A stretch of DNA of 48,609 nt, from positions 1 to 48,609 of the forward strand of contig JACQVI010000141.1 of NCBI GenBank assembly GCA_016209795.1, given 5' to 3'. Shown here piece by piece: positions 1 to 48,609 of this stretch. The position numbers and the translations under genes are program-made. Position 1 is the stretch's first letter; each line of letters opens with the position of its first letter. The notes under the pieces were generated by a model. That model made no database searches. It was not told the DNA's origin and was given only the letters and a program-made list of their open reading frames with translations. The DNA comes from Ignavibacteriota bacterium. Its GTDB lineage: Bacteria; Bacteroidota; Ignavibacteria; UBA10030; SZUA-254.

Positions 1-474
1 ATGAGACACATCTTTTCATTTTTTATTTTCTCATGTTGCATTTTTCAGTTTGCGCTGCCGCAGGTTCCCACAGATCGTGAGGGCTTGCTTAATGCTGAGG
101 GCATGGGTCAGGCAATGGTCGCTGAAATGAACGGCTATCCAGGACCAAAGCATGTGTTGGAGTTAGCAAAAGAACTCAACCTGACTGATCAGCAAAAGAA
201 ATCTGTTCGTGAAGCGTATGAAGAAATGCGTGCGCGAGCGAGAGAGTTGGGCAAGCGGATCATCGATATTGAACAGGAAATGAACGACGCGTTCAGGAAT
301 GGTTTGGTGAGTGCGAAATCCCTCAGTGATGATGCTGAGCAAATTGGCAGACTCCGTGGGAGGTTACGCGGAGTACATTTGGTTGCACATCTCAGAACGA
401 AGGACATCCTAACGACAAAGCAGCTTGAACTCTATAAGAAATTGAGGAAGACAGAATCGGAAGGAAAACGCTGA
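1..474 (+). CDS. Spy/CpxP-like periplasmic protein
   Basis: A 157-residue exported protein. Residues 1-20 form a hydrophobic signal peptide ending FALPQ, which supports the ATG at the very first base as the true start, although the upstream context lies outside the window. The mature part is almost all predicted helix and carries two LTxxQ-like motifs, LTDQQ near residue 61 and LTTKQ near residue 138. These motifs mark the Spy/CpxP/ZraP family of periplasmic chaperones and envelope-stress sensors. Between them is a charged helical stretch rich in Arg and Glu. The gene ends 25 bp before the CarB fragment at 500 and may share its transcript. Family membership is fairly clear; a chaperone or metal-stress role is inferred from the family only. 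Confidence 0.7.
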   Translation: MRHIFSFFIFSCCIFQFALPQVPTDREGLLNAEGMGQAMVAEMNGYPGPKHVLELAKELNLTDQQKKSVREAYEEMRARARELGKRIIDIEQEMNDAFRNGLVSAKSLSDDAEQIGRLRGRLRGVHLVAHLRTKDILTTKQLELYKKLRKTESEGKR

Positions 475-499
475 AGTTAGATTTGCAGTTGATACATCT

Positions 500-2290
500 G
501 TGAAAAAAATTACTTATGACATACTATTGAAAGCCAAGCAAGACGGTTTCTCGGATCGTCAGCTCGCCTATCTCTGGAAGACAGATGAGCTAACGGTTCG
601 CAAGCTACGCAAACAACTTGGTGTCGAGCCGGTATTTAAAACCGTCGATACCTGTGCGGCAGAGTTTGAAGCACATACGCCTTACCATTACTCAACATAC
701 GAGACAGAGAACGAAGTCAACGTTAGTTCTCAAAAGAAAGTGATCATCCTAGGTGGTGGACCAAATCGTATTGGTCAGGGTATCGAGTTTGATTACTGTT
801 GTGTGCATGGTGTCTTTGCCCTGAAGGAAGAAGGATACGAGACGATCATGATCAACTGTAATCCTGAGACTGTCTCAACAGACTACGATCAAACTGACAA
901 GCTGTATTTTGAGCCCCTGACGTTAGAAAATGTCCTTGATATATGTGAAGTGGAAAAACCTGAAGGAGTGATCGTCAGTTTTGGTGGACAGACTCCTTTG
1001 AAGCTTGCGAAGGCTCTTGAAGAGAATGGCGTGAAAATTCTTGGCACTTCTTCTGACAGTATCGACATTGCAGAAGATCGCAAGCGCTTCGGTGATTTAT
1101 TGAAAAAGCTTCATATCCCTCATCCGCAGGATGGCATTTCAAGTTCTCTGGAAGAAGCAAAAGCAGTTGCAGCATCGATAGGCTATCCGGTTCTTATACG
1201 CCCTTCGTATGTGCTTGGTGGTCGAGCAATGGAAATCGTGTACAAGCCAGAAGCACTGGAAGAGTACATGAAAGCCGCCGTTAATGTATCACCTGATCAT
1301 CCAATCCTCATCGACAAATTCTTGGAAGATGCAAAGGAGTTTGATGTCGACGCCGTCTGCGATGGAAAAGACGTGCTCATCGGTGGTGTGTTACAGCATA
1401 TTGAAGAAGCGGGCATTCATTCTGGTGATAGTGCATGCGTGCTGATGTCAGAAGCCGAGAGCGTTCAGGTGGTGGAGCAATTGAAGGATTTCACCCGTAA
1501 GCTCGCACTTGCACTCCGTGTTCGTGGTCTCATCAACGTTCAGTGTGCCGAGAAAAATGGAATTGTCTATGTGCTTGAGGTCAATCCACGTGCATCTCGC
1601 ACAGTGCCGTTTGTGAGCAAAGCAGTTGGTATTCCTCTGGCGAAGATTGCCGCAAAGGTGATGGTCGGTCGAACGCTCAAGGAGCTTGGTGCGCGACTCG
1701 AGGCTCCACTGGAACATATAGCTGTCAAGGAGCCTGTTTTTCCATTTGGGAAATTCCCAAAAGCTAAAGTATTTCTCGGACCTGAAATGCGCTCTACAGG
1801 GGAAGTGATGGCACTTTCAGACACGTATGGAGAAGCCGTTGCCAAAGCACTCATTGGAGCGGGAGGAAATTTACCGACAGAAGGAGGCGTCTTCATTAGC
1901 ATCAATGACAACGACAAAAATTATGATATGGCTGAGGTAGCAAAAGGTCTTGCCAGACTTAATTTCAGAATCTTTGCAACAAGAGGAACCTCGGCTTTTC
2001 TGGAGAGGTACAACATCCACAATACAATGGTTTTTAAGGTAAACGAGGGTGTGCCTAACGTTGTTGATCACATTAAAAACGGTAACATCCAACTTGTCAT
2101 CAATACCCCGCTTGGTGAAGTGTCGCGCTTCGATGAGCTTGCGATTGGAAGTGCTGCGCTTGAAGCCAAACTTCCCATCATCACAACTGTCTCAGCGGCG
2201 GCGGCAGTGGTTAAAGGCATTCAGTGGATGAGAGAGAAACATTCGAGCGTGAAGAGCCTTCAGGAATATCACAATGAAGTATTATCATAA
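500..2290 (+). CDS. carB: Carbamoyl-phosphate synthase large chain, C-terminal half (split CarB)
   Basis: This 596-residue protein matches only the second half of the usual ~1070-residue CarB. Residues 1-60 resemble the end of the oligomerisation domain (GFSDRQLAYLW, then VDTCAAEFEAHTPYHYSTYE). The second ATP-grasp synthetase domain follows (GGGPNRIGQGIEFDYC near 86, RPSYVLGGRAMEIVY near 235, EVNPRASRTVPFVSKA near 364). A methylglyoxal-synthase-like allosteric domain closes the protein from about 460. The C-half catalyses carbamate phosphorylation to carbamoyl phosphate for pyrimidines and arginine. The start is GTG without an obvious Shine-Dalgarno; the frame is open only back to a TGA at 443, so the N-half is not joined directly upstream. 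Separate carB1/carB2 genes are known in Methanocaldococcus and Aquifex, and the length fits such a natural split rather than decay. Confidence 0.93.
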   Translation: MKKITYDILLKAKQDGFSDRQLAYLWKTDELTVRKLRKQLGVEPVFKTVDTCAAEFEAHTPYHYSTYETENEVNVSSQKKVIILGGGPNRIGQGIEFDYCCVHGVFALKEEGYETIMINCNPETVSTDYDQTDKLYFEPLTLENVLDICEVEKPEGVIVSFGGQTPLKLAKALEENGVKILGTSSDSIDIAEDRKRFGDLLKKLHIPHPQDGISSSLEEAKAVAASIGYPVLIRPSYVLGGRAMEIVYKPEALEEYMKAAVNVSPDHPILIDKFLEDAKEFDVDAVCDGKDVLIGGVLQHIEEAGIHSGDSACVLMSEAESVQVVEQLKDFTRKLALALRVRGLINVQCAEKNGIVYVLEVNPRASRTVPFVSKAVGIPLAKIAAKVMVGRTLKELGARLEAPLEHIAVKEPVFPFGKFPKAKVFLGPEMRSTGEVMALSDTYGEAVAKALIGAGGNLPTEGGVFISINDNDKNYDMAEVAKGLARLNFRIFATRGTSAFLERYNIHNTMVFKVNEGVPNVVDHIKNGNIQLVINTPLGEVSRFDELAIGSAALEAKLPIITTVSAAAAVVKGIQWMREKHSSVKSLQEYHNEVLS

Positions 2291-2345
2291 AAGTAAAATC
2301 GTATCATCTAAATCACTATTTCAAAAACAAACAGGAGATCATTCT

Positions 2346-2906
2346 ATGAAGAAATCTTTGGTGGTGGGGATGTTTATTATTATGTTGTTTTCCCATGCGA
2401 CTTACTCTCAGATGCCAGGTGTAAGCTCACCTGTTAAATTCGATCTTGGGGTAGGTGGAGGTGTGTCGTTACCGACCGGCAAATTAAGTGACGCCTCCAA
2501 GACGGGATACCATGTTGGTGCAAAAATTCGCTTGCATAGTTTCATACCGCTGAGCATTGTCAGCTCAGGATATTATAATCGATTGCCAGAAAAGAATACG
2601 GACAAGACTGATTCGCAGTGGATGCTTGGTGTTGGACTGGAATACCCGATCCCTTCAGTCATGGTCAAACCTTATTTCGGTGCCGATGCGCTTGTGAATA
2701 TTTTTAAGAATGAGGGAACGGGCACATCATCTTATACGCGAGGTGGAGTAGGGCTTGGTGCAGGTGTTGAATTTTCGATTCCTGCGTTTGGGAGTTTTGA
2801 TACCTCATTAAAATATCAAATCTTCAATGTGGTTGGAAAAGAAGACGGAGAAGAAACGTTCTCTCAAATTGCAGCGAGCGTCGCGTTGATGGTTAGCCTG
2901 CTTTAA
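2346..2906 (+). CDS. Outer-membrane beta-barrel protein
   Basis: A 186-residue exported protein. The frame is open further upstream into the end of carB, but the ATG at 2346 is preceded by an AGGAG-type ribosome site (about 2331-2336) and begins a classical signal peptide ending in THATYSQ-like residues (MKKSLVVGMFIIML...), so I use it. The mature protein has alternating hydrophobic and polar strands, many glycines (GVGGGVSLPTGKL, GGVGLGAGVEFSIP) and an aliphatic C-terminus, the pattern of a small 8-strand outer-membrane barrel of the OmpW/opacity type. No specific ligand or function is recognisable. It sits between carB and uvrA, which gives no functional hint. Confidence 0.7.
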   Translation: MKKSLVVGMFIIMLFSHATYSQMPGVSSPVKFDLGVGGGVSLPTGKLSDASKTGYHVGAKIRLHSFIPLSIVSSGYYNRLPEKNTDKTDSQWMLGVGLEYPIPSVMVKPYFGADALVNIFKNEGTGTSSYTRGGVGLGAGVEFSIPAFGSFDTSLKYQIFNVVGKEDGEETFSQIAASVALMVSLL

Positions 2907-2967
2907 ATGTGTGCCAAGATGCGACGCACTTATCGATGAAGTGACGATGCGAAGTGCGTCGCACATT
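2907..2967. repeat. REPIN-like inverted repeat, copy A (GTGCGTCGCAC family)
   Basis: Two 12-bp arms, TGCGACGCACTT at 2920-2931 and AAGTGCGTCGCA at 2952-2963, are exact reverse complements separated by a 20-bp loop. Each arm contains an odd palindrome (TGCG-N-CGCA), so the element is a palindrome pair, the architecture of REPINs. A second copy lies at 7894-7940. It fills the gap between the beta-barrel gene and uvrA, so it could also act as a hairpin in the transcript. Confidence 0.65.
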
Positions 2968-2977
2968 GAAGTAAAGT

Positions 2978-5842
2978 ATGCTAAAGACAAAGCGTCAAAA
3001 ATCGGTTGACGAACAGACTGTCAAACCTATAATTCCTGCTACTCGTCGGAATCACTCCAACATCATCATCCGTGGTGCCCGTGTCCACAACCTCAAAAAC
3101 ATTTCACTTGAACTTCCAAGGAATAAGCTCATCGTCTTCACTGGCGTCAGCGGTTCGGGGAAGTCAAGCCTCGCTTTCGACACCATCTACGCAGAAGGGC
3201 AGCGCAGGTTTGTTGAGAGTCTTTCAGCCTATGCACGCCAATTCCTCGAGCGCATGGATAAGCCCGACGTCGATTTTATTCAGGGCATTAGTCCAGCGAT
3301 TGCTATTGAACAGAAGACCATGTCGCGGAATCCACGCTCCACTGTAGGCACGACAACAGAAATTTATGATTACCTCCGACTTCTCTTTGCTCGAATTGGA
3401 AAAACGTATTGCTATAAATGTGGGCAGCTCGTGCAGAGAGATTCCGTGAGGACAGTGTTGGAGAAGCTGAGAGCAGAGAGTCAAGAACATAGAGAACTCA
3501 AATTATATATCCTCTTCCCGCTCCATGAGCATAAGGATGCAACGCTTTTGCAAGAATTGGAAAATCTGAAGAAACAGGGATTTTTCCGTGTGCTTTACAA
3601 GAATGAATTGATCGATCTCAACGAGCGATCTATCAACTCAAAAGCAAAGAAGAGGGATATTCTTGTCCTTGTTGATCGTTTAATGTTCCGCAACGATACA
3701 GAGGACACACGGTGGGTGGATTCGATTGAAATGGCGTTCAAAGCTGGAGATGGGTATGCAATCATTAAGCTATTAGATGTAGAGAAAGAATTACACTTCA
3801 ATCAGCATTACGAGTGTTCAAGGTGCAACATACGCTATGAAGAGCCCGATCCACGACTGTTTACGTTCAACAACCCCTACGGTGCCTGTCCGAAATGTCA
3901 AGGCTTTGGTCGTGCCGTTGGTATCGATATGGATCTTGTCGTGCCGAATAAAGACTTATCGATTCGTGATGGGGCAATTCACCCATGGACGACACCGAAG
4001 TGGCATCACAATCTGCGAAATCTGTTGCGCATTGCCTATGATGCAAAGCTTCGGGTTGACATGCCATTCAAGGATTTGACTCGAAGAGAACTTGATATTG
4101 TGTTGAATGGATACGATGGCTATGAAGGCATTTATGATTTCTTCAAGCAGATCGAGCGCAAGACATACAAAATTTACTACCGAATCTTTTTAAGCCGCTA
4201 CCGTGGTTACACCACGTGCGATGCCTGTCATGCTGCACGTCTCAGACCAGAGGCACTCTACATCAAAATTGATGGTAAGACAATTCACGATGTTGTCCAG
4301 ATGACCATCGAAGAAGCTCACACATTTTTTAACAAGCTTGAGCTGTCTTCATATGAACTAGAAGTTGCCAGAAGAATCTTGGAAGAACTCCGCAGGAGAT
4401 TGAAATACCTTGTTGATGTAGGCATCGGTTATCTCACGCTTGATCGATTGTCGAACACATTGTCAGGTGGAGAATCACAGCGAATCAACCTCGCCACAGC
4501 CCTTGGCTCGTCGTTAGTCGGATCGCTCTATGTGTTGGATGAGCCGAGCATCGGACTTCATCCAAGAGATAATAACAAGCTGATCTCTATTCTGAAATCA
4601 CTGCGAGATGTGGGCAACACAGTTCTCGTCGTCGAGCATGATGCTGATATGATTAAATCCGCCGATGTGATAGTCGATCTTGGTCCGCGAGCTGGAGAAT
4701 TTGGTGGTGAAGTCGTTTTCCAAGGAGAGTATCAGACTCTTCTGAAGGATAAGCAATCGCTTACAGGACAATATCTTGGCGGGGAGTTCTCCATCCCCGT
4801 TCCTGCAAAACGCCGCAAAGGAAGTGGAAAAGGAATCACCGTTCGTGGAGCAGCAGAGCATAATCTTAAGTCTATAGACATCACAATGCCACTGAACATG
4901 TTCGTTGCTGTTACGGGTGTCAGTGGCTCAGGAAAAAGCACGCTTGTCCATGAGGTTCTGTATGCTGGCTTAAAGAAGTTAAAAGGACAACAGAGTAATG
5001 CGGTGGGTAAGCACAGGGCAATTGAAGGAATGGAGTTGATCGATGACGTTGAGCTTGTTGATCAATCGCCGATAGGCAGAACACCACGCTCTAATCCTGC
5101 AACCTACATCAAGGTGTTCGACTTGATCCGTGAGCTGTTCGCTCAGACTCAAGCAGCAAAGATCCACGGGTACACACCGGGATACTTTTCGTTCAACGTT
5201 CCTGGCGGACGATGTGAAGGGTGTGAAGGAAGTGGTGTTCAAACCATTGAGATGCAATTTCTTGCCGATATAGAGCTTACCTGCGAGGTTTGTAAAGGGA
5301 AACGCTTTAAGAGAGAGGTATTAGAGATACGCTACAGAGATAAAAACATTGATGAGATCCTCAACATGACGGTGAACGAGGCAATGCAATTCTTCAATGC
5401 CCACGCAAGCGGTCGAAAAGTTGCCAAGCGGTTGAAGGTGCTAGATGATGTTGGCATGGGATACATTCGTCTTGGGCAGTCGGCCACAACGCTTTCTGGT
5501 GGTGAAGCGCAGCGAGTGAAGCTTGCCGCACACCTTGCGAATCAAGAGGAAGGTAAACACACGCTGTTTATCTTCGATGAACCGACAACAGGACTTCACT
5601 TCGATGACATCGCTAAGTTGCTCAACGCCTTCAATGCACTCATCGAGAAGGGTAACTCTATTCTCATCATTGAGCATAACATGGATGTCATTAAGTGTGC
5701 GGATTGGATTGTTGATTTAGGTCCTGAGGCAGGTGATAAAGGAGGAGATGTAGTCGCAGTTGGAACACCGGAGGATGTGATCAGGGTTGAGAAGTCGTAT
5801 ACGGGCAAGTTCCTGAGGAACTATTTGCTGGTTCGAGGTTAG
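2978..5842 (+). CDS. uvrA: Excinuclease ABC subunit UvrA
   Basis: A full-length 954-residue UvrA, the damage-sensing ATPase of nucleotide excision repair that loads UvrB on lesions. Both ABC halves are intact. The first Walker A is GVSGSGKSS at 56-64. The signatures are [13 protein letters not shown] and [13 protein letters not shown]. The Walker B regions are [12 protein letters not shown] and [12 protein letters not shown], and the second Walker A is GVSGSGKST. Cysteine pairs of the structural zinc modules are present (CSRC...CPKC near 285-310 and CEGC...CEVC in the second half). An additional CYKC and CDAC occur in the UvrB-binding/insertion region. The [12 protein letters not shown] motif is conserved. 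Start ATG has only a weak upstream purine run because the REPIN-like element lies just in front. It is monocistronic and converges on the next gene. Confidence 0.97.
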
Positions 5843-5843
5843 G

Positions 5844-5903
5844 GGTTCGGAAAATGAGATTTCAAGTCATGTGTATGTCATACTGAATCTCAAAACTCGA
5901 ACC
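5844..5903. terminator. Hairpin in the convergent gap, possible bidirectional terminator
   Basis: GGTTCG (5844-5849) pairs with CGAACC (5898-5903), and GAGATT (5856-5861) pairs with AATCTC (5886-5891). A nested odd palindrome GTATGTCATAC is at 5873-5883. The structure sits between the convergent uvrA and the minus-strand barrel gene, where a shared terminator is expected, but there is no clean T tract, so a repeat element is an alternative. Confidence 0.4.
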
Positions 5904-5915
5904 ACTAAGCTCTTC

Positions 5916-6632
5916 TCACCACGAGCTACCAAAGTTCACCGTGATATAAAATCCACCGAATTGCTTCTTATAACTATCCCTTAAACTTTCGATACCCGCA
6001 GGATACGGAACGAAATAGTAACGGAGATTTAGTCCGAGGAGGCTCGCCCGCTCAGAACCGAAGAAAGCACCGATACCCACGTAGCCGCCAAATGTATATT
6101 CTGGATGTCCGCGTCCAAGGGCTTTGAAGTACTCTTCGTTGTAAGGAAAAACATAAATCAAAGTTGGTCCGGCTGCAGCATTAAGGTAAGGGCGAAAGTT
6201 GTCCATAATATCATCCTTGAACAGCCTTCTCTGGACGCCTACATACAAGGGCATCACAAGGAAGCGGTTAACCTTGCCCGGCGTAAAGCTCACACCGAAG
6301 ATGTTGACGTAATCTTTTTCATCTTCATCCTTCGATTCAGAGATTGAAAAATCGATGAAGCCCGAGAGATGATCAGAATACTCGTGCCGATAGAACGTTC
6401 CTAATCCGAAGCCACCATTAGAAACGAGCAAATCCACACCCCATGAATTTCTTGGAGACTTAACCTCTATTGGTGGCAATGGTTGGGTGATCGTCCCAAA
6501 AACCATCGTTGAGTCGTTTCTCGATGAGTTTTGTTCTTGTGAATTCAGAGACGACAAAGCAACACATAGGCTTATGAGAATTACGGATAACCTACGACGC
6601 ACCACAACACCTACACCCTTAGGATCTGACAC
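5916..6632 (-). CDS. Probable outer-membrane beta-barrel protein
   Basis: A protein of up to 238 residues with an N-terminal signal sequence (RRRLSVILISLCVALSSLNSQ) and a body of amphipathic strands with Gly/Tyr/Phe-rich turns (GGFGLGTFYRHEY, FGGYVGIGAFFG, YITVNFGSSW at the C-terminus). A terminal aromatic residue preceded by alternating residues is typical of outer-membrane barrels. The longest frame starts with GTG at 6632. A GTG at 6605, 10 nt after an AAGGG, gives a cleaner signal peptide (VVRRRLSV...), so the true protein may be nine residues shorter. No specific family is recognised. It is convergent with uvrA and downstream of the RlmI-like gene. Confidence 0.6.
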   Translation of the reverse strand: MSDPKGVGVVVRRRLSVILISLCVALSSLNSQEQNSSRNDSTMVFGTITQPLPPIEVKSPRNSWGVDLLVSNGGFGLGTFYRHEYSDHLSGFIDFSISESKDEDEKDYVNIFGVSFTPGKVNRFLVMPLYVGVQRRLFKDDIMDNFRPYLNAAAGPTLIYVFPYNEEYFKALGRGHPEYTFGGYVGIGAFFGSERASLLGLNLRYYFVPYPAGIESLRDSYKKQFGGFYITVNFGSSW

Positions 6633-6678
6633 AGTTTCTTCTTCAATATAACTCCGATTCTTGACAAAGGCAACTCTT

Positions 6679-6708
6679 TAGTGAGTTATACATTAGTGAG
6701 TTATACGG
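6679..6708. repeat. 15-bp tandem duplication
   Basis: TTAGTGAGTTATAC plus one base (A, then G) occurs twice head to tail in the gap between the minus-strand barrel gene and the end of the RlmI-like gene. Two copies only; probably a local slippage duplication in the leader of the barrel gene. Confidence 0.6.
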
Positions 6709-7881
6709 CTACTCTACCCAAAAGATGCCGAATTTTAGATATTTGGTTTCTGGCATTGCAGGAAGTGTTGGGTGATCTGGTGCAGCACCGTGCCACTCTA
6801 AAAGGCTTATATTCCTTCCAGCATCTCGGGCAGTCTCATTGATAAGAGAGAGAAACGTCTCTTCAGTGATGTGATACGAACAGGAAGCAGTTGCAAGAAT
6901 TCCTTCAGGTTTCAACAAACGAAAAGCATGAGTGTGAATGTCTTTGTAACCTCGCTTTGCCTTCCGAACCGTTTTCTTACTTTTAGTGAATGACGGTGGA
7001 TCAAGATTGATAACATCAAATTGCCGGTTATTGCTGACAGCTTCGGTGAGAAACGTAAAGACATCAGCAGGGACGAATTGGAGACGTGAATCAAGGTTAT
7101 TCAACTTCGTGTTGGAGATAGCTCGCTGAATGGCTGGTTCAGAAATATCGATGCCTGTAACGTGCGATGCTTCTGCGTATGCTGCATTGAGTGCAAATCC
7201 CCCATCGTTACAAAAACAATCGAGCACATTCATGCCTTTCGCATAGCGCTGAAATGCTTTCCGGTTTTCGCGCTGGTCTAAGAAAAATCCTGTCTTCTGC
7301 CCTTCCAGTAAATCAATAGAGTACTTAATATCGTACTCCGAGATTGTGACGGTATCGATCGAGCCTCGAAGTATCCCTTTCCGCTGCTCTAACCCTTCGA
7401 GTGATCGAACAGGTGTTTCGTTTCGCTCGACGATGCCCTTTGGATGGAATAGTGATTCAATGACGTCGCAGATAAGTGTCAACCGTTTATCCATTCCTAC
7501 AGAAAACGTTTGAACAGAGAGATATTCGTTATACTTGTCCACAATAAGCCCGGGGAGAAAATCCGATTCCCCATGGATCAAACGGAAAGTCTCTGAATCT
7601 GGATAGATAGTTTTGCGCAAGGCAAAAGCTGTTTCTATCCTTTTTTTGAAGAACTGAAAATCGATTTCTTCACGTTGACGCGTTAGAAGACGAACGCTGA
7701 TGAGCGAATGCGGGTTGAATAGTCCGATGCCCAGAAATTCTCCAGCGTGATTGCGAAGCTCAACAATATCCCCCATCTGTGGATCACCTTGAATCTCCTG
7801 AATCTCATTACTAAATGCCCAGAGGTGACCGCTGGCAATGCGCTTGTCTTCGTTTTTTTTGAGTGTGATTGTTTTGTTCAA
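6709..7881 (-). CDS. Class I SAM-dependent 23S rRNA methyltransferase, RlmI-like
   Basis: A 390-residue protein of the RlmI/YccW family, which makes 5-methylcytosine in 23S rRNA. The N-terminal ~75 residues are a PUA-like RNA-binding domain (KRIASGHLWAFSNEI, then GEFLGIGLFNPHSLISVRLL). A central EEHEE-type region and a Rossmann methyltransferase domain follow. The SAM motif LDCFCNDGGFALNA lies at 220-233, the acidic motif VTGIDIS at 241-247, DPPSF at 294-298, and a catalytic-type Cys at 334 in TASCSYH. The DQREN motif (202-206) is typical. Start is TTG at 7881 because the frame has no ATG that keeps the PUA domain. Upstream lies the REPIN-like copy B, so its leader contains a hairpin. The exact target base is inferred from the family. 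Confidence 0.85.
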   Translation of the reverse strand: MNKTITLKKNEDKRIASGHLWAFSNEIQEIQGDPQMGDIVELRNHAGEFLGIGLFNPHSLISVRLLTRQREEIDFQFFKKRIETAFALRKTIYPDSETFRLIHGESDFLPGLIVDKYNEYLSVQTFSVGMDKRLTLICDVIESLFHPKGIVERNETPVRSLEGLEQRKGILRGSIDTVTISEYDIKYSIDLLEGQKTGFFLDQRENRKAFQRYAKGMNVLDCFCNDGGFALNAAYAEASHVTGIDISEPAIQRAISNTKLNNLDSRLQFVPADVFTFLTEAVSNNRQFDVINLDPPSFTKSKKTVRKAKRGYKDIHTHAFRLLKPEGILATASCSYHITEETFLSLINETARDAGRNISLLEWHGAAPDHPTLPAMPETKYLKFGIFWVE

Positions 7882-7893
7882 GGTAATATGATA

Positions 7894-7940
7894 TGCAACG
7901 CACTTCCGGCGCTGTTCATTCGGAACAAGGTGCGTCGCAC
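7894..7940. repeat. REPIN-like inverted repeat, copy B (GTGCGTCGCAC family)
   Basis: Left arm TGCAACGCACTT (7894-7905), 21-bp spacer, right arm AAGGTGCGTCGCAC (7927-7940). The arms match those at 2920-2963 with one substitution and one extra G, while the spacers are unrelated. The spacer has its own short stem, GTTC...GAAC. It lies between two minus-strand genes. Confidence 0.6.
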
Positions 7941-7946
7941 TTGGCG

Positions 7947-9005
7947 TTAGGCTACTGTAACCTCTTTACAGAGATACACATCCTGAATTGCGTTGAGAAT
8001 CTTAATCCCCTCCTCCATTGGCTTTTGGAATGCCTTGCGACCGGAGATCAGTCCCATGCCTCCCGCACGTTTGTTAATCACTGCTGTTCGAACCGCCTCT
8101 GCCATATCTGAAGCGCCTTTGGATTCACCACCAGAATTGATCAAGCCAGCTCTTCCCACGTAAGAATTTGCAACCTGATACCGGCAGAGGTCAATCGGGT
8201 GATCGCTTGTGAGATCGGTGTAAACTTTCTTGTGTGTACGGCCGAACTTTAATGCTTCAAAGCCGGCATTATTCTCCGGCAGTTTCTGCTTCACAATGTC
8301 AGCTTCGAGGGTAACACCAAGATGGTTTGCTTGTCCGGTGAGATCGGCGGCGAGGTGATAATCTTTTTCTGGAGTTTTGAACGCGGCATTGCGCAAATAA
8401 CACCAGCAAACCGTTGCCATGCCAAGTTCATGTGCTTGTTGAAACACAAGTCCAATTTCCTGGATTTGTCGTTTGGATTCCGCCGACCCGAAGTAGATCG
8501 TTGCACCCACAGCAACAGCGCCCATGTCGAATGCTTGCTTCACTCGTGCGAAGATGATTTGATCGTACGTATTAGGGTACGAGAGGAATTCATTGTGATT
8601 GAGTTTCAGGATAAAAGGAATTTTGTGTGAGTACTTCCGTGCAACAGAGCCAAGCACACCAAGCGTTGATGCAACCGCATTGCATCCACCCTCAATGGCA
8701 AGCTTTACAATATTTTCAGGATCAAAGTAGAATGGGTTCGGTGCAAACGAAGCACCGGCTGAATGTTCAATGCCCTGATCGACTGGCAAGATCGAAAGAT
8801 ACCCTGTATGTTTCAGTCGACCCTGATGAATCATCCAGTTCAGGCTTTTCAACACGGGTGCGGGACGGTCGGACAGTCCGTACATCCGATCTACCCACTC
8901 GGGTCCGGGAAGCTGGAGCGAATCCTTCGGAATTCCCTTACATTTGTACTCAAGCAAATTTTTTGCATCAGTGCCTAAGCATTGTGCGATGTTGTCGATG
9001 GTCAT
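7947..9005 (-). CDS. fbaB: Class I fructose-bisphosphate aldolase, DhnA/FbaB type
   Basis: A 352-residue class I aldolase of the DhnA family, which interconverts fructose-1,6-bisphosphate with dihydroxyacetone phosphate and glyceraldehyde-3-phosphate through a lysine Schiff base. Motifs: [11 protein letters not shown] near 72-82, [17 protein letters not shown] near 109-125, and [17 protein letters not shown] near 233-249, in which K239 is in the expected Schiff-base position. The phosphate-binding [17 protein letters not shown] follows, then [18 protein letters not shown]. Closest to the E. coli FbaB type by these motifs. Start ATG at 9005 follows AAGG (...GTAAGGTAAAATC). A TATATTTG element on the same strand at 9077-9070 could be its -10. 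It is divergent from the HAD gene and serves glycolysis or gluconeogenesis. Confidence 0.95.
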
Positions 9006-9069
9006 GATTTTACCTTACGAGAATTGTTAATAGCATTTTATGCTTGATGAGGTGAACTTTCTTTATATG

Positions 9070-9077
9070 CAAATATA
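9070..9077 (-). promoter_or_regulatory. TAnnTTTG -10-like element upstream of fbaB
   Basis: Read on the minus strand, 9077 to 9070 is TATATTTG, matching the Bacteroidota-type TAnnTTTG -10 box, about 65 bp before the fbaB start. No convincing -33 TTTG was identified, so this is tentative. Confidence 0.3.
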
Positions 9078-9084
9078 TAGAAAA

Positions 9085-9126
9085 TAATCTAAATCTACAA
9101 TCCCTAATCCGAAATCTAAAATCCTT
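9085..9126. repeat. Degenerate heptamer repeat, six units of AATCNNN
   Basis: Six consecutive 7-bp units each carry AATC in the same phase: TAATCTA, then AATCTAC, AATCCCT, AATCCGA, AATCTAA and AATCCTT, allowing for the one-base offset of the first. The tract lies in the divergent fbaB/HAD spacer. The same unit, inverted, recurs at 43136-43163. Confidence 0.6.
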
Positions 9127-9169
9127 CTCCTTTGTAACTCCCTCCATTTTTTGGTATATTTTTGATACT

Positions 9170-9847
9170 ATGAAACGTTTTTCTTGTATCATCTTCGACC
9201 TCGACGGCACCCTCGCCCAAACCAATGAGTTGATTTTTTCAACGTTCAACCATGTTGCTAAGAAGTACGCGGGTAAGGTATTTACTCCGAGTGAAATCAC
9301 CGCAATGTTTGGTCCCCCTGAAGAAGTTGCCATTGAAAAGCTTGTCGGTGCTGAGCGTGCTGATGAAGCCATGGATGAGTTTTACACTTTTTACGAGGCT
9401 CATCATCCCCGGCTGGCTGATGCATATCAGGGAATACGAGAGATTCTTGACTTCCTCAAGCAGCGAGGGATTCTGTTAGCAGTCTTTACGGGTAAAGGAA
9501 GTCGGACAGCGTTGATCACTCTGGAAAAGATTGGACTTAAAGATTATTTCGATATTATTATTACCGGTCATGATGTGAGCAGTCACAAACCATCGTCTGA
9601 AGGAATACAAAAAGTGATGAAGAGATTCCGTCTGCGACCGCATGAAGTCTTAATGGTCGGCGATTCAGTGGCTGATGTGAAGGCAGCACATGAGGCTGGC
9701 GTTCCCATCGCTGCCGTGCTGTGGGATTCCTACAGCAAAGATAAGGTGCTGCAGATGGATGTTGACTTCCGCTTTCACAGCGTGATGGAGTTTTCTGATT
9801 GGATACGAACAGCCATCTCAACCATAGAGAGTAATCCTATTGAGTAA
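9170..9847 (+). CDS. HAD-superfamily hydrolase, phosphoglycolate-phosphatase-like
   Basis: A 225-residue HAD phosphatase. Motif I FDLDGT has the nucleophile D10 and acid D12. Motif II is VFTGKG near 105, motif III is the lysine in HKPSSEG near 141, and motif IV is VGDSVADVKAA near 164. A helical C1 cap sits between motifs I and II, as in Gph/PpaX proteins. The substrate cannot be read from sequence; phosphoglycolate or pyrophosphate is usual for this shape. ATG 9170 has no visible Shine-Dalgarno, and a TATATTTTTG stretch lies only about 6-15 bp upstream, so a very short leader is possible. Its 3' end overlaps the next gene by 8 bp, starting a four-gene operon. Confidence 0.85.
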   Translation: MKRFSCIIFDLDGTLAQTNELIFSTFNHVAKKYAGKVFTPSEITAMFGPPEEVAIEKLVGAERADEAMDEFYTFYEAHHPRLADAYQGIREILDFLKQRGILLAVFTGKGSRTALITLEKIGLKDYFDIIITGHDVSSHKPSSEGIQKVMKRFRLRPHEVLMVGDSVADVKAAHEAGVPIAAVLWDSYSKDKVLQMDVDFRFHSVMEFSDWIRTAISTIESNPIE

Positions 9848-11378
9848 CGACCATCTGAACAAGAGGCTGATCCTGTTTGCGTTACCATTTATCGTGCTCG
9901 TCTTTTATGTAACAGCAGGCTCACATTTTGGTTACACTCCCGACGATACGTACATCTATTTGCAGTTTGCAAAAAACATTCTCCATGGCAAAGGGATTTC
10001 ATTTAATGCTGGAGAGCCGACGTATGGTTTCACCAGTCCGCTCTGGATGTTTATCATCTCATTGAGTGGTGTGTTGGGCACAGATCTATACACTGCAGCG
10101 AAAGCGATCGATCTTTTTTTCGCAGGTATGTCAATTTTGATTTATTACTTCGTAGCGTATGAAGTCATTCGTGAGACCATTGTCTCGATTCTAGCAACGT
10201 TAGCGTACTCGCTGAATATCTGGCTTCTCCGCTGGGCTGGGTCGGGCATGGAGACATCGCTTGCTGTGTTTCTCATGCTAATCGCATTTCTTTTTACATT
10301 GAGAAACGAGTATGTCTTTGCAACGGTATGTGCTGCTCTACTGGCTTTGGTTCGACCAGAAGCGTGCTTGCTGATCGTTATCATTCTTTTAGATCTCTAC
10401 ATCAACTCACACGATAAACAGCGTGCACGTAAGATGATGATAGTAGCTGCCTCTCTCTACGTACTTCTTCTTGCACCGTGGCTGATGTATGCTTTTATGA
10501 CGTTTGGGACGATCACTCCAACTACTGTGCGTGTGAAATCTCATGTGGGATTGGATATTGGTGATATGATACAAGAGTTCTGGAACATCTGTAAAATTAT
10601 CGGTGCATCGGATGGTATTGGACTGGTCGTGATGATTGTCAGCGGAGTGTTGCTTCTGCGAAATTTTAGTCGTGACGGTTTGCCATTTCCAACTAACGAG
10701 GAAAAATTCTATGTCTTCCGAGTAAGTGTTCTGGCACTCGGCTGGTTGATATTGATTCCGCTTCTGTACACCATCATGCATGTCCATGCAGTCTCGCGCT
10801 ACTTGTTGCTTGTAACACCGTTCATTACTATCTTAGCTTTTACATACGTCTTCCGCCTCTTATTGAGGTCACCTATGAATCGATTTGCGTATGCTGGAGT
10901 TGTACTGTTAGCAGGGGTAATGATTACGCAGAGCCAGATTGTTTATCAAGCTACCGTAAAACCTGGCATTGAAGCATTTCAAGTTGGGATGGAAGCATCG
11001 CTTGTCTCGATTGGAGAGTGGCTAAAACAGAATACCAAGCCTGAAGATGTTATTCTGGTATGGGATATTGGTGCTCTTGGTTACTATTCAGATCGGAAAA
11101 TTTGTGATGGTGCAGGAATAGCTTCTCCAGAAATGATTCCTTATGTCAAAGCGGGACATACCGCTGAAGAAGTTGTTACCCAAAAACTCTATCAATCATC
11201 CTGCGATGCGGATTACATCGTCTACCGCTCCGAAGAGCCAGAAGCAATGAAGAAAAATGCTAATCTGATTCCCTTATTTACCAAACCATTTTACCGGATG
11301 GGCTTGTTGAACATGGAACTGCGGTACTACACTGTTTACAAAGTGAGAAAGAACCTGAAAACAGATCGAGTGAATTAA
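9840..11378 (+). CDS. Polytopic membrane protein, GT-C glycosyltransferase-like
   Basis: A 512-residue integral membrane protein with roughly ten or more hydrophobic segments and a periplasmic-type C-terminal domain of about 150 residues. The first loop after TM1 contains YTPDDTYIYLQFAKNILHG, with adjacent acidic residues D35-D36. That is the arrangement of the catalytic loop in lipid-phosphate-sugar-dependent GT-C glycosyltransferases (ArnT/PMT-like). PTYGFTSPLWM follows, a common companion motif in such proteins. Start TTG at 9840 overlaps the HAD stop by 8 bp, indicating translational coupling; no internal ATG preserves TM1. It probably decorates a surface glycan or protein; donor and acceptor are unknown. 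Confidence 0.65.
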   Translation: MSNDHLNKRLILFALPFIVLVFYVTAGSHFGYTPDDTYIYLQFAKNILHGKGISFNAGEPTYGFTSPLWMFIISLSGVLGTDLYTAAKAIDLFFAGMSILIYYFVAYEVIRETIVSILATLAYSLNIWLLRWAGSGMETSLAVFLMLIAFLFTLRNEYVFATVCAALLALVRPEACLLIVIILLDLYINSHDKQRARKMMIVAASLYVLLLAPWLMYAFMTFGTITPTTVRVKSHVGLDIGDMIQEFWNICKIIGASDGIGLVVMIVSGVLLLRNFSRDGLPFPTNEEKFYVFRVSVLALGWLILIPLLYTIMHVHAVSRYLLLVTPFITILAFTYVFRLLLRSPMNRFAYAGVVLLAGVMITQSQIVYQATVKPGIEAFQVGMEASLVSIGEWLKQNTKPEDVILVWDIGALGYYSDRKICDGAGIASPEMIPYVKAGHTAEEVVTQKLYQSSCDADYIVYRSEEPEAMKKNANLIPLFTKPFYRMGLLNMELRYYTVYKVRKNLKTDRVN

Positions 11379-11381
11379 CGT

Positions 11382-12374
11382 ATGCTCAAGTTTCCTGTGG
11401 GTGTTATTGGTGTCGGGCATCTTGGCTCGCTGCATGCGAAGATGTATGCGGAAATTCCATTTGTTGAATTGATTGGAATGATGGATGTAGATAGGAATCG
11501 CTCTGAAAGTCTTGCACGAGAATTAGACGTGAAAGCGTTTGATTCCGTAGATGAACTCCTCAAGAACGTCAAAGCGGTCAGCATTGCCACGCCGACAAGC
11601 ACACATTGTGCACTTGCACAGCAAGCGATTCAACAAGGAATACATGTGTTGATTGAAAAACCGATCACGAAGACTATCACTGAAGCAGAGTTGCTCATCA
11701 CATTAGCGAAGAAAAACGGTGTTAAGATTCAGGTGGGACACATTGAACGTTTCAATCCAGCGCTGTTGGCACTCGAACACTATCATCTGCACCCGATGTT
11801 TATCGAATCGCATCGACTGGCACAGTTCAACCCGCGAGGTACGGATGTGGCGGTTGTTCTCGACTTGATGATTCACGATATTGATATTATCCTGAGCTTG
11901 GTTCATTCCCCTGTTGAAAAGATTGAAGCAAACGGTATAGCAGTTGTCTCTGACAACATTGATATCGCTAATGCCCGTCTGCAATTTGAAAATGGCTGCG
12001 TGGCGAACGTAACAGCAAGTCGGATCTCGCAAAAGAAGATGCGGAAGATGCGTATGTTCCAGCGCGATGCGTATATCTCGGTCGATTTCTCGGAGGGCAT
12101 TGCTGAAGTTTTCCGACTTGTAGATGAAGATGATAAATCTGCCGAAGCTACGATGATGTTAGGAGCAATAACCTCGGGCAGCAGGAAGCGGAAAATCATT
12201 TACGAGCAGCCCGAGATCAAAGAAGTGAATGCCTTGAAGTATGAATTAGAGACGTTCATCGGCTCCATCCAGAATGGCAAAGAACCCATGGTGACAGCAG
12301 AAGAAGGACTTCAGGCTTTGCAAATTGCCCATGCGATTATGGAAAAGATTCATCAACAAAAAATTTCATTGTGA
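11382..12374 (+). CDS. Gfo/Idh/MocA-family NAD(P)-dependent oxidoreductase
   Basis: A 330-residue sugar-type dehydrogenase. The Rossmann GxGxxG is G10-V-G-H-L-G15, the family EKP motif is at 92-94 (VLIEKPIT), and the substrate domain opens with GHIERFNPA at 119-127. DLMIHDIDIILSL near 165 supplies the conserved His/Asp. The GHxERFNPA form resembles UDP-sugar 3-dehydrogenases such as GnnA, which act in amino-sugar and lipid A precursor synthesis, so an envelope-sugar role is plausible with the GT-C gene immediately upstream (3 bp gap). The exact substrate is inferred, not shown. Confidence 0.85.
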   Translation: MLKFPVGVIGVGHLGSLHAKMYAEIPFVELIGMMDVDRNRSESLARELDVKAFDSVDELLKNVKAVSIATPTSTHCALAQQAIQQGIHVLIEKPITKTITEAELLITLAKKNGVKIQVGHIERFNPALLALEHYHLHPMFIESHRLAQFNPRGTDVAVVLDLMIHDIDIILSLVHSPVEKIEANGIAVVSDNIDIANARLQFENGCVANVTASRISQKKMRKMRMFQRDAYISVDFSEGIAEVFRLVDEDDKSAEATMMLGAITSGSRKRKIIYEQPEIKEVNALKYELETFIGSIQNGKEPMVTAEEGLQALQIAHAIMEKIHQQKISL

Positions 12375-12377
12375 ATT

Positions 12378-13787
12378 ATGACTCGAGCTAAACGCTCTAT
12401 CGAAATAACACAGGACAAGCTTCTTCACATTGGCTCCATCGCCGATGCGTTAGGCTTGGAAGCATACGTCGTTGGTGGCTATGTGCGTGATAAGCTTCTT
12501 GGCAAAGAAGTAAAAGACATCGATATCGTTGTCATCGGTGATGGGGTTGCATTTGCAAAACATGTTGCAACGAGGCTCGGCTTCAGCCAAGTTGTAACCT
12601 ATGACAGGTTTGGTACCGCGATGCTTCCCTTGGACGATGGAAACATTGAATTCGTTACTGCGCGCGAGGAACACTACGAGCCCGCTTCACGTAAACCTAA
12701 GGTCAAAAAGGCTTCGCTGGAAAGTGACCTCTCCCGTCGGGATTTCACAATCAATACGATTGCAGCGTCAATCAACAAGGAACACCTTGGCGAGATCATC
12801 GATCCTTTTGGTGGTGAGAAAGACATGAAAGTAAAAATTATCCGTACTCCGCTCGAACCGGAAAAAACGTTCGACGATGATCCGCTGCGGATGATGCGGG
12901 CAATTAGATTTTCGTCCCAACTTCAATTTCATATCGAGAGGGACACGCTTGAAGGGATTCGACACAAGGCGGATCGCATCACGATTGTTTCGAAGGAGCG
13001 GATTGCAGATGAATTTATCAAGATCCTTGTTTCACCAAAACCTTCGATCGGCTTAAAGCTGCTATACGATACGAGCTTAGCAAACCATGTGTTCCCTGAA
13101 CTTGTAGAGATGGTTGGCGTCGAGCAGCGGAAAGATTATCACCACAAAGATGTGTTCCTTCATACACTCAAAGTAGTCGATAACATCGCCGAGGCAACAG
13201 AGAATGTCTGGCTTCGGTTTGCAGCGCTCGTCCACGACATCGGAAAGCCACGCACAAAAGCATTCAAGGAAGACGTGGGCTGGACATTCCACGGTCATGA
13301 GGAAGTAGGTGCCCGCATGATTAAACCGATCTTCCAGCGCATGCGTCTAACAATGGACAAACTGCCGTACGTTGAAAAACTCGTTCGCCTCCACCTGCGA
13401 CCGATGGTGCTTGTCAGTGAAGAGGTGAAGGACTCTGCAATTCGCAGGCTCCTCTTCGAAGCCAGCAATGAAATTGACGATTTGATGGCACTGTGCCGCG
13501 CAGATATTACATCACAGAATCCTCAACGGGTTGCCCGTTATCTGAAAAATTACGATATTGTACTGCAAAAAATGAAGGAAGTCGAGGAGAAAGATCGACT
13601 TCGCAACTGGCAGCCGCCTGTAAGGGGCGATGAAATCATGAGGGTCTGTGACTTGGAGCCCGGTCCGCTCGTTGGCATTCTCAAAAAGAAGATTGAAGAA
13701 GCAATACTCGAAGGCACTATTCCGAATGAACACGATGCTGCGCTTGAGTATCTGCTCTCAATTAAAGATACCCTGTTGTCGAAGTGA
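12378..13787 (+). CDS. cca: CCA-adding / poly(A) polymerase-type tRNA nucleotidyltransferase with HD domain
   Basis: A 469-residue class II nucleotidyltransferase. The head has GGYVRD (33-38) and the catalytic carboxylates D47 and D49 in KDIDIVV. RRDFTINTIA (120-129) and DDDPLRMMRAIRF (166-178) are the ribose- and base-recognition motifs. A C-terminal HD phosphohydrolase-type domain follows (HKDVFLHTL near 256, then LVHDIGKP with H286-D287 and FHGHEEVGA). This HD-bearing form is the common CCA enzyme of Bacteroidota; the HD part can add phosphatase or phosphodiesterase activity in related enzymes. It follows the oxidoreductase by 3 bp and closes the operon. A CCA-adding function fits best; poly(A) polymerase is possible. 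Confidence 0.88.
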   Translation: MTRAKRSIEITQDKLLHIGSIADALGLEAYVVGGYVRDKLLGKEVKDIDIVVIGDGVAFAKHVATRLGFSQVVTYDRFGTAMLPLDDGNIEFVTAREEHYEPASRKPKVKKASLESDLSRRDFTINTIAASINKEHLGEIIDPFGGEKDMKVKIIRTPLEPEKTFDDDPLRMMRAIRFSSQLQFHIERDTLEGIRHKADRITIVSKERIADEFIKILVSPKPSIGLKLLYDTSLANHVFPELVEMVGVEQRKDYHHKDVFLHTLKVVDNIAEATENVWLRFAALVHDIGKPRTKAFKEDVGWTFHGHEEVGARMIKPIFQRMRLTMDKLPYVEKLVRLHLRPMVLVSEEVKDSAIRRLLFEASNEIDDLMALCRADITSQNPQRVARYLKNYDIVLQKMKEVEEKDRLRNWQPPVRGDEIMRVCDLEPGPLVGILKKKIEEAILEGTIPNEHDAALEYLLSIKDTLLSK

Positions 13788-13891
13788 TCACTTTGTGACA
13801 AGAAAATCTGTAGTTTCGTCCTCGCCCCTGTAACTTTTTCGGTCAAGCTTCGTTAACATGGATAGTCTCGATGAACCCTATCCGTGATCAC
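13784..13891. promoter_or_regulatory. Two GTGATCAC palindromes 100 bp apart before the export operon
   Basis: GTGATCAC occurs at 13784-13791 (inside the longer palindrome AAGTGATCACTT and overlapping the cca stop) and again at 13884-13891, 31 bp before the tolC-like start. They could bind a dimeric repressor, but the same octamer also occurs by chance inside coding sequence elsewhere in the window (for example near 27923 and 34443). Confidence 0.25.
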
Positions 13892-13921
13892 TCAATACTT
13901 AAGATGAAAAGGGATGTATCA

Positions 13922-15268
13922 ATGAAACTCATAAGTTCATTTATCATTTTGTTGTTGTTTATTATAGAGGCATTTGCTCAGCAGACGAAAACGTACACAT
14001 TGAATGAGGCGATAAACCTCGCCTTGGAAAGAAACCTCTCCGTTGTGCAGGCACAGAACAATGTTGAATCTGCGCAGGCGCGTGTTCTTGCGGCATATGG
14101 AAACTACCTGCCTGCGCTATCTGCATTTGGTGGATGGAATCGAACACAGAATGATCGTGCTGCCTCTTCAACCCAGATCATCGGTGGACAAGCTCTTTCT
14201 TTTCCTGCCTCCTTCAGTGTCACGAATAATTTTTCTACAAGGGTCGATCTCAGCTATGTTCTTTTTGATGGATTTGCACGTGAGGCAAACTTCAATTCAG
14301 CCTCAGCCAGTGCACTCTCCACAGAGCAGCAGGCTGCGCGCACACGGCAATCAATTGTGTATCAAGTTGAAAATGCCTACTTGAATGTCCTTCGCAAGGA
14401 ACAATTAGTGAAGGTGAGCGAAGAGAATCTGAAGCGAGGTAGACGACAGCTTGAGCGTATCACCGAATCAAACCGTGTTGGCGCTTTGCCACTTGCTGAT
14501 GTGTATCGTCAACAGTCGCAGGTTGCTGCTGATGAACTCAATCTTATCACTGCACAGAATGACTATGAAAAGGCGAAGGCAGACCTCGTTGCTCTGATTG
14601 GATCGGATATGGCACAAGAGCACAACTTTTCTGATCCAAGCATTTCACCGGAGACTAACCAGACAGAACTTGATTCCACAAAGGAGATGTATAGCAACTT
14701 TCATGAATTGACTCAGCGATCACTTGCCAATCGACCAGACTACATGGCGACGAAAGAAAGTTTTCGCTCTGCAGAAGCTGGTGTAACGGCAGCGCGAAGT
14801 GGATATTTCCCAACCATCTCCGCATCAGCGGGATATTCTCTGTCGAATACTGAGTTATCAACTCTTCGAAACAATAAAAATATAGCATGGGGAATCAACA
14901 TCCGCTGGAATCTGTTTGATGCATTTCAAACGAATCAATCACTCCAGTCAGCCATCGCTGATCAGCATAATGCTGAAGTAGCCATGCGACAGGCAGAGCG
15001 AGATATTGGTGTCGAAGTCAAGAAAGCACTCTTAGATCTGGAAGCAGCGCGGAAAGGAGTCGAAGTAAGTCAAAAAGGATTGCGATCGGCGATGGAAGAT
15101 CGGAAGATTGCTGAAGAACGGTATAATCTCGGTGCCGGGACACTACTCGACTTGCTGACGGCAAATGCCGGGTTGGTAAATGCACAGGCAAACAATATTA
15201 ATGCATCCTACTTTTATATCATTGCTAAGCGAAATCTTGAGTATGTTATTGGTGAGCGAACATACTAA
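13922..15268 (+). CDS. TolC-family outer-membrane efflux channel (export operon)
   Basis: A 448-residue outer-membrane factor. The reading frame is open from 13871, but ATG 13922 has an AAGGGA ribosome site 7 nt upstream and starts the signal peptide (MKLISSFIILLLFI...FAQQ), so it is preferred. The sequence shows the duplicated OEP architecture: YTLNEAINLALERNLSVVQAQNNVESA starts repeat 1, and a second coiled-coil repeat starts near LTQRSLANRPDYMATKESFRSAEAGV. Both have long Ala/Gln-rich helices for the periplasmic barrel, and the protein ends ...AKRNLEYVIGE. It forms the exit duct for the adaptor, ATPase and permeases that follow on the same strand, and is the first gene of a six-gene operon running to 21293. 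Confidence 0.9.
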   Translation: MKLISSFIILLLFIIEAFAQQTKTYTLNEAINLALERNLSVVQAQNNVESAQARVLAAYGNYLPALSAFGGWNRTQNDRAASSTQIIGGQALSFPASFSVTNNFSTRVDLSYVLFDGFAREANFNSASASALSTEQQAARTRQSIVYQVENAYLNVLRKEQLVKVSEENLKRGRRQLERITESNRVGALPLADVYRQQSQVAADELNLITAQNDYEKAKADLVALIGSDMAQEHNFSDPSISPETNQTELDSTKEMYSNFHELTQRSLANRPDYMATKESFRSAEAGVTAARSGYFPTISASAGYSLSNTELSTLRNNKNIAWGINIRWNLFDAFQTNQSLQSAIADQHNAEVAMRQAERDIGVEVKKALLDLEAARKGVEVSQKGLRSAMEDRKIAEERYNLGAGTLLDLLTANAGLVNAQANNINASYFYIIAKRNLEYVIGERTY

Positions 15269-15320
15269 GTCCTTCATCGCTCTAACAACTAACTTGTCCA
15301 TACTGCGAGGAGTAACGTAA

Positions 15321-16580
15321 ATGAAAAATAATAAAAAATCCAGGAAGAAAGTCATCATCTTTTCCATTGCCGGTGTTCTTCTCATTGTCTTGACGTTGCT
15401 TGTCATCCTTGGTAGTAAGAAGGAAACGGTGTACACAGTCCAGACGGAAAAAGTCCAGCGACGAATCATTACACAAACCGTGACTGCTACTGGGAAGATT
15501 TATCCCGAAGTACAGGTCGTCATTACTCCTGAAGTGAGTGGAGAAATTATTACACTTCCCGTGAAGGAAGGTGCAAAAGTAAAGAAGGGTGATTTGTTAC
15601 TCAAGATCAAACCGGATATTTACATAGCTCTTCGTGATCGATCAGCGGCGGAGCTAACCTCTGCAAAGGCAAGCCTCCAGCGCAGTGAATCAGAATACAA
15701 GCGTGGAAACGAATTATTTGCGAAAGGCTTGATCTCGAATTCGGAACTTGAACAGGTACATACATCCTATGAAGTTGCAAAAGCACAATTCGATCAAGCT
15801 CAGGCTGCACTCAAGCAGGCAGATGAGAACCTTGCGAAGTCGACGATTGATTCACCAATGGATGGTACTGTAAGCCAGTTGAAAGTAGAACTTGGAGAAC
15901 GGGTGTTGGGAACAAGTCAGTTCCAGGGAACGACTGTGATGACCGTTGCAGATTTATCTCGCATGGAAGCTCGTGTCGATGTAGGTGAGAATGATATCAT
16001 CCTCATTTCGATTGGAGATACTGCACGGATCGAGGTAGATGCGTTACCTGAAAGGAAATTAACCGGTGTTGTCTACGAGATAGGCAATACAGCGAAGACA
16101 AAAGGATTGGGAACTCAGGAGGAAGTGACCAATTTCGAAGTGAAAATCCGGATTCTTGATAAGGATGTGACGCTCAGACCAGGAATGTCAATGACGGCAA
16201 CGATTGAAACCGAGACAAAGCACAACGTCCTTGCAGTGCCTATCCAGAGTGTAACAACGCGTACCCCAGGGAAAGGCAAAGGTGAAGAGAAAAAGGAGTC
16301 AGATGAAAGTGATGAGATGGCTGCAAGCGATTCACGCATCAAACAAAAAGAAGATAAGCCAAAAGAGGTTGTCTTTATCGCCGATAATAATAGCGCAAAG
16401 ATGGTTGAAGTCAAACGAGGAATCTCTGATGATTCACACACCGAAATCACCTCCGGAATTGAAGAAGGTAAGGAGGTTGTCTCTGGAAGTTACAAGGCAA
16501 TTAACCGGGAATTAGAAGATGGTGTCAAAATTAAAGTCGATAACGCAAAGAAAAAACCTGGAACAACAGCTTCGAAATAA
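15321..16580 (+). CDS. MacA-like periplasmic adaptor (membrane fusion protein)
   Basis: A 419-residue adaptor anchored by an N-terminal membrane helix (about residues 10-31, after KNNKKSRKK). The lipoyl/barrel-sandwich halves are [29 protein letters not shown] and [23 protein letters not shown], flanking a helical hairpin rich in Ala, Gln and Glu. Beta-barrel and membrane-proximal domains follow ([13 protein letters not shown]). A highly charged low-complexity insert, about 310-345 ([15 protein letters not shown]...), interrupts the last domain and is unusual. It links inner-membrane permease to the TolC-like channel. It starts 52 bp after the channel gene, is preceded by GAGGAG at about 15307, and is 17 bp ahead of the ATPase gene. 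Confidence 0.9.
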
Positions 16581-16597
16581 GGAAAGACTGGAGTCGA

Positions 16598-17332
16598 ATG
16601 AGAATGAATAACTCAGAAGTCATTAATCTACAGCAGATCATAAAAACGTACGACATGGGCGGCGCGGAAGAAGTCCACGCCCTCCGTGGTGTCTCAATAC
16701 AAATCCGTAAGAACGAATATGTGGCGATCATGGGTCCTTCAGGCTCAGGAAAATCAACGCTGATGAATATTATCGGCTGTTTGGATACCCCAACGTCCGG
16801 GCTGTATGAATTTAACAGTGTTAATGTCAGTGAGATGAATGATAATCAGCTGGCAAAGGTTCGAAACAAGGAGATCGGCTTCGTCTTCCAGACCTTTAAC
16901 TTGTTGGCTCGTTCCGATGCACTTCACAATGTTGAGCTTCCGTTAATATATGGTGGGGTTACCTCAGCGGATCGGAAGCGCCGTGCACGTGAGGCGCTTG
17001 AACACGTTGGACTTGGTGATCGGATTCATCATAAGCCTAACGAACTTTCCGGAGGGCAGCGGCAACGCGTTGCTATTGCTCGTGCCTTAGTGAACCAGCC
17101 TTCAATTCTTCTTGCCGATGAGCCAACGGGAAACTTAGATTCAAAAACTGGCGATGAAATTATGCAGCTCTTTGAAGAACTTCACCGTCAAGGCAACACG
17201 ATTATTCTGGTTACACACGAAGAGTACATTGCTGAACATGCACATCGTATTGTCCGTATTCGTGACGGAATGATCGAAAGTGATCAGACGATCAACAAGC
17301 GTACACCAGCCCTGGCGGATCAAGGTCGATGA
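16598..17332 (+). CDS. ABC transporter ATP-binding protein, MacB/LolD type
   Basis: A 244-residue ATPase of the FtsE/LolD/MacB group. Walker [10 protein letters not shown] is at 46-54, the Q-loop is in [12 protein letters not shown], the signature is [15 protein letters not shown], Walker B is [13 protein letters not shown], and the switch histidine is in VTHEEY. In this family ATP hydrolysis drives mechanotransmission through permeases that stay in the periplasm rather than moving cargo across the inner membrane. Start ATG 16598 has a GGAG only 5 nt upstream; the ATG two codons later (16604) is a spacing-wise alternative. It is the only ATPase for the three permeases that follow. Confidence 0.93.
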
Positions 17333-17340
17333 GCATTAAT

Positions 17341-17440
17341 ATTAATATTGGAATGATGGAGTGATGGATCATTGGAGTATTTGTGCATTGACTCAATGAC
17401 TAATTTACCAATGACAAATGACCATTGACAGATGACTAAT
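17341..17440. repeat. Low-complexity spacer with heptamers ending TGAC
   Basis: Four in-phase 7-bp units, CAATGAC, AAATGAC, CATTGAC and AGATGAC, occupy 17409-17436. Looser relatives run from 17341 (GGAATGATGGAGTGATGG, then CATTGACTCAATGAC). The tract fills the ATPase/permease gap and stops six bases before the permease ATG. Confidence 0.55.
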
Positions 17441-17442
17441 CC

Positions 17443-18666
17443 ATGTATTTTCTCTTTGAAGTAAAAGAGGGGTTGTATATAGCATTCCGGGCAATTAAAG
17501 CCAACAAAATGCGATCAGTCCTGACAACGCTTGGGATTGTCATTGGTATCGTATCTGTGACCATGATGGCAACAGCAATTGAAGGAGTGACCCGTGCTTT
17601 TGAAAAAAGCGCTTCAGCCTTTGGCTCAAAAGTTCTCTACATCCAGAAATTCCCTTGGGTTGGCGGTGATGATTGGTGGCGGTATCGCAACCGCAAGGAG
17701 TTGAAAGCAGAATTTGCAAAGTACATTGCTGAGCATGCTTCCCTTGTTGATGCCGTTGCGCCGGATGTTACAACGTTTAAAGACGTCCGGTATGGTACTC
17801 GCTCAATGCTGAATGCCTGGATTACAGGGACAACGCACGAGTATCAAGAAGCTTCTGGGACAACGATCAAAGATGGAAGATTCTTCTCTCAGGAAGAATC
17901 GGATGGTGGCAGACCTGTCTGTTGCATTGGAGCTAATGTTGCTGAGACAATCTTCCCTTCCGTCGATCCTATTGGTCAAACGGTTAAAGTTGGTGGCTAT
18001 CCCTACAAAGTTTTGGCGGTGTTCGAAAAGCAGGGCGGACTCTTTGGAGAATTTACTTCCGACAACCGTGTGTTTATTCCCATCAGGTCGTTCATGAGTC
18101 AGTTTGGTTCCCATCATGATGTCACGCTCAACGTTCGAGTAGCAAAAGATGTTGATATCGATAATGCAAAGGAAGAGCTTCGAGGTATCATGCGAAAACT
18201 CCGCCGCTTGCGTCCAGCACAGGAGGATGATTTTAACATCAACGAGCAAGAGCTTCTCACTCAAGTGTTCGGTGCAGTAACTGGGGTCATTGCTGCAGTC
18301 GGGTTTTTCATTACGGGGTTATCTCTTTTCGTTGGCGGAATTGGCATTATGAACATCATGTATGTTTCCGTGACAGAACGAACCAAGGAGATCGGTATTC
18401 GCAAGGCAATTGGTGCCCGTCGACGTACAATACTCTTCCAATTCCTTGTCGAATCCGCGTTAATCTGTCTCCTTGGAGGAATCATCGGGTTGATGGTATC
18501 ATACCCCCTCAGTCTAATTGCCGATCAGATTCTCCCCACGGCTATGCCTGTATCAGTGGTAATCCTTGCACTATTCGTTTCGCTTCTCGTCGGAGTAGTG
18601 TCAGGATTTCTGCCGGCATATAGAGCATCAAAGCTCGATCCGGTTGAGGCGCTGAGGTACGAATAA
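17443..18666 (+). CDS. MacB-like ABC permease 1
   Basis: A 407-residue permease: TM1 near residues 20-42 (MRSVLTTLGIVIGIVSVTMMA), a large MacB-PCD periplasmic domain (about 45-280), and three C-terminal helices with the FtsX domain. GIGIMNIMYVSVTERTKEIGIRKAIGARRRTI is the cytoplasmic coupling region and DPVEALRYE the terminal motif. The N-terminal PCD has extra aromatic residues (KFPWVGGDDWWRYRN). It is clearly related to, but more distant from, the two permeases downstream. The start is ATG 17443 immediately after a heptamer repeat tract and lacks a clear Shine-Dalgarno. Probably dimerises with one of the other permeases; cargo unknown. Confidence 0.9.
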   Translation: MYFLFEVKEGLYIAFRAIKANKMRSVLTTLGIVIGIVSVTMMATAIEGVTRAFEKSASAFGSKVLYIQKFPWVGGDDWWRYRNRKELKAEFAKYIAEHASLVDAVAPDVTTFKDVRYGTRSMLNAWITGTTHEYQEASGTTIKDGRFFSQEESDGGRPVCCIGANVAETIFPSVDPIGQTVKVGGYPYKVLAVFEKQGGLFGEFTSDNRVFIPIRSFMSQFGSHHDVTLNVRVAKDVDIDNAKEELRGIMRKLRRLRPAQEDDFNINEQELLTQVFGAVTGVIAAVGFFITGLSLFVGGIGIMNIMYVSVTERTKEIGIRKAIGARRRTILFQFLVESALICLLGGIIGLMVSYPLSLIADQILPTAMPVSVVILALFVSLLVGVVSGFLPAYRASKLDPVEALRYE

Positions 18667-18678
18667 TCAACACAAAAT

Positions 18679-18732
18679 GCAAAGGGAAAAATGAAAAACC
18701 AATGAGAACGAATAGCTATTTTTGCCCTTTGC
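18679..18732. repeat. Inverted repeat between permease genes 1 and 2
   Basis: GCAAAGGGAAAAAT (18679-18692) is complementary to ATTTTTGCCCTTTGC (18718-18732) apart from one extra base, with a 25-bp loop. It could form an intercistronic hairpin that tunes expression of the downstream permeases. There is no following T tract, so it is not a standard terminator. Confidence 0.5.
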
Positions 18733-18752
18733 TTGTTACATCTTGACTTGAC

Positions 18753-20000
18753 ATGACCCTCCTGCTTGAAGCCAAAGAAAGCCTTGCCATGGCACTGAGC
18801 GCCCTGAGGACAAACAAGCTCCGTTCGATTCTCACGCTGCTTGGCATTGCGGTTGGAGTCTTTTCTATCATCGCAGTGATGACAGCGATGGGTGTATTAG
18901 TCAATAGTATCCAAGGAGGAATGAGCTGGCTTGGTGCACATACCTTTCAGGTACAGAAATACCCTATGTTTAACTCCGGGACAGCAAGTGAAGAAGCGAA
19001 GCTGCGCAATCGTCGAGATATCACGTATGAACAAGCCGAAAGGTTGAAGGAACACGTCACACTTGCGAAAGCAGTCGGTGTGTTCTGCTTTGTAGATTTT
19101 GGTAAAGTGGTTGTTTCTCCTCGAGGTGAGAAAACGAATCCGAATGTTTTCCTCGCAGGAAGAGACATTGATGGATTTCTCGCCAATAATTGGACCATTG
19201 CAGATGGAAGGCTTTATACTCAGGAGGAGGTTGAATCAGCTAAACGGGTTGCTGTTTTAGGAATGGATGTGGTGAAGAAACTCTTCCCGAAAACCGATCC
19301 TATCGGTCAGACAATCCGAATTGATGGACGTGAATACGATGTCATTGGTGTCGTATCACGGCGAGGAGGAATGCTCGGTGGGAGTGGTGATTATCACGTG
19401 ACAATACCGATCACAACATTCTTTTCAGTGTACGGCAAGGATCATAGATTAGGCATTAAAGTGCAATCGTTAACCCCGGAGACTTACGAAGACTGCATTG
19501 AACAAGTGCGCGGTATTCTTCGTACAGTTCGTCATGTCCCTCCGGGTGAGGAGGACGATTTCTACATCTGGTCAAATGATTCTCTTATCCAACAGTTTAA
19601 CGATTTAACAAAATATGTTCGGTTAGGTATCTTTCTCGTCAGTGCAGTAGCGCTCATTGCTGCGGGTGTGGGAATTATGAACATCATGTTGGTATCGGTG
19701 ACGGAGCGAACGAGAGAGATTGGCATTCGCAAAGCCATTGGTGCACGGAAATCGAATATTCTCACACAATTTATTCTCGAAGCGATAGTGTTAAGTGAAT
19801 TCGGCGGCATCATTGGCATCATTCTCGGAATAGTCGCGGGTAATCTTGCAGCAGTCTTTTTCGAGATCCCCCCTGTTATTCCTTTTGATTGGGCAGCAAT
19901 TGGGTTCACCATCTGTTCTATCATCGGTATTATCTTCGGTGTCTACCCTGCGTGGAAAGCTTCAAATCTTGATCCGATTGAATCGTTACGGTATGAATAA
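18753..20000 (+). CDS. MacB-like ABC permease 2 (tandem paralogue)
   Basis: A 415-residue permease with TM1 in NKLRSILTLLGIAVGVFSIIAVMTAMGV, a MacB-PCD domain (GGMLGGS, DPIGQTIRIDGREYDVIGVV), and the three-helix FtsX end (AAGVGIMNIMLVSVTERTRE, then GVYPAWKASNLDPIESLRYE). Over its whole length it is roughly two-thirds identical by eye to the next gene, and in the membrane and coupling regions nearly identical. The divergence is concentrated in the periplasmic region around residues 60-130, the part expected to contact cargo or adaptor. It starts 86 bp after permease 1, behind an inverted repeat. Confidence 0.9.
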   Translation: MTLLLEAKESLAMALSALRTNKLRSILTLLGIAVGVFSIIAVMTAMGVLVNSIQGGMSWLGAHTFQVQKYPMFNSGTASEEAKLRNRRDITYEQAERLKEHVTLAKAVGVFCFVDFGKVVVSPRGEKTNPNVFLAGRDIDGFLANNWTIADGRLYTQEEVESAKRVAVLGMDVVKKLFPKTDPIGQTIRIDGREYDVIGVVSRRGGMLGGSGDYHVTIPITTFFSVYGKDHRLGIKVQSLTPETYEDCIEQVRGILRTVRHVPPGEEDDFYIWSNDSLIQQFNDLTKYVRLGIFLVSAVALIAAGVGIMNIMLVSVTERTREIGIRKAIGARKSNILTQFILEAIVLSEFGGIIGIILGIVAGNLAAVFFEIPPVIPFDWAAIGFTICSIIGIIFGVYPAWKASNLDPIESLRYE

Positions 20001-20033
20001 CCAATACAAAATTTGACTTTATAACTGTAACAA

Positions 20034-21293
20034 ATGAATCAGTCGTTTGAAACTCTTGTTTATGAAATCAGAGAAAGCCTTGGGATGGCACTTGCCGCCC
20101 TTCGGACGAACAAGCTTCGTTCGATTTTGACCTTGTTGGGAATTGCAGTTGGCGTCTTTTCCATTATTGCAGTGATGACGGCGATGGGTGTGCTTGTGAG
20201 CAGCATTGAGAGTGGACTAAGCCAACTTGGGGTAAACACCTTTCAGGTTCAGCGACGACCAATTTTCCATTCAAATGATCCGAGAGAACGTGCTAAAATA
20301 CGGAAGAGAAAGTTTATTAAATACGAACAAGGTTTGCGGGTGAAAGAGAATGCGACTCAGGCAAAAGCTGTTGGCTTGGAATCGTGGCAGTTCGGCAGAA
20401 TTGTTGTAACACCTTTCGGAAATAAGACCAATCCCAATGTCTCGCTGGCTGGAGAAGATATCGAAGGTTTTACCACAAATAACTGGGCAATAGGTGATGG
20501 AAGACTTTTTACGTCTGAGGAACTCTCGGCAGCCAAGTCCGTTGCCATCGTTGGCATGGGTGTTGTCGAAAAGATATTTCCCAAAATGGATCCCATTAAT
20601 CAAACGGTGCGGATCGATGGTGAGGAGTACCAGGTTATCGGAGTTATCGAACGGAAGGGAGGAATGCTTGGTGGCAACTTTGATAATTTCGTTGCTATTC
20701 CTCTGACAACGTACTTCGAAGTATACGGAAAAGATCGTGACGTTCACATTATGGTACAATCAACAGATCGAGAAACGTACGACGATTGCATTGAACAAGT
20801 CCGAGGAATTCTTCGAACAGCACGGCACGTTGCGCCGGGTGATGAGGATGATTTCTATATTTTCTCCAACGACTCACTGATTGAACGATTCAACGAGGTT
20901 ACTTACTACGTTCGTCTTGGGATTTTGCTTGTCAGTGCTATCGCTCTCCTTGCTGCCGGTGTTGGTATTATGAATATTATGCTTGTGTCAGTCACCGAAC
21001 GAACAAGGGAAATTGGTATACGTAAAGCAATCGGTGCAAGGAAGACAAACATCCTCACACAATTTATCCTCGAAGCGATTGTACTGAGTGAATTTGGCGG
21101 GATGATCGGTATCCTCCTCGGAGTCATTGCAGGTAACCTTGCTGCAGTCTTTTTAGAAATTCCTCCAGTCATCCCTTTCGACTGGGCGGCGATTGGTTTT
21201 TTCATCTGTTCTATCATAGGCATTGCCTTTGGCGTCTACCCCGCCTGGAAGGCTTCCAACCTCGATCCCATCGAATCGTTGCGATACGAATAA
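20034..21293 (+). CDS. MacB-like ABC permease 3 (tandem paralogue)
   Basis: A 419-residue paralogue of permease 2 with the same layout: TM1 around 30-52 (SILTLLGIAVGVFSIIAVMTAMG), PCD domain, three C-terminal helices and SLRYE at the end. It is 33 bp downstream of permease 2 and probably arose from it by tandem duplication. The region equivalent to 60-130 has diverged strongly (RRPIFHSNDPRERAKIRKRK here). With a single ATPase encoded upstream, permeases 1-3 may form alternative heterodimers on the same engine. It ends the export operon. Confidence 0.9.
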   Translation: MNQSFETLVYEIRESLGMALAALRTNKLRSILTLLGIAVGVFSIIAVMTAMGVLVSSIESGLSQLGVNTFQVQRRPIFHSNDPRERAKIRKRKFIKYEQGLRVKENATQAKAVGLESWQFGRIVVTPFGNKTNPNVSLAGEDIEGFTTNNWAIGDGRLFTSEELSAAKSVAIVGMGVVEKIFPKMDPINQTVRIDGEEYQVIGVIERKGGMLGGNFDNFVAIPLTTYFEVYGKDRDVHIMVQSTDRETYDDCIEQVRGILRTARHVAPGDEDDFYIFSNDSLIERFNEVTYYVRLGILLVSAIALLAAGVGIMNIMLVSVTERTREIGIRKAIGARKTNILTQFILEAIVLSEFGGMIGILLGVIAGNLAAVFLEIPPVIPFDWAAIGFFICSIIGIAFGVYPAWKASNLDPIESLRYE

Positions 21294-21334
21294 GTGCATT
21301 TCTGCACAAAATTCATTGCTTTAGCTCATTGTTT

Positions 21335-21365
21335 CTCATTTCCCCGTAAAGAATACGTAAATGAG
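21335..21365. repeat. Hairpin downstream of the export operon
   Basis: CTCATTT (21335-21341) pairs with AAATGAG (21359-21365) with an inner CGTA/TACG. A smaller stem GTGCA-TTTC-TGCAC directly follows the permease stop. Neither has a T tract. They may stabilise or end the operon transcript. Confidence 0.35.
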
Positions 21366-21376
21366 GAATCTTAGAC

Positions 21377-21406
21377 TTGATTAATTCGGGAAATGTGTTA
21401 TCTTTA
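21377..21406 (+). promoter_or_regulatory. Putative promoter of the T9SS cargo gene
   Basis: TTGATT (21377-21382), 16-bp spacer, TATCTT (21399-21404), continuing as TATCTTTA, one base from the TAnnTTTG consensus. It is about 50 bp ahead of the ATG at 21456. Confidence 0.4.
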
Positions 21407-21455
21407 CAATACACATCAATTCCGCGTTTTTTCAATCAAGAAAGGAGTGTTTTGT

Positions 21456-22841
21456 ATGAAACATTCTATCAACCTGTTAGTAGTTGTTTTGTTTTTACTT
21501 TTCTCCAATGCTTTTGGACAACCGAAATACCGAACCTTTAATCAATCTGACTTAGCACAGAAGAAGGGGAAACCTGGAAAAGCTCTCTCTAGTAGCGTGT
21601 GCTTTACGTTCCGCAATGACAGTACCGGCATTACAGTGAACAGCCTCCATGCTCGACTAAACTCTGCAGTCATCTCTATTGTCGACTCAGGAGGTTTTAC
21701 AACATTTACGTTTAATCCGAAGAAAAGAGAATTCGATGCCACTGGAAGGACTGTTGCTGCTGGAGATTCTGTTACACTCTGTTTTCATGTTGAGAAGAAA
21801 GCACCCGGTACGCATGCGAATTTCTGGTGGTGGGATACCAATGGTGTACTGGTAGGGACGAAGAGAACGGAACTTGCTGCTAACTCCGATTCACAAATTG
21901 TAGCGCAACCTAATGGTGGGAACGTGAGGGAATATCTCTACAAACGAGTCATCAGGCGTCCTGCTGGAGTAATCGTAGGATTACCGACAGACACCCCTGA
22001 CGTTGGATGGATACGCTACAAAACTGCCGATAGAAAGTACTTCCCACACACGGGATCGGCACGATGCTTCGATAGGATCGCTACCGGGCGTGGTGGAGAT
22101 CGCGATTTTGATGGTGAGCTTAAGAATCCACACGTGAAGAAACACAACAATCATCTTCTGGGTGAGCTGCACTCACTCAAACTTGCAATCATTGCCAATG
22201 ATTCAGGTGTGACAGAACCACTGGACACAACTGCTTTGGGTAATCTTATCTATAATGACACTGGGAATTCAAGCGATCCATGTAACAATTTGACCCTCCG
22301 CCAGCTTGTTCATTTGATCGATTCTGCGTTAACGTACTGCACACATTTTGATTCAGTCACGTATGTCCAGTTTGATTCATGCGTCACGAGGATCAATCGT
22401 GCTTTTGACGGTCCCTACATGGCAGTAACACTCTCTCCATTGCTGATCGCAGGAACGCATAGTCTCGGTGAAGTATCGTTCATTCACCCCAATCCGTCTG
22501 CAACGCCTAAACCTTCACTTCGATACTATGGTGAGTTGGAGGATTTATATCCAGCATCTGCGTCACTTGGACAGAACTATCCAAATCCTTTCAACCCAAC
22601 AACGACTATCTCATTCTATTTACCAGAAGCAAGTATCGTATCATTGAAGATTTACAACATCCTTGGACAGGAGGTTGCAACCCTATTCGATAAGGTAGAA
22701 ATGGAAGAGGGAGAGGAGACCGTAGAATTCGATGCAGCCCTATTAACCTCGGGTGTGTACTTCTATAAAATAACTGCAGAAGGCTTTGGTGAGACTAGAC
22801 AGCAATTCCAATCGATTAAGCGGATGCTGTTGCTGAAGTAA
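21456..22841 (+). CDS. Secreted protein with T9SS type A sorting domain
   Basis: A 461-residue secreted protein. ATG 21456 has an AAGGAG site 8 nt upstream and starts a signal peptide ending NAFGQ; the frame is open upstream but without signal character. Residues 374-461 are a T9SS type A sorting domain (NYPNPFNPTTTISFYLPE, IYNILGQEVATLF, LTSGVYFYKI), which directs export through the type IX machinery and surface attachment or release. The rest (about 25-370) is not a family I recognise. It has a beta-rich N-terminal part with WWWDTNG near 124, then a region rich in His, Asp and Cys (TYCTHFDSVTYVQFDSC). A terminator follows. Function unknown. Confidence 0.85.
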   Translation: MKHSINLLVVVLFLLFSNAFGQPKYRTFNQSDLAQKKGKPGKALSSSVCFTFRNDSTGITVNSLHARLNSAVISIVDSGGFTTFTFNPKKREFDATGRTVAAGDSVTLCFHVEKKAPGTHANFWWWDTNGVLVGTKRTELAANSDSQIVAQPNGGNVREYLYKRVIRRPAGVIVGLPTDTPDVGWIRYKTADRKYFPHTGSARCFDRIATGRGGDRDFDGELKNPHVKKHNNHLLGELHSLKLAIIANDSGVTEPLDTTALGNLIYNDTGNSSDPCNNLTLRQLVHLIDSALTYCTHFDSVTYVQFDSCVTRINRAFDGPYMAVTLSPLLIAGTHSLGEVSFIHPNPSATPKPSLRYYGELEDLYPASASLGQNYPNPFNPTTTISFYLPEASIVSLKIYNILGQEVATLFDKVEMEEGEETVEFDAALLTSGVYFYKITAEGFGETRQQFQSIKRMLLLK

Positions 22842-22868
22842 ATAGCGCAATTATCTAATCAATTTGAG

Positions 22869-22904
22869 ACTCTGAGCCGAAAGGACTCGGAGTTTCTTAT
22901 TTTT
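22869..22904 (+). terminator. Rho-independent terminator
   Basis: ACTCTGAG (22869-22876) pairs with CTCGGAGT (22886-22893), one G-T pair, with a nine-base loop containing a further CC/GG pairing, followed by TTTCTTATTTTT. It lies 28 bp after the stop of the T9SS cargo gene. Confidence 0.8.
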
Positions 22905-22929
22905 GGACGGTAGGTTCCATCCGAGGCAT

Positions 22930-22958
22930 TTGACTTTCATATGGATTGTTCTTAAGAT
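22930..22958 (+). promoter_or_regulatory. Putative sigma70-like promoter of the sialidase-like gene
   Basis: TTGACT (22930-22935), exactly 17 bp, TAAGAT (22953-22958), lying between the preceding terminator and the ATG at 23015. Confidence 0.45.
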
Positions 22959-23014
22959 TGTTTGAAGCGACAATCAAGTTCAGTGAATTACGCCAACTTT
23001 TAGGTGAGACGACC

Positions 23015-25273
23015 ATGAATGCATCTCGACTATTTGCTCTTGCGGTAATGTTGGTAATGCTTTTTTGCCAATTCACAATAGCTCAAAAGGATTCTTTAAA
23101 GCAACGTACTTCAGCATCACCCTATGCTATACCACCCGGCAAGTCTCACGAGCAGTATTTTGAGGAACTCTACAAACAGCAGCCACAGCAATTCATCAAG
23201 CCACCACAACTGAGATCACCATCTCTTTTTCCCAATGTGAGTGTTTCTAATGATACGTTCCCACAGAATGAGCCATCGATCAGAATCAGTCACAAAAATT
23301 CCAACCGCATGGTCGCTGCATGGCGGGACTTCCGGACTGGGGTAGAGCCAGCAGTCCGGCGCGTTGGATACAGCTTTTCCAACGATGGAGGATTGACGTG
23401 GTCGCCCAGCGAGTTGCTCCCCCTCTTTTACCAGGACATTGGCTACACACGGAACTCTGATCCTGCCGTCTGCGTCGACACGGCGGGGAATTTCTACATC
23501 GCCACGGTCGCGCTCGATGATAATAATGGAAACTTGAAACTCCTCGTATACAAATCCAGCGAAGCATTTGGCGACTTTTTCTACCAAGCATATTTTGCGC
23601 CGACGGACACAGAAAATTTGTTCTATGATAAGGAGTACATCGAGTGCGACCTCAGCCCGACAAGCCCCTTTGTCAATAATCTGTACATCGTCTGGTCGGG
23701 GACACGGTTCACGAGATCTACAGACGGTGGAATTACATGGTCCCACGCGTTGGAGATCAGCGACCCTGGCAATGGTGGCTTTGCGCCAGACCTTGCTATT
23801 GGACCGGACGGCTCTGTTAATGTTGTTTCTTATGGTGATGCGCTAATACTGTTCGACAAGTCTACAGATGGTGGTCTTAGCTTTGGGACAGACGTGATCG
23901 TTGACTCTGTCATCAACCTCTTCACTTGCAGTTTCGGCGGATTCGTTGGAGGTGGTCTTCCCTCAATTGCGGCCGATCTCACAATGGGTCCCACGAAGGG
24001 ACACCTATATATCGTTTGGCCAGATACGCGCAATGGAGATTTTGATGTTTTCCTGAAGGTCTCCTCCGACAGCGGCAGTACATGGTCAGAGGCTCGGCGC
24101 GTGAACGATGATCCAGTAGGGAATGGTAGAGATCAATTCTGGCCCTGGGTCGCGGTGGATGACCGTGGAGTGGTTACGATCGTCTACTACGACAATCGAA
24201 ATACTTCCGACTGCTCAATCTCAGAAACATACCTTGCTCATTCATGGGATGGCGGACGCAGCTTCACCAATAGGCTGATCAGCACGGCACAGTCTCCTCA
24301 TAACATTCCCAACGGTGCTGTCCGCTTTGGCGATTACATCGGGATCGACTCGTGGGGTGGACATACGGTCCCTGTGTGGACAGATGAACGTGCGGGGGGA
24401 TTCGACATGGATATCTACACTGCTGTGCTCGATACGCTGCCTTTGATCAATTTTTCAGGCGTGACTTTAATAACTCGCAGCCGATGGAATCTTTTGTCCT
24501 TGCCTGTCTTGCATTCAAATCCTCTCACACAATCCATTTTCCAGGGTGCTTCAACAAGTGCATTGGCTTACGATGGCAGTTACCACCCTGAAGATACGCT
24601 TCAGAATGGGGTGGGCTATTGGATAAAGTTTCCAACAAGCCAAACCATCCGGATCATTGGTGATACGATCACAACTGACACCCTCCCTGTCATCGAAGGC
24701 TGGAATCTCATCGGCTCTATTACCAAGCCAGTTGCTGTGACCTCAATTGTCAGCGATCCCCCGGGCATTACCACAACTAGGTTCTTCGACTACGCGGGCA
24801 CATACTTCATAACTGATACCATCGAGCCTGGCAAAGGTTATTGGGTCAAGGCAGGTCAGGCTGGATCAATTATTCTCAGTTCGAGTACTTCTGCAGCTTC
24901 GATTGCAAATCGTATCAGAATTATGCCCACAAGCGAACAGCCGCCTTTGCCTCCACAGGATATTTCTTCAGGTCACCCTTTGCCTAATTATTATTCACTT
25001 GAAAATAACTACCCAAACCCCTTCAACCCTAAGACTACAATTGATTTTAGTTTGGCTGAACCGAGCATTGTCACTCTGAAAGTGTACAATGTACTCGGAC
25101 AACAAGTAGCTACTCTGCTTAATCGGGAAGAGTTTGAAGAAGGTCAAACGTCCATTGAATTCAATGCAACACAGTTAACTTCTGGTATCTATTTTTACAA
25201 ATTCACTGCCCTCAGCATCAGCGAGCGTAAGGAGCAATTCCAATCAGTTAGGCGGATGCTGTTACTGAAATAA
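23015..25273 (+). CDS. Secreted BNR/sialidase-type propeller protein with T9SS sorting domain
   Basis: A 752-residue secreted protein. I take ATG 23015, which has AGGTGAG upstream and begins a signal peptide ending TIAQ; a longer frame upstream lacks this. Residues about 70-490 hold repeated Asp-box-like motifs of sialidase/BNR propellers: FSNDGGLTWS, STDGGITWS, STDGGLSFG, SSDSGSTWS, SWDGGRSFT, usually preceded by a VAWRD/IVWPDTRNG strand. A second module (about 490-645) has paired WNLLSLPV/WNLIGSI and GKGYWVK motifs. Residues 665-752 are the T9SS sorting domain (NYPNPFNPKTTI..., ending QFQSVRRMLLLK, nearly the same ending as the previous gene). Asp boxes occur in many non-sialidase propellers and no catalytic Arg triad was traced, so enzymatic activity is open. 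The propeller region looks more GC-rich than its flanks. Confidence 0.85.
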   Translation: MNASRLFALAVMLVMLFCQFTIAQKDSLKQRTSASPYAIPPGKSHEQYFEELYKQQPQQFIKPPQLRSPSLFPNVSVSNDTFPQNEPSIRISHKNSNRMVAAWRDFRTGVEPAVRRVGYSFSNDGGLTWSPSELLPLFYQDIGYTRNSDPAVCVDTAGNFYIATVALDDNNGNLKLLVYKSSEAFGDFFYQAYFAPTDTENLFYDKEYIECDLSPTSPFVNNLYIVWSGTRFTRSTDGGITWSHALEISDPGNGGFAPDLAIGPDGSVNVVSYGDALILFDKSTDGGLSFGTDVIVDSVINLFTCSFGGFVGGGLPSIAADLTMGPTKGHLYIVWPDTRNGDFDVFLKVSSDSGSTWSEARRVNDDPVGNGRDQFWPWVAVDDRGVVTIVYYDNRNTSDCSISETYLAHSWDGGRSFTNRLISTAQSPHNIPNGAVRFGDYIGIDSWGGHTVPVWTDERAGGFDMDIYTAVLDTLPLINFSGVTLITRSRWNLLSLPVLHSNPLTQSIFQGASTSALAYDGSYHPEDTLQNGVGYWIKFPTSQTIRIIGDTITTDTLPVIEGWNLIGSITKPVAVTSIVSDPPGITTTRFFDYAGTYFITDTIEPGKGYWVKAGQAGSIILSSSTSAASIANRIRIMPTSEQPPLPPQDISSGHPLPNYYSLENNYPNPFNPKTTIDFSLAEPSIVTLKVYNVLGQQVATLLNREEFEEGQTSIEFNATQLTSGIYFYKFTALSISERKEQFQSVRRMLLLK

Positions 25274-25298
25274 GCGGTTGTTCTGAGGATAAAAAATG

Positions 25299-25333
25299 AA
25301 AGCCCCGAAAACAAACTCGGGGGTTTTTGTTTT
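25299..25333. terminator. Bidirectional rho-independent terminator
   Basis: CCCCGA (25303-25308) pairs with TCGGGG (25317-25322), extended by flanking A/T pairs, then TTTTTGTTTT on the plus strand and an A-rich stretch on the other side that reads as T-rich on the minus strand. It separates the sialidase-like gene from the convergent gene ending at 25350. Confidence 0.8.
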
Positions 25334-25349
25334 CCACACTATAACAAGA

Positions 25350-27062
25350 TCATGCCTTCATTCGCATCCCTTCTTCCTCGTAACTGAAAATCCATCCTGC
25401 AAGTTTTCCGGGATTGATGTCGTTGAAATGATCCCAGTACTCCCGGGTGTGCATGTAACGAGAGCCTGTTTCAGATGGAGGGATGTGTTCAACCATCGCT
25501 ATGATTTTCTTGAAGCGCTCCTGCCAGTGTTTCATGTTAGCAATACGCAGATCAACCCATCCATCATGAGCCCACAGATCGATTTTTTTCGGTGTGACTG
25601 AGAGTTCATTCTCACCGCGATAGGCAGGAATCTTAATTTCATCCGCTCGTAAAAGCGTTTTACCATTTGGCATAAGGATTGGAATTCCAATGGAAATGAT
25701 GTGTGAACGAAGTCGCTTATCTGCAACAATCTTTTGGCGGAGTTTTTTCGAGAGGATGAATGGTCGTGTTTTCAACACAGCACGCATGTTCGTAAAGCAG
25801 AGTTTCAGGAGATACGCTTCATACAAAAGTTTAGAGAGTCTTGGCGGTCCAAGGACCTCAAAGGCGACACTATCGACATGGTGCTTCCTTTCAAGTTCTT
25901 TGATGCGTTCTAAGGCACCCTGAAAAAGGTATCCTGCCCGATACGTCGGTGCCAGTGTTGCATTATCAAGCGCATTGATGATGTCGTGTCCCGTATTGCC
26001 GCCTTTAATTTCGTAAATTGCTGCTTCTGCAATTTCCTCAGGTGTCACAAATTCCATCTGCCCTGGTGTTGCAATGGCTTCAAACTCACCGCGCGAAAAC
26101 AATCCATTCTCACCTGTATCAATAAACACCGATTTCACTGTATCGTGCATCGGCTTCGCTGTGTTGCTCATTCGTATCTGGAATGATCGGTTCAGTTTCA
26201 CTCCCTTCGTTGGAGGGCAATCGTATAACTCAATAGGCTTGCCACGTCTCTTAATTTCACCGAACGCTACCTTTTTCCATGCAATTGCAGCGGTAGGTTT
26301 GATTTCTTTTGTGATTGGTGCGCCGGGTGTGCGCCCCATGAGAAACAGCAATAACGTATGTGCACCTGCAACTGCGGATTTGCTGAGGAGAACACTCGAA
26401 GGACGCTCTTCACTGTGCGTGTATGGAATGTTCAGTCCCATGCCCCCTGTACCACTTGTCCCGATCTTCACATAAATCTTTGTACCGGATTCTTGCATCG
26501 ATCGATAGAGAAGTTGAACATGACGAATAAGCTGCGGAACGTAGAGGGTGCACAGAAGCTGCTCCGTTGCAGTCGTCAATGGAGCTATTGACCCTGTAAG
26601 CTTTTGAGAACGTGAAATCTGTTTCAGCACGCCTCGTGCGCTTTGATAGATGTCCTGATACGCAATTGCAGTGGCGGAGTTGATGCAGTCGATAATGGTA
26701 TCGGGTTTGAACTTGTTGACAAGATGGAAGATTGCTGAGCGATGAAGAACGTCCTCTGTCAACTCATCAAGCATGTCCTCGATGAGCATTGCACGAGCCT
26801 TGGAATCATTCAGAAGCTCTTCTCGTTTTGCATCCTTGAGTTCAAAGCGGACAAAAATATTGCCCCACCATGGAATGAAATATTTTTTTCCAAGACGTTG
26901 AAATTCTTTTTGGAGAAATGCGACAGCTTCTTCTGCTTCTGAACGCAAAAGGGAGGTAACAATGATTTTCTTAGGACGTTCATCGACGAGCTTGCGGCAA
27001 ATGGCTGAGCCAACCAACCCCCAACCGCCCAGGACTACTACCGTACGTCCTTCAATGTCCAT
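25350..27062 (-). CDS. Uncharacterised Rossmann-fold (SDR-like) protein
   Basis: A 570-residue protein starting with a dinucleotide-binding fold: TVVVLGGWGLVGSAICRKL, glycine motif G12-G-W-G-L-V-G18. It also has a predicted VDCINSATA-type strand (IIDCINSATAIA near 127) and KIGTSGTGGMGLNIPY followed by SKSAVAGAH, which look like the Ser and Tyr/Lys region of extended short-chain dehydrogenases. The C-terminal ~250 residues (from about 320) match nothing I recognise and end with an aromatic-rich stretch (HTREYWDHFNDINPGKLAGWIFSYEEEG). The protein is about twice the usual SDR length. It is the last gene of the minus-strand group, 9 bp after the YbjQ-like gene. Cofactor NAD(P) is likely; substrate unknown. 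Confidence 0.7.
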   Translation of the reverse strand: MDIEGRTVVVLGGWGLVGSAICRKLVDERPKKIIVTSLLRSEAEEAVAFLQKEFQRLGKKYFIPWWGNIFVRFELKDAKREELLNDSKARAMLIEDMLDELTEDVLHRSAIFHLVNKFKPDTIIDCINSATAIAYQDIYQSARGVLKQISRSQKLTGSIAPLTTATEQLLCTLYVPQLIRHVQLLYRSMQESGTKIYVKIGTSGTGGMGLNIPYTHSEERPSSVLLSKSAVAGAHTLLLFLMGRTPGAPITKEIKPTAAIAWKKVAFGEIKRRGKPIELYDCPPTKGVKLNRSFQIRMSNTAKPMHDTVKSVFIDTGENGLFSRGEFEAIATPGQMEFVTPEEIAEAAIYEIKGGNTGHDIINALDNATLAPTYRAGYLFQGALERIKELERKHHVDSVAFEVLGPPRLSKLLYEAYLLKLCFTNMRAVLKTRPFILSKKLRQKIVADKRLRSHIISIGIPILMPNGKTLLRADEIKIPAYRGENELSVTPKKIDLWAHDGWVDLRIANMKHWQERFKKIIAMVEHIPPSETGSRYMHTREYWDHFNDINPGKLAGWIFSYEEEGMRMKA

Positions 27063-27071
27063 TGAACAACC

Positions 27072-27407
27072 TCATCGTTGTCTTTCGACGATTACTGCTG
27101 TGCCATACGCGAGAACTTCGGTAGCGCCTGAGACAACTTCATTGGCATCATAGCGCATTCCGATGATCGCGTTGGCACCTAACTGCTCGGCATGCTGTAT
27201 CATTATATCGTAAGCTTCTTGACGTGCTTTCTCACATAATTGTTGATAAAGGGAGATATTTCCGCCAAACAATATTTGGATTGCCGCCCCAATATTGCCA
27301 ATGATCGATCGGGATCTGACGGTAATGCCGCGTACCAACCCTAATTGCTTTACTATTCTGTACCCATCCAGTGAAAACGCTGTTGTTACTAGCGCATGAT
27401 CGATCAT
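27072..27407 (-). CDS. YbjQ/DUF74 (UPF0145) family protein
   Basis: A 111-residue protein of the YbjQ family, a small pentameric alpha/beta fold sometimes labelled heavy-metal-binding. Recognisable features are [21 protein letters not shown] near the N-terminus, the helix [29 protein letters not shown], and AYGTAVIVE at the end, all close to the family pattern. Biochemical role in bacteria is unproven. It lies 6 bp downstream of the lipoprotein gene and 9 bp upstream of the Rossmann gene, so the three are likely co-transcribed. Confidence 0.85.
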
Positions 27408-27413
27408 ATAATC

Positions 27414-28421
27414 TCATTTCAGTTTAATGGAAGTAACACATCTCTCAAACACGGGGAAATACGCATCTTTCTGTGGTGCATACCAATTGAGGATGATACG
27501 AACAACCTTGTCATTTTTCACGACAAAGTACGCGCGGCTGTTGATGTCTTTCACCCGTGGTGGAACATAATCGACCCAATGTGCTTTATTCGCGTCGATG
27601 GTTGCCGTCCCGGTGTTTTTCGCTTTATAGTTGCCTTTATTCTGTTCCCACACTTTATCGACTGTCAATCCCTTTGCACCAAAGACATCGATGTGGATGC
27701 TGCAATCCAAACGGTCTGCTCTCATTTCCATTGCCAAGTCTTTGTCTCCTTTTTTCACTGTGACAAATTCGAGATTGTCTGGATACTGCATTGTAAAGTA
27801 ATTTGATTTATATGTCTCAAGCGACGGTGAGGGCTGCCAAACATCGGGACGTTTTACAACAATCACCGGTAACTCAAAAGAGTTCAGCATAGCATCAAAT
27901 ACCGCTGCATGTGCCTGGAAGTGATCACCGAATCCAACAAAGTCTAAACGATACAATGCAGTGTCACCTGGAACATACACCTCATAACCCATAATCTTTG
28001 TCTTCAAGGTGACCGGGATGGCATACGGAACCTTCGTTGCTTGTTTCCCGCCAACTGTGACCGGAACGTCTGTTTGCACTTCGATATTCTGCCACGTTTG
28101 CTTGAGCTTCTCTTTGCCTGCTTGCACCAGTTCTTCGGGTGATTTCCCCCCATACTGAACGATTTCAGCCATCACTTGTGCCCCGGCTTCACCGCTTTGT
28201 GGATCGATGAATTTATTCACAACCTCTTGGGACCGAGCAAAGACAGCTTTCCCCGCTGTACCTAATTGTAACCATTCTTTCGGATATTTGATTTTGAATC
28301 CATAAGCGGGATCACGGTACTCATTCATTTCTCCAACGGGCACTGGCTCAAGTTTTTTCTCACAGCCGATGATGAAGAATACGAGCATAAAGATAAAAAC
28401 GAGTGAAGATTTCATAATCAT
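27414..28421 (-). CDS. Lipoprotein with two PsbP-like domains
   Basis: A 335-residue predicted lipoprotein: after MIMKSSLVFIFMLVFFIIGC the lipobox cysteine is C20. The mature part seems to hold two copies of a PsbP/MOG1-like fold, as the characteristic entry YGFKIKYPKEW near 40 recurs as NYFTMQYPDNLEF near 205. Each is followed by strands and a helix and closes with similar ends (FDAMLNSFELPV and FERCVTSIKLK). Such domains occur in many exported proteins without a single known activity. Two ATG codons (28421 and 28415) share one GGAG; the second has better spacing. It begins the three-gene minus-strand unit with the YbjQ-like gene. Confidence 0.7.
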   Translation of the reverse strand: MIMKSSLVFIFMLVFFIIGCEKKLEPVPVGEMNEYRDPAYGFKIKYPKEWLQLGTAGKAVFARSQEVVNKFIDPQSGEAGAQVMAEIVQYGGKSPEELVQAGKEKLKQTWQNIEVQTDVPVTVGGKQATKVPYAIPVTLKTKIMGYEVYVPGDTALYRLDFVGFGDHFQAHAAVFDAMLNSFELPVIVVKRPDVWQPSPSLETYKSNYFTMQYPDNLEFVTVKKGDKDLAMEMRADRLDCSIHIDVFGAKGLTVDKVWEQNKGNYKAKNTGTATIDANKAHWVDYVPPRVKDINSRAYFVVKNDKVVRIILNWYAPQKDAYFPVFERCVTSIKLK

Positions 28422-28527
28422 GTTACTCCATGTATATAGTGTTAGGTGAATGTGATCTAATGTTTCTTCCTCTGCAAGGGGGAGAATGGAAGAGGGTGGT
28501 CATGATTGTTACTGCAACACAACCGTC

Positions 28528-30030
28528 CTAATTTTTCGGAACAACTGTATCATACCAAAACTTTTTTTCACGAACACCAACTTCATCAATATGCAGATGC
28601 TTCGTCTCGGTATACTCTCGCAGTCCTTCGACGCCGAATTCACGTCCCACACCGCTCTGTTTGTAACCACCAAACGGCGCTTTCTCAGAGATCAAATGCC
28701 ATTCGTTAATCCATACTGTGCCGGCACGAAGCTGCTTCGCCACAGCCATTGCTTTCTCTTTATCTCGTGACCAGACGCCGCCGCCAAGGCCATACATGCT
28801 ATCGTTTGCCATTCCAATAGCTTCCTCGATGGTCTTGTATTTGATGACAGAGAGAACTGGACCAAAAATTTCTTCCCGCGCAATCTTCATCTTGTTACCG
28901 ACATTGGTAAAAATTGTCGGCTCCACAAAAAATCCTTTTTTGAGTTTGGGAGTTTGTGGGACTGATCCACCAATTGCCACCTTTGCTCCCTGTTCAATTC
29001 CACTTTTGATATAGACAAGAACTCGCTCTCGTTGTTTTTCTGAGATGAGTGGACCCATGTCGGTAGTCATATCGTTTGGATCACCAAGCGTTATCTTCTC
29101 CGTCTTTTCAATCATCCGGTTGAGAAACTCATCGTGGATTTTTTCTGGTAACAACAATCGTGTGCCGGCTTCACAGCATTGACCCTGATGGTAGAAGATA
29201 GCATACAACGCACCGTCGACAGCAAGATTGAGATCGGCATCGTCGAGAACGATGTTAGCAGATTTGCCGCCGCACTCAAGCGTGCACTTCTTCAATGTGA
29301 TAGCCGCAAGGCTCATCACGCGTCTTCCTACTGCCGTTGAGCCGGTGAACGAAACTTTATCGACCATCGGATTTCTGACCAGCTCCTCACCCGCATCTTC
29401 ACCGTAGCCGGGAATAATATTGACAACCCCTGGCGGAAATCCAACTTCGTGAATAATCTTCGCAAGCTCCATTGCTGTTACAGGTGTGAGTTCGGATGGC
29501 TTCAGAACAACGGTATTTCCCGCTGCCAGTGCTGGTCCTAATTTCCAAACAGCCATCTTGAGCGGGAAATTCCACGGGATGATTGCAGCCACGACGCCAA
29601 TTGGTTCACGAACAAGGAAGTTTTGACTGAAGCCCGGTTTTGAAAGTCCATCGACCGGCTCGACTGTGTCCATCGCAGCAAGCTTCGAGAAATAATTCAT
29701 CGCCCGTGCACTGAGGTGGACGTCTTCTTTCGCTTTGCGGATGGTCGAGCCGGAGTCTTCGACTTCCAACTGTTCAAGCTCGGCTTTTCTCTCGTTGATT
29801 TTATCTGAAACGGCTTTGATGAGTGCACTCCGTTCTTCTTTCGACATCTTCGTCCACGGACCTTCATCGAAAGCTTTCCTCGCGGCACGAACTGCACGCT
29901 GGGTATCTTCTATCCCCGCAAGCGCTACGCGTGCAACGACTTCTTGATTAAAGGGATTGATCGAATCGAAGGTTTTCTTCCCTCCCGATTCTACAAACTC
30001 ACCATTGATATAGAGAAGATATTCGTGCAT
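28528..30030 (-). CDS. Aldehyde dehydrogenase, NAD(P)-dependent
   Basis: A 500-residue ALDH-superfamily enzyme that oxidises aldehydes to acids. Visible sites: PWNFPL at 152-157, the nucleotide-binding VLKPSELTP near 175, FTGSTAVGRR at 228-237, the general base E252 in LECGGKS, and the catalytic cysteine C286 in GQCCEAGT (aligned with C302 of human ALDH2). EIFGPVLSV and the terminal GGYKQSGVGREFG are also present. By sequence style it belongs to the retinal/betaine-aldehyde-like class 1/2 group, so the substrate is not predictable. ATG 30030 is 7 bp after the upstream gene; an in-frame GTG at 30048 overlapping that gene would add six residues (LNNNN run), which seems less likely. Confidence 0.93.
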   Translation of the reverse strand: MHEYLLYINGEFVESGGKKTFDSINPFNQEVVARVALAGIEDTQRAVRAARKAFDEGPWTKMSKEERSALIKAVSDKINERKAELEQLEVEDSGSTIRKAKEDVHLSARAMNYFSKLAAMDTVEPVDGLSKPGFSQNFLVREPIGVVAAIIPWNFPLKMAVWKLGPALAAGNTVVLKPSELTPVTAMELAKIIHEVGFPPGVVNIIPGYGEDAGEELVRNPMVDKVSFTGSTAVGRRVMSLAAITLKKCTLECGGKSANIVLDDADLNLAVDGALYAIFYHQGQCCEAGTRLLLPEKIHDEFLNRMIEKTEKITLGDPNDMTTDMGPLISEKQRERVLVYIKSGIEQGAKVAIGGSVPQTPKLKKGFFVEPTIFTNVGNKMKIAREEIFGPVLSVIKYKTIEEAIGMANDSMYGLGGGVWSRDKEKAMAVAKQLRAGTVWINEWHLISEKAPFGGYKQSGVGREFGVEGLREYTETKHLHIDEVGVREKKFWYDTVVPKN

Positions 30031-30037
30031 ATTATTA

Positions 30038-30535
30038 TTATTGAGCACTAAGTTGCTGGACGAGAGCTACGTGGCCCATGACAGATAAGTAGAGAATGAT
30101 CAGAAGAAGTAACGGCATGACAATATAAAATATGGAAATCTGTTTATCGTAGCTTTGAAGCAGTTGCTCAGAATCTGGCTGAGCTTGACCTTGTGCCATT
30201 TGGTGAACTAATGCGCCACGCTTTCGAGATTTGACTGCAAAAAGAATTCCGCTAATCATGGCAATTGCAAAGAAAATAATTTTTGCGGTCAATCGGCCGT
30301 CTGTGAACAATCCAAATCCTCGTGAGATCATATTGGCAATTCCTGTTACTAACATGATGAACATGCCGAGTGGACTCATCAGTCCAACTGATTTCAACGC
30401 TTTTACGATGAGTGCCTTTGACTGAGCATCTGTTGCTTTTTTATAGTGTGCATTCAGAATGAACCCTGCAACTAACGTAGTCATCAGCAGACCAAGCCCG
30501 ATAAAATGAAGCAGAAGTGTTACTTCACGTGCCAA
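30038..30535 (-). CDS. Small four-helix membrane protein
   Basis: A 165-residue inner-membrane protein with four hydrophobic segments at about 6-26, 50-70, 83-102 and 133-155, and a hydrophilic Gln-rich loop (HQMAQGQAQPDSEQ) between the third and fourth. An N-terminal LLLHFIGLGLL with a histidine in TM1 recalls CopD/DUF2269-type proteins, but no family is certain. Start is TTG 30535 with AAAGG eight bases upstream. It lies directly upstream of, and probably in one transcript with, the aldehyde dehydrogenase. Confidence 0.65.
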   Translation of the reverse strand: MAREVTLLLHFIGLGLLMTTLVAGFILNAHYKKATDAQSKALIVKALKSVGLMSPLGMFIMLVTGIANMISRGFGLFTDGRLTAKIIFFAIAMISGILFAVKSRKRGALVHQMAQGQAQPDSEQLLQSYDKQISIFYIVMPLLLLIILYLSVMGHVALVQQLSAQ

Positions 30536-30817
30536 TCAGATTGCCTTTCTTGAGACGACTCTTAATGGATTCTTTGTTGATTGCGTATAGACGTTGAAAT
30601 GACGGCAATAAAGATACAAAAAGTTTTTATGAGACTCAACCCACTGGTCTCGTGATGGATAGTTCTTTTTGCAAAAACCAATATTATTTAGTAGTTTTAC
30701 AAGCGGTTCCCACGAAACACAAATAGGGTGGTTTCTCCCAAAGAAGCATAGCAGAATGGCTTTTAATGTACTCTTGTGGGAGAAGCTTTCTGCACTGTCA
30801 CCTACCAAGTTTTTCAA
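30536..30817 (-). CDS. Doubtful small ORF in an AT-rich gap
   Basis: A possible 93-residue protein (MKNLVGDSAESFSHKST...VVSRKAI) that ends exactly one base before the TTG of the membrane protein. It has several Cys, Trp and His residues but no recognised domain, no signal peptide and no Shine-Dalgarno. The 30536-30905 stretch is otherwise gene-free and more AT-rich than its surroundings. An 8-bp inverted pair TTCTCCCA/TGGGAGAA (30733-30740 and 30777-30784) falls within it. It may be a gene remnant, an upstream leader of the membrane-protein gene, or just open frame by chance. Confidence 0.2.
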   Translation of the reverse strand: MKNLVGDSAESFSHKSTLKAILLCFFGRNHPICVSWEPLVKLLNNIGFCKKNYPSRDQWVESHKNFLYLYCRHFNVYTQSTKNPLRVVSRKAI

Positions 30818-30905
30818 GTAGAGTGAAGTAGAGAGTTAGACAATACCGCAGTATATGATTCTGGGATTTATCAAAAGAACAAAGAGTAACTACATTCACT
30901 ATCCA

Positions 30906-32483
30906 ATGTTTAGAAAATTGATTTTTCCATTGATATTCGATGCACTCATTGGGGTTGCACGATTGGCGTATGGACAAATCCAGCCAACTAATCCGGACAG
31001 CGCTCTTCAGATTATTCTTAGCCATTTGGAAGGAACATCTCTTTCTTTGACGGACGCTATGAAGTATGGATTGCAGAACGCGACATCAGTCCGCACTGCT
31101 GAGGCTACATATCTTGCAGCCAGAGGCGCCGCACGAAGAGAAGCAGGAGGTTTCGATCCTGAGTTGTTTTTCGCGCTGAACCATCTCGACCAGGAGCTAC
31201 CGACAGCCTCTTTCTTTTCCGGTGCACCAGTGTTGAGCACAACCCAAACCATCACCAGTGGTGGATTACGGATGGAGCTGCCAATCGGAACGAATATTGA
31301 AGCGTCGCTCAGCACCCTCCGATTAAAGACCAACTCTGCGTTTGCATTTTTGAATCCACAGTACACTGCATTTGGAAGCTTAAGTTTTCGACAACCGCTG
31401 TTAGGTGGACTCCATATCTCCGCCCGCAAACAAGCCAGAAAAGCTGATCAGGAAATGGAAGCTGCTAAAGCACGATACGATCAAGAAGTCCTTGCCATCA
31501 GCACGGAAGCTGAGCATGGGTATTGGGATCTCTACGCTGTCGAACGCGACTACGCCGTGCAAAAGCTTACACGCGACCGCGCCGAAGCGTTCCTGAGAGA
31601 AACAGAGTTGCGAGCCAAGACAGGATTGATCGGTCCAAATCAAGTTGCTAATGCTCGTACTTTTCTGGCGGAACAAGAAATTCTCTTACTCGACCGAGAA
31701 GAACAATTGGATCGACTTTCGGATCAGCTTGCCTCTTTGATTGGAACCAGACCCGACGCAGGACAACGTCGTTTCATCACAATTGACGATCCACCTGCTG
31801 AGTTTCCTCTTGAGGATGTCGATGCACTGGTACAACAAGCAATTCAAAACAATCTTGACCTTCAGGCAGCCAAGGCAGACGTTGAAGCAAAGCGGACATT
31901 ATCAAGTGCAGCATTCTGGGAAGCTCTGCCGAGCGTCAATCTTGTTGGCTCGCTTGGAGGAAGCGGTCTATTAGGAACACTGCAGGATGTTTCCTTTGGA
32001 GATACTACGTACCGTGCGCCATCTGATCGTCAAGGGCAGTTCGGAGATGTAATAAGTCAGGCTGTCAAGCGTGAGTTTCCATCGTGGAGTGTAGGTGTGG
32101 AAGTCAATATCCCAATTGCACTGCGAAGTGGATTAGGTGAAAAAGAACGACTGGAGGCAGAGGTGATGATGGCGGAACAGCAATATATTCAACAGGCAAG
32201 GATATTGGAAGAACGGGCACGCTCAGCGTACCGAGAGCTGTCGCATGGAAAGCAGCGATTGATTGCCGCTAGAGAAGGAGTTGATGCAGCCCAGGAGCAA
32301 GTACGCATCGGGTTGATTGAGTTTCAAAACGGGCTTTCAACGGCATTTGAACTTGTACGCCTCGGTGCGGACTTTGCTGTTGCTCAGCAACGATACTCGC
32401 AAGCATTAGTCCGTGGTGCCAAAGCCGCCGCTACGTTGAGGCAGTTAACTTCTGGCGAGTACAAGAGTGGTGCGGTACGCTGA
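30906..32483 (+). CDS. TolC-family outer-membrane channel of the RND operon
   Basis: A 525-residue outer-membrane factor. The frame opens at 30855, but ATG 30906 gives a proper signal peptide (MFRKLIFPLIFDALIGVARLAYGQ); the upstream ribosome site is weak either way. Two OEP repeats are visible, LSLTDAMKYGLQNATSVRTAEATYLAARGAARREAGG and LVQQAIQNNLDLQAAKADVEAKRTL, with long coiled-coil helices. The protein is longer than the other channel in the window because of loops near 80-150 and 350-390. It serves the adaptor and RND pump downstream, from which it is separated by the DUF559 cassette. Confidence 0.88.
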   Translation: MFRKLIFPLIFDALIGVARLAYGQIQPTNPDSALQIILSHLEGTSLSLTDAMKYGLQNATSVRTAEATYLAARGAARREAGGFDPELFFALNHLDQELPTASFFSGAPVLSTTQTITSGGLRMELPIGTNIEASLSTLRLKTNSAFAFLNPQYTAFGSLSFRQPLLGGLHISARKQARKADQEMEAAKARYDQEVLAISTEAEHGYWDLYAVERDYAVQKLTRDRAEAFLRETELRAKTGLIGPNQVANARTFLAEQEILLLDREEQLDRLSDQLASLIGTRPDAGQRRFITIDDPPAEFPLEDVDALVQQAIQNNLDLQAAKADVEAKRTLSSAAFWEALPSVNLVGSLGGSGLLGTLQDVSFGDTTYRAPSDRQGQFGDVISQAVKREFPSWSVGVEVNIPIALRSGLGEKERLEAEVMMAEQQYIQQARILEERARSAYRELSHGKQRLIAAREGVDAAQEQVRIGLIEFQNGLSTAFELVRLGADFAVAQQRYSQALVRGAKAAATLRQLTSGEYKSGAVR

Positions 32484-32512
32484 CAGGGGTGATAGTAAAG
32501 ATTGTTTATTTT

Positions 32513-32565
32513 GAACTCACCCTAAATCCCTCTCTTAGAAAGAGAGGGACGGCAGGGATGAGTTC
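32513..32565. repeat. Left nested palindrome of the DUF559 cassette
   Basis: Outer arms GAACTCACCCT (32513-32523) and AGGGATGAGTTC (32554-32565) are complementary with one bulged base. The inner stem TCCCTCTCTT (32527-32536)/AAGAGAGGGA (32540-32549) is perfect with a 3-base loop. Total 53 bp, ending 18 bp before the nuclease ATG. Confidence 0.8.
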
Positions 32566-32583
32566 GATGGAAAGAGTTCAACA

Positions 32584-32979
32584 ATGCACAAACAAACAAT
32601 AGAAGCTGCCAAGCAGCGGTGTCGTGAACTGCACAAGCATCAAACACCAAGTGAGAGACATCTCTGGCAATCAGTTCGGAATCGGAGTTTTCTGGGGAAG
32701 AAATTCAATCGTCAGTTTCCGATCTTCTTCACGAACCCCTCCGGTACGGAAGGTTTTTACATCGCTGACTTCTATTGTCATGAACATCGATTGGTGGTCG
32801 AACTTGACGGCAAGAGCCATTATTTTCAGCAGGAGTACGACGCAGAAAGGTCAGATATCCTTCACGGAATGGGACTCCAAGTTGTGAGATTTCGCAACGA
32901 TGAATTGGCAGCGAACTTTGATGATGTGTTGCAGCGCTTAAAGAAAACGCTTGGAACTCACCCTCATTCCCTCTCTTAG
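32584..32979 (+). CDS. DUF559 endonuclease-domain protein (Vsr-like fold)
   Basis: A 131-residue protein of the DUF559 family, related to very-short-patch-repair and restriction-type PD-(D/E)XK nucleases. Recognised order: QTPSERHLWQSVRNRSFLGKKFNRQFPI (20-47), YIADFYCHEHRLVVELDGKSH (59-79) and HGMGLQVVRFRNDEL (94-108). Likely catalytic residues are E25, D62, E73 and D75, with H79 in ELDGxxH. The domain ends near residue 123; the last eight residues, GTHPHSLS, and the TAG stop are encoded by the right-hand palindrome. It lies in the same orientation as the efflux genes around it but is functionally unrelated. No clear Shine-Dalgarno precedes ATG 32584. Nicking or cleavage activity is inferred from the family. 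Confidence 0.85.
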   Translation: MHKQTIEAAKQRCRELHKHQTPSERHLWQSVRNRSFLGKKFNRQFPIFFTNPSGTEGFYIADFYCHEHRLVVELDGKSHYFQQEYDAERSDILHGMGLQVVRFRNDELAANFDDVLQRLKKTLGTHPHSLS

Positions 32980-33036
32980 GAAGAGAGGGACTTTTCCTCT
33001 TCTCTTTTCAAGAGAAGGGGTCAGGGGATGAGTTCC
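32953..33036. repeat. Right nested palindrome of the DUF559 cassette
   Basis: Outer arms GGAACTCACCC (32953-32963) and GGGATGAGTTCC (33025-33036) enclose two perfect hairpins: TCCCTCTCTT/AAGAGAGGGA (32968-32990, identical to the left element) and CTTCTCTT/AAGAGAAG (32999-33017). The nuclease stop codon (32977-32979) lies in the loop of the first hairpin. Total 84 bp. Confidence 0.8.
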
Positions 33037-33073
33037 ACAAAGTGATGTCACGAAAACAGAAAGGTACAAACTC

Positions 33074-34171
33074 ATGGTCATAATGAAAACAGTAGCTCGA
33101 GGATTATTTCTCTCGATACTTTATATCTCAATTGCTTTGTTACTGATCGACTGTGGAGAAAACAAAGGCAGCGGTGGGTTCTCGATGCCACCCATGCCTG
33201 TGGAGGTCAGTCAGGTCAAATTCCGAAAGGTTGTCGATAAGTTTGAAGCAGTCGGCACGATCGAAGCAATTGAGGCGATTACCGTTGTTGCCGAGATTGA
33301 CGGCGCAGTGAAAGCTCTCCCCTTCAACGAGGGTGGTTTTATCAAACAAGGCGAAATCATCGCACAGCTCGATGATGCCCAGCTTGCAGCGGAAGTTGCG
33401 CGTGCGGAAGCCTTGCGGTCACAGAGCCAAGTAACGTACGATCGGGTGAAAGCGATTGTTGATCAAGGTGCTGGTGCTCCTCAAGATCTCGATGATGCCG
33501 CCGCAGCGCTGAAGGTCGCTCAAGCGAACCTCGATCTTGCCAAAGCACGCTTCGCAAAAACGAGGATTATCGCTCCCTTCGATGGGATTATTGGTGCTCG
33601 ACGAGTTAGTGTGGGAACTTTCATGCGAACGGGGCAGTCAGTAACAGATCTTGCGAACATCGATGAAATCAGAGTAACGTTTGCAGCCCCGGAGCGATTT
33701 CTCTCACAGCTTACTCGGGGTGCATCTGTTGCCGTTTCGACAACGGCATTTCCGGGGTATGAATTACAAGGAAAGATCATCGCAATCGAACCCATCATCG
33801 ATCCCACGACCCGAAGCACCCGTGTGGTTGCACGTGTTCAGAATCCGGAGCGAAAATTTCGTCCGGGAATGTCTGCCAATATCTCAGCCGTCTTGAGCGA
33901 GAGACCTAACGCCTTGACAATACCGAACGAAGCTGTCTTTGGCAGTGGAAACCAGATGTTCGTGTTTATCGTAAAGCCAGATAGCACAGTGGCTCGAGTT
34001 CCTCTCACACTCGGAACTCGACTTGCTGATGTGGTGGAAGTGCTGGATGGTTTGCAGCAAGGAATGACTGTAGTTCGGGCAGGACATCAAAAGCTGTTCG
34101 ATGGTGGAAAGGTAATGCCAATGACAAGCCAGACAGACATGCAATCAACAGAGACTAAGACTGGAGGGTAA
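33074..34171 (+). CDS. RND efflux periplasmic adaptor, probable lipoprotein
   Basis: A 365-residue membrane fusion protein. After a hydrophobic leader, LLLIDCG at 22-28 is a possible lipobox with C27 (Asp before Cys is unusual). Domains: barrel-sandwich halves TVVAEIDGAVKALPFNEGGFIKQGEIIAQL and IIAPFDGIIGARRVSVGTFM around a short helical hairpin, then the beta-barrel (FPGYELQGKIIAIEP), RPGMSANISAVL, and a membrane-proximal end. ATG 33074 is 9 nt after an AAAGG; ATG 33083 is possible. The stop overlaps the pump start by one base (TAATG), showing translational coupling. It joins the RND pump to the TolC channel upstream of the DUF559 cassette. Confidence 0.9.
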   Translation: MVIMKTVARGLFLSILYISIALLLIDCGENKGSGGFSMPPMPVEVSQVKFRKVVDKFEAVGTIEAIEAITVVAEIDGAVKALPFNEGGFIKQGEIIAQLDDAQLAAEVARAEALRSQSQVTYDRVKAIVDQGAGAPQDLDDAAAALKVAQANLDLAKARFAKTRIIAPFDGIIGARRVSVGTFMRTGQSVTDLANIDEIRVTFAAPERFLSQLTRGASVAVSTTAFPGYELQGKIIAIEPIIDPTTRSTRVVARVQNPERKFRPGMSANISAVLSERPNALTIPNEAVFGSGNQMFVFIVKPDSTVARVPLTLGTRLADVVEVLDGLQQGMTVVRAGHQKLFDGGKVMPMTSQTDMQSTETKTGG

Positions 34172-37100
34172 TGACTATGAAACTCAGTACAACATCCATT
34201 CAACGCCCGGTATTTGCCAGCGTTATGAGCTTTACGATCCTGCTCTTCGGGATCATTTCCTTCTTGCGCCTGCCGGTGCGCGAGTACCCTGATATCGATC
34301 CGCCGATCGTTTCGGTTGTTACCTTGTATCGCGGAGCGAGTCCAAGCGTTGTAGAAACTGAAATCACCAACGTGTTGGAAGAGCAGTTTGCCACACTCGA
34401 AGGAGTCAAGACGATGACCTCCTCGAGCCGTGAGCAGGGATCGGTGATCACTATTGAGTTTGAATTGAGCCGCAACGTCGATGAGGCGTCCAACGATGTT
34501 CGTGATCGTGTCTCGCGCGTACGAGGAAGACTTCCCCGTGAGATCGATAATCCCATCGTCTCCAAAGTCGATGCGAACGCCCAGGCAATCGTGTGGCTCG
34601 CACTGTACAGTGATAGGCACAGCGGTTTGGAATTGACCGACGTTGCCGACCGCATTTTGAAGGAACGCATCCAACGCCTTCCCGGAGTTGGCTCGGTCAT
34701 TATTGGCGGAGAGCGCCGTTACGCTATGCGTGTCTGGCTCGATCCGCTGCGCATGGCAGCCCACGGACTGACGACGCAGGATATCGAGGTAGCCATCCGT
34801 CGAGAGAATGCGGAAATACCGGCAGGACGAGTTGAAGGCGTAGAACGGGAGTTTTCGGTTCGTACGCGCGGGGAGCTTGTCACACCTGAGGAATTCGGTG
34901 CCATCATTGTTTCTCGTAGAGCGGACCGCATCGTGCACCTCCGTGATGTTGCGGAAGTGAATGTCGGTGCAGCGGATGAGCGGTCTGCTGCACGGTACAA
35001 CGGACAAACGGCAGTCGGCTTGGGTATCGTCAAGCAGTCCAAGGCAAGCACTGTCGATGTCGCAGAAGAAGTGCGTAACGCTTTGAAAGAATTGGTCAAA
35101 CTCTTACCTGCTGGCATGAATTTAGACGTTGCGTACGACTCGTCAACGTTCATCAATGAGTCAATCGATGAAGTTCAACAGACGCTGATCATTGCCATGT
35201 GCCTGGTGGTGTTAGTGGTGTTTGCGTTCCTGAAAAGTCTGCGTGCAACAGCGATTCCTTCGTTGGCAATTCCGATCTCCATCATCGGGGCGCTTGCTGT
35301 CGTGTACTTCGCTGGATTCACACTGAATATCTTAACGCTCTTAGCTTTGGTGCTCGCCATAGGTCTGGTCGTCGATGATGCCATCGTCGTATTAGAGAAC
35401 ATCTACCGCCACATGGAAATGGGAAAGAACCGATGGAGAGCAGCGCTCGATGGAAGCAAGGAGATCGGCTTCGCAGTTGTTGCAACGACGATCACTCTTG
35501 TTGCTGTATTTGTACCACTGGCTTTTTTGACCGGAAACGTCGGACGATTGTTCAATGAGTTTGGAGTCGCACTTGCTGTGGCTGTACTGATCTCCGGCTT
35601 CGTTGCTCTGACATTAACGCCGATGCTTTGTTCCAAGATTCTCAAGCCCCTCCACGGTGTGGGAAAGGGCTTGGCCTCCCGCTCGTTTGATGCATTCTTC
35701 GAATGGCTCAACAAAGTGTATGATCACATTCTACGATTTGCTCTACGGCGAAGAACTCTGATGATTGTTGCGGCAGTAGCAAGCGTTGTAGTGTGTGTGG
35801 TTCTGTTTAAATTTCTGCCGAGTGAGCTTGTGCCTATCGAAGATCGCGGCATCGGCTTCGGTATTGTGATTGCACCGGAAGGAGCGACATTGGAGTATAC
35901 AGACCGATACATGCGTGAAGTGGAAAGAAGACTGATGGCGCTTCCGGAACGGCGTGCGCTGTTCACCGCTGTTGGATTGGGATTCGGCGGTCCCGGACGT
36001 GTGACCAACGGATTCCTGTTCCTTGCTCTAAAGCCGCGCAGTGAGCGCGACAAATCGCAGCAGCAAATTATCCAGGAACTCTTCCCGCAGCTTCTGTCGA
36101 TACCCGGTGTGTTGGCATTCGTTATCAATCCCCCAAGTATCGGTGGAAGATTTAGCTCAAGTCCTGTGGAGTATGTTCTTCAAGCAGAAAGTTATGAGGA
36201 GCTGAACCAAGGCGTTGGCATCATGATGGGGGAAGCGCAAAGGTTAGGATATTTGATTAATCTCGACACCGACCTGCGACTGAACAAGCCGCAGCTTGAC
36301 CTTACCATCGACAGAGAACGTGCTGCAGGACTTGGTGCATCTGTTTCAGACATTGGCTTAACGCTTGAAACGTTCCTTGGCGGTCGTGCGGTCACCAACT
36401 TCAAGCGGGGCACAAAGCAGTACGATGTCATCTTGCAGATGAAGCCTGCCGCACGCTCGACGCCCGATGCCATCAGGGAAATTTATATTCGAGGTACTGG
36501 TGGACTTGTGCAGCTTGCTAATGTTGTAAAGGTGGAGGAAACGCTTGCACCGAAAGAGCTGAACCATTACAACCGCGTACGCTCTGCAACGTTCAATGCG
36601 CAGCTCGCTCCCGGCATAAGCTTGGGACAAGCGCTCGACGATCTCGACCGCATCGCTGCCGAGAAACTTCCGGCAGGTTTCAAGCGGGAGTATGCGGGCC
36701 AGTCACTTGAGTTCAAGTCGTCAAGCTCCAGTCTTTACTTTATGTTTCTCCTTGCGATAATCTTCATTTACCTCGTGCTTGCTGCACAGTTCGAGAGCTT
36801 CATACACCCTCTGACCATTCAGCTCTCGGTGCCGCTTGCCGTATTCGGGGCGCTGCTGACTCTGTTCATCTTCGGACAAAGCTTGAACATCTATTCGCAG
36901 ATTGGGTTGATCATGCTTATTGGTCTGGTGACCAAGAATTCAATTCTAATTGTAGAGTTCTCAAACCAATTGCGTGCACGCGGCGAATCGGTGTTGGACG
37001 CTGTTATCCAGGCTGCTACAATCCGCCTACGACCAATTCTCATGACGTCATTCTCGACTATTTTCGGCATACTGCCAATTGCGATTGGTGTTGGCGCAGG

Positions 37101-37308
37101 TGCAGAATCGCGTCGGCCATTAGGACTTGCAGTAGTCGGTGGAGTGTTCTTCTCTACCTTCCTGACGCTCGTGCTAGTGCCTGTGGTGTACACGCTTCTC
37201 GCTCGCTTCACAAGTGCAAGTAAATTAAGGAAAGAAGAACTAGAAGAATTTGAGCCAAAAGAAGAAGTCACACGTGAGGCTGAGTTGGTTGCAGCAGCCG
37301 GGAAGTGA
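34171..37308 (+). CDS. RND multidrug efflux pump, HAE1/AcrB family
   Basis: A complete 1045-residue RND transporter with the twelve-helix duplicated layout. TM1 (FASVMSFTILLFGIISFLRLPVREYPDIDPP) is followed by porter domain motifs GASPSVVETEIT and NDVRDRVSRVR. In TM4, GLVVDDAIVVLENI places proton-relay D402 and D403 at the AcrB D407/D408 positions. The second half has LVLAAQFESFIHPLTI and GLVTKNSILIVEF with the TM10 lysine. The C-terminus is a charged tail (KEELEEFEPKEEVTREAE). It is proton-driven and exports amphiphilic compounds through the adaptor and channel. Base composition seems more GC-rich than the neighbouring small genes. It ends this operon; the next gene has its own promoter-like site. 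Confidence 0.95.
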   Translation: MTMKLSTTSIQRPVFASVMSFTILLFGIISFLRLPVREYPDIDPPIVSVVTLYRGASPSVVETEITNVLEEQFATLEGVKTMTSSSREQGSVITIEFELSRNVDEASNDVRDRVSRVRGRLPREIDNPIVSKVDANAQAIVWLALYSDRHSGLELTDVADRILKERIQRLPGVGSVIIGGERRYAMRVWLDPLRMAAHGLTTQDIEVAIRRENAEIPAGRVEGVEREFSVRTRGELVTPEEFGAIIVSRRADRIVHLRDVAEVNVGAADERSAARYNGQTAVGLGIVKQSKASTVDVAEEVRNALKELVKLLPAGMNLDVAYDSSTFINESIDEVQQTLIIAMCLVVLVVFAFLKSLRATAIPSLAIPISIIGALAVVYFAGFTLNILTLLALVLAIGLVVDDAIVVLENIYRHMEMGKNRWRAALDGSKEIGFAVVATTITLVAVFVPLAFLTGNVGRLFNEFGVALAVAVLISGFVALTLTPMLCSKILKPLHGVGKGLASRSFDAFFEWLNKVYDHILRFALRRRTLMIVAAVASVVVCVVLFKFLPSELVPIEDRGIGFGIVIAPEGATLEYTDRYMREVERRLMALPERRALFTAVGLGFGGPGRVTNGFLFLALKPRSERDKSQQQIIQELFPQLLSIPGVLAFVINPPSIGGRFSSSPVEYVLQAESYEELNQGVGIMMGEAQRLGYLINLDTDLRLNKPQLDLTIDRERAAGLGASVSDIGLTLETFLGGRAVTNFKRGTKQYDVILQMKPAARSTPDAIREIYIRGTGGLVQLANVVKVEETLAPKELNHYNRVRSATFNAQLAPGISLGQALDDLDRIAAEKLPAGFKREYAGQSLEFKSSSSSLYFMFLLAIIFIYLVLAAQFESFIHPLTIQLSVPLAVFGALLTLFIFGQSLNIYSQIGLIMLIGLVTKNSILIVEFSNQLRARGESVLDAVIQAATIRLRPILMTSFSTIFGILPIAIGVGAGAESRRPLGLAVVGGVFFSTFLTLVLVPVVYTLLARFTSASKLRKEELEEFEPKEEVTREAELVAAAGK

Positions 37309-37380
37309 AGAGATGATTACTCTGCATGCTCTACAGTTAAAACACTGATTGTTACGCCACAGAGAGTGCAACGATCGGAT

Positions 37381-37409
37381 TTGACAGAGATATGTTTTTT
37401 GAGTAGATT
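37381..37409 (+). promoter_or_regulatory. Putative sigma70-like promoter
   Basis: TTGACA (37381-37386), exactly 17 bp, TAGATT (37404-37409), 29 bp before the ATG at 37439. This is the best-matching -35 in the window and suggests that the downstream genes are independent of the RND operon. Confidence 0.5.
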
Positions 37410-37438
37410 CAGTTCACTCAAGTTGTGCGTAGTTACCG

Positions 37439-37825
37439 ATGGAGACCTCAATCTTTCTAGCTAAAGTGATAGGGCTGTTCGGCGCAATAAGTACTTTAGC
37501 AATAATTATCCGTTATGAAACACATCTGGTGATGGAAGAAAATGCCGTGCAAAGTCCGGCAGTGATATATCTTTCAGGATTCTTATTTTTACTCCTCGGT
37601 ATCTTAGTAACAGTGAGCCATCAGGTTTGGACACGTGATTGGCGAGTTGTCATCACGATCTTGGGGTGGCTACTGTTGGCTAAGGGGCTTATGCGGATTT
37701 TCTTTCCGGAAGCCGTCAAAAAGTTTATTGAGAAAAAGAGAAACGACCGACGTTTTTTACTGGCTGAGGTAGTAACTTTCTTTATCAGTCTCTATCTTAT
37801 TTATCAGGGATTCATTGGTCATTGA
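37439..37825 (+). CDS. Small four-helix membrane protein, unknown
   Basis: A 128-residue integral membrane protein with hydrophobic segments near 5-24, 40-60, 70-88 and 106-125, and a basic loop (KKFIEKKRNDRR) before the last helix. LGWLLLAKGLMRIFFPE resembles motifs in small DUF2065-like membrane proteins, but I do not assign a family. It starts at ATG 37439 behind a good promoter-like site, and is followed by the DUF4440-like lipoprotein gene after 100 bp. Confidence 0.6.
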   Translation: METSIFLAKVIGLFGAISTLAIIIRYETHLVMEENAVQSPAVIYLSGFLFLLLGILVTVSHQVWTRDWRVVITILGWLLLAKGLMRIFFPEAVKKFIEKKRNDRRFLLAEVVTFFISLYLIYQGFIGH

Positions 37826-37925
37826 TTTAGAATTATATTCAAGAACTCTGAGGAAACTCGACAGAACAAAATTAACCCCACAATCCACAATAACTCATCA
37901 TCAACTAACATGTAAGGAGATTAAT

Positions 37926-38426
37926 ATGACAAAACATTTCTGTTTCACCGTTTTGATTGGCTGCTGCTTAGCGATGCTTGTGCTCGGCTGTACACCGCAG
38001 CAACCAGATACTCGTGCGAAGGATGAGGCTGCGATTCGCGATGCCGACATCGGCTGGTCCAAGGTTGCTGAAACAAATCAAGTGGATCAGATGATTGCAT
38101 ACTTCCTCGAAGATGCAGTTGTGTTAGCACCGAACGAGCCGATGGCAAGCGGAAAGGAAGCCATTGGCACAATGCTTCGGGGGTTTTTCGCGATGCCCGG
38201 TTTTTCAGTCAAATGGCAACCAACGAAGGTGGAAGTGTCACGCTCCGGCGATCTCGGTTATTCATTAGGAACGTACGAGATGACTATGAACGATCCCAAA
38301 GGAATACCCATGACGGATCGAGGCAAGTACGCAACGGTGTGGAAGAAACAAGCCGATGGAAGCTGGAAGGTTGCAGCCGATATGTTCAACTCGGATTTAC
38401 CTCTACCACAACTGCCGTCACAGTAA
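37926..38426 (+). CDS. Lipoprotein with SnoaL/DUF4440-like (NTF2-fold) domain
   Basis: A 166-residue lipoprotein. ATG 37926 has an AAGGAG site 6 nt upstream and starts MTKHFCFTVLIGCCLAMLVLGC with lipobox LVLGC (C22); the frame is open upstream but without meaning. The mature part follows the DUF4440/SnoaL pattern: a first helix with AIRDADIGWSKVAETNQVDQMIAYFLEDAVVLAPNEP, then GKEAIGTMLRGFF, a Trp-containing strand (VKWQPTKVEVSRSGDLGYSLGTYEM), and the closing GKYATVWKKQADGSWKVAADMFNSD. NTF2-fold proteins bind small ligands or have steroid-isomerase-type activities; a specific role is not predictable. Confidence 0.82.
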   Translation: MTKHFCFTVLIGCCLAMLVLGCTPQQPDTRAKDEAAIRDADIGWSKVAETNQVDQMIAYFLEDAVVLAPNEPMASGKEAIGTMLRGFFAMPGFSVKWQPTKVEVSRSGDLGYSLGTYEMTMNDPKGIPMTDRGKYATVWKKQADGSWKVAADMFNSDLPLPQLPSQ

Positions 38427-38555
38427 GGTCGGGTACTGCGCTTACATGATTTGAAAAAGGCGAGGAGATAGACGACGTTCATTGTTTACTACCACCGTTG
38501 GGTGAAAATGTACAATGCGGACGTCCAGTAGTTATTCATAGTTGCTCGATAGAGA

Positions 38556-40298
38556 ATGTTAAGTAAGAAGGAGTTCATTATACTGAAGAAGTGTTTCGTT
38601 GCCGCGGCTGTCGTCACCAACGTATGTTTCTCGTTGATCGCCTTTGCTCAGAATGTACGGTCCGTGCTCGGTAGAGCGGATACGCTGGTTGGACTTTGGG
38701 GTACCGAGCAAATCATTGCACCGATGGTTCGGGGTGAACTCACCATTGACGCGCGCGATTCAATATGGCGAGCGAGCATCGGAGGGTTCAGTACCTCTGT
38801 TCAACACATGAAAGATAGAATTTTGTTCACGATGCTTGGGGCAGGTGAGTTTCGCGGCAAGATGAGCGCGAATCCCGCGAGAATTCTGGGCCATTGGATT
38901 CAACCCAGCAGCAGCACCGACGCCTACAGCCAGCGGTACGCAAGCCCTGTTGAACTTTCGGAAGTGAGCACGAACGTGTGGAGAGGAAGGGTTACTCCAC
39001 TGGACTATCTCATATCGTTCTATATCTCGATTCAATCTGCCAACGATGGGACACTAAGCGCCTTCATACGCAATCCGGAAGCGAATTTCTTTGCGGGCCG
39101 CACTTACAAGGTCGAATTGAAGGGCGATTCAGTTATGTTCTCCCATCCGCCCCTCGTATTCACACGTCGCAAGGGCAATGATGCGGTCGGATTTTTCCCG
39201 AGAGTTGTTCCTGAAAGCGGGCAGTACGTGTACAGAACACCGCTTGCCGAAAACGATGGGTGGGCCACTGCCTCACTCACAGATGTGGGCATGGGCGTAC
39301 GCGCGATAGAGGAATTCGTTGAAAAGATTCTTACGGCGGTTCCCTCTCTGGAAAACCCAGTGAACATCCACAGTTTGCTCATCGCACGTCACGGGAAATT
39401 GGTACTGGAAGAATATTTCTACGGATTTGACAAAGACCGCACACACGACATGCGCTCTGCGAGCAAATCAATCGTGCCTGTTCTGGTCGGCATTGCCCGT
39501 GATCGCGGCGTCAAAATAGGACCGGACACTCCGGTGTATTCCTTATTCCCGGAATACAAGCCGTTTGCCAACTGGGATGTACGCAACAGCAAGATAACTC
39601 TCGAAGACCTGATGAACATGGCAAGTGGACTGGCAATCGATGACGTAGATCCGTTCTCTCCTGGTAATGAAGGACATATGCAAGAGCAAACAGAACAGCC
39701 GGACTGGTACAAGTACACGCTCGACCTTCCAATGGTGCGCGATCCCGGAGGTGATCATCCGATATACGGCTCGGCAAATATCAACCTCGTGGGAGGTGCA
39801 GTCAGGAACGCTACGGGTAAGTGGCTCCCCGAACTCTTTGATGAATACTTTGCCCGGCCTCTTCAGATCAGCACTTACCACATGAATCTGATGCCTACAG
39901 GTGAAGCCTACACTGGCGGAGGTCTCTACATGCGCCCGCGCGATCAACTCAAACTCGGCCAATTATACCTTGCTGGAGGAGTTTGGAACGGGCATGTCAT
40001 TGTGAGTAAGGATTGGGTGAAGCAGTCGACCGTTCGACACGGCAACATGAAACCACGAATGGATATTGATACAGATCATGGGTATGGCTACGCATGGCAT
40101 TTTAGGGATTGTGAAAGAAGTGGACGTGTGTTCCACTACTACTGGGCTGGAGGAAATGGTGGACAGCTCATCATTGTCATCCCAGAAATAGACATGGTAG
40201 TGAGTTTCACTGGTGGAGATTATGGTGAATTCCGCAAATACCTCAGGTGGGAGATCGAATTACTGCCCCAATACATATTGCCTGCGGTAATGCACTAA
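38556..40298 (+). CDS. Exported serine hydrolase, class C beta-lactamase-like
   Basis: A protein of up to 580 residues. An N-terminal beta-rich domain of ~230 residues is followed by a penicillin-binding/beta-lactamase class C domain. The SxxK motif is S301-A-S-K304 in DMRSASKSIVPVL, the Tyr motif is YGSANIN (YxN type), and WAGGNGGQ near the C-terminus replaces the usual H/KxG. LLIARHGKLVLEEYFYG is the typical entry strand. Such proteins include D-aminopeptidases, esterases and EstB-like enzymes. Start is uncertain: ATG 38556 has no ribosome site, yet an AAGGAG lies inside the frame at 38568-38573, nine bases before CTG 38583. That CTG would begin a cleaner signal peptide (LKKCFVAAAVVTNVCFSLIAFAQ). 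Confidence 0.88.
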   Translation: MLSKKEFIILKKCFVAAAVVTNVCFSLIAFAQNVRSVLGRADTLVGLWGTEQIIAPMVRGELTIDARDSIWRASIGGFSTSVQHMKDRILFTMLGAGEFRGKMSANPARILGHWIQPSSSTDAYSQRYASPVELSEVSTNVWRGRVTPLDYLISFYISIQSANDGTLSAFIRNPEANFFAGRTYKVELKGDSVMFSHPPLVFTRRKGNDAVGFFPRVVPESGQYVYRTPLAENDGWATASLTDVGMGVRAIEEFVEKILTAVPSLENPVNIHSLLIARHGKLVLEEYFYGFDKDRTHDMRSASKSIVPVLVGIARDRGVKIGPDTPVYSLFPEYKPFANWDVRNSKITLEDLMNMASGLAIDDVDPFSPGNEGHMQEQTEQPDWYKYTLDLPMVRDPGGDHPIYGSANINLVGGAVRNATGKWLPELFDEYFARPLQISTYHMNLMPTGEAYTGGGLYMRPRDQLKLGQLYLAGGVWNGHVIVSKDWVKQSTVRHGNMKPRMDIDTDHGYGYAWHFRDCERSGRVFHYYWAGGNGGQLIIVIPEIDMVVSFTGGDYGEFRKYLRWEIELLPQYILPAVMH

Positions 40299-40424
40299 AG
40301 AACAATGAAGTCCTCGCGTTCATCAAGCGTCAAACTGCAAATACTCGTCCAGCAACCAGTAAGAAAGGTGAGAAATTCTTGAAGAATCTTGAAAACTCAA
40401 CTACCAGGAAAGGAGAGTAAATCC

Positions 40425-40814
40425 ATGAGATCATTCAAATTTGTTTTCTTGTACGGGTTTCTTGTTTGGCTGATCCCCTTCATTGTTGCAGTCCTCATCT
40501 TCCCTATTCGTGAGAATGATCGACCGCTGTTTGAGTCTATCATGCCTGTCGTGGTGACTCTGAGTGTCGTGTTGTTCTCGCATCTCTATTTCAAGAAGGT
40601 GGGCACTGCTTTCGTCAGAGAGGGCACCCTCCTCGGTGTGACTTGGTTTCTGATTAGTGTGATCATCGACCTCTTGCTGTTCAGCTCTGGACCAATGAAG
40701 ATGGGTTTTGTCGACTACTTCAAGGACATTGGCTTAACCTATGTGATTATTCCCTCGATAACTATCGGCTCGGGATTTCTGATTCAAAGCAAAATCAAGA
40801 CCGAAACAACATGA
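40425..40814 (+). CDS. Small four-helix membrane protein, unknown
   Basis: A 129-residue membrane protein with segments near 5-27, 38-55, 70-88 and 99-120. AGGAG lies about 6-9 nt before ATG 40425, so this is preferred to the ATG at 40389. A recognisable block, REGTLLGVTWFLISVIIDLLLFSSGPMKMGFVDYFKDIGLTYVIIPSITIG, recurs in uncharacterised small membrane proteins of many bacteria, as I remember it. No function is known to me. It lies between the serine hydrolase and the amidohydrolase. Confidence 0.7.
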   Translation: MRSFKFVFLYGFLVWLIPFIVAVLIFPIRENDRPLFESIMPVVVTLSVVLFSHLYFKKVGTAFVREGTLLGVTWFLISVIIDLLLFSSGPMKMGFVDYFKDIGLTYVIIPSITIGSGFLIQSKIKTETT

Positions 40815-40860
40815 TGGATTTAGAAATTCACATGAGGAGCGCTTATCTTTACGAGGATGG

Positions 40861-40962
40861 ATGATTAAAACTTTCTTCTGCATCATCGTTTTCTCTTTCA
40901 TTTCTTCTACTGCCTTAGCTCAAGGCCATCAATCCAATGGACTGGTCATACGGGATTGTTAA
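40861..40962 (+). pseudogene. Detached signal-peptide exon of the amidohydrolase (frameshift)
   Basis: ATG 40861 follows GAGGATGG and encodes a textbook signal peptide, MIKTFFCIIVFSFISSTALAQ, then GHQSNGLVIRDC and a stop at 40960-40962. Moving one base forward at 40956/40957 joins it to the amidohydrolase frame and gives ...GLVIRDVNLIPMTQETV, the expected start of that domain. So the two parts were, or are, one gene separated by a one-base frameshift in GGGATTGTT. Confidence 0.75.
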
Positions 40963-42169
40963 CCTCATCCCGATGACTCAGGAGACAGTCATTACCAATC
41001 AAACCATCACAATCTTCGATGGATGGATAACACAAATTAGCAAGTCGCACAACATTGCCGTGCCAGCAGGCACAACGATCATTGATGGAAACGGAAAATA
41101 CCTCATGCCCGGAATGGCAGATATGCATGCCCACCTGCCGGGGAAAGATGGACAGCCACATAATCTCCACGATTACTTGCTGCTGCAATTAGCTGGTGGC
41201 GTAACGACAATTCGAGTGATGCGCGGCGATGAAAGCCATTTATCGTTGCGTGATAGTGTCAATCAAGGTTTGCTTCTTGGTCCCACGCTTTACATCGCTT
41301 GTCCAGCCTTGAGATTGGATTCGTTGGCTTCATTTGAGCAAGTCAAAGTGCAAATCAACAAATACAAGCATCAGGGTTTTGGTTTTGTCAAATTGGTGTC
41401 GGTGGAAAACTCAGATCTCTTGCAGCCAGTCGCTGACTATATCCACAGCATCGGGCTAAAGTTTACAGGACACTGTCCGGAAGGTGGTCTTGAGCTTGCC
41501 GTCAAAGCAAACATGGAATCAATTGAACACTACAAAGTGTACATCGATCTTTACAAACAGGATAGCCTGAAGCTGTGGACTTTGCTGAATGAGATGGCTG
41601 AGAAGAAATTGTTCAGTTGCCCCACGCTTTACTGGTCGCTCGTGGCATTTAACCAATTCACAATGGATGGACTACGAGAAACCTACGGACTGAGCCATGT
41701 GAACGCAGCTGTTGCTAAATTATGGGTCAACAAATTCCAAAAACAGCATGATTCACAGCTCGGTCGGAATATAGAAAAATTCTTGTCGGACAAAGAAAAC
41801 TTTAGAATAGACATGCAACTATTTTTAAGGATACTGAAACAGATGCAGGAGGCCGGTGTCCCGTTGCTGGTAAGTCCATCAGACGGATCGTTTTGTGTGC
41901 CGGGGTTCAGCATGACGGAGGAGTTAAGGCTGGTTGTCCAAGCAGGCTTAACACCATACCAAGCATTGCGTGCAGCAACGTATAATGCTGCAGATTTTTT
42001 CGATGATCTCGGCAACTCTGGCACAGTAGAAGTTGGCAAAAAGGCAAATCTGATCTTGTTGGACAAGAATCCATTGGAGGACATTGAACATGTCAAGAAA
42101 ATCGATGCTGTAATTAAGAATGGTAGCTTGTATAAACGAAAAGACATACTACAGCAGCTCAAGAAGTAA
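40937..42169 (+). CDS. Amidohydrolase-family protein, 5' end frameshifted
   Basis: The remaining open frame encodes 410 residues of an imidazolonepropionase/prolidase-like amidohydrolase. The N-terminal beta-sandwich (NLIPMTQETVITNQTITIFDGWI) leads to the metal site MADMHAHLPG (HxH near 63-65). Further sites are LVS with Lys near 152 (FVKLVS), TGHCPEGG, ESIEHYKVYIDL, and the Asp in VSPSDGSFCVPGF; the C-terminal sandwich closes with VEVGKKANLILLDKNPLEDI. The ATG at 40937 has no ribosome site and probably is not a natural start: the natural signal peptide lies in another frame from 40861. Either the gene is a recent pseudogene that can no longer be exported, or the sequence has a one-base error. 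Substrate unknown. Confidence 0.85.
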   Translation: MDWSYGIVNLIPMTQETVITNQTITIFDGWITQISKSHNIAVPAGTTIIDGNGKYLMPGMADMHAHLPGKDGQPHNLHDYLLLQLAGGVTTIRVMRGDESHLSLRDSVNQGLLLGPTLYIACPALRLDSLASFEQVKVQINKYKHQGFGFVKLVSVENSDLLQPVADYIHSIGLKFTGHCPEGGLELAVKANMESIEHYKVYIDLYKQDSLKLWTLLNEMAEKKLFSCPTLYWSLVAFNQFTMDGLRETYGLSHVNAAVAKLWVNKFQKQHDSQLGRNIEKFLSDKENFRIDMQLFLRILKQMQEAGVPLLVSPSDGSFCVPGFSMTEELRLVVQAGLTPYQALRAATYNAADFFDDLGNSGTVEVGKKANLILLDKNPLEDIEHVKKIDAVIKNGSLYKRKDILQQLKK

Positions 42170-42261
42170 CCATACTAACAATCTAAAAACCCCATCGCTC
42201 CGATGAAACTGTCCCTTCGGGAGACCACACTACTACTTCCTGCCTCTTCGGTGAAAAAGTT

Positions 42262-42290
42262 TTGCTAATCCCACTTGCATTTCCTATATT
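42262..42290 (+). promoter_or_regulatory. Putative murI promoter
   Basis: TTGCTA (42262-42267), exactly 17 bp, TATATT (42285-42290), 15 bp before the murI ATG. The -10 continues as TATATTCTTTC. Confidence 0.45.
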
Positions 42291-42305
42291 CTTTCGGTAG
42301 CATTC

Positions 42306-43124
42306 ATGAGCTCAAAGTCATTGCAGGCACAACCTATCGGTGTGTTCGATTCGGGTATTGGAGGACTCACAGTTGTGCGAGCACTGATGCATCGTTTGCC
42401 GCATGAGAACATCGTCTATTTTGGAGATACGGCACGTGTCCCCTACGGACCAAAATCGCCACAGGTTGTACGGGAGTATGCTGCTCAAGACACCGACTTT
42501 CTCCTAAGCCACAATGTGAAAATGATCGTGGTTGCTTGCAACACCGTCTCATCGGTAGCACTCGATGTTGTGCAAAAACGTGCAAAAGTGTCCGTTGTAG
42601 GCGTGATCGTGCCAGGGGCTAAGGCGGCAGTGAATGCAACAAAGAAAAAGCGTATCGGGGTGATCGGCACGATTGGAACGATACACAGCAATGCATACAC
42701 GAATGCTATACGACTATTGGATGGGTCAGTCACTGTGGTTGCTCAGGCGTGTCCTCTGTTTGTCCCTCTGGCGGAAGAAGGCTGGACTGATCACCTGGCA
42801 ACGGAGTTAATCGCAAAGGAATATCTTTTCCCCTTGAAGGTACAAAAGATCGATACCTTAGTTCTTGGCTGCACACACTATCCGATACTGAAAGATGTTA
42901 TCACATCTATATTTGATAGCAGCGTAACGGTGATTGATTCAGGGGAAGCAACTGCGCTCGAAGTTGAACGGATTCTTTATGAAGAGAATCTTTGTAATAC
43001 AAATACTCATAAAGCGAATGTACAGTTTTACGTGAGTGATATTCCACATCGGTTTTCAGAGATTGGAGAAAGATTCTTAGGGCAAATGCTTGGAAAAGTC
43101 AGAAGGGCGGAAGGATTTCTTTAA
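42306..43124 (+). CDS. murI: Glutamate racemase
   Basis: A 272-residue cofactor-independent racemase that makes D-glutamate for peptidoglycan. The N-terminus is IGVFDSGIGGLTVVRALMHRLPHENIVYFGDTARVPYG, with the conserved Asp-Ser pair. The two catalytic cysteines are C78 in VVACNTVSS and C189 in LGCTHYPIL. The length is normal for MurI. The ATG at 42306 is only 15 bp from a good -10, so the leader is short and no Shine-Dalgarno is seen. It starts the housekeeping cluster at the right of the window. Confidence 0.96.
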   Translation: MSSKSLQAQPIGVFDSGIGGLTVVRALMHRLPHENIVYFGDTARVPYGPKSPQVVREYAAQDTDFLLSHNVKMIVVACNTVSSVALDVVQKRAKVSVVGVIVPGAKAAVNATKKKRIGVIGTIGTIHSNAYTNAIRLLDGSVTVVAQACPLFVPLAEEGWTDHLATELIAKEYLFPLKVQKIDTLVLGCTHYPILKDVITSIFDSSVTVIDSGEATALEVERILYEENLCNTNTHKANVQFYVSDIPHRFSEIGERFLGQMLGKVRRAEGFL

Positions 43125-43135
43125 TTCTTCATTTT

Positions 43136-43163
43136 AGAATTTAGATTTTGGATTTCAGATTTT
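43136..43163. repeat. Degenerate heptamer repeat, four units
   Basis: AGAATTT, AGATTTT, GGATTTC and AGATTTT follow one another in strict 7-bp phase. Read on the minus strand they are AAAATCT/GAAATCC units, the same AATC family as 9085-9126. They lie between murI and the CADD-like gene; CAAATCTCAAATC follows a little downstream. Confidence 0.55.
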
Positions 43164-43214
43164 GCTAAACTCAAAACACAAATCTCAAATCATTATAAGG
43201 CATTGGAGTAATCT

Positions 43215-43883
43215 ATGACTCAAACATTTATCAGTAAACTCGATGACATCATCAAGCGAAACAGCATGCTCAATCATCCATTCTACCAGACATGGAGCAT
43301 GGGGAAGCTCAGTCGAGAAGCGTTGCGGGAATATGCGAAGCAATACTATCATTTCGTGCAGGCGTTTCCGACATTCCTGAGTGCGACACATGCAAACACG
43401 CCACATCTCTCGGTTCGGCAAGAGCTGCTTGAAAATTTGATCGAAGAGGAGCGCGGTGAAGGAAATCATCCTGAGCTGTGGATGAAATTTGTAGAATCAC
43501 TTGGCGTGACATCTCAGGAAGTGACTTACACACCGCTTTTGCCCGAAACGAAAGAAGCAATCGACACGTTTCGTTCACTGACGCGTGATGGTGAGTATCT
43601 TGAAGGCGTTGCTGCACTGTATGCGTATGAATCCCAAATTCCTCAGGTTGCCGGTGTCAAGATTTCTGGTTTAAAAAAGTTTTATGGCATACGTGCTAAC
43701 GATGCATTATTGTTCTTCACCGTCCACCAGGAAGCCGATGTGTACCATTCAAGTGGCGAGCGCAAGATTCTTCAACAATATGCAACGAATGATCACGAAC
43801 GGCAGGCATGCCTCGAAGCCGCGAGGAAGTCGTCGCAAGCTATGCTGAGGTTGCTTGACGGTGTGTATCGGGCGTACGTTTAG
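43215..43883 (+). CDS. CADD-like diiron protein, putative self-sacrificing para-aminobenzoate synthase
   Basis: A 222-residue helical protein of the heme-oxygenase-like diiron (TenA/PqqC) fold, closest to chlamydial CADD (CT610). As I recall, CADD uses ligands E81, H88, E142, H174, D178 and H181 and sacrifices Tyr27 and Lys152 to make para-aminobenzoate for folate. Here E78, H85, E139, H171, D175, H178, Y24 (HPFY) and K149 (GVKISGL) all appear at those positions minus three. Motifs are EEERGEGNHPELW, YAYESQIP and FFTVHQEADVYHS. PqqC and TenA differ in these places. It lies upstream of def and a pterin dehydratase gene, matching a folate/pterin theme. Other folate genes are not in the window, so dependence on it cannot be judged. 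Confidence 0.82.
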   Translation: MTQTFISKLDDIIKRNSMLNHPFYQTWSMGKLSREALREYAKQYYHFVQAFPTFLSATHANTPHLSVRQELLENLIEEERGEGNHPELWMKFVESLGVTSQEVTYTPLLPETKEAIDTFRSLTRDGEYLEGVAALYAYESQIPQVAGVKISGLKKFYGIRANDALLFFTVHQEADVYHSSGERKILQQYATNDHERQACLEAARKSSQAMLRLLDGVYRAYV

Positions 43884-43901
43884 CCATGCATGAATTAGCG
43901 T

Positions 43902-44429
43902 ATGGCGGTCAGAGAAATCCTACTTCTCGGTAATCCGATACTCAGGACGAAATGCGAGAAGGTGAGAAATTTCAATGAGCCAATGTTACGCCAAACGATT
44001 GATGACCTGAGAGATACACTTGATGATTTTCGAGCAACACATGGATTTGGAAGAGGAATTGCAGCCCCCCAAATTGGCATTACGCAGCGAGTGATCTTCA
44101 TTAACATCGATAAGCCAGTGGTACTCATTAATCCTGAAATTATCAAACGCTCGCGACAGATGATGATGCTCTGGGATGACTGCTTCTCGTTCCAGAATAT
44201 TTTGGCCAAGCTCAAACGACATCTGAAGATTACCGTCAACTACCATGATGAAGCTGGAAAGAAGCAAATTCTGGAAGCGGTCGGAGGATTATCGGAGTTG
44301 CTGCAGCACGAGAACGATCACGTTGAGGGTATTCTTGCTATTGATCATGCAATCGACTCAAAGCATATCATTCTGCGAAGTGAGTGGAAGAAATTGACTG
44401 CGAATACAAAACAGGTGTATCAATTGTGA
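43902..44429 (+). CDS. def: Peptide deformylase, divergent type
   Basis: A 175-residue metalloenzyme that removes the formyl group from new proteins. Motif 1 is GRGIAAPQIG (50-59). Motif 3 is LLQHENDHVEG with metal ligands H136 and H140 and catalytic E137. Motif 2, usually EGCLS, is DDCFS (92-96) with the third ligand C94. All catalytic residues remain, so it should be active, but it belongs to a divergent branch. ATG 43902 follows the CADD-like stop by 18 bp without a Shine-Dalgarno. It could be a second deformylase next to a standard one elsewhere. Confidence 0.87.
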   Translation: MAVREILLLGNPILRTKCEKVRNFNEPMLRQTIDDLRDTLDDFRATHGFGRGIAAPQIGITQRVIFINIDKPVVLINPEIIKRSRQMMMLWDDCFSFQNILAKLKRHLKITVNYHDEAGKKQILEAVGGLSELLQHENDHVEGILAIDHAIDSKHIILRSEWKKLTANTKQVYQL

Positions 44430-44448
44430 ATAAATGAATGGAGGGTCT

Positions 44449-44724
44449 ATGCCTTTACTAACTGATGCGCAAATCGCCAAAGAACTTCAGACGCTTAGTG
44501 GTTGGGAACGAATCGGTAGGGAGATTAAGAGAACATATCAGTTAAAAGATTTTGTCCACGCAATGGGGTTTGTGAATTCTGTTGCACTTCTCGCCGAAAA
44601 AGCAAATCATCATCCTGACATTGACATTCGCTGGAATAAAGTCACGCTGACGCTCTCGACACACAGCGCTGGTGGACTTACGGAAAACGATTTCAAGCTT
44701 GCAAGGGAAATTAACAGTTTATGA
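44449..44724 (+). CDS. 4a-hydroxytetrahydrobiopterin dehydratase (PCD/DCoH)
   Basis: A 91-residue pterin-4a-carbinolamine dehydratase. The active-site region is EKANHHPDIDIRW (50-62) with H54 and H55; VTLTLSTHSAGGLTENDFKLA carries H72 and the GGLT motif. A GGAGGG at 44440-44445 just before ATG 44449 decides this start over the ATG at 44434, although the spacing is short. Its stop overlaps the TPR gene (ATGA). In bacteria without aromatic hydroxylases such proteins are linked to pterin or folate recycling; the CADD-like gene nearby supports this. Confidence 0.93.
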   Translation: MPLLTDAQIAKELQTLSGWERIGREIKRTYQLKDFVHAMGFVNSVALLAEKANHHPDIDIRWNKVTLTLSTHSAGGLTENDFKLAREINSL

Positions 44725-45035
44725 GCACAACGCGGCTCGAAGCGTTACAGAAGTTTCTTCAAGATGATCCGGCTGATGTGTTCACACATTACGCACTTGC
44801 ACTCGAGTTTGCATCGTTAAATAATTATCAGGAAGCGATTACAAAACTTGAGGCATTATTAAGCCTTGATCCGAATTATCTTCCTGCCTATCATCAACTT
44901 GGTTTGATATTGACGACGCTTCACCGCACAGAGGGGGCGCGCAAGATATTCGAAAAGGGTATTCAAGTCGCTGTTGCATCTGGAAATACTCATGCACAAG
45001 ATGAGATACAGGAGGCGCTTGATGAATTGCCGTAA
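44721..45035 (+). CDS. Small TPR-repeat protein
   Basis: A 104-residue helical protein with about two tetratricopeptide repeats: DVFTHYALALEFASLNNYQEAITKLEALLSLDP and YLPAYHQLGLILTTLHRTEGARKIFEKGIQVA. There is no signal peptide, so it is probably cytoplasmic and binds a partner protein. Its ATG overlaps the stop of the dehydratase (ATGA), indicating coupling, and pyrE starts 6 bp after its stop. Confidence 0.82.
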   Translation: MSTTRLEALQKFLQDDPADVFTHYALALEFASLNNYQEAITKLEALLSLDPNYLPAYHQLGLILTTLHRTEGARKIFEKGIQVAVASGNTHAQDEIQEALDELP

Positions 45036-45041
45036 GTGCCC

Positions 45042-45620
45042 ATGACCCGAAAAGAAATCCTTGACCTCTTCAAAGAAACCAATGCTTTGTTGGAAGGACA
45101 CTTCCAGTTAACTTCGGGGTTACACAGTCCACAGTATTTCCAGTGTGCGAAGGTCCTCCAGTACCCGAAGAATGCTGAAAGGCTCTGCAAAGAGATTGCT
45201 CGAAAGTTTTCTGCAAACTCAATTGATGTTGTTATCTCCCCTGCACTGGGCGGAATTGTCGTTGGCCAGGAAGTCGGTCGACAGTTGGACGCTCGCACAA
45301 TATTTGCAGAGCGAAAAAATGGCAAGCTCGAGCTTCGACGAGGATTTGAAGTCTCAGTAGGGGAAAAAGTGCTCGTGTGTGAAGATGTCATTACAACTGG
45401 TGGCTCTGTTCAGGAAGTCATCGACATAGTAAGAAAAAATCGTGCAAACATTATCGGGGTTGGAGCTATCGTGGACCGAAGCAGCGGCAAGATGGTGTTA
45501 CCCAATCTTTTTGCTACCATTACGATGGACGTGGTAACATACACCAATGAAGAATGTCCAATGTGTAAACAGGGAATTCCAATTGAACAACCAGGCAGTC
45601 GCATTGCCAACGCAAATTGA
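45042..45620 (+). CDS. pyrE: Orotate phosphoribosyltransferase
   Basis: A 192-residue type I phosphoribosyltransferase that makes orotidine monophosphate in pyrimidine synthesis. The hood is EGHFQLTSGLHSPQYFQCAKVLQ (18-40), the PRPP loop is VLVCEDVITTGGS (110-122), and RKNGKLELRRGF is the flexible catalytic loop. The C-terminus has EECPMCKQGIPIEQPGS, a CxxC form seen in this PyrE subgroup. ATG 45042 is chosen; GTG 45036, right after the TPR stop, would add two residues. It is coupled to the upstream genes and, with carB and the nucleoside phosphorylase, represents pyrimidine metabolism in the window. Confidence 0.94.
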   Translation: MTRKEILDLFKETNALLEGHFQLTSGLHSPQYFQCAKVLQYPKNAERLCKEIARKFSANSIDVVISPALGGIVVGQEVGRQLDARTIFAERKNGKLELRRGFEVSVGEKVLVCEDVITTGGSVQEVIDIVRKNRANIIGVGAIVDRSSGKMVLPNLFATITMDVVTYTNEECPMCKQGIPIEQPGSRIANAN

Positions 45621-45685
45621 AAAATCAAAAAAATAGCACTGAAATATACTTACAGCAACAAGTAAACTTAGATTGGTGAACTCAA

Positions 45686-46246
45686 ATGCAGCTCAAGCTT
45701 CTAAGAAGAAATACAATGTATCAGGGCAAAGTGTTCAACGTCATTGTCGATGATGTTGAATATCCATCGGGCAACAAATCGATTCGAGAAGTTGCTGAAC
45801 ACCCGGGTGGTGCTGTGGTATTGGGAGTGTTTCCTGATGAGCGTATCATCTTGATCCGTCAACATCGTTATCCTTTTGATGATTTTATCTGGGAATTGCC
45901 AGCAGGCCGATTGGGACCGGGCGAAGATCCTTTCAAGTGTGCTAAGCGCGAATTAGAAGAGGAAACTGGGTACTATGGAACGGAGTGGAATAAGATTACG
46001 TCAATCTACACCACACCCGGTTTCTGCAGTGAAGTTCTTCACATCTACATGGCAAGAAATCTCACCAACGCTCCAGACGGAAGAAAACTTGAAGAAGGAG
46101 AAGCAACGATGACGATGAAGATTGTTCCGCTTTCCGAAGCCATAGCCATGATCGAGCGAGGCGAGATTCGAGATGGCAAGACCATCTGTGGCATTCTACT
46201 GGGTGAGCGACTGTTACAAGAAGGACGAACGAGTGGAAGAGAATGA
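45686..46246 (+). CDS. Nudix hydrolase, ADP-ribose pyrophosphatase-like
   Basis: A 186-residue Nudix protein. The Nudix box runs over residues 74-96 (GRLGPGEDPFKCAKRELEEETGY), with the metal-binding REL-EEE intact. LIRQHRYPFDDFIWELPAGR before it and TSIYTTPGFCSEVLHIYMARNL after it are typical of ADP-ribose pyrophosphatases, which split ADP-ribose into AMP and ribose-5-phosphate. Start ATG 45686. The 3' end overlaps the zinc-ribbon gene by 14 bp. Confidence 0.92.
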   Translation: MQLKLLRRNTMYQGKVFNVIVDDVEYPSGNKSIREVAEHPGGAVVLGVFPDERIILIRQHRYPFDDFIWELPAGRLGPGEDPFKCAKRELEEETGYYGTEWNKITSIYTTPGFCSEVLHIYMARNLTNAPDGRKLEEGEATMTMKIVPLSEAIAMIERGEIRDGKTICGILLGERLLQEGRTSGRE

Positions 46247-46421
46247 ACTACCATTAGCTCAACCTAATCGGATGTATCGATTGGATCTCAAACGTTGCAT
46301 CGTGAACAAATGCGAAGGTGAGCTTGCTGAAATTTCATATTACGAGCGCAACAACTGGGCGACGTTTGAGCTACAATGCAATCGGTGTAAGAAGAAATTT
46401 GTCGTGAAGGTTGAAATCTAA
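46233..46421 (+). CDS. Tiny zinc-ribbon-like protein overlapping the Nudix gene
   Basis: A 62-residue protein with two cysteine pairs, CIVNKC and CNRC (C-x4-C...C-x2-C), in a short beta-rich sequence ending KKKFVVKVEI; it could bind zinc. GTG 46233 with an AAGGA seven bases upstream is the likely start, although the frame is open from 46173 and ATG 46272 is another option. It overlaps the Nudix 3' end by 14 bp in another frame and ends 21 bp before the phosphorylase gene. The tight packing and ribosome site argue that it is real. Function unknown. Confidence 0.55.
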   Translation: MEENELPLAQPNRMYRLDLKRCIVNKCEGELAEISYYERNNWATFELQCNRCKKKFVVKVEI

Positions 46422-46442
46422 ATCTCTCGCACAAAACGCTCA

Positions 46443-47777
46443 GTGAATCCACTCGAACTCATCCGCAAGAAACGCAATCGAGGTACGCTTTCTTATGAGG
46501 AATTGAATTCCCTCATCACAGGGTATGTAGATGGACGCATTCCTGATTACCAGATGGCAGCCTTCCTGATGGCGGTGTATTTTCAAAAGATGGACTTTGA
46601 AGAGACTGCTCATCTTGTTGATATCATGGTACATTCAGGGAAAGTGATAGATTTATCTTTGATACCCGGAATCAAAGTTGATAAACACTCAACGGGTGGT
46701 GTTGGGGACAAGGTTTCGCTCATCTTAGCCCCGATGGTTGCAGCGTGTGGTGTGCCTGTACCGATGATTTCTGGGCGTGGACTTGGACACACAGGAGGAA
46801 CGCTCGACAAACTTGAATCTATTCCTGGATTCAGAACCAACCTTTCCATTGAAGAGTACAAATCCGTCCTTCGGGATGTCGGTGTTGTGATGATCGGACA
46901 GACTGATGACCTTGTGCCTGCCGATAAGAAAATGTACGCGCTGCGTGACGTTACAGCGACAGTGGAGTGTATTCCTCTTATTGCTGGGAGTATCATGAGT
47001 AAAAAACTTGCTGAGGGGATGGACGCTTTAGTGCTCGACGTTAAAACAGGACGGGGTGCGTTCATGCACTCGGAAGCTGATGCAATTGAGCTTGCGAAGA
47101 CGCTAATCGCTCTTGGCGAAAGGTTTGGAAAGAAGACAATCGGCTTTATCACCGATATGAATCAACCATTGGGCTGTACGGTTGGTAATTGGTTGGAAGT
47201 TGTTGAGTGCATTGAATGCATGCAGGGTAAGGATGTTCCTGATCTCATGGAAGTCACTTACGTTCTCGGTGGTGCAATGCTGATGCTCGGCGGGAAAGCC
47301 AAAACGATCGATGAAGGAACGAATCGTTGTCGGGAAGCGGTTCACAATGGAAAGGCGCTCCAGAAATTCAAGGAGATGGTTAAGCGGCAAGGTGGTCAGC
47401 TTTCGTATATCGAAAAGCCGGCAAGCTATCCTCAAAGCAAGCATTGCGTTGAAATCACCAGCACCTCATCAGGAGATATTGATAATATTGATGCACTTGA
47501 AATCGGTTTTGCCAGCGCCTTGCTCGGCGCTGGACGAATGAAAGTTAATGATGCCATCGATCCGAAGGCAGGGATTCTTCTGAAAAAGAAAGTTGGTGAT
47601 ACTGTGCAAATCGGAGAGACGCTTGCGGTGCTTTATAGCGATAATGAGAATGTTCTCAACAACGTCAAACATCGTGTAGCTATGGCATTCAGCATTGCCA
47701 CGGAGCCATCCGCTGAGTCACCTCTGATTCATGCAATCATTGATGAACTTGGCATACACCCGTGGCACGGCACCTGA
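46443..47777 (+). CDS. pdp: Pyrimidine-nucleoside / thymidine phosphorylase
   Basis: A 444-residue enzyme that splits pyrimidine nucleosides with phosphate to base and (deoxy)ribose-1-phosphate. The helical N-terminal domain (LIRKKRNRGTLSYEELNSLITGYVDGRIPDYQMAAFLMA) is followed by the phosphate site KHSTGGVGDK (81-90) and SGRGLGHTGGTLDKLESIPGF, the family signature. It also has a C-terminal lipoyl-like domain (KAGILLKKKVGDTVQIGETLAVLYS). The presence of the C-terminal domain and length fit Pdp of Bacillus or DeoA equally. Start GTG 46443, 21 bp after the zinc-ribbon gene. Confidence 0.95.
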   Translation: MNPLELIRKKRNRGTLSYEELNSLITGYVDGRIPDYQMAAFLMAVYFQKMDFEETAHLVDIMVHSGKVIDLSLIPGIKVDKHSTGGVGDKVSLILAPMVAACGVPVPMISGRGLGHTGGTLDKLESIPGFRTNLSIEEYKSVLRDVGVVMIGQTDDLVPADKKMYALRDVTATVECIPLIAGSIMSKKLAEGMDALVLDVKTGRGAFMHSEADAIELAKTLIALGERFGKKTIGFITDMNQPLGCTVGNWLEVVECIECMQGKDVPDLMEVTYVLGGAMLMLGGKAKTIDEGTNRCREAVHNGKALQKFKEMVKRQGGQLSYIEKPASYPQSKHCVEITSTSSGDIDNIDALEIGFASALLGAGRMKVNDAIDPKAGILLKKKVGDTVQIGETLAVLYSDNENVLNNVKHRVAMAFSIATEPSAESPLIHAIIDELGIHPWHGT

Positions 47778-47795
47778 TTGACTGAACTTGATTAT

Positions 47796-47826
47796 TTGAA
47801 TTCTCTCAAGAAATTTTTTATCTTTG
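47796..47826 (+). promoter_or_regulatory. Putative promoter of the ferredoxin gene
   Basis: TTGAAT (47796-47801), exactly 17 bp, TATCTTTG (47819-47826). The -10 is both a fair TATAAT-type hexamer and an exact TAnnTTTG. It lies 73 bp before the ATG. Confidence 0.5.
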
Positions 47827-47899
47827 TCATCACTTTGAATGAACTATGAGTTTACAGTGTAACAATATACTCCGTCATGTTTTACGACGAGATTCGTGA

Positions 47900-48340
47900 A
47901 TGCCTGTCATTACATTAGTCAACGAAGGGAAAACAATTGAAGTTACGGAGGGAGAAAATCTTCGGAAGGTACTCCGCAAACATGGTATCTCACCGTATCT
48001 CGGGAAAGACAACTTCCTGAATTGCCGTGGCAATGGTCTCTGTGGTACCTGTCGCGTAGAGATCGTTGATGGCAAGGGTGCTTCGCCGATGACGCCACTT
48101 GAAGAAGCGGCACTCGTAGGCCTTGCTCCGTTTTATGCTCGACTGGTTCCAAAGAATGTCCGTCTCTCTTGTCGTATTGACGTCACACAGGACATGACAG
48201 TGAGAACTTACCCGAAAGTAACTCTTGACTGGCAGCGCACGAAGGAACGCTTGACACTTCTCATCATTTGGGCATTCTTTGGAGGAACCTTCTTATTCGT
48301 CATGTTTCGGCTTCTCTACGAAATCGCTACTGGACTGTAG
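47900..48340 (+). CDS. Membrane-anchored 2Fe-2S ferredoxin-like protein
   Basis: A 146-residue protein: a plant-type 2Fe-2S domain (about 1-105) followed by a C-terminal membrane helix (about 118-140). Cluster ligands are C42, C48, C51 (NCRGNGLCGTC) and C91 (RLSCRI). The MTPLEEAAL insert before the last Cys is common in adenylate-like ferredoxin domains of this kind. The tail helix would tether the electron carrier on the cytoplasmic side. No reductase or oxygenase partner lies in the window, so the redox partner is unknown. It has its own promoter-like site. Confidence 0.85.
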   Translation: MPVITLVNEGKTIEVTEGENLRKVLRKHGISPYLGKDNFLNCRGNGLCGTCRVEIVDGKGASPMTPLEEAALVGLAPFYARLVPKNVRLSCRIDVTQDMTVRTYPKVTLDWQRTKERLTLLIIWAFFGGTFLFVMFRLLYEIATGL

Positions 48341-48609
48341 ATAGTTACCTTTTCTTGCTTTTCAAAAAGGCGGGAATAGCAGATTCTTTCCTTTATTTTC
48401 CATCCTTGTTTTAGCTAAGTTTTTGGTGTTTTGACTTTAAGGGAAAACCATTAGTGCCTTACCATAAATTCCCTACCTGTTGACTCATGTAAGAATCTAC
48501 TCCAAATTGGTACTCTCGGACTGAGAGTGAATATAGGAAATAGTTTTTTTCTTTGCGTTGTTTTTTGACAGTGTTTGTTTACGGATTTTGTGTTCAGTGA
48601 GTGTGAAGA
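48341..48609. other. Gene-free right end of the window
   Basis: AT-rich sequence after the ferredoxin gene. A weak hairpin ACTCTC/GAGAGT is at 48512-48528 and a TTGACA at 48565-48570 has no good -10 17 bp downstream. I see no gene; probably the leader of a gene beyond the edge. Confidence 0.5.

Follow-up and report, generated by a model that had tools for sequence, protein, structure and literature searches.

The DUF559 nuclease gene in the window (the whole analysed stretch of DNA, 48,609 nucleotides in length) lies between nested palindromes in a one-gene cassette at positions 32513-33036. This cassette is probably a small mobile element, comprising the gene for a 131-aa nuclease and its own matched repeats, in which a repeat-specific enzyme would spread both the repeats and its own gene. 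The reading is built on the absence of the cassette from orthologous sites, the dispersal of gene-free repeats, a matching of nucleases and repeats that is independent of the host, the covariation of tag and stem, and purifying selection on the nuclease, each of which was shown by sequence comparison. DUF559 proteins form a widespread family without a settled role so far; no agent has been reported for the spread of BoxC, PIT and triplex repeats since their recognition in the 1990s, and DUF559 is one candidate gene family for that agent. The proposed mobile-repeat system would be parallel to that of REP/RAYT, with an unrelated enzyme. Its features and their setting are as follows.

30855 to 32483, + strand: left host gene, encoding an outer-membrane efflux protein (OEP/TolC type; PF02321)
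32513 to 32565, no strand: left repeat of 53 bp, with tag GAACTCACCCT, hairpin at 32527-32549 and outer arm GATGAGTTC; third-strand fit of tag to hairpin, 10/10
32584 to 32979, + strand: DUF559 nuclease gene, 131 aa, ATG to TAG (PD-(D/E)XK/Vsr-like family; PF04480)
32953 to 33036, no strand: right repeat of 84 bp, a complete unit with two hairpins and outer arms GGAACTCACCC / GGGGATGAGTTCC
32968 to 32990: hairpin 1 of the right repeat; third-strand fit, 10/10
32977 to 32979, + strand: TAG stop codon that ends the nuclease reading frame, at the loop of hairpin 1 in the right repeat
about 32996 to 33020: hairpin 2 of the right repeat, CCTCTTCTCTTttcAAGAGAAGGGG, with one mismatch and different from hairpin 1; third-strand fit, 11/11
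33074 to 34171, + strand: right host gene, encoding an RND adaptor (HlyD/CusB-type)

The hairpin of the left repeat, TCCCTCTCTT-AGA-AAGAGAGGGA, is perfect at 32527-32549, and the same stem recurs, again perfect, at 32968-32990; the outer arms GAACTCA/TGAGTTC are present in both elements, as the original prediction had claimed. The left repeat is a single-hairpin form, shortened relative to the full unit. DUF559 is the sole gene within the cassette, other cargo being absent, and the cassette separates the TolC-type gene from the adaptor gene; its removal leaves a gap of ~66 bp, close to the ~68 bp given earlier. As had also been reported, no target-site duplication was seen at the cassette edges; such a duplication is unreadable at this locus because the flanks have diverged.

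The orthologue of the adaptor was located in relatives, and the tolC-adaptor junction was compared in six of them. Five (G010, G006, G002, G018, and G012) have a gap of ~50-110 bp, measured between alignment ends, with neither such a palindrome nor a nuclease. The sixth (G008, locus L303) has a gap of 175 bp with no gene and what seems to be a degraded window-class relic, GGAGCTCACGCCCGGCCCCT...GATGAATTC. The prediction had named presence of the gene and palindromes at this locus in all relatives as grounds for its rejection, and the intact cassette was found in none of the six. Given the relatives' junctions that lack it, the cassette would have been either inserted here or lost several times, and insertion is the simpler reading. 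A base-precise empty site was not obtained at the tolC-adaptor junction, the flanks being too diverged, nor in Pontibacter, because the orthologous intergenic regions contain other sequence; a scan of the named genomes for close relatives with the window protein gave no match.

Nor are the palindromes unique in the genome, a second outcome that would have counted against the prediction. The stem pattern, with up to three mismatches allowed, was found at 17 places in the 3.39-Mb source genome and its reversed control at none, so the recurrence is not a matter of chance; most of these places are without a DUF559 gene. Alignment of the copies gave a full unit of RAACTCACCCTaaaTCCCTCTCTTnnnAAGAGAGGGAC, a spacer of ~0-30 nt, CCCCTTCTCTTnnnAAGAGAAGGGG, and then GGGGATGAGTTY, with GAACTCAYCC as the consensus of the tag. 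Six DUF559 matches occur in this genome, that of the window included. The genes on contigs C8 (64% identity to the window gene) and C242 each contain one in-frame stop and have palindromes of the window type, those on C169 and C187 have palindromes of other classes, and that on C100, a 279-aa frame of a different subfamily, has no palindrome within 250 nt. Four window-class repeats (L007, L015, L016, and L017, on C1, C170, C250, and C7) were seen to be nested in a larger repeat whose ends resemble TGTTGAAAAACYTG; this larger repeat is probably a miniature element of transposon origin with the palindrome inside it.

The pairing of palindromes with DUF559 genes extends well beyond this genome. 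Some 150 neighbourhoods were examined, 73 from one order and the others from an independent set of named genomes covering Bacteroidota, Planctomycetota, Nitrospirota, Zixibacteria, Patescibacteria, Chloroflexota, Cloacimonadota, Desulfobacterota, Verrucomicrobiota, and other phyla, and most of the nucleases adjoin palindromes, at roughly 20-fold over the local background. Within 150 nt of the gene, palindrome density in the order set reached 9.9/kb on the upstream and 5.7/kb on the downstream side, and at distances beyond 300 nt it was mostly 0-0.4/kb. Within 200 nt in the multi-phylum set, palindromes were found upstream of 41/62 genes, downstream of 45/62 and on both sides of 32/62, compared to 23/655 control windows, and the tag CACACCCC occurred at 3.52/kb near DUF559 genes as opposed to 0.12/kb far from them (~30-fold). 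Thus, DUF559 homologues usually possess palindromes in both sets, where the prediction would have failed had they normally lacked them. Genes without palindromes numbered 15/73 in the order set under a strict short-loop definition (fewer with long loops allowed) and 10/80 in the named-genome set. Palindromes without a nuclease were found in two genomes (G003 and G011), and Pontibacter has dozens of gene-free copies vs. 2 DUF559 genes. DUF559 genes with G/C-rich palindromes nearby were also observed in Sinorhizobium (L280), cyanobacteria (L281 and L283), Neisseria gonorrhoeae (L279), and Azospirillum (L284), where the palindromes resemble abundant repeats of the respective genomes.

Comparisons among these sequences have shown the palindrome to follow the clade of the nuclease rather than the host. 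The k-mer overlap between palindromes was 0.164 for nucleases at least 50% identical in different genera, and 0.071 for nucleases 35-50% identical in one genome; 0/5000 within-genome shuffles of the palindromes matched the observed fit. Among 118 Bacteroidota genomes, at least three class-C palindromes were present in 13/17 with a clade-C nuclease (E <= 1e-32) and in 1/101 others, both cut-offs having been picked after the data were seen and the counts ignoring phylogeny; the alternative cut-offs of E <= 1e-34 and at least one copy gave 13/15 vs. 11/103 (p = 3e-9, phylogeny again ignored). Palindromes of the window class were found in 14/33 related genomes with any DUF559 gene and 2/26 without. 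The class-C palindrome was observed 109 times in one 4.3-Mb Bacteroidota genome (G215). The prediction's central idea, that of a REP-like element which encodes a nuclease of its own, is thus well supported, the relatives' junctions, the genome copies, and the DUF559 homologues all being in agreement, and its interpretation overall is partly supported; it had missed the outer arms as a third strand, the two-hairpin form of the full repeat, and the parallel with E. coli YcjD and BoxC.

The nuclease itself is a clear member of its family. The window protein matches PF04480 with 112 bits (cut-off 20.6; E 1.4e-32) and contains the conserved columns of DUF559 (D, E, G, H, D, and R), the acidic core included, and the gene is under purifying selection, with a median dN/dS of 0.12. 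The nearest solved structures are 3hrl, a DUF559 protein, and, with the family profile, 3r3p, the homing endonuclease I-Bth0305I; the latter match has an E value of 5e-6 with the profile and 0.12 with the window protein alone. Earlier reports assign the E. coli DUF559 protein YcjD to the PD-(D/E)XK superfamily, with Vsr among its relatives (PMC1189080), and describe VsrA of Caulobacter, also a DUF559 protein, as behaving like a Vsr-type repair enzyme able to damage DNA (PMC12907096). This work treats enzymes of the same superfamily, with the DUF559 domain, as repair-like or uncharacterised, and makes no link to repeats. Since its relatives Vsr and I-Bth0305I cut DNA, a cutting role for DUF559 is likely.

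The outer arms of the repeats have a second partner. In a scoring that took each hairpin for the duplex and let the outer arm beside it supply the third strand by reverse-Hoogsteen pairing (G*G.C, A*A.T, and T*A.T), the arm proved a perfect third strand for all three window hairpins, and for this reason the repeats are predicted intrastrand triplex motifs of the kind represented by BoxC/PIT/TM of E. coli. The tag varies with the type of hairpin as the stems demand, CTCACCCT accompanying TCCCTCTCTT, and CTCATCCCC accompanying CCCCTTCTCTT. A third-strand fit of at least 90% was reached by 54.6% of hairpins in the order set, compared to 0.8% when the flanks were shuffled and 5.4% when they came from other units; the swapped-flank control reached 30% in the clade-C set, where it is less telling because the tags are alike. 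Of the E. coli elements, TM_ECO was found to form a triplex in vitro, and in vivo triplex formation by BoxC was not detected (PMC4666352). The architecture was described as widespread and tied to strain variability, with no mobility gene known, and the same 2015 survey noted that no mobility function had ever been found near the E. coli copies (PMC4666352).

In E. coli, ycjD is located between sapF and fabI, and its product matches DUF559 with 167 bits. The coding end of the gene overlaps a BoxC-like hairpin, and a BoxC copy lies ~160 bp beyond; the probable assignment of the adjacent repeat to BoxC rests on sequence and architecture. Position and architecture suggest that YcjD may be the partner of BoxC. 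A 65-bp query matched 13-28 places in the listed strains with a ycjD-adjacent copy and 1-19 in those without (medians 19 vs. 6.5, phylogeny ignored); a separate study places ycjD mainly in phylogroups A, B1, and C (PMC12817139). Strains differ in whether a BoxC lies between pstB and pstA, and at cpxA-yiiM (L291/L300/L301) and ypfG-tkt (L294/L298/L299) some strains have BoxC and others a REP-type sequence. The pstB-pstA site was rejected as a clean insertion, its 92-bp unit being bounded by direct repeats of AACCGTGT between which a deletion is equally possible. A palindrome of a different kind, TCACCTCATTCTGACAA, with a 17-bp stem, was observed upstream of ycjD (L277, 1936-1980). The window repeats and BoxC/PIT/TM_ECO (PMC4666352, PMC2267715) have in common a G/C-rich hairpin with an adjacent third-strand block, and the latter are likewise dispersed and strain-variable, with ycjD beside one BoxC copy. 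They differ in that earlier work linked no gene to the E. coli elements, whereas a nuclease family is linked here, and in that the Bacteroidota repeats insert inside reading frames too.

The mobile-element reading would operate as follows. Each repeat consists of a pyrimidine/purine hairpin and a tag able to lie against it as a third strand, such that a single strand could fold into an intrastrand triplex, and the gene-free copies would be dispersed, non-autonomous relatives. The DUF559 protein would recognise its own tag-plus-hairpin class, whether as duplex, single-stranded, cruciform, or triplex DNA, and nick or cut beside it; host repair may then copy either the repeat alone or the gene that two repeats enclose to a new place. 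The copying step is assigned to the host because PD-(D/E)XK enzymes have, to our knowledge, no strand-transfer step of their own. A wider form of this proposal is offered tentatively: throughout the bacteria, DUF559 proteins could be nucleases that recognise triplex repeats of matching sequence and spread these along with the genes that encode them. This would be the first mobile system based on triplex-forming DNA, YcjD and BoxC would be its model pair, and the G/C-rich palindromes interspersed in many phyla might have spread in this manner. If confirmed, the proposal would provide nucleases whose natural DNA targets are numerous and matched by clade, and the putative pairing of YcjD with BoxC makes the idea testable in E. 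coli K-12. In titles, abstracts, and passages of the DUF559 and ycjD literature (subscription papers and preprints lying outside this set), no link to palindromes was found; an earlier report is possible.

Mobility would also account for DUF559 domains found in frame within housekeeping and restriction-modification genes. Such insertions were identified in LeuRS of two genomes (L342 and L344), MetH (L345), HsdR of two (L343 and L349), an Eco57I-type methylase (L348), Mod methylases (L059 and L079), and a GH2 enzyme (L103), several of them edged by palindromes. The LeuRS of L342 aligns to a solved LeuRS through residue 300 and again from residue 461, which match chain positions 236 and 240, so ~160 residues have been inserted. 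Besides the cassette, the Mod gene of L059 contains a second palindrome that stands bare, and neither is present in a Chryseobacterium homologue. Automatic annotation would call such insertions domain fusions. The palindromic elements of Rickettsia also lie in frame within protein genes, with a different sequence and structure, and we know of no nuclease for them.

These insertions bear on the main rival, a pure homing model, in which some other process spreads the palindromes, DUF559 cuts gene-free repeats, and recombination copies the gene between two of them. Profile similarity to I-Bth0305I favours this model, as do the complete repeats on both sides, which supply homology, the gene-free state of most repeats, and the relic retained at the site by G008. 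It is nevertheless unlikely, since no repeat is present at five of the six empty orthologous junctions, homologues of the genes with in-frame insertions lack the palindromes that these bring along, and the number of palindromes tracks the nuclease, which a passive target would not need. The cassette resembles the Vsr-like homing endonucleases in its distant nuclease similarity and free-standing mobile gene, but has no intron or intein, is bounded by palindromes, and is accompanied by many gene-free repeats, with most empty sites repeat-free.

Considerably less probable is a guard function, by which a host repair or defence DUF559 nuclease would cut hairpin, triplex, or mismatch structures and limit the repeats, its genes being found there because the sites are recombination-prone. 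The repair-like, DNA-damaging behaviour of VsrA, as given in PMC12907096, and the rearrangement of BoxC sites above the control rate (PMC4666352) are in its favour, but repeat number goes up, not down, with a matching nuclease, clade-specific matching across hosts would be unexpected, and the PADLOC defence search returned a single, very weak match (E 0.005). It is highly improbable that the repeats only terminate transcription of a small nuclease gene or form structures at the end of its mRNA: they do lie right at the gene ends, with the stop codon at a hairpin loop, but most copies are without a DUF559 gene, PIT/BoxC elements lacked promoter and terminator activity in earlier work (as cited in PMC4666352), and no Rfam family reached its gathering score for the repeats, the sub-threshold matches being microRNA look-alikes only. 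Least probable of all is the movement of the palindromes as REP elements by a RAYT (HUH, Y1 transposase) with the DUF559 gene as passenger, for despite nine Y1_Tnp matches in the source genome and a layout like that of REP beside RAYT, two genomes (G007 and G039) have DUF559 and palindromes with zero Y1_Tnp matches.

RAYT was also rejected as the mover upon inspection of nine Y1 genes, five from the source genome and four from relatives, none of which adjoins window-class palindromes; they have palindromes of their own instead. The mobile-element reading shares with REP/RAYT (TnpA_REP), REPIN, and BIME the repeats of tag and hairpin, the many gene-free copies, the one or few nuclease genes flanked by repeats, and the covariation of nuclease and repeat classes. 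The enzyme of the cassette, however, is PD-(D/E)XK-like and not HUH/Y1, and the window repeat lacks the GTAG tag, having instead GAACTCAYCC, which fits its hairpin as a triplex third strand. By this analogy the DUF559 system would work like RAYT with REP, through an unrelated enzyme and not as a member of that group. Near two Y1 (RAYT-like) genes of the source genome (L332 and L334), a TCGACGA..TCGTCGA hairpin was observed, and a related hairpin is inserted within a DUF559-class repeat (L016); from both observations, this genome may house two unrelated mobile-repeat systems.
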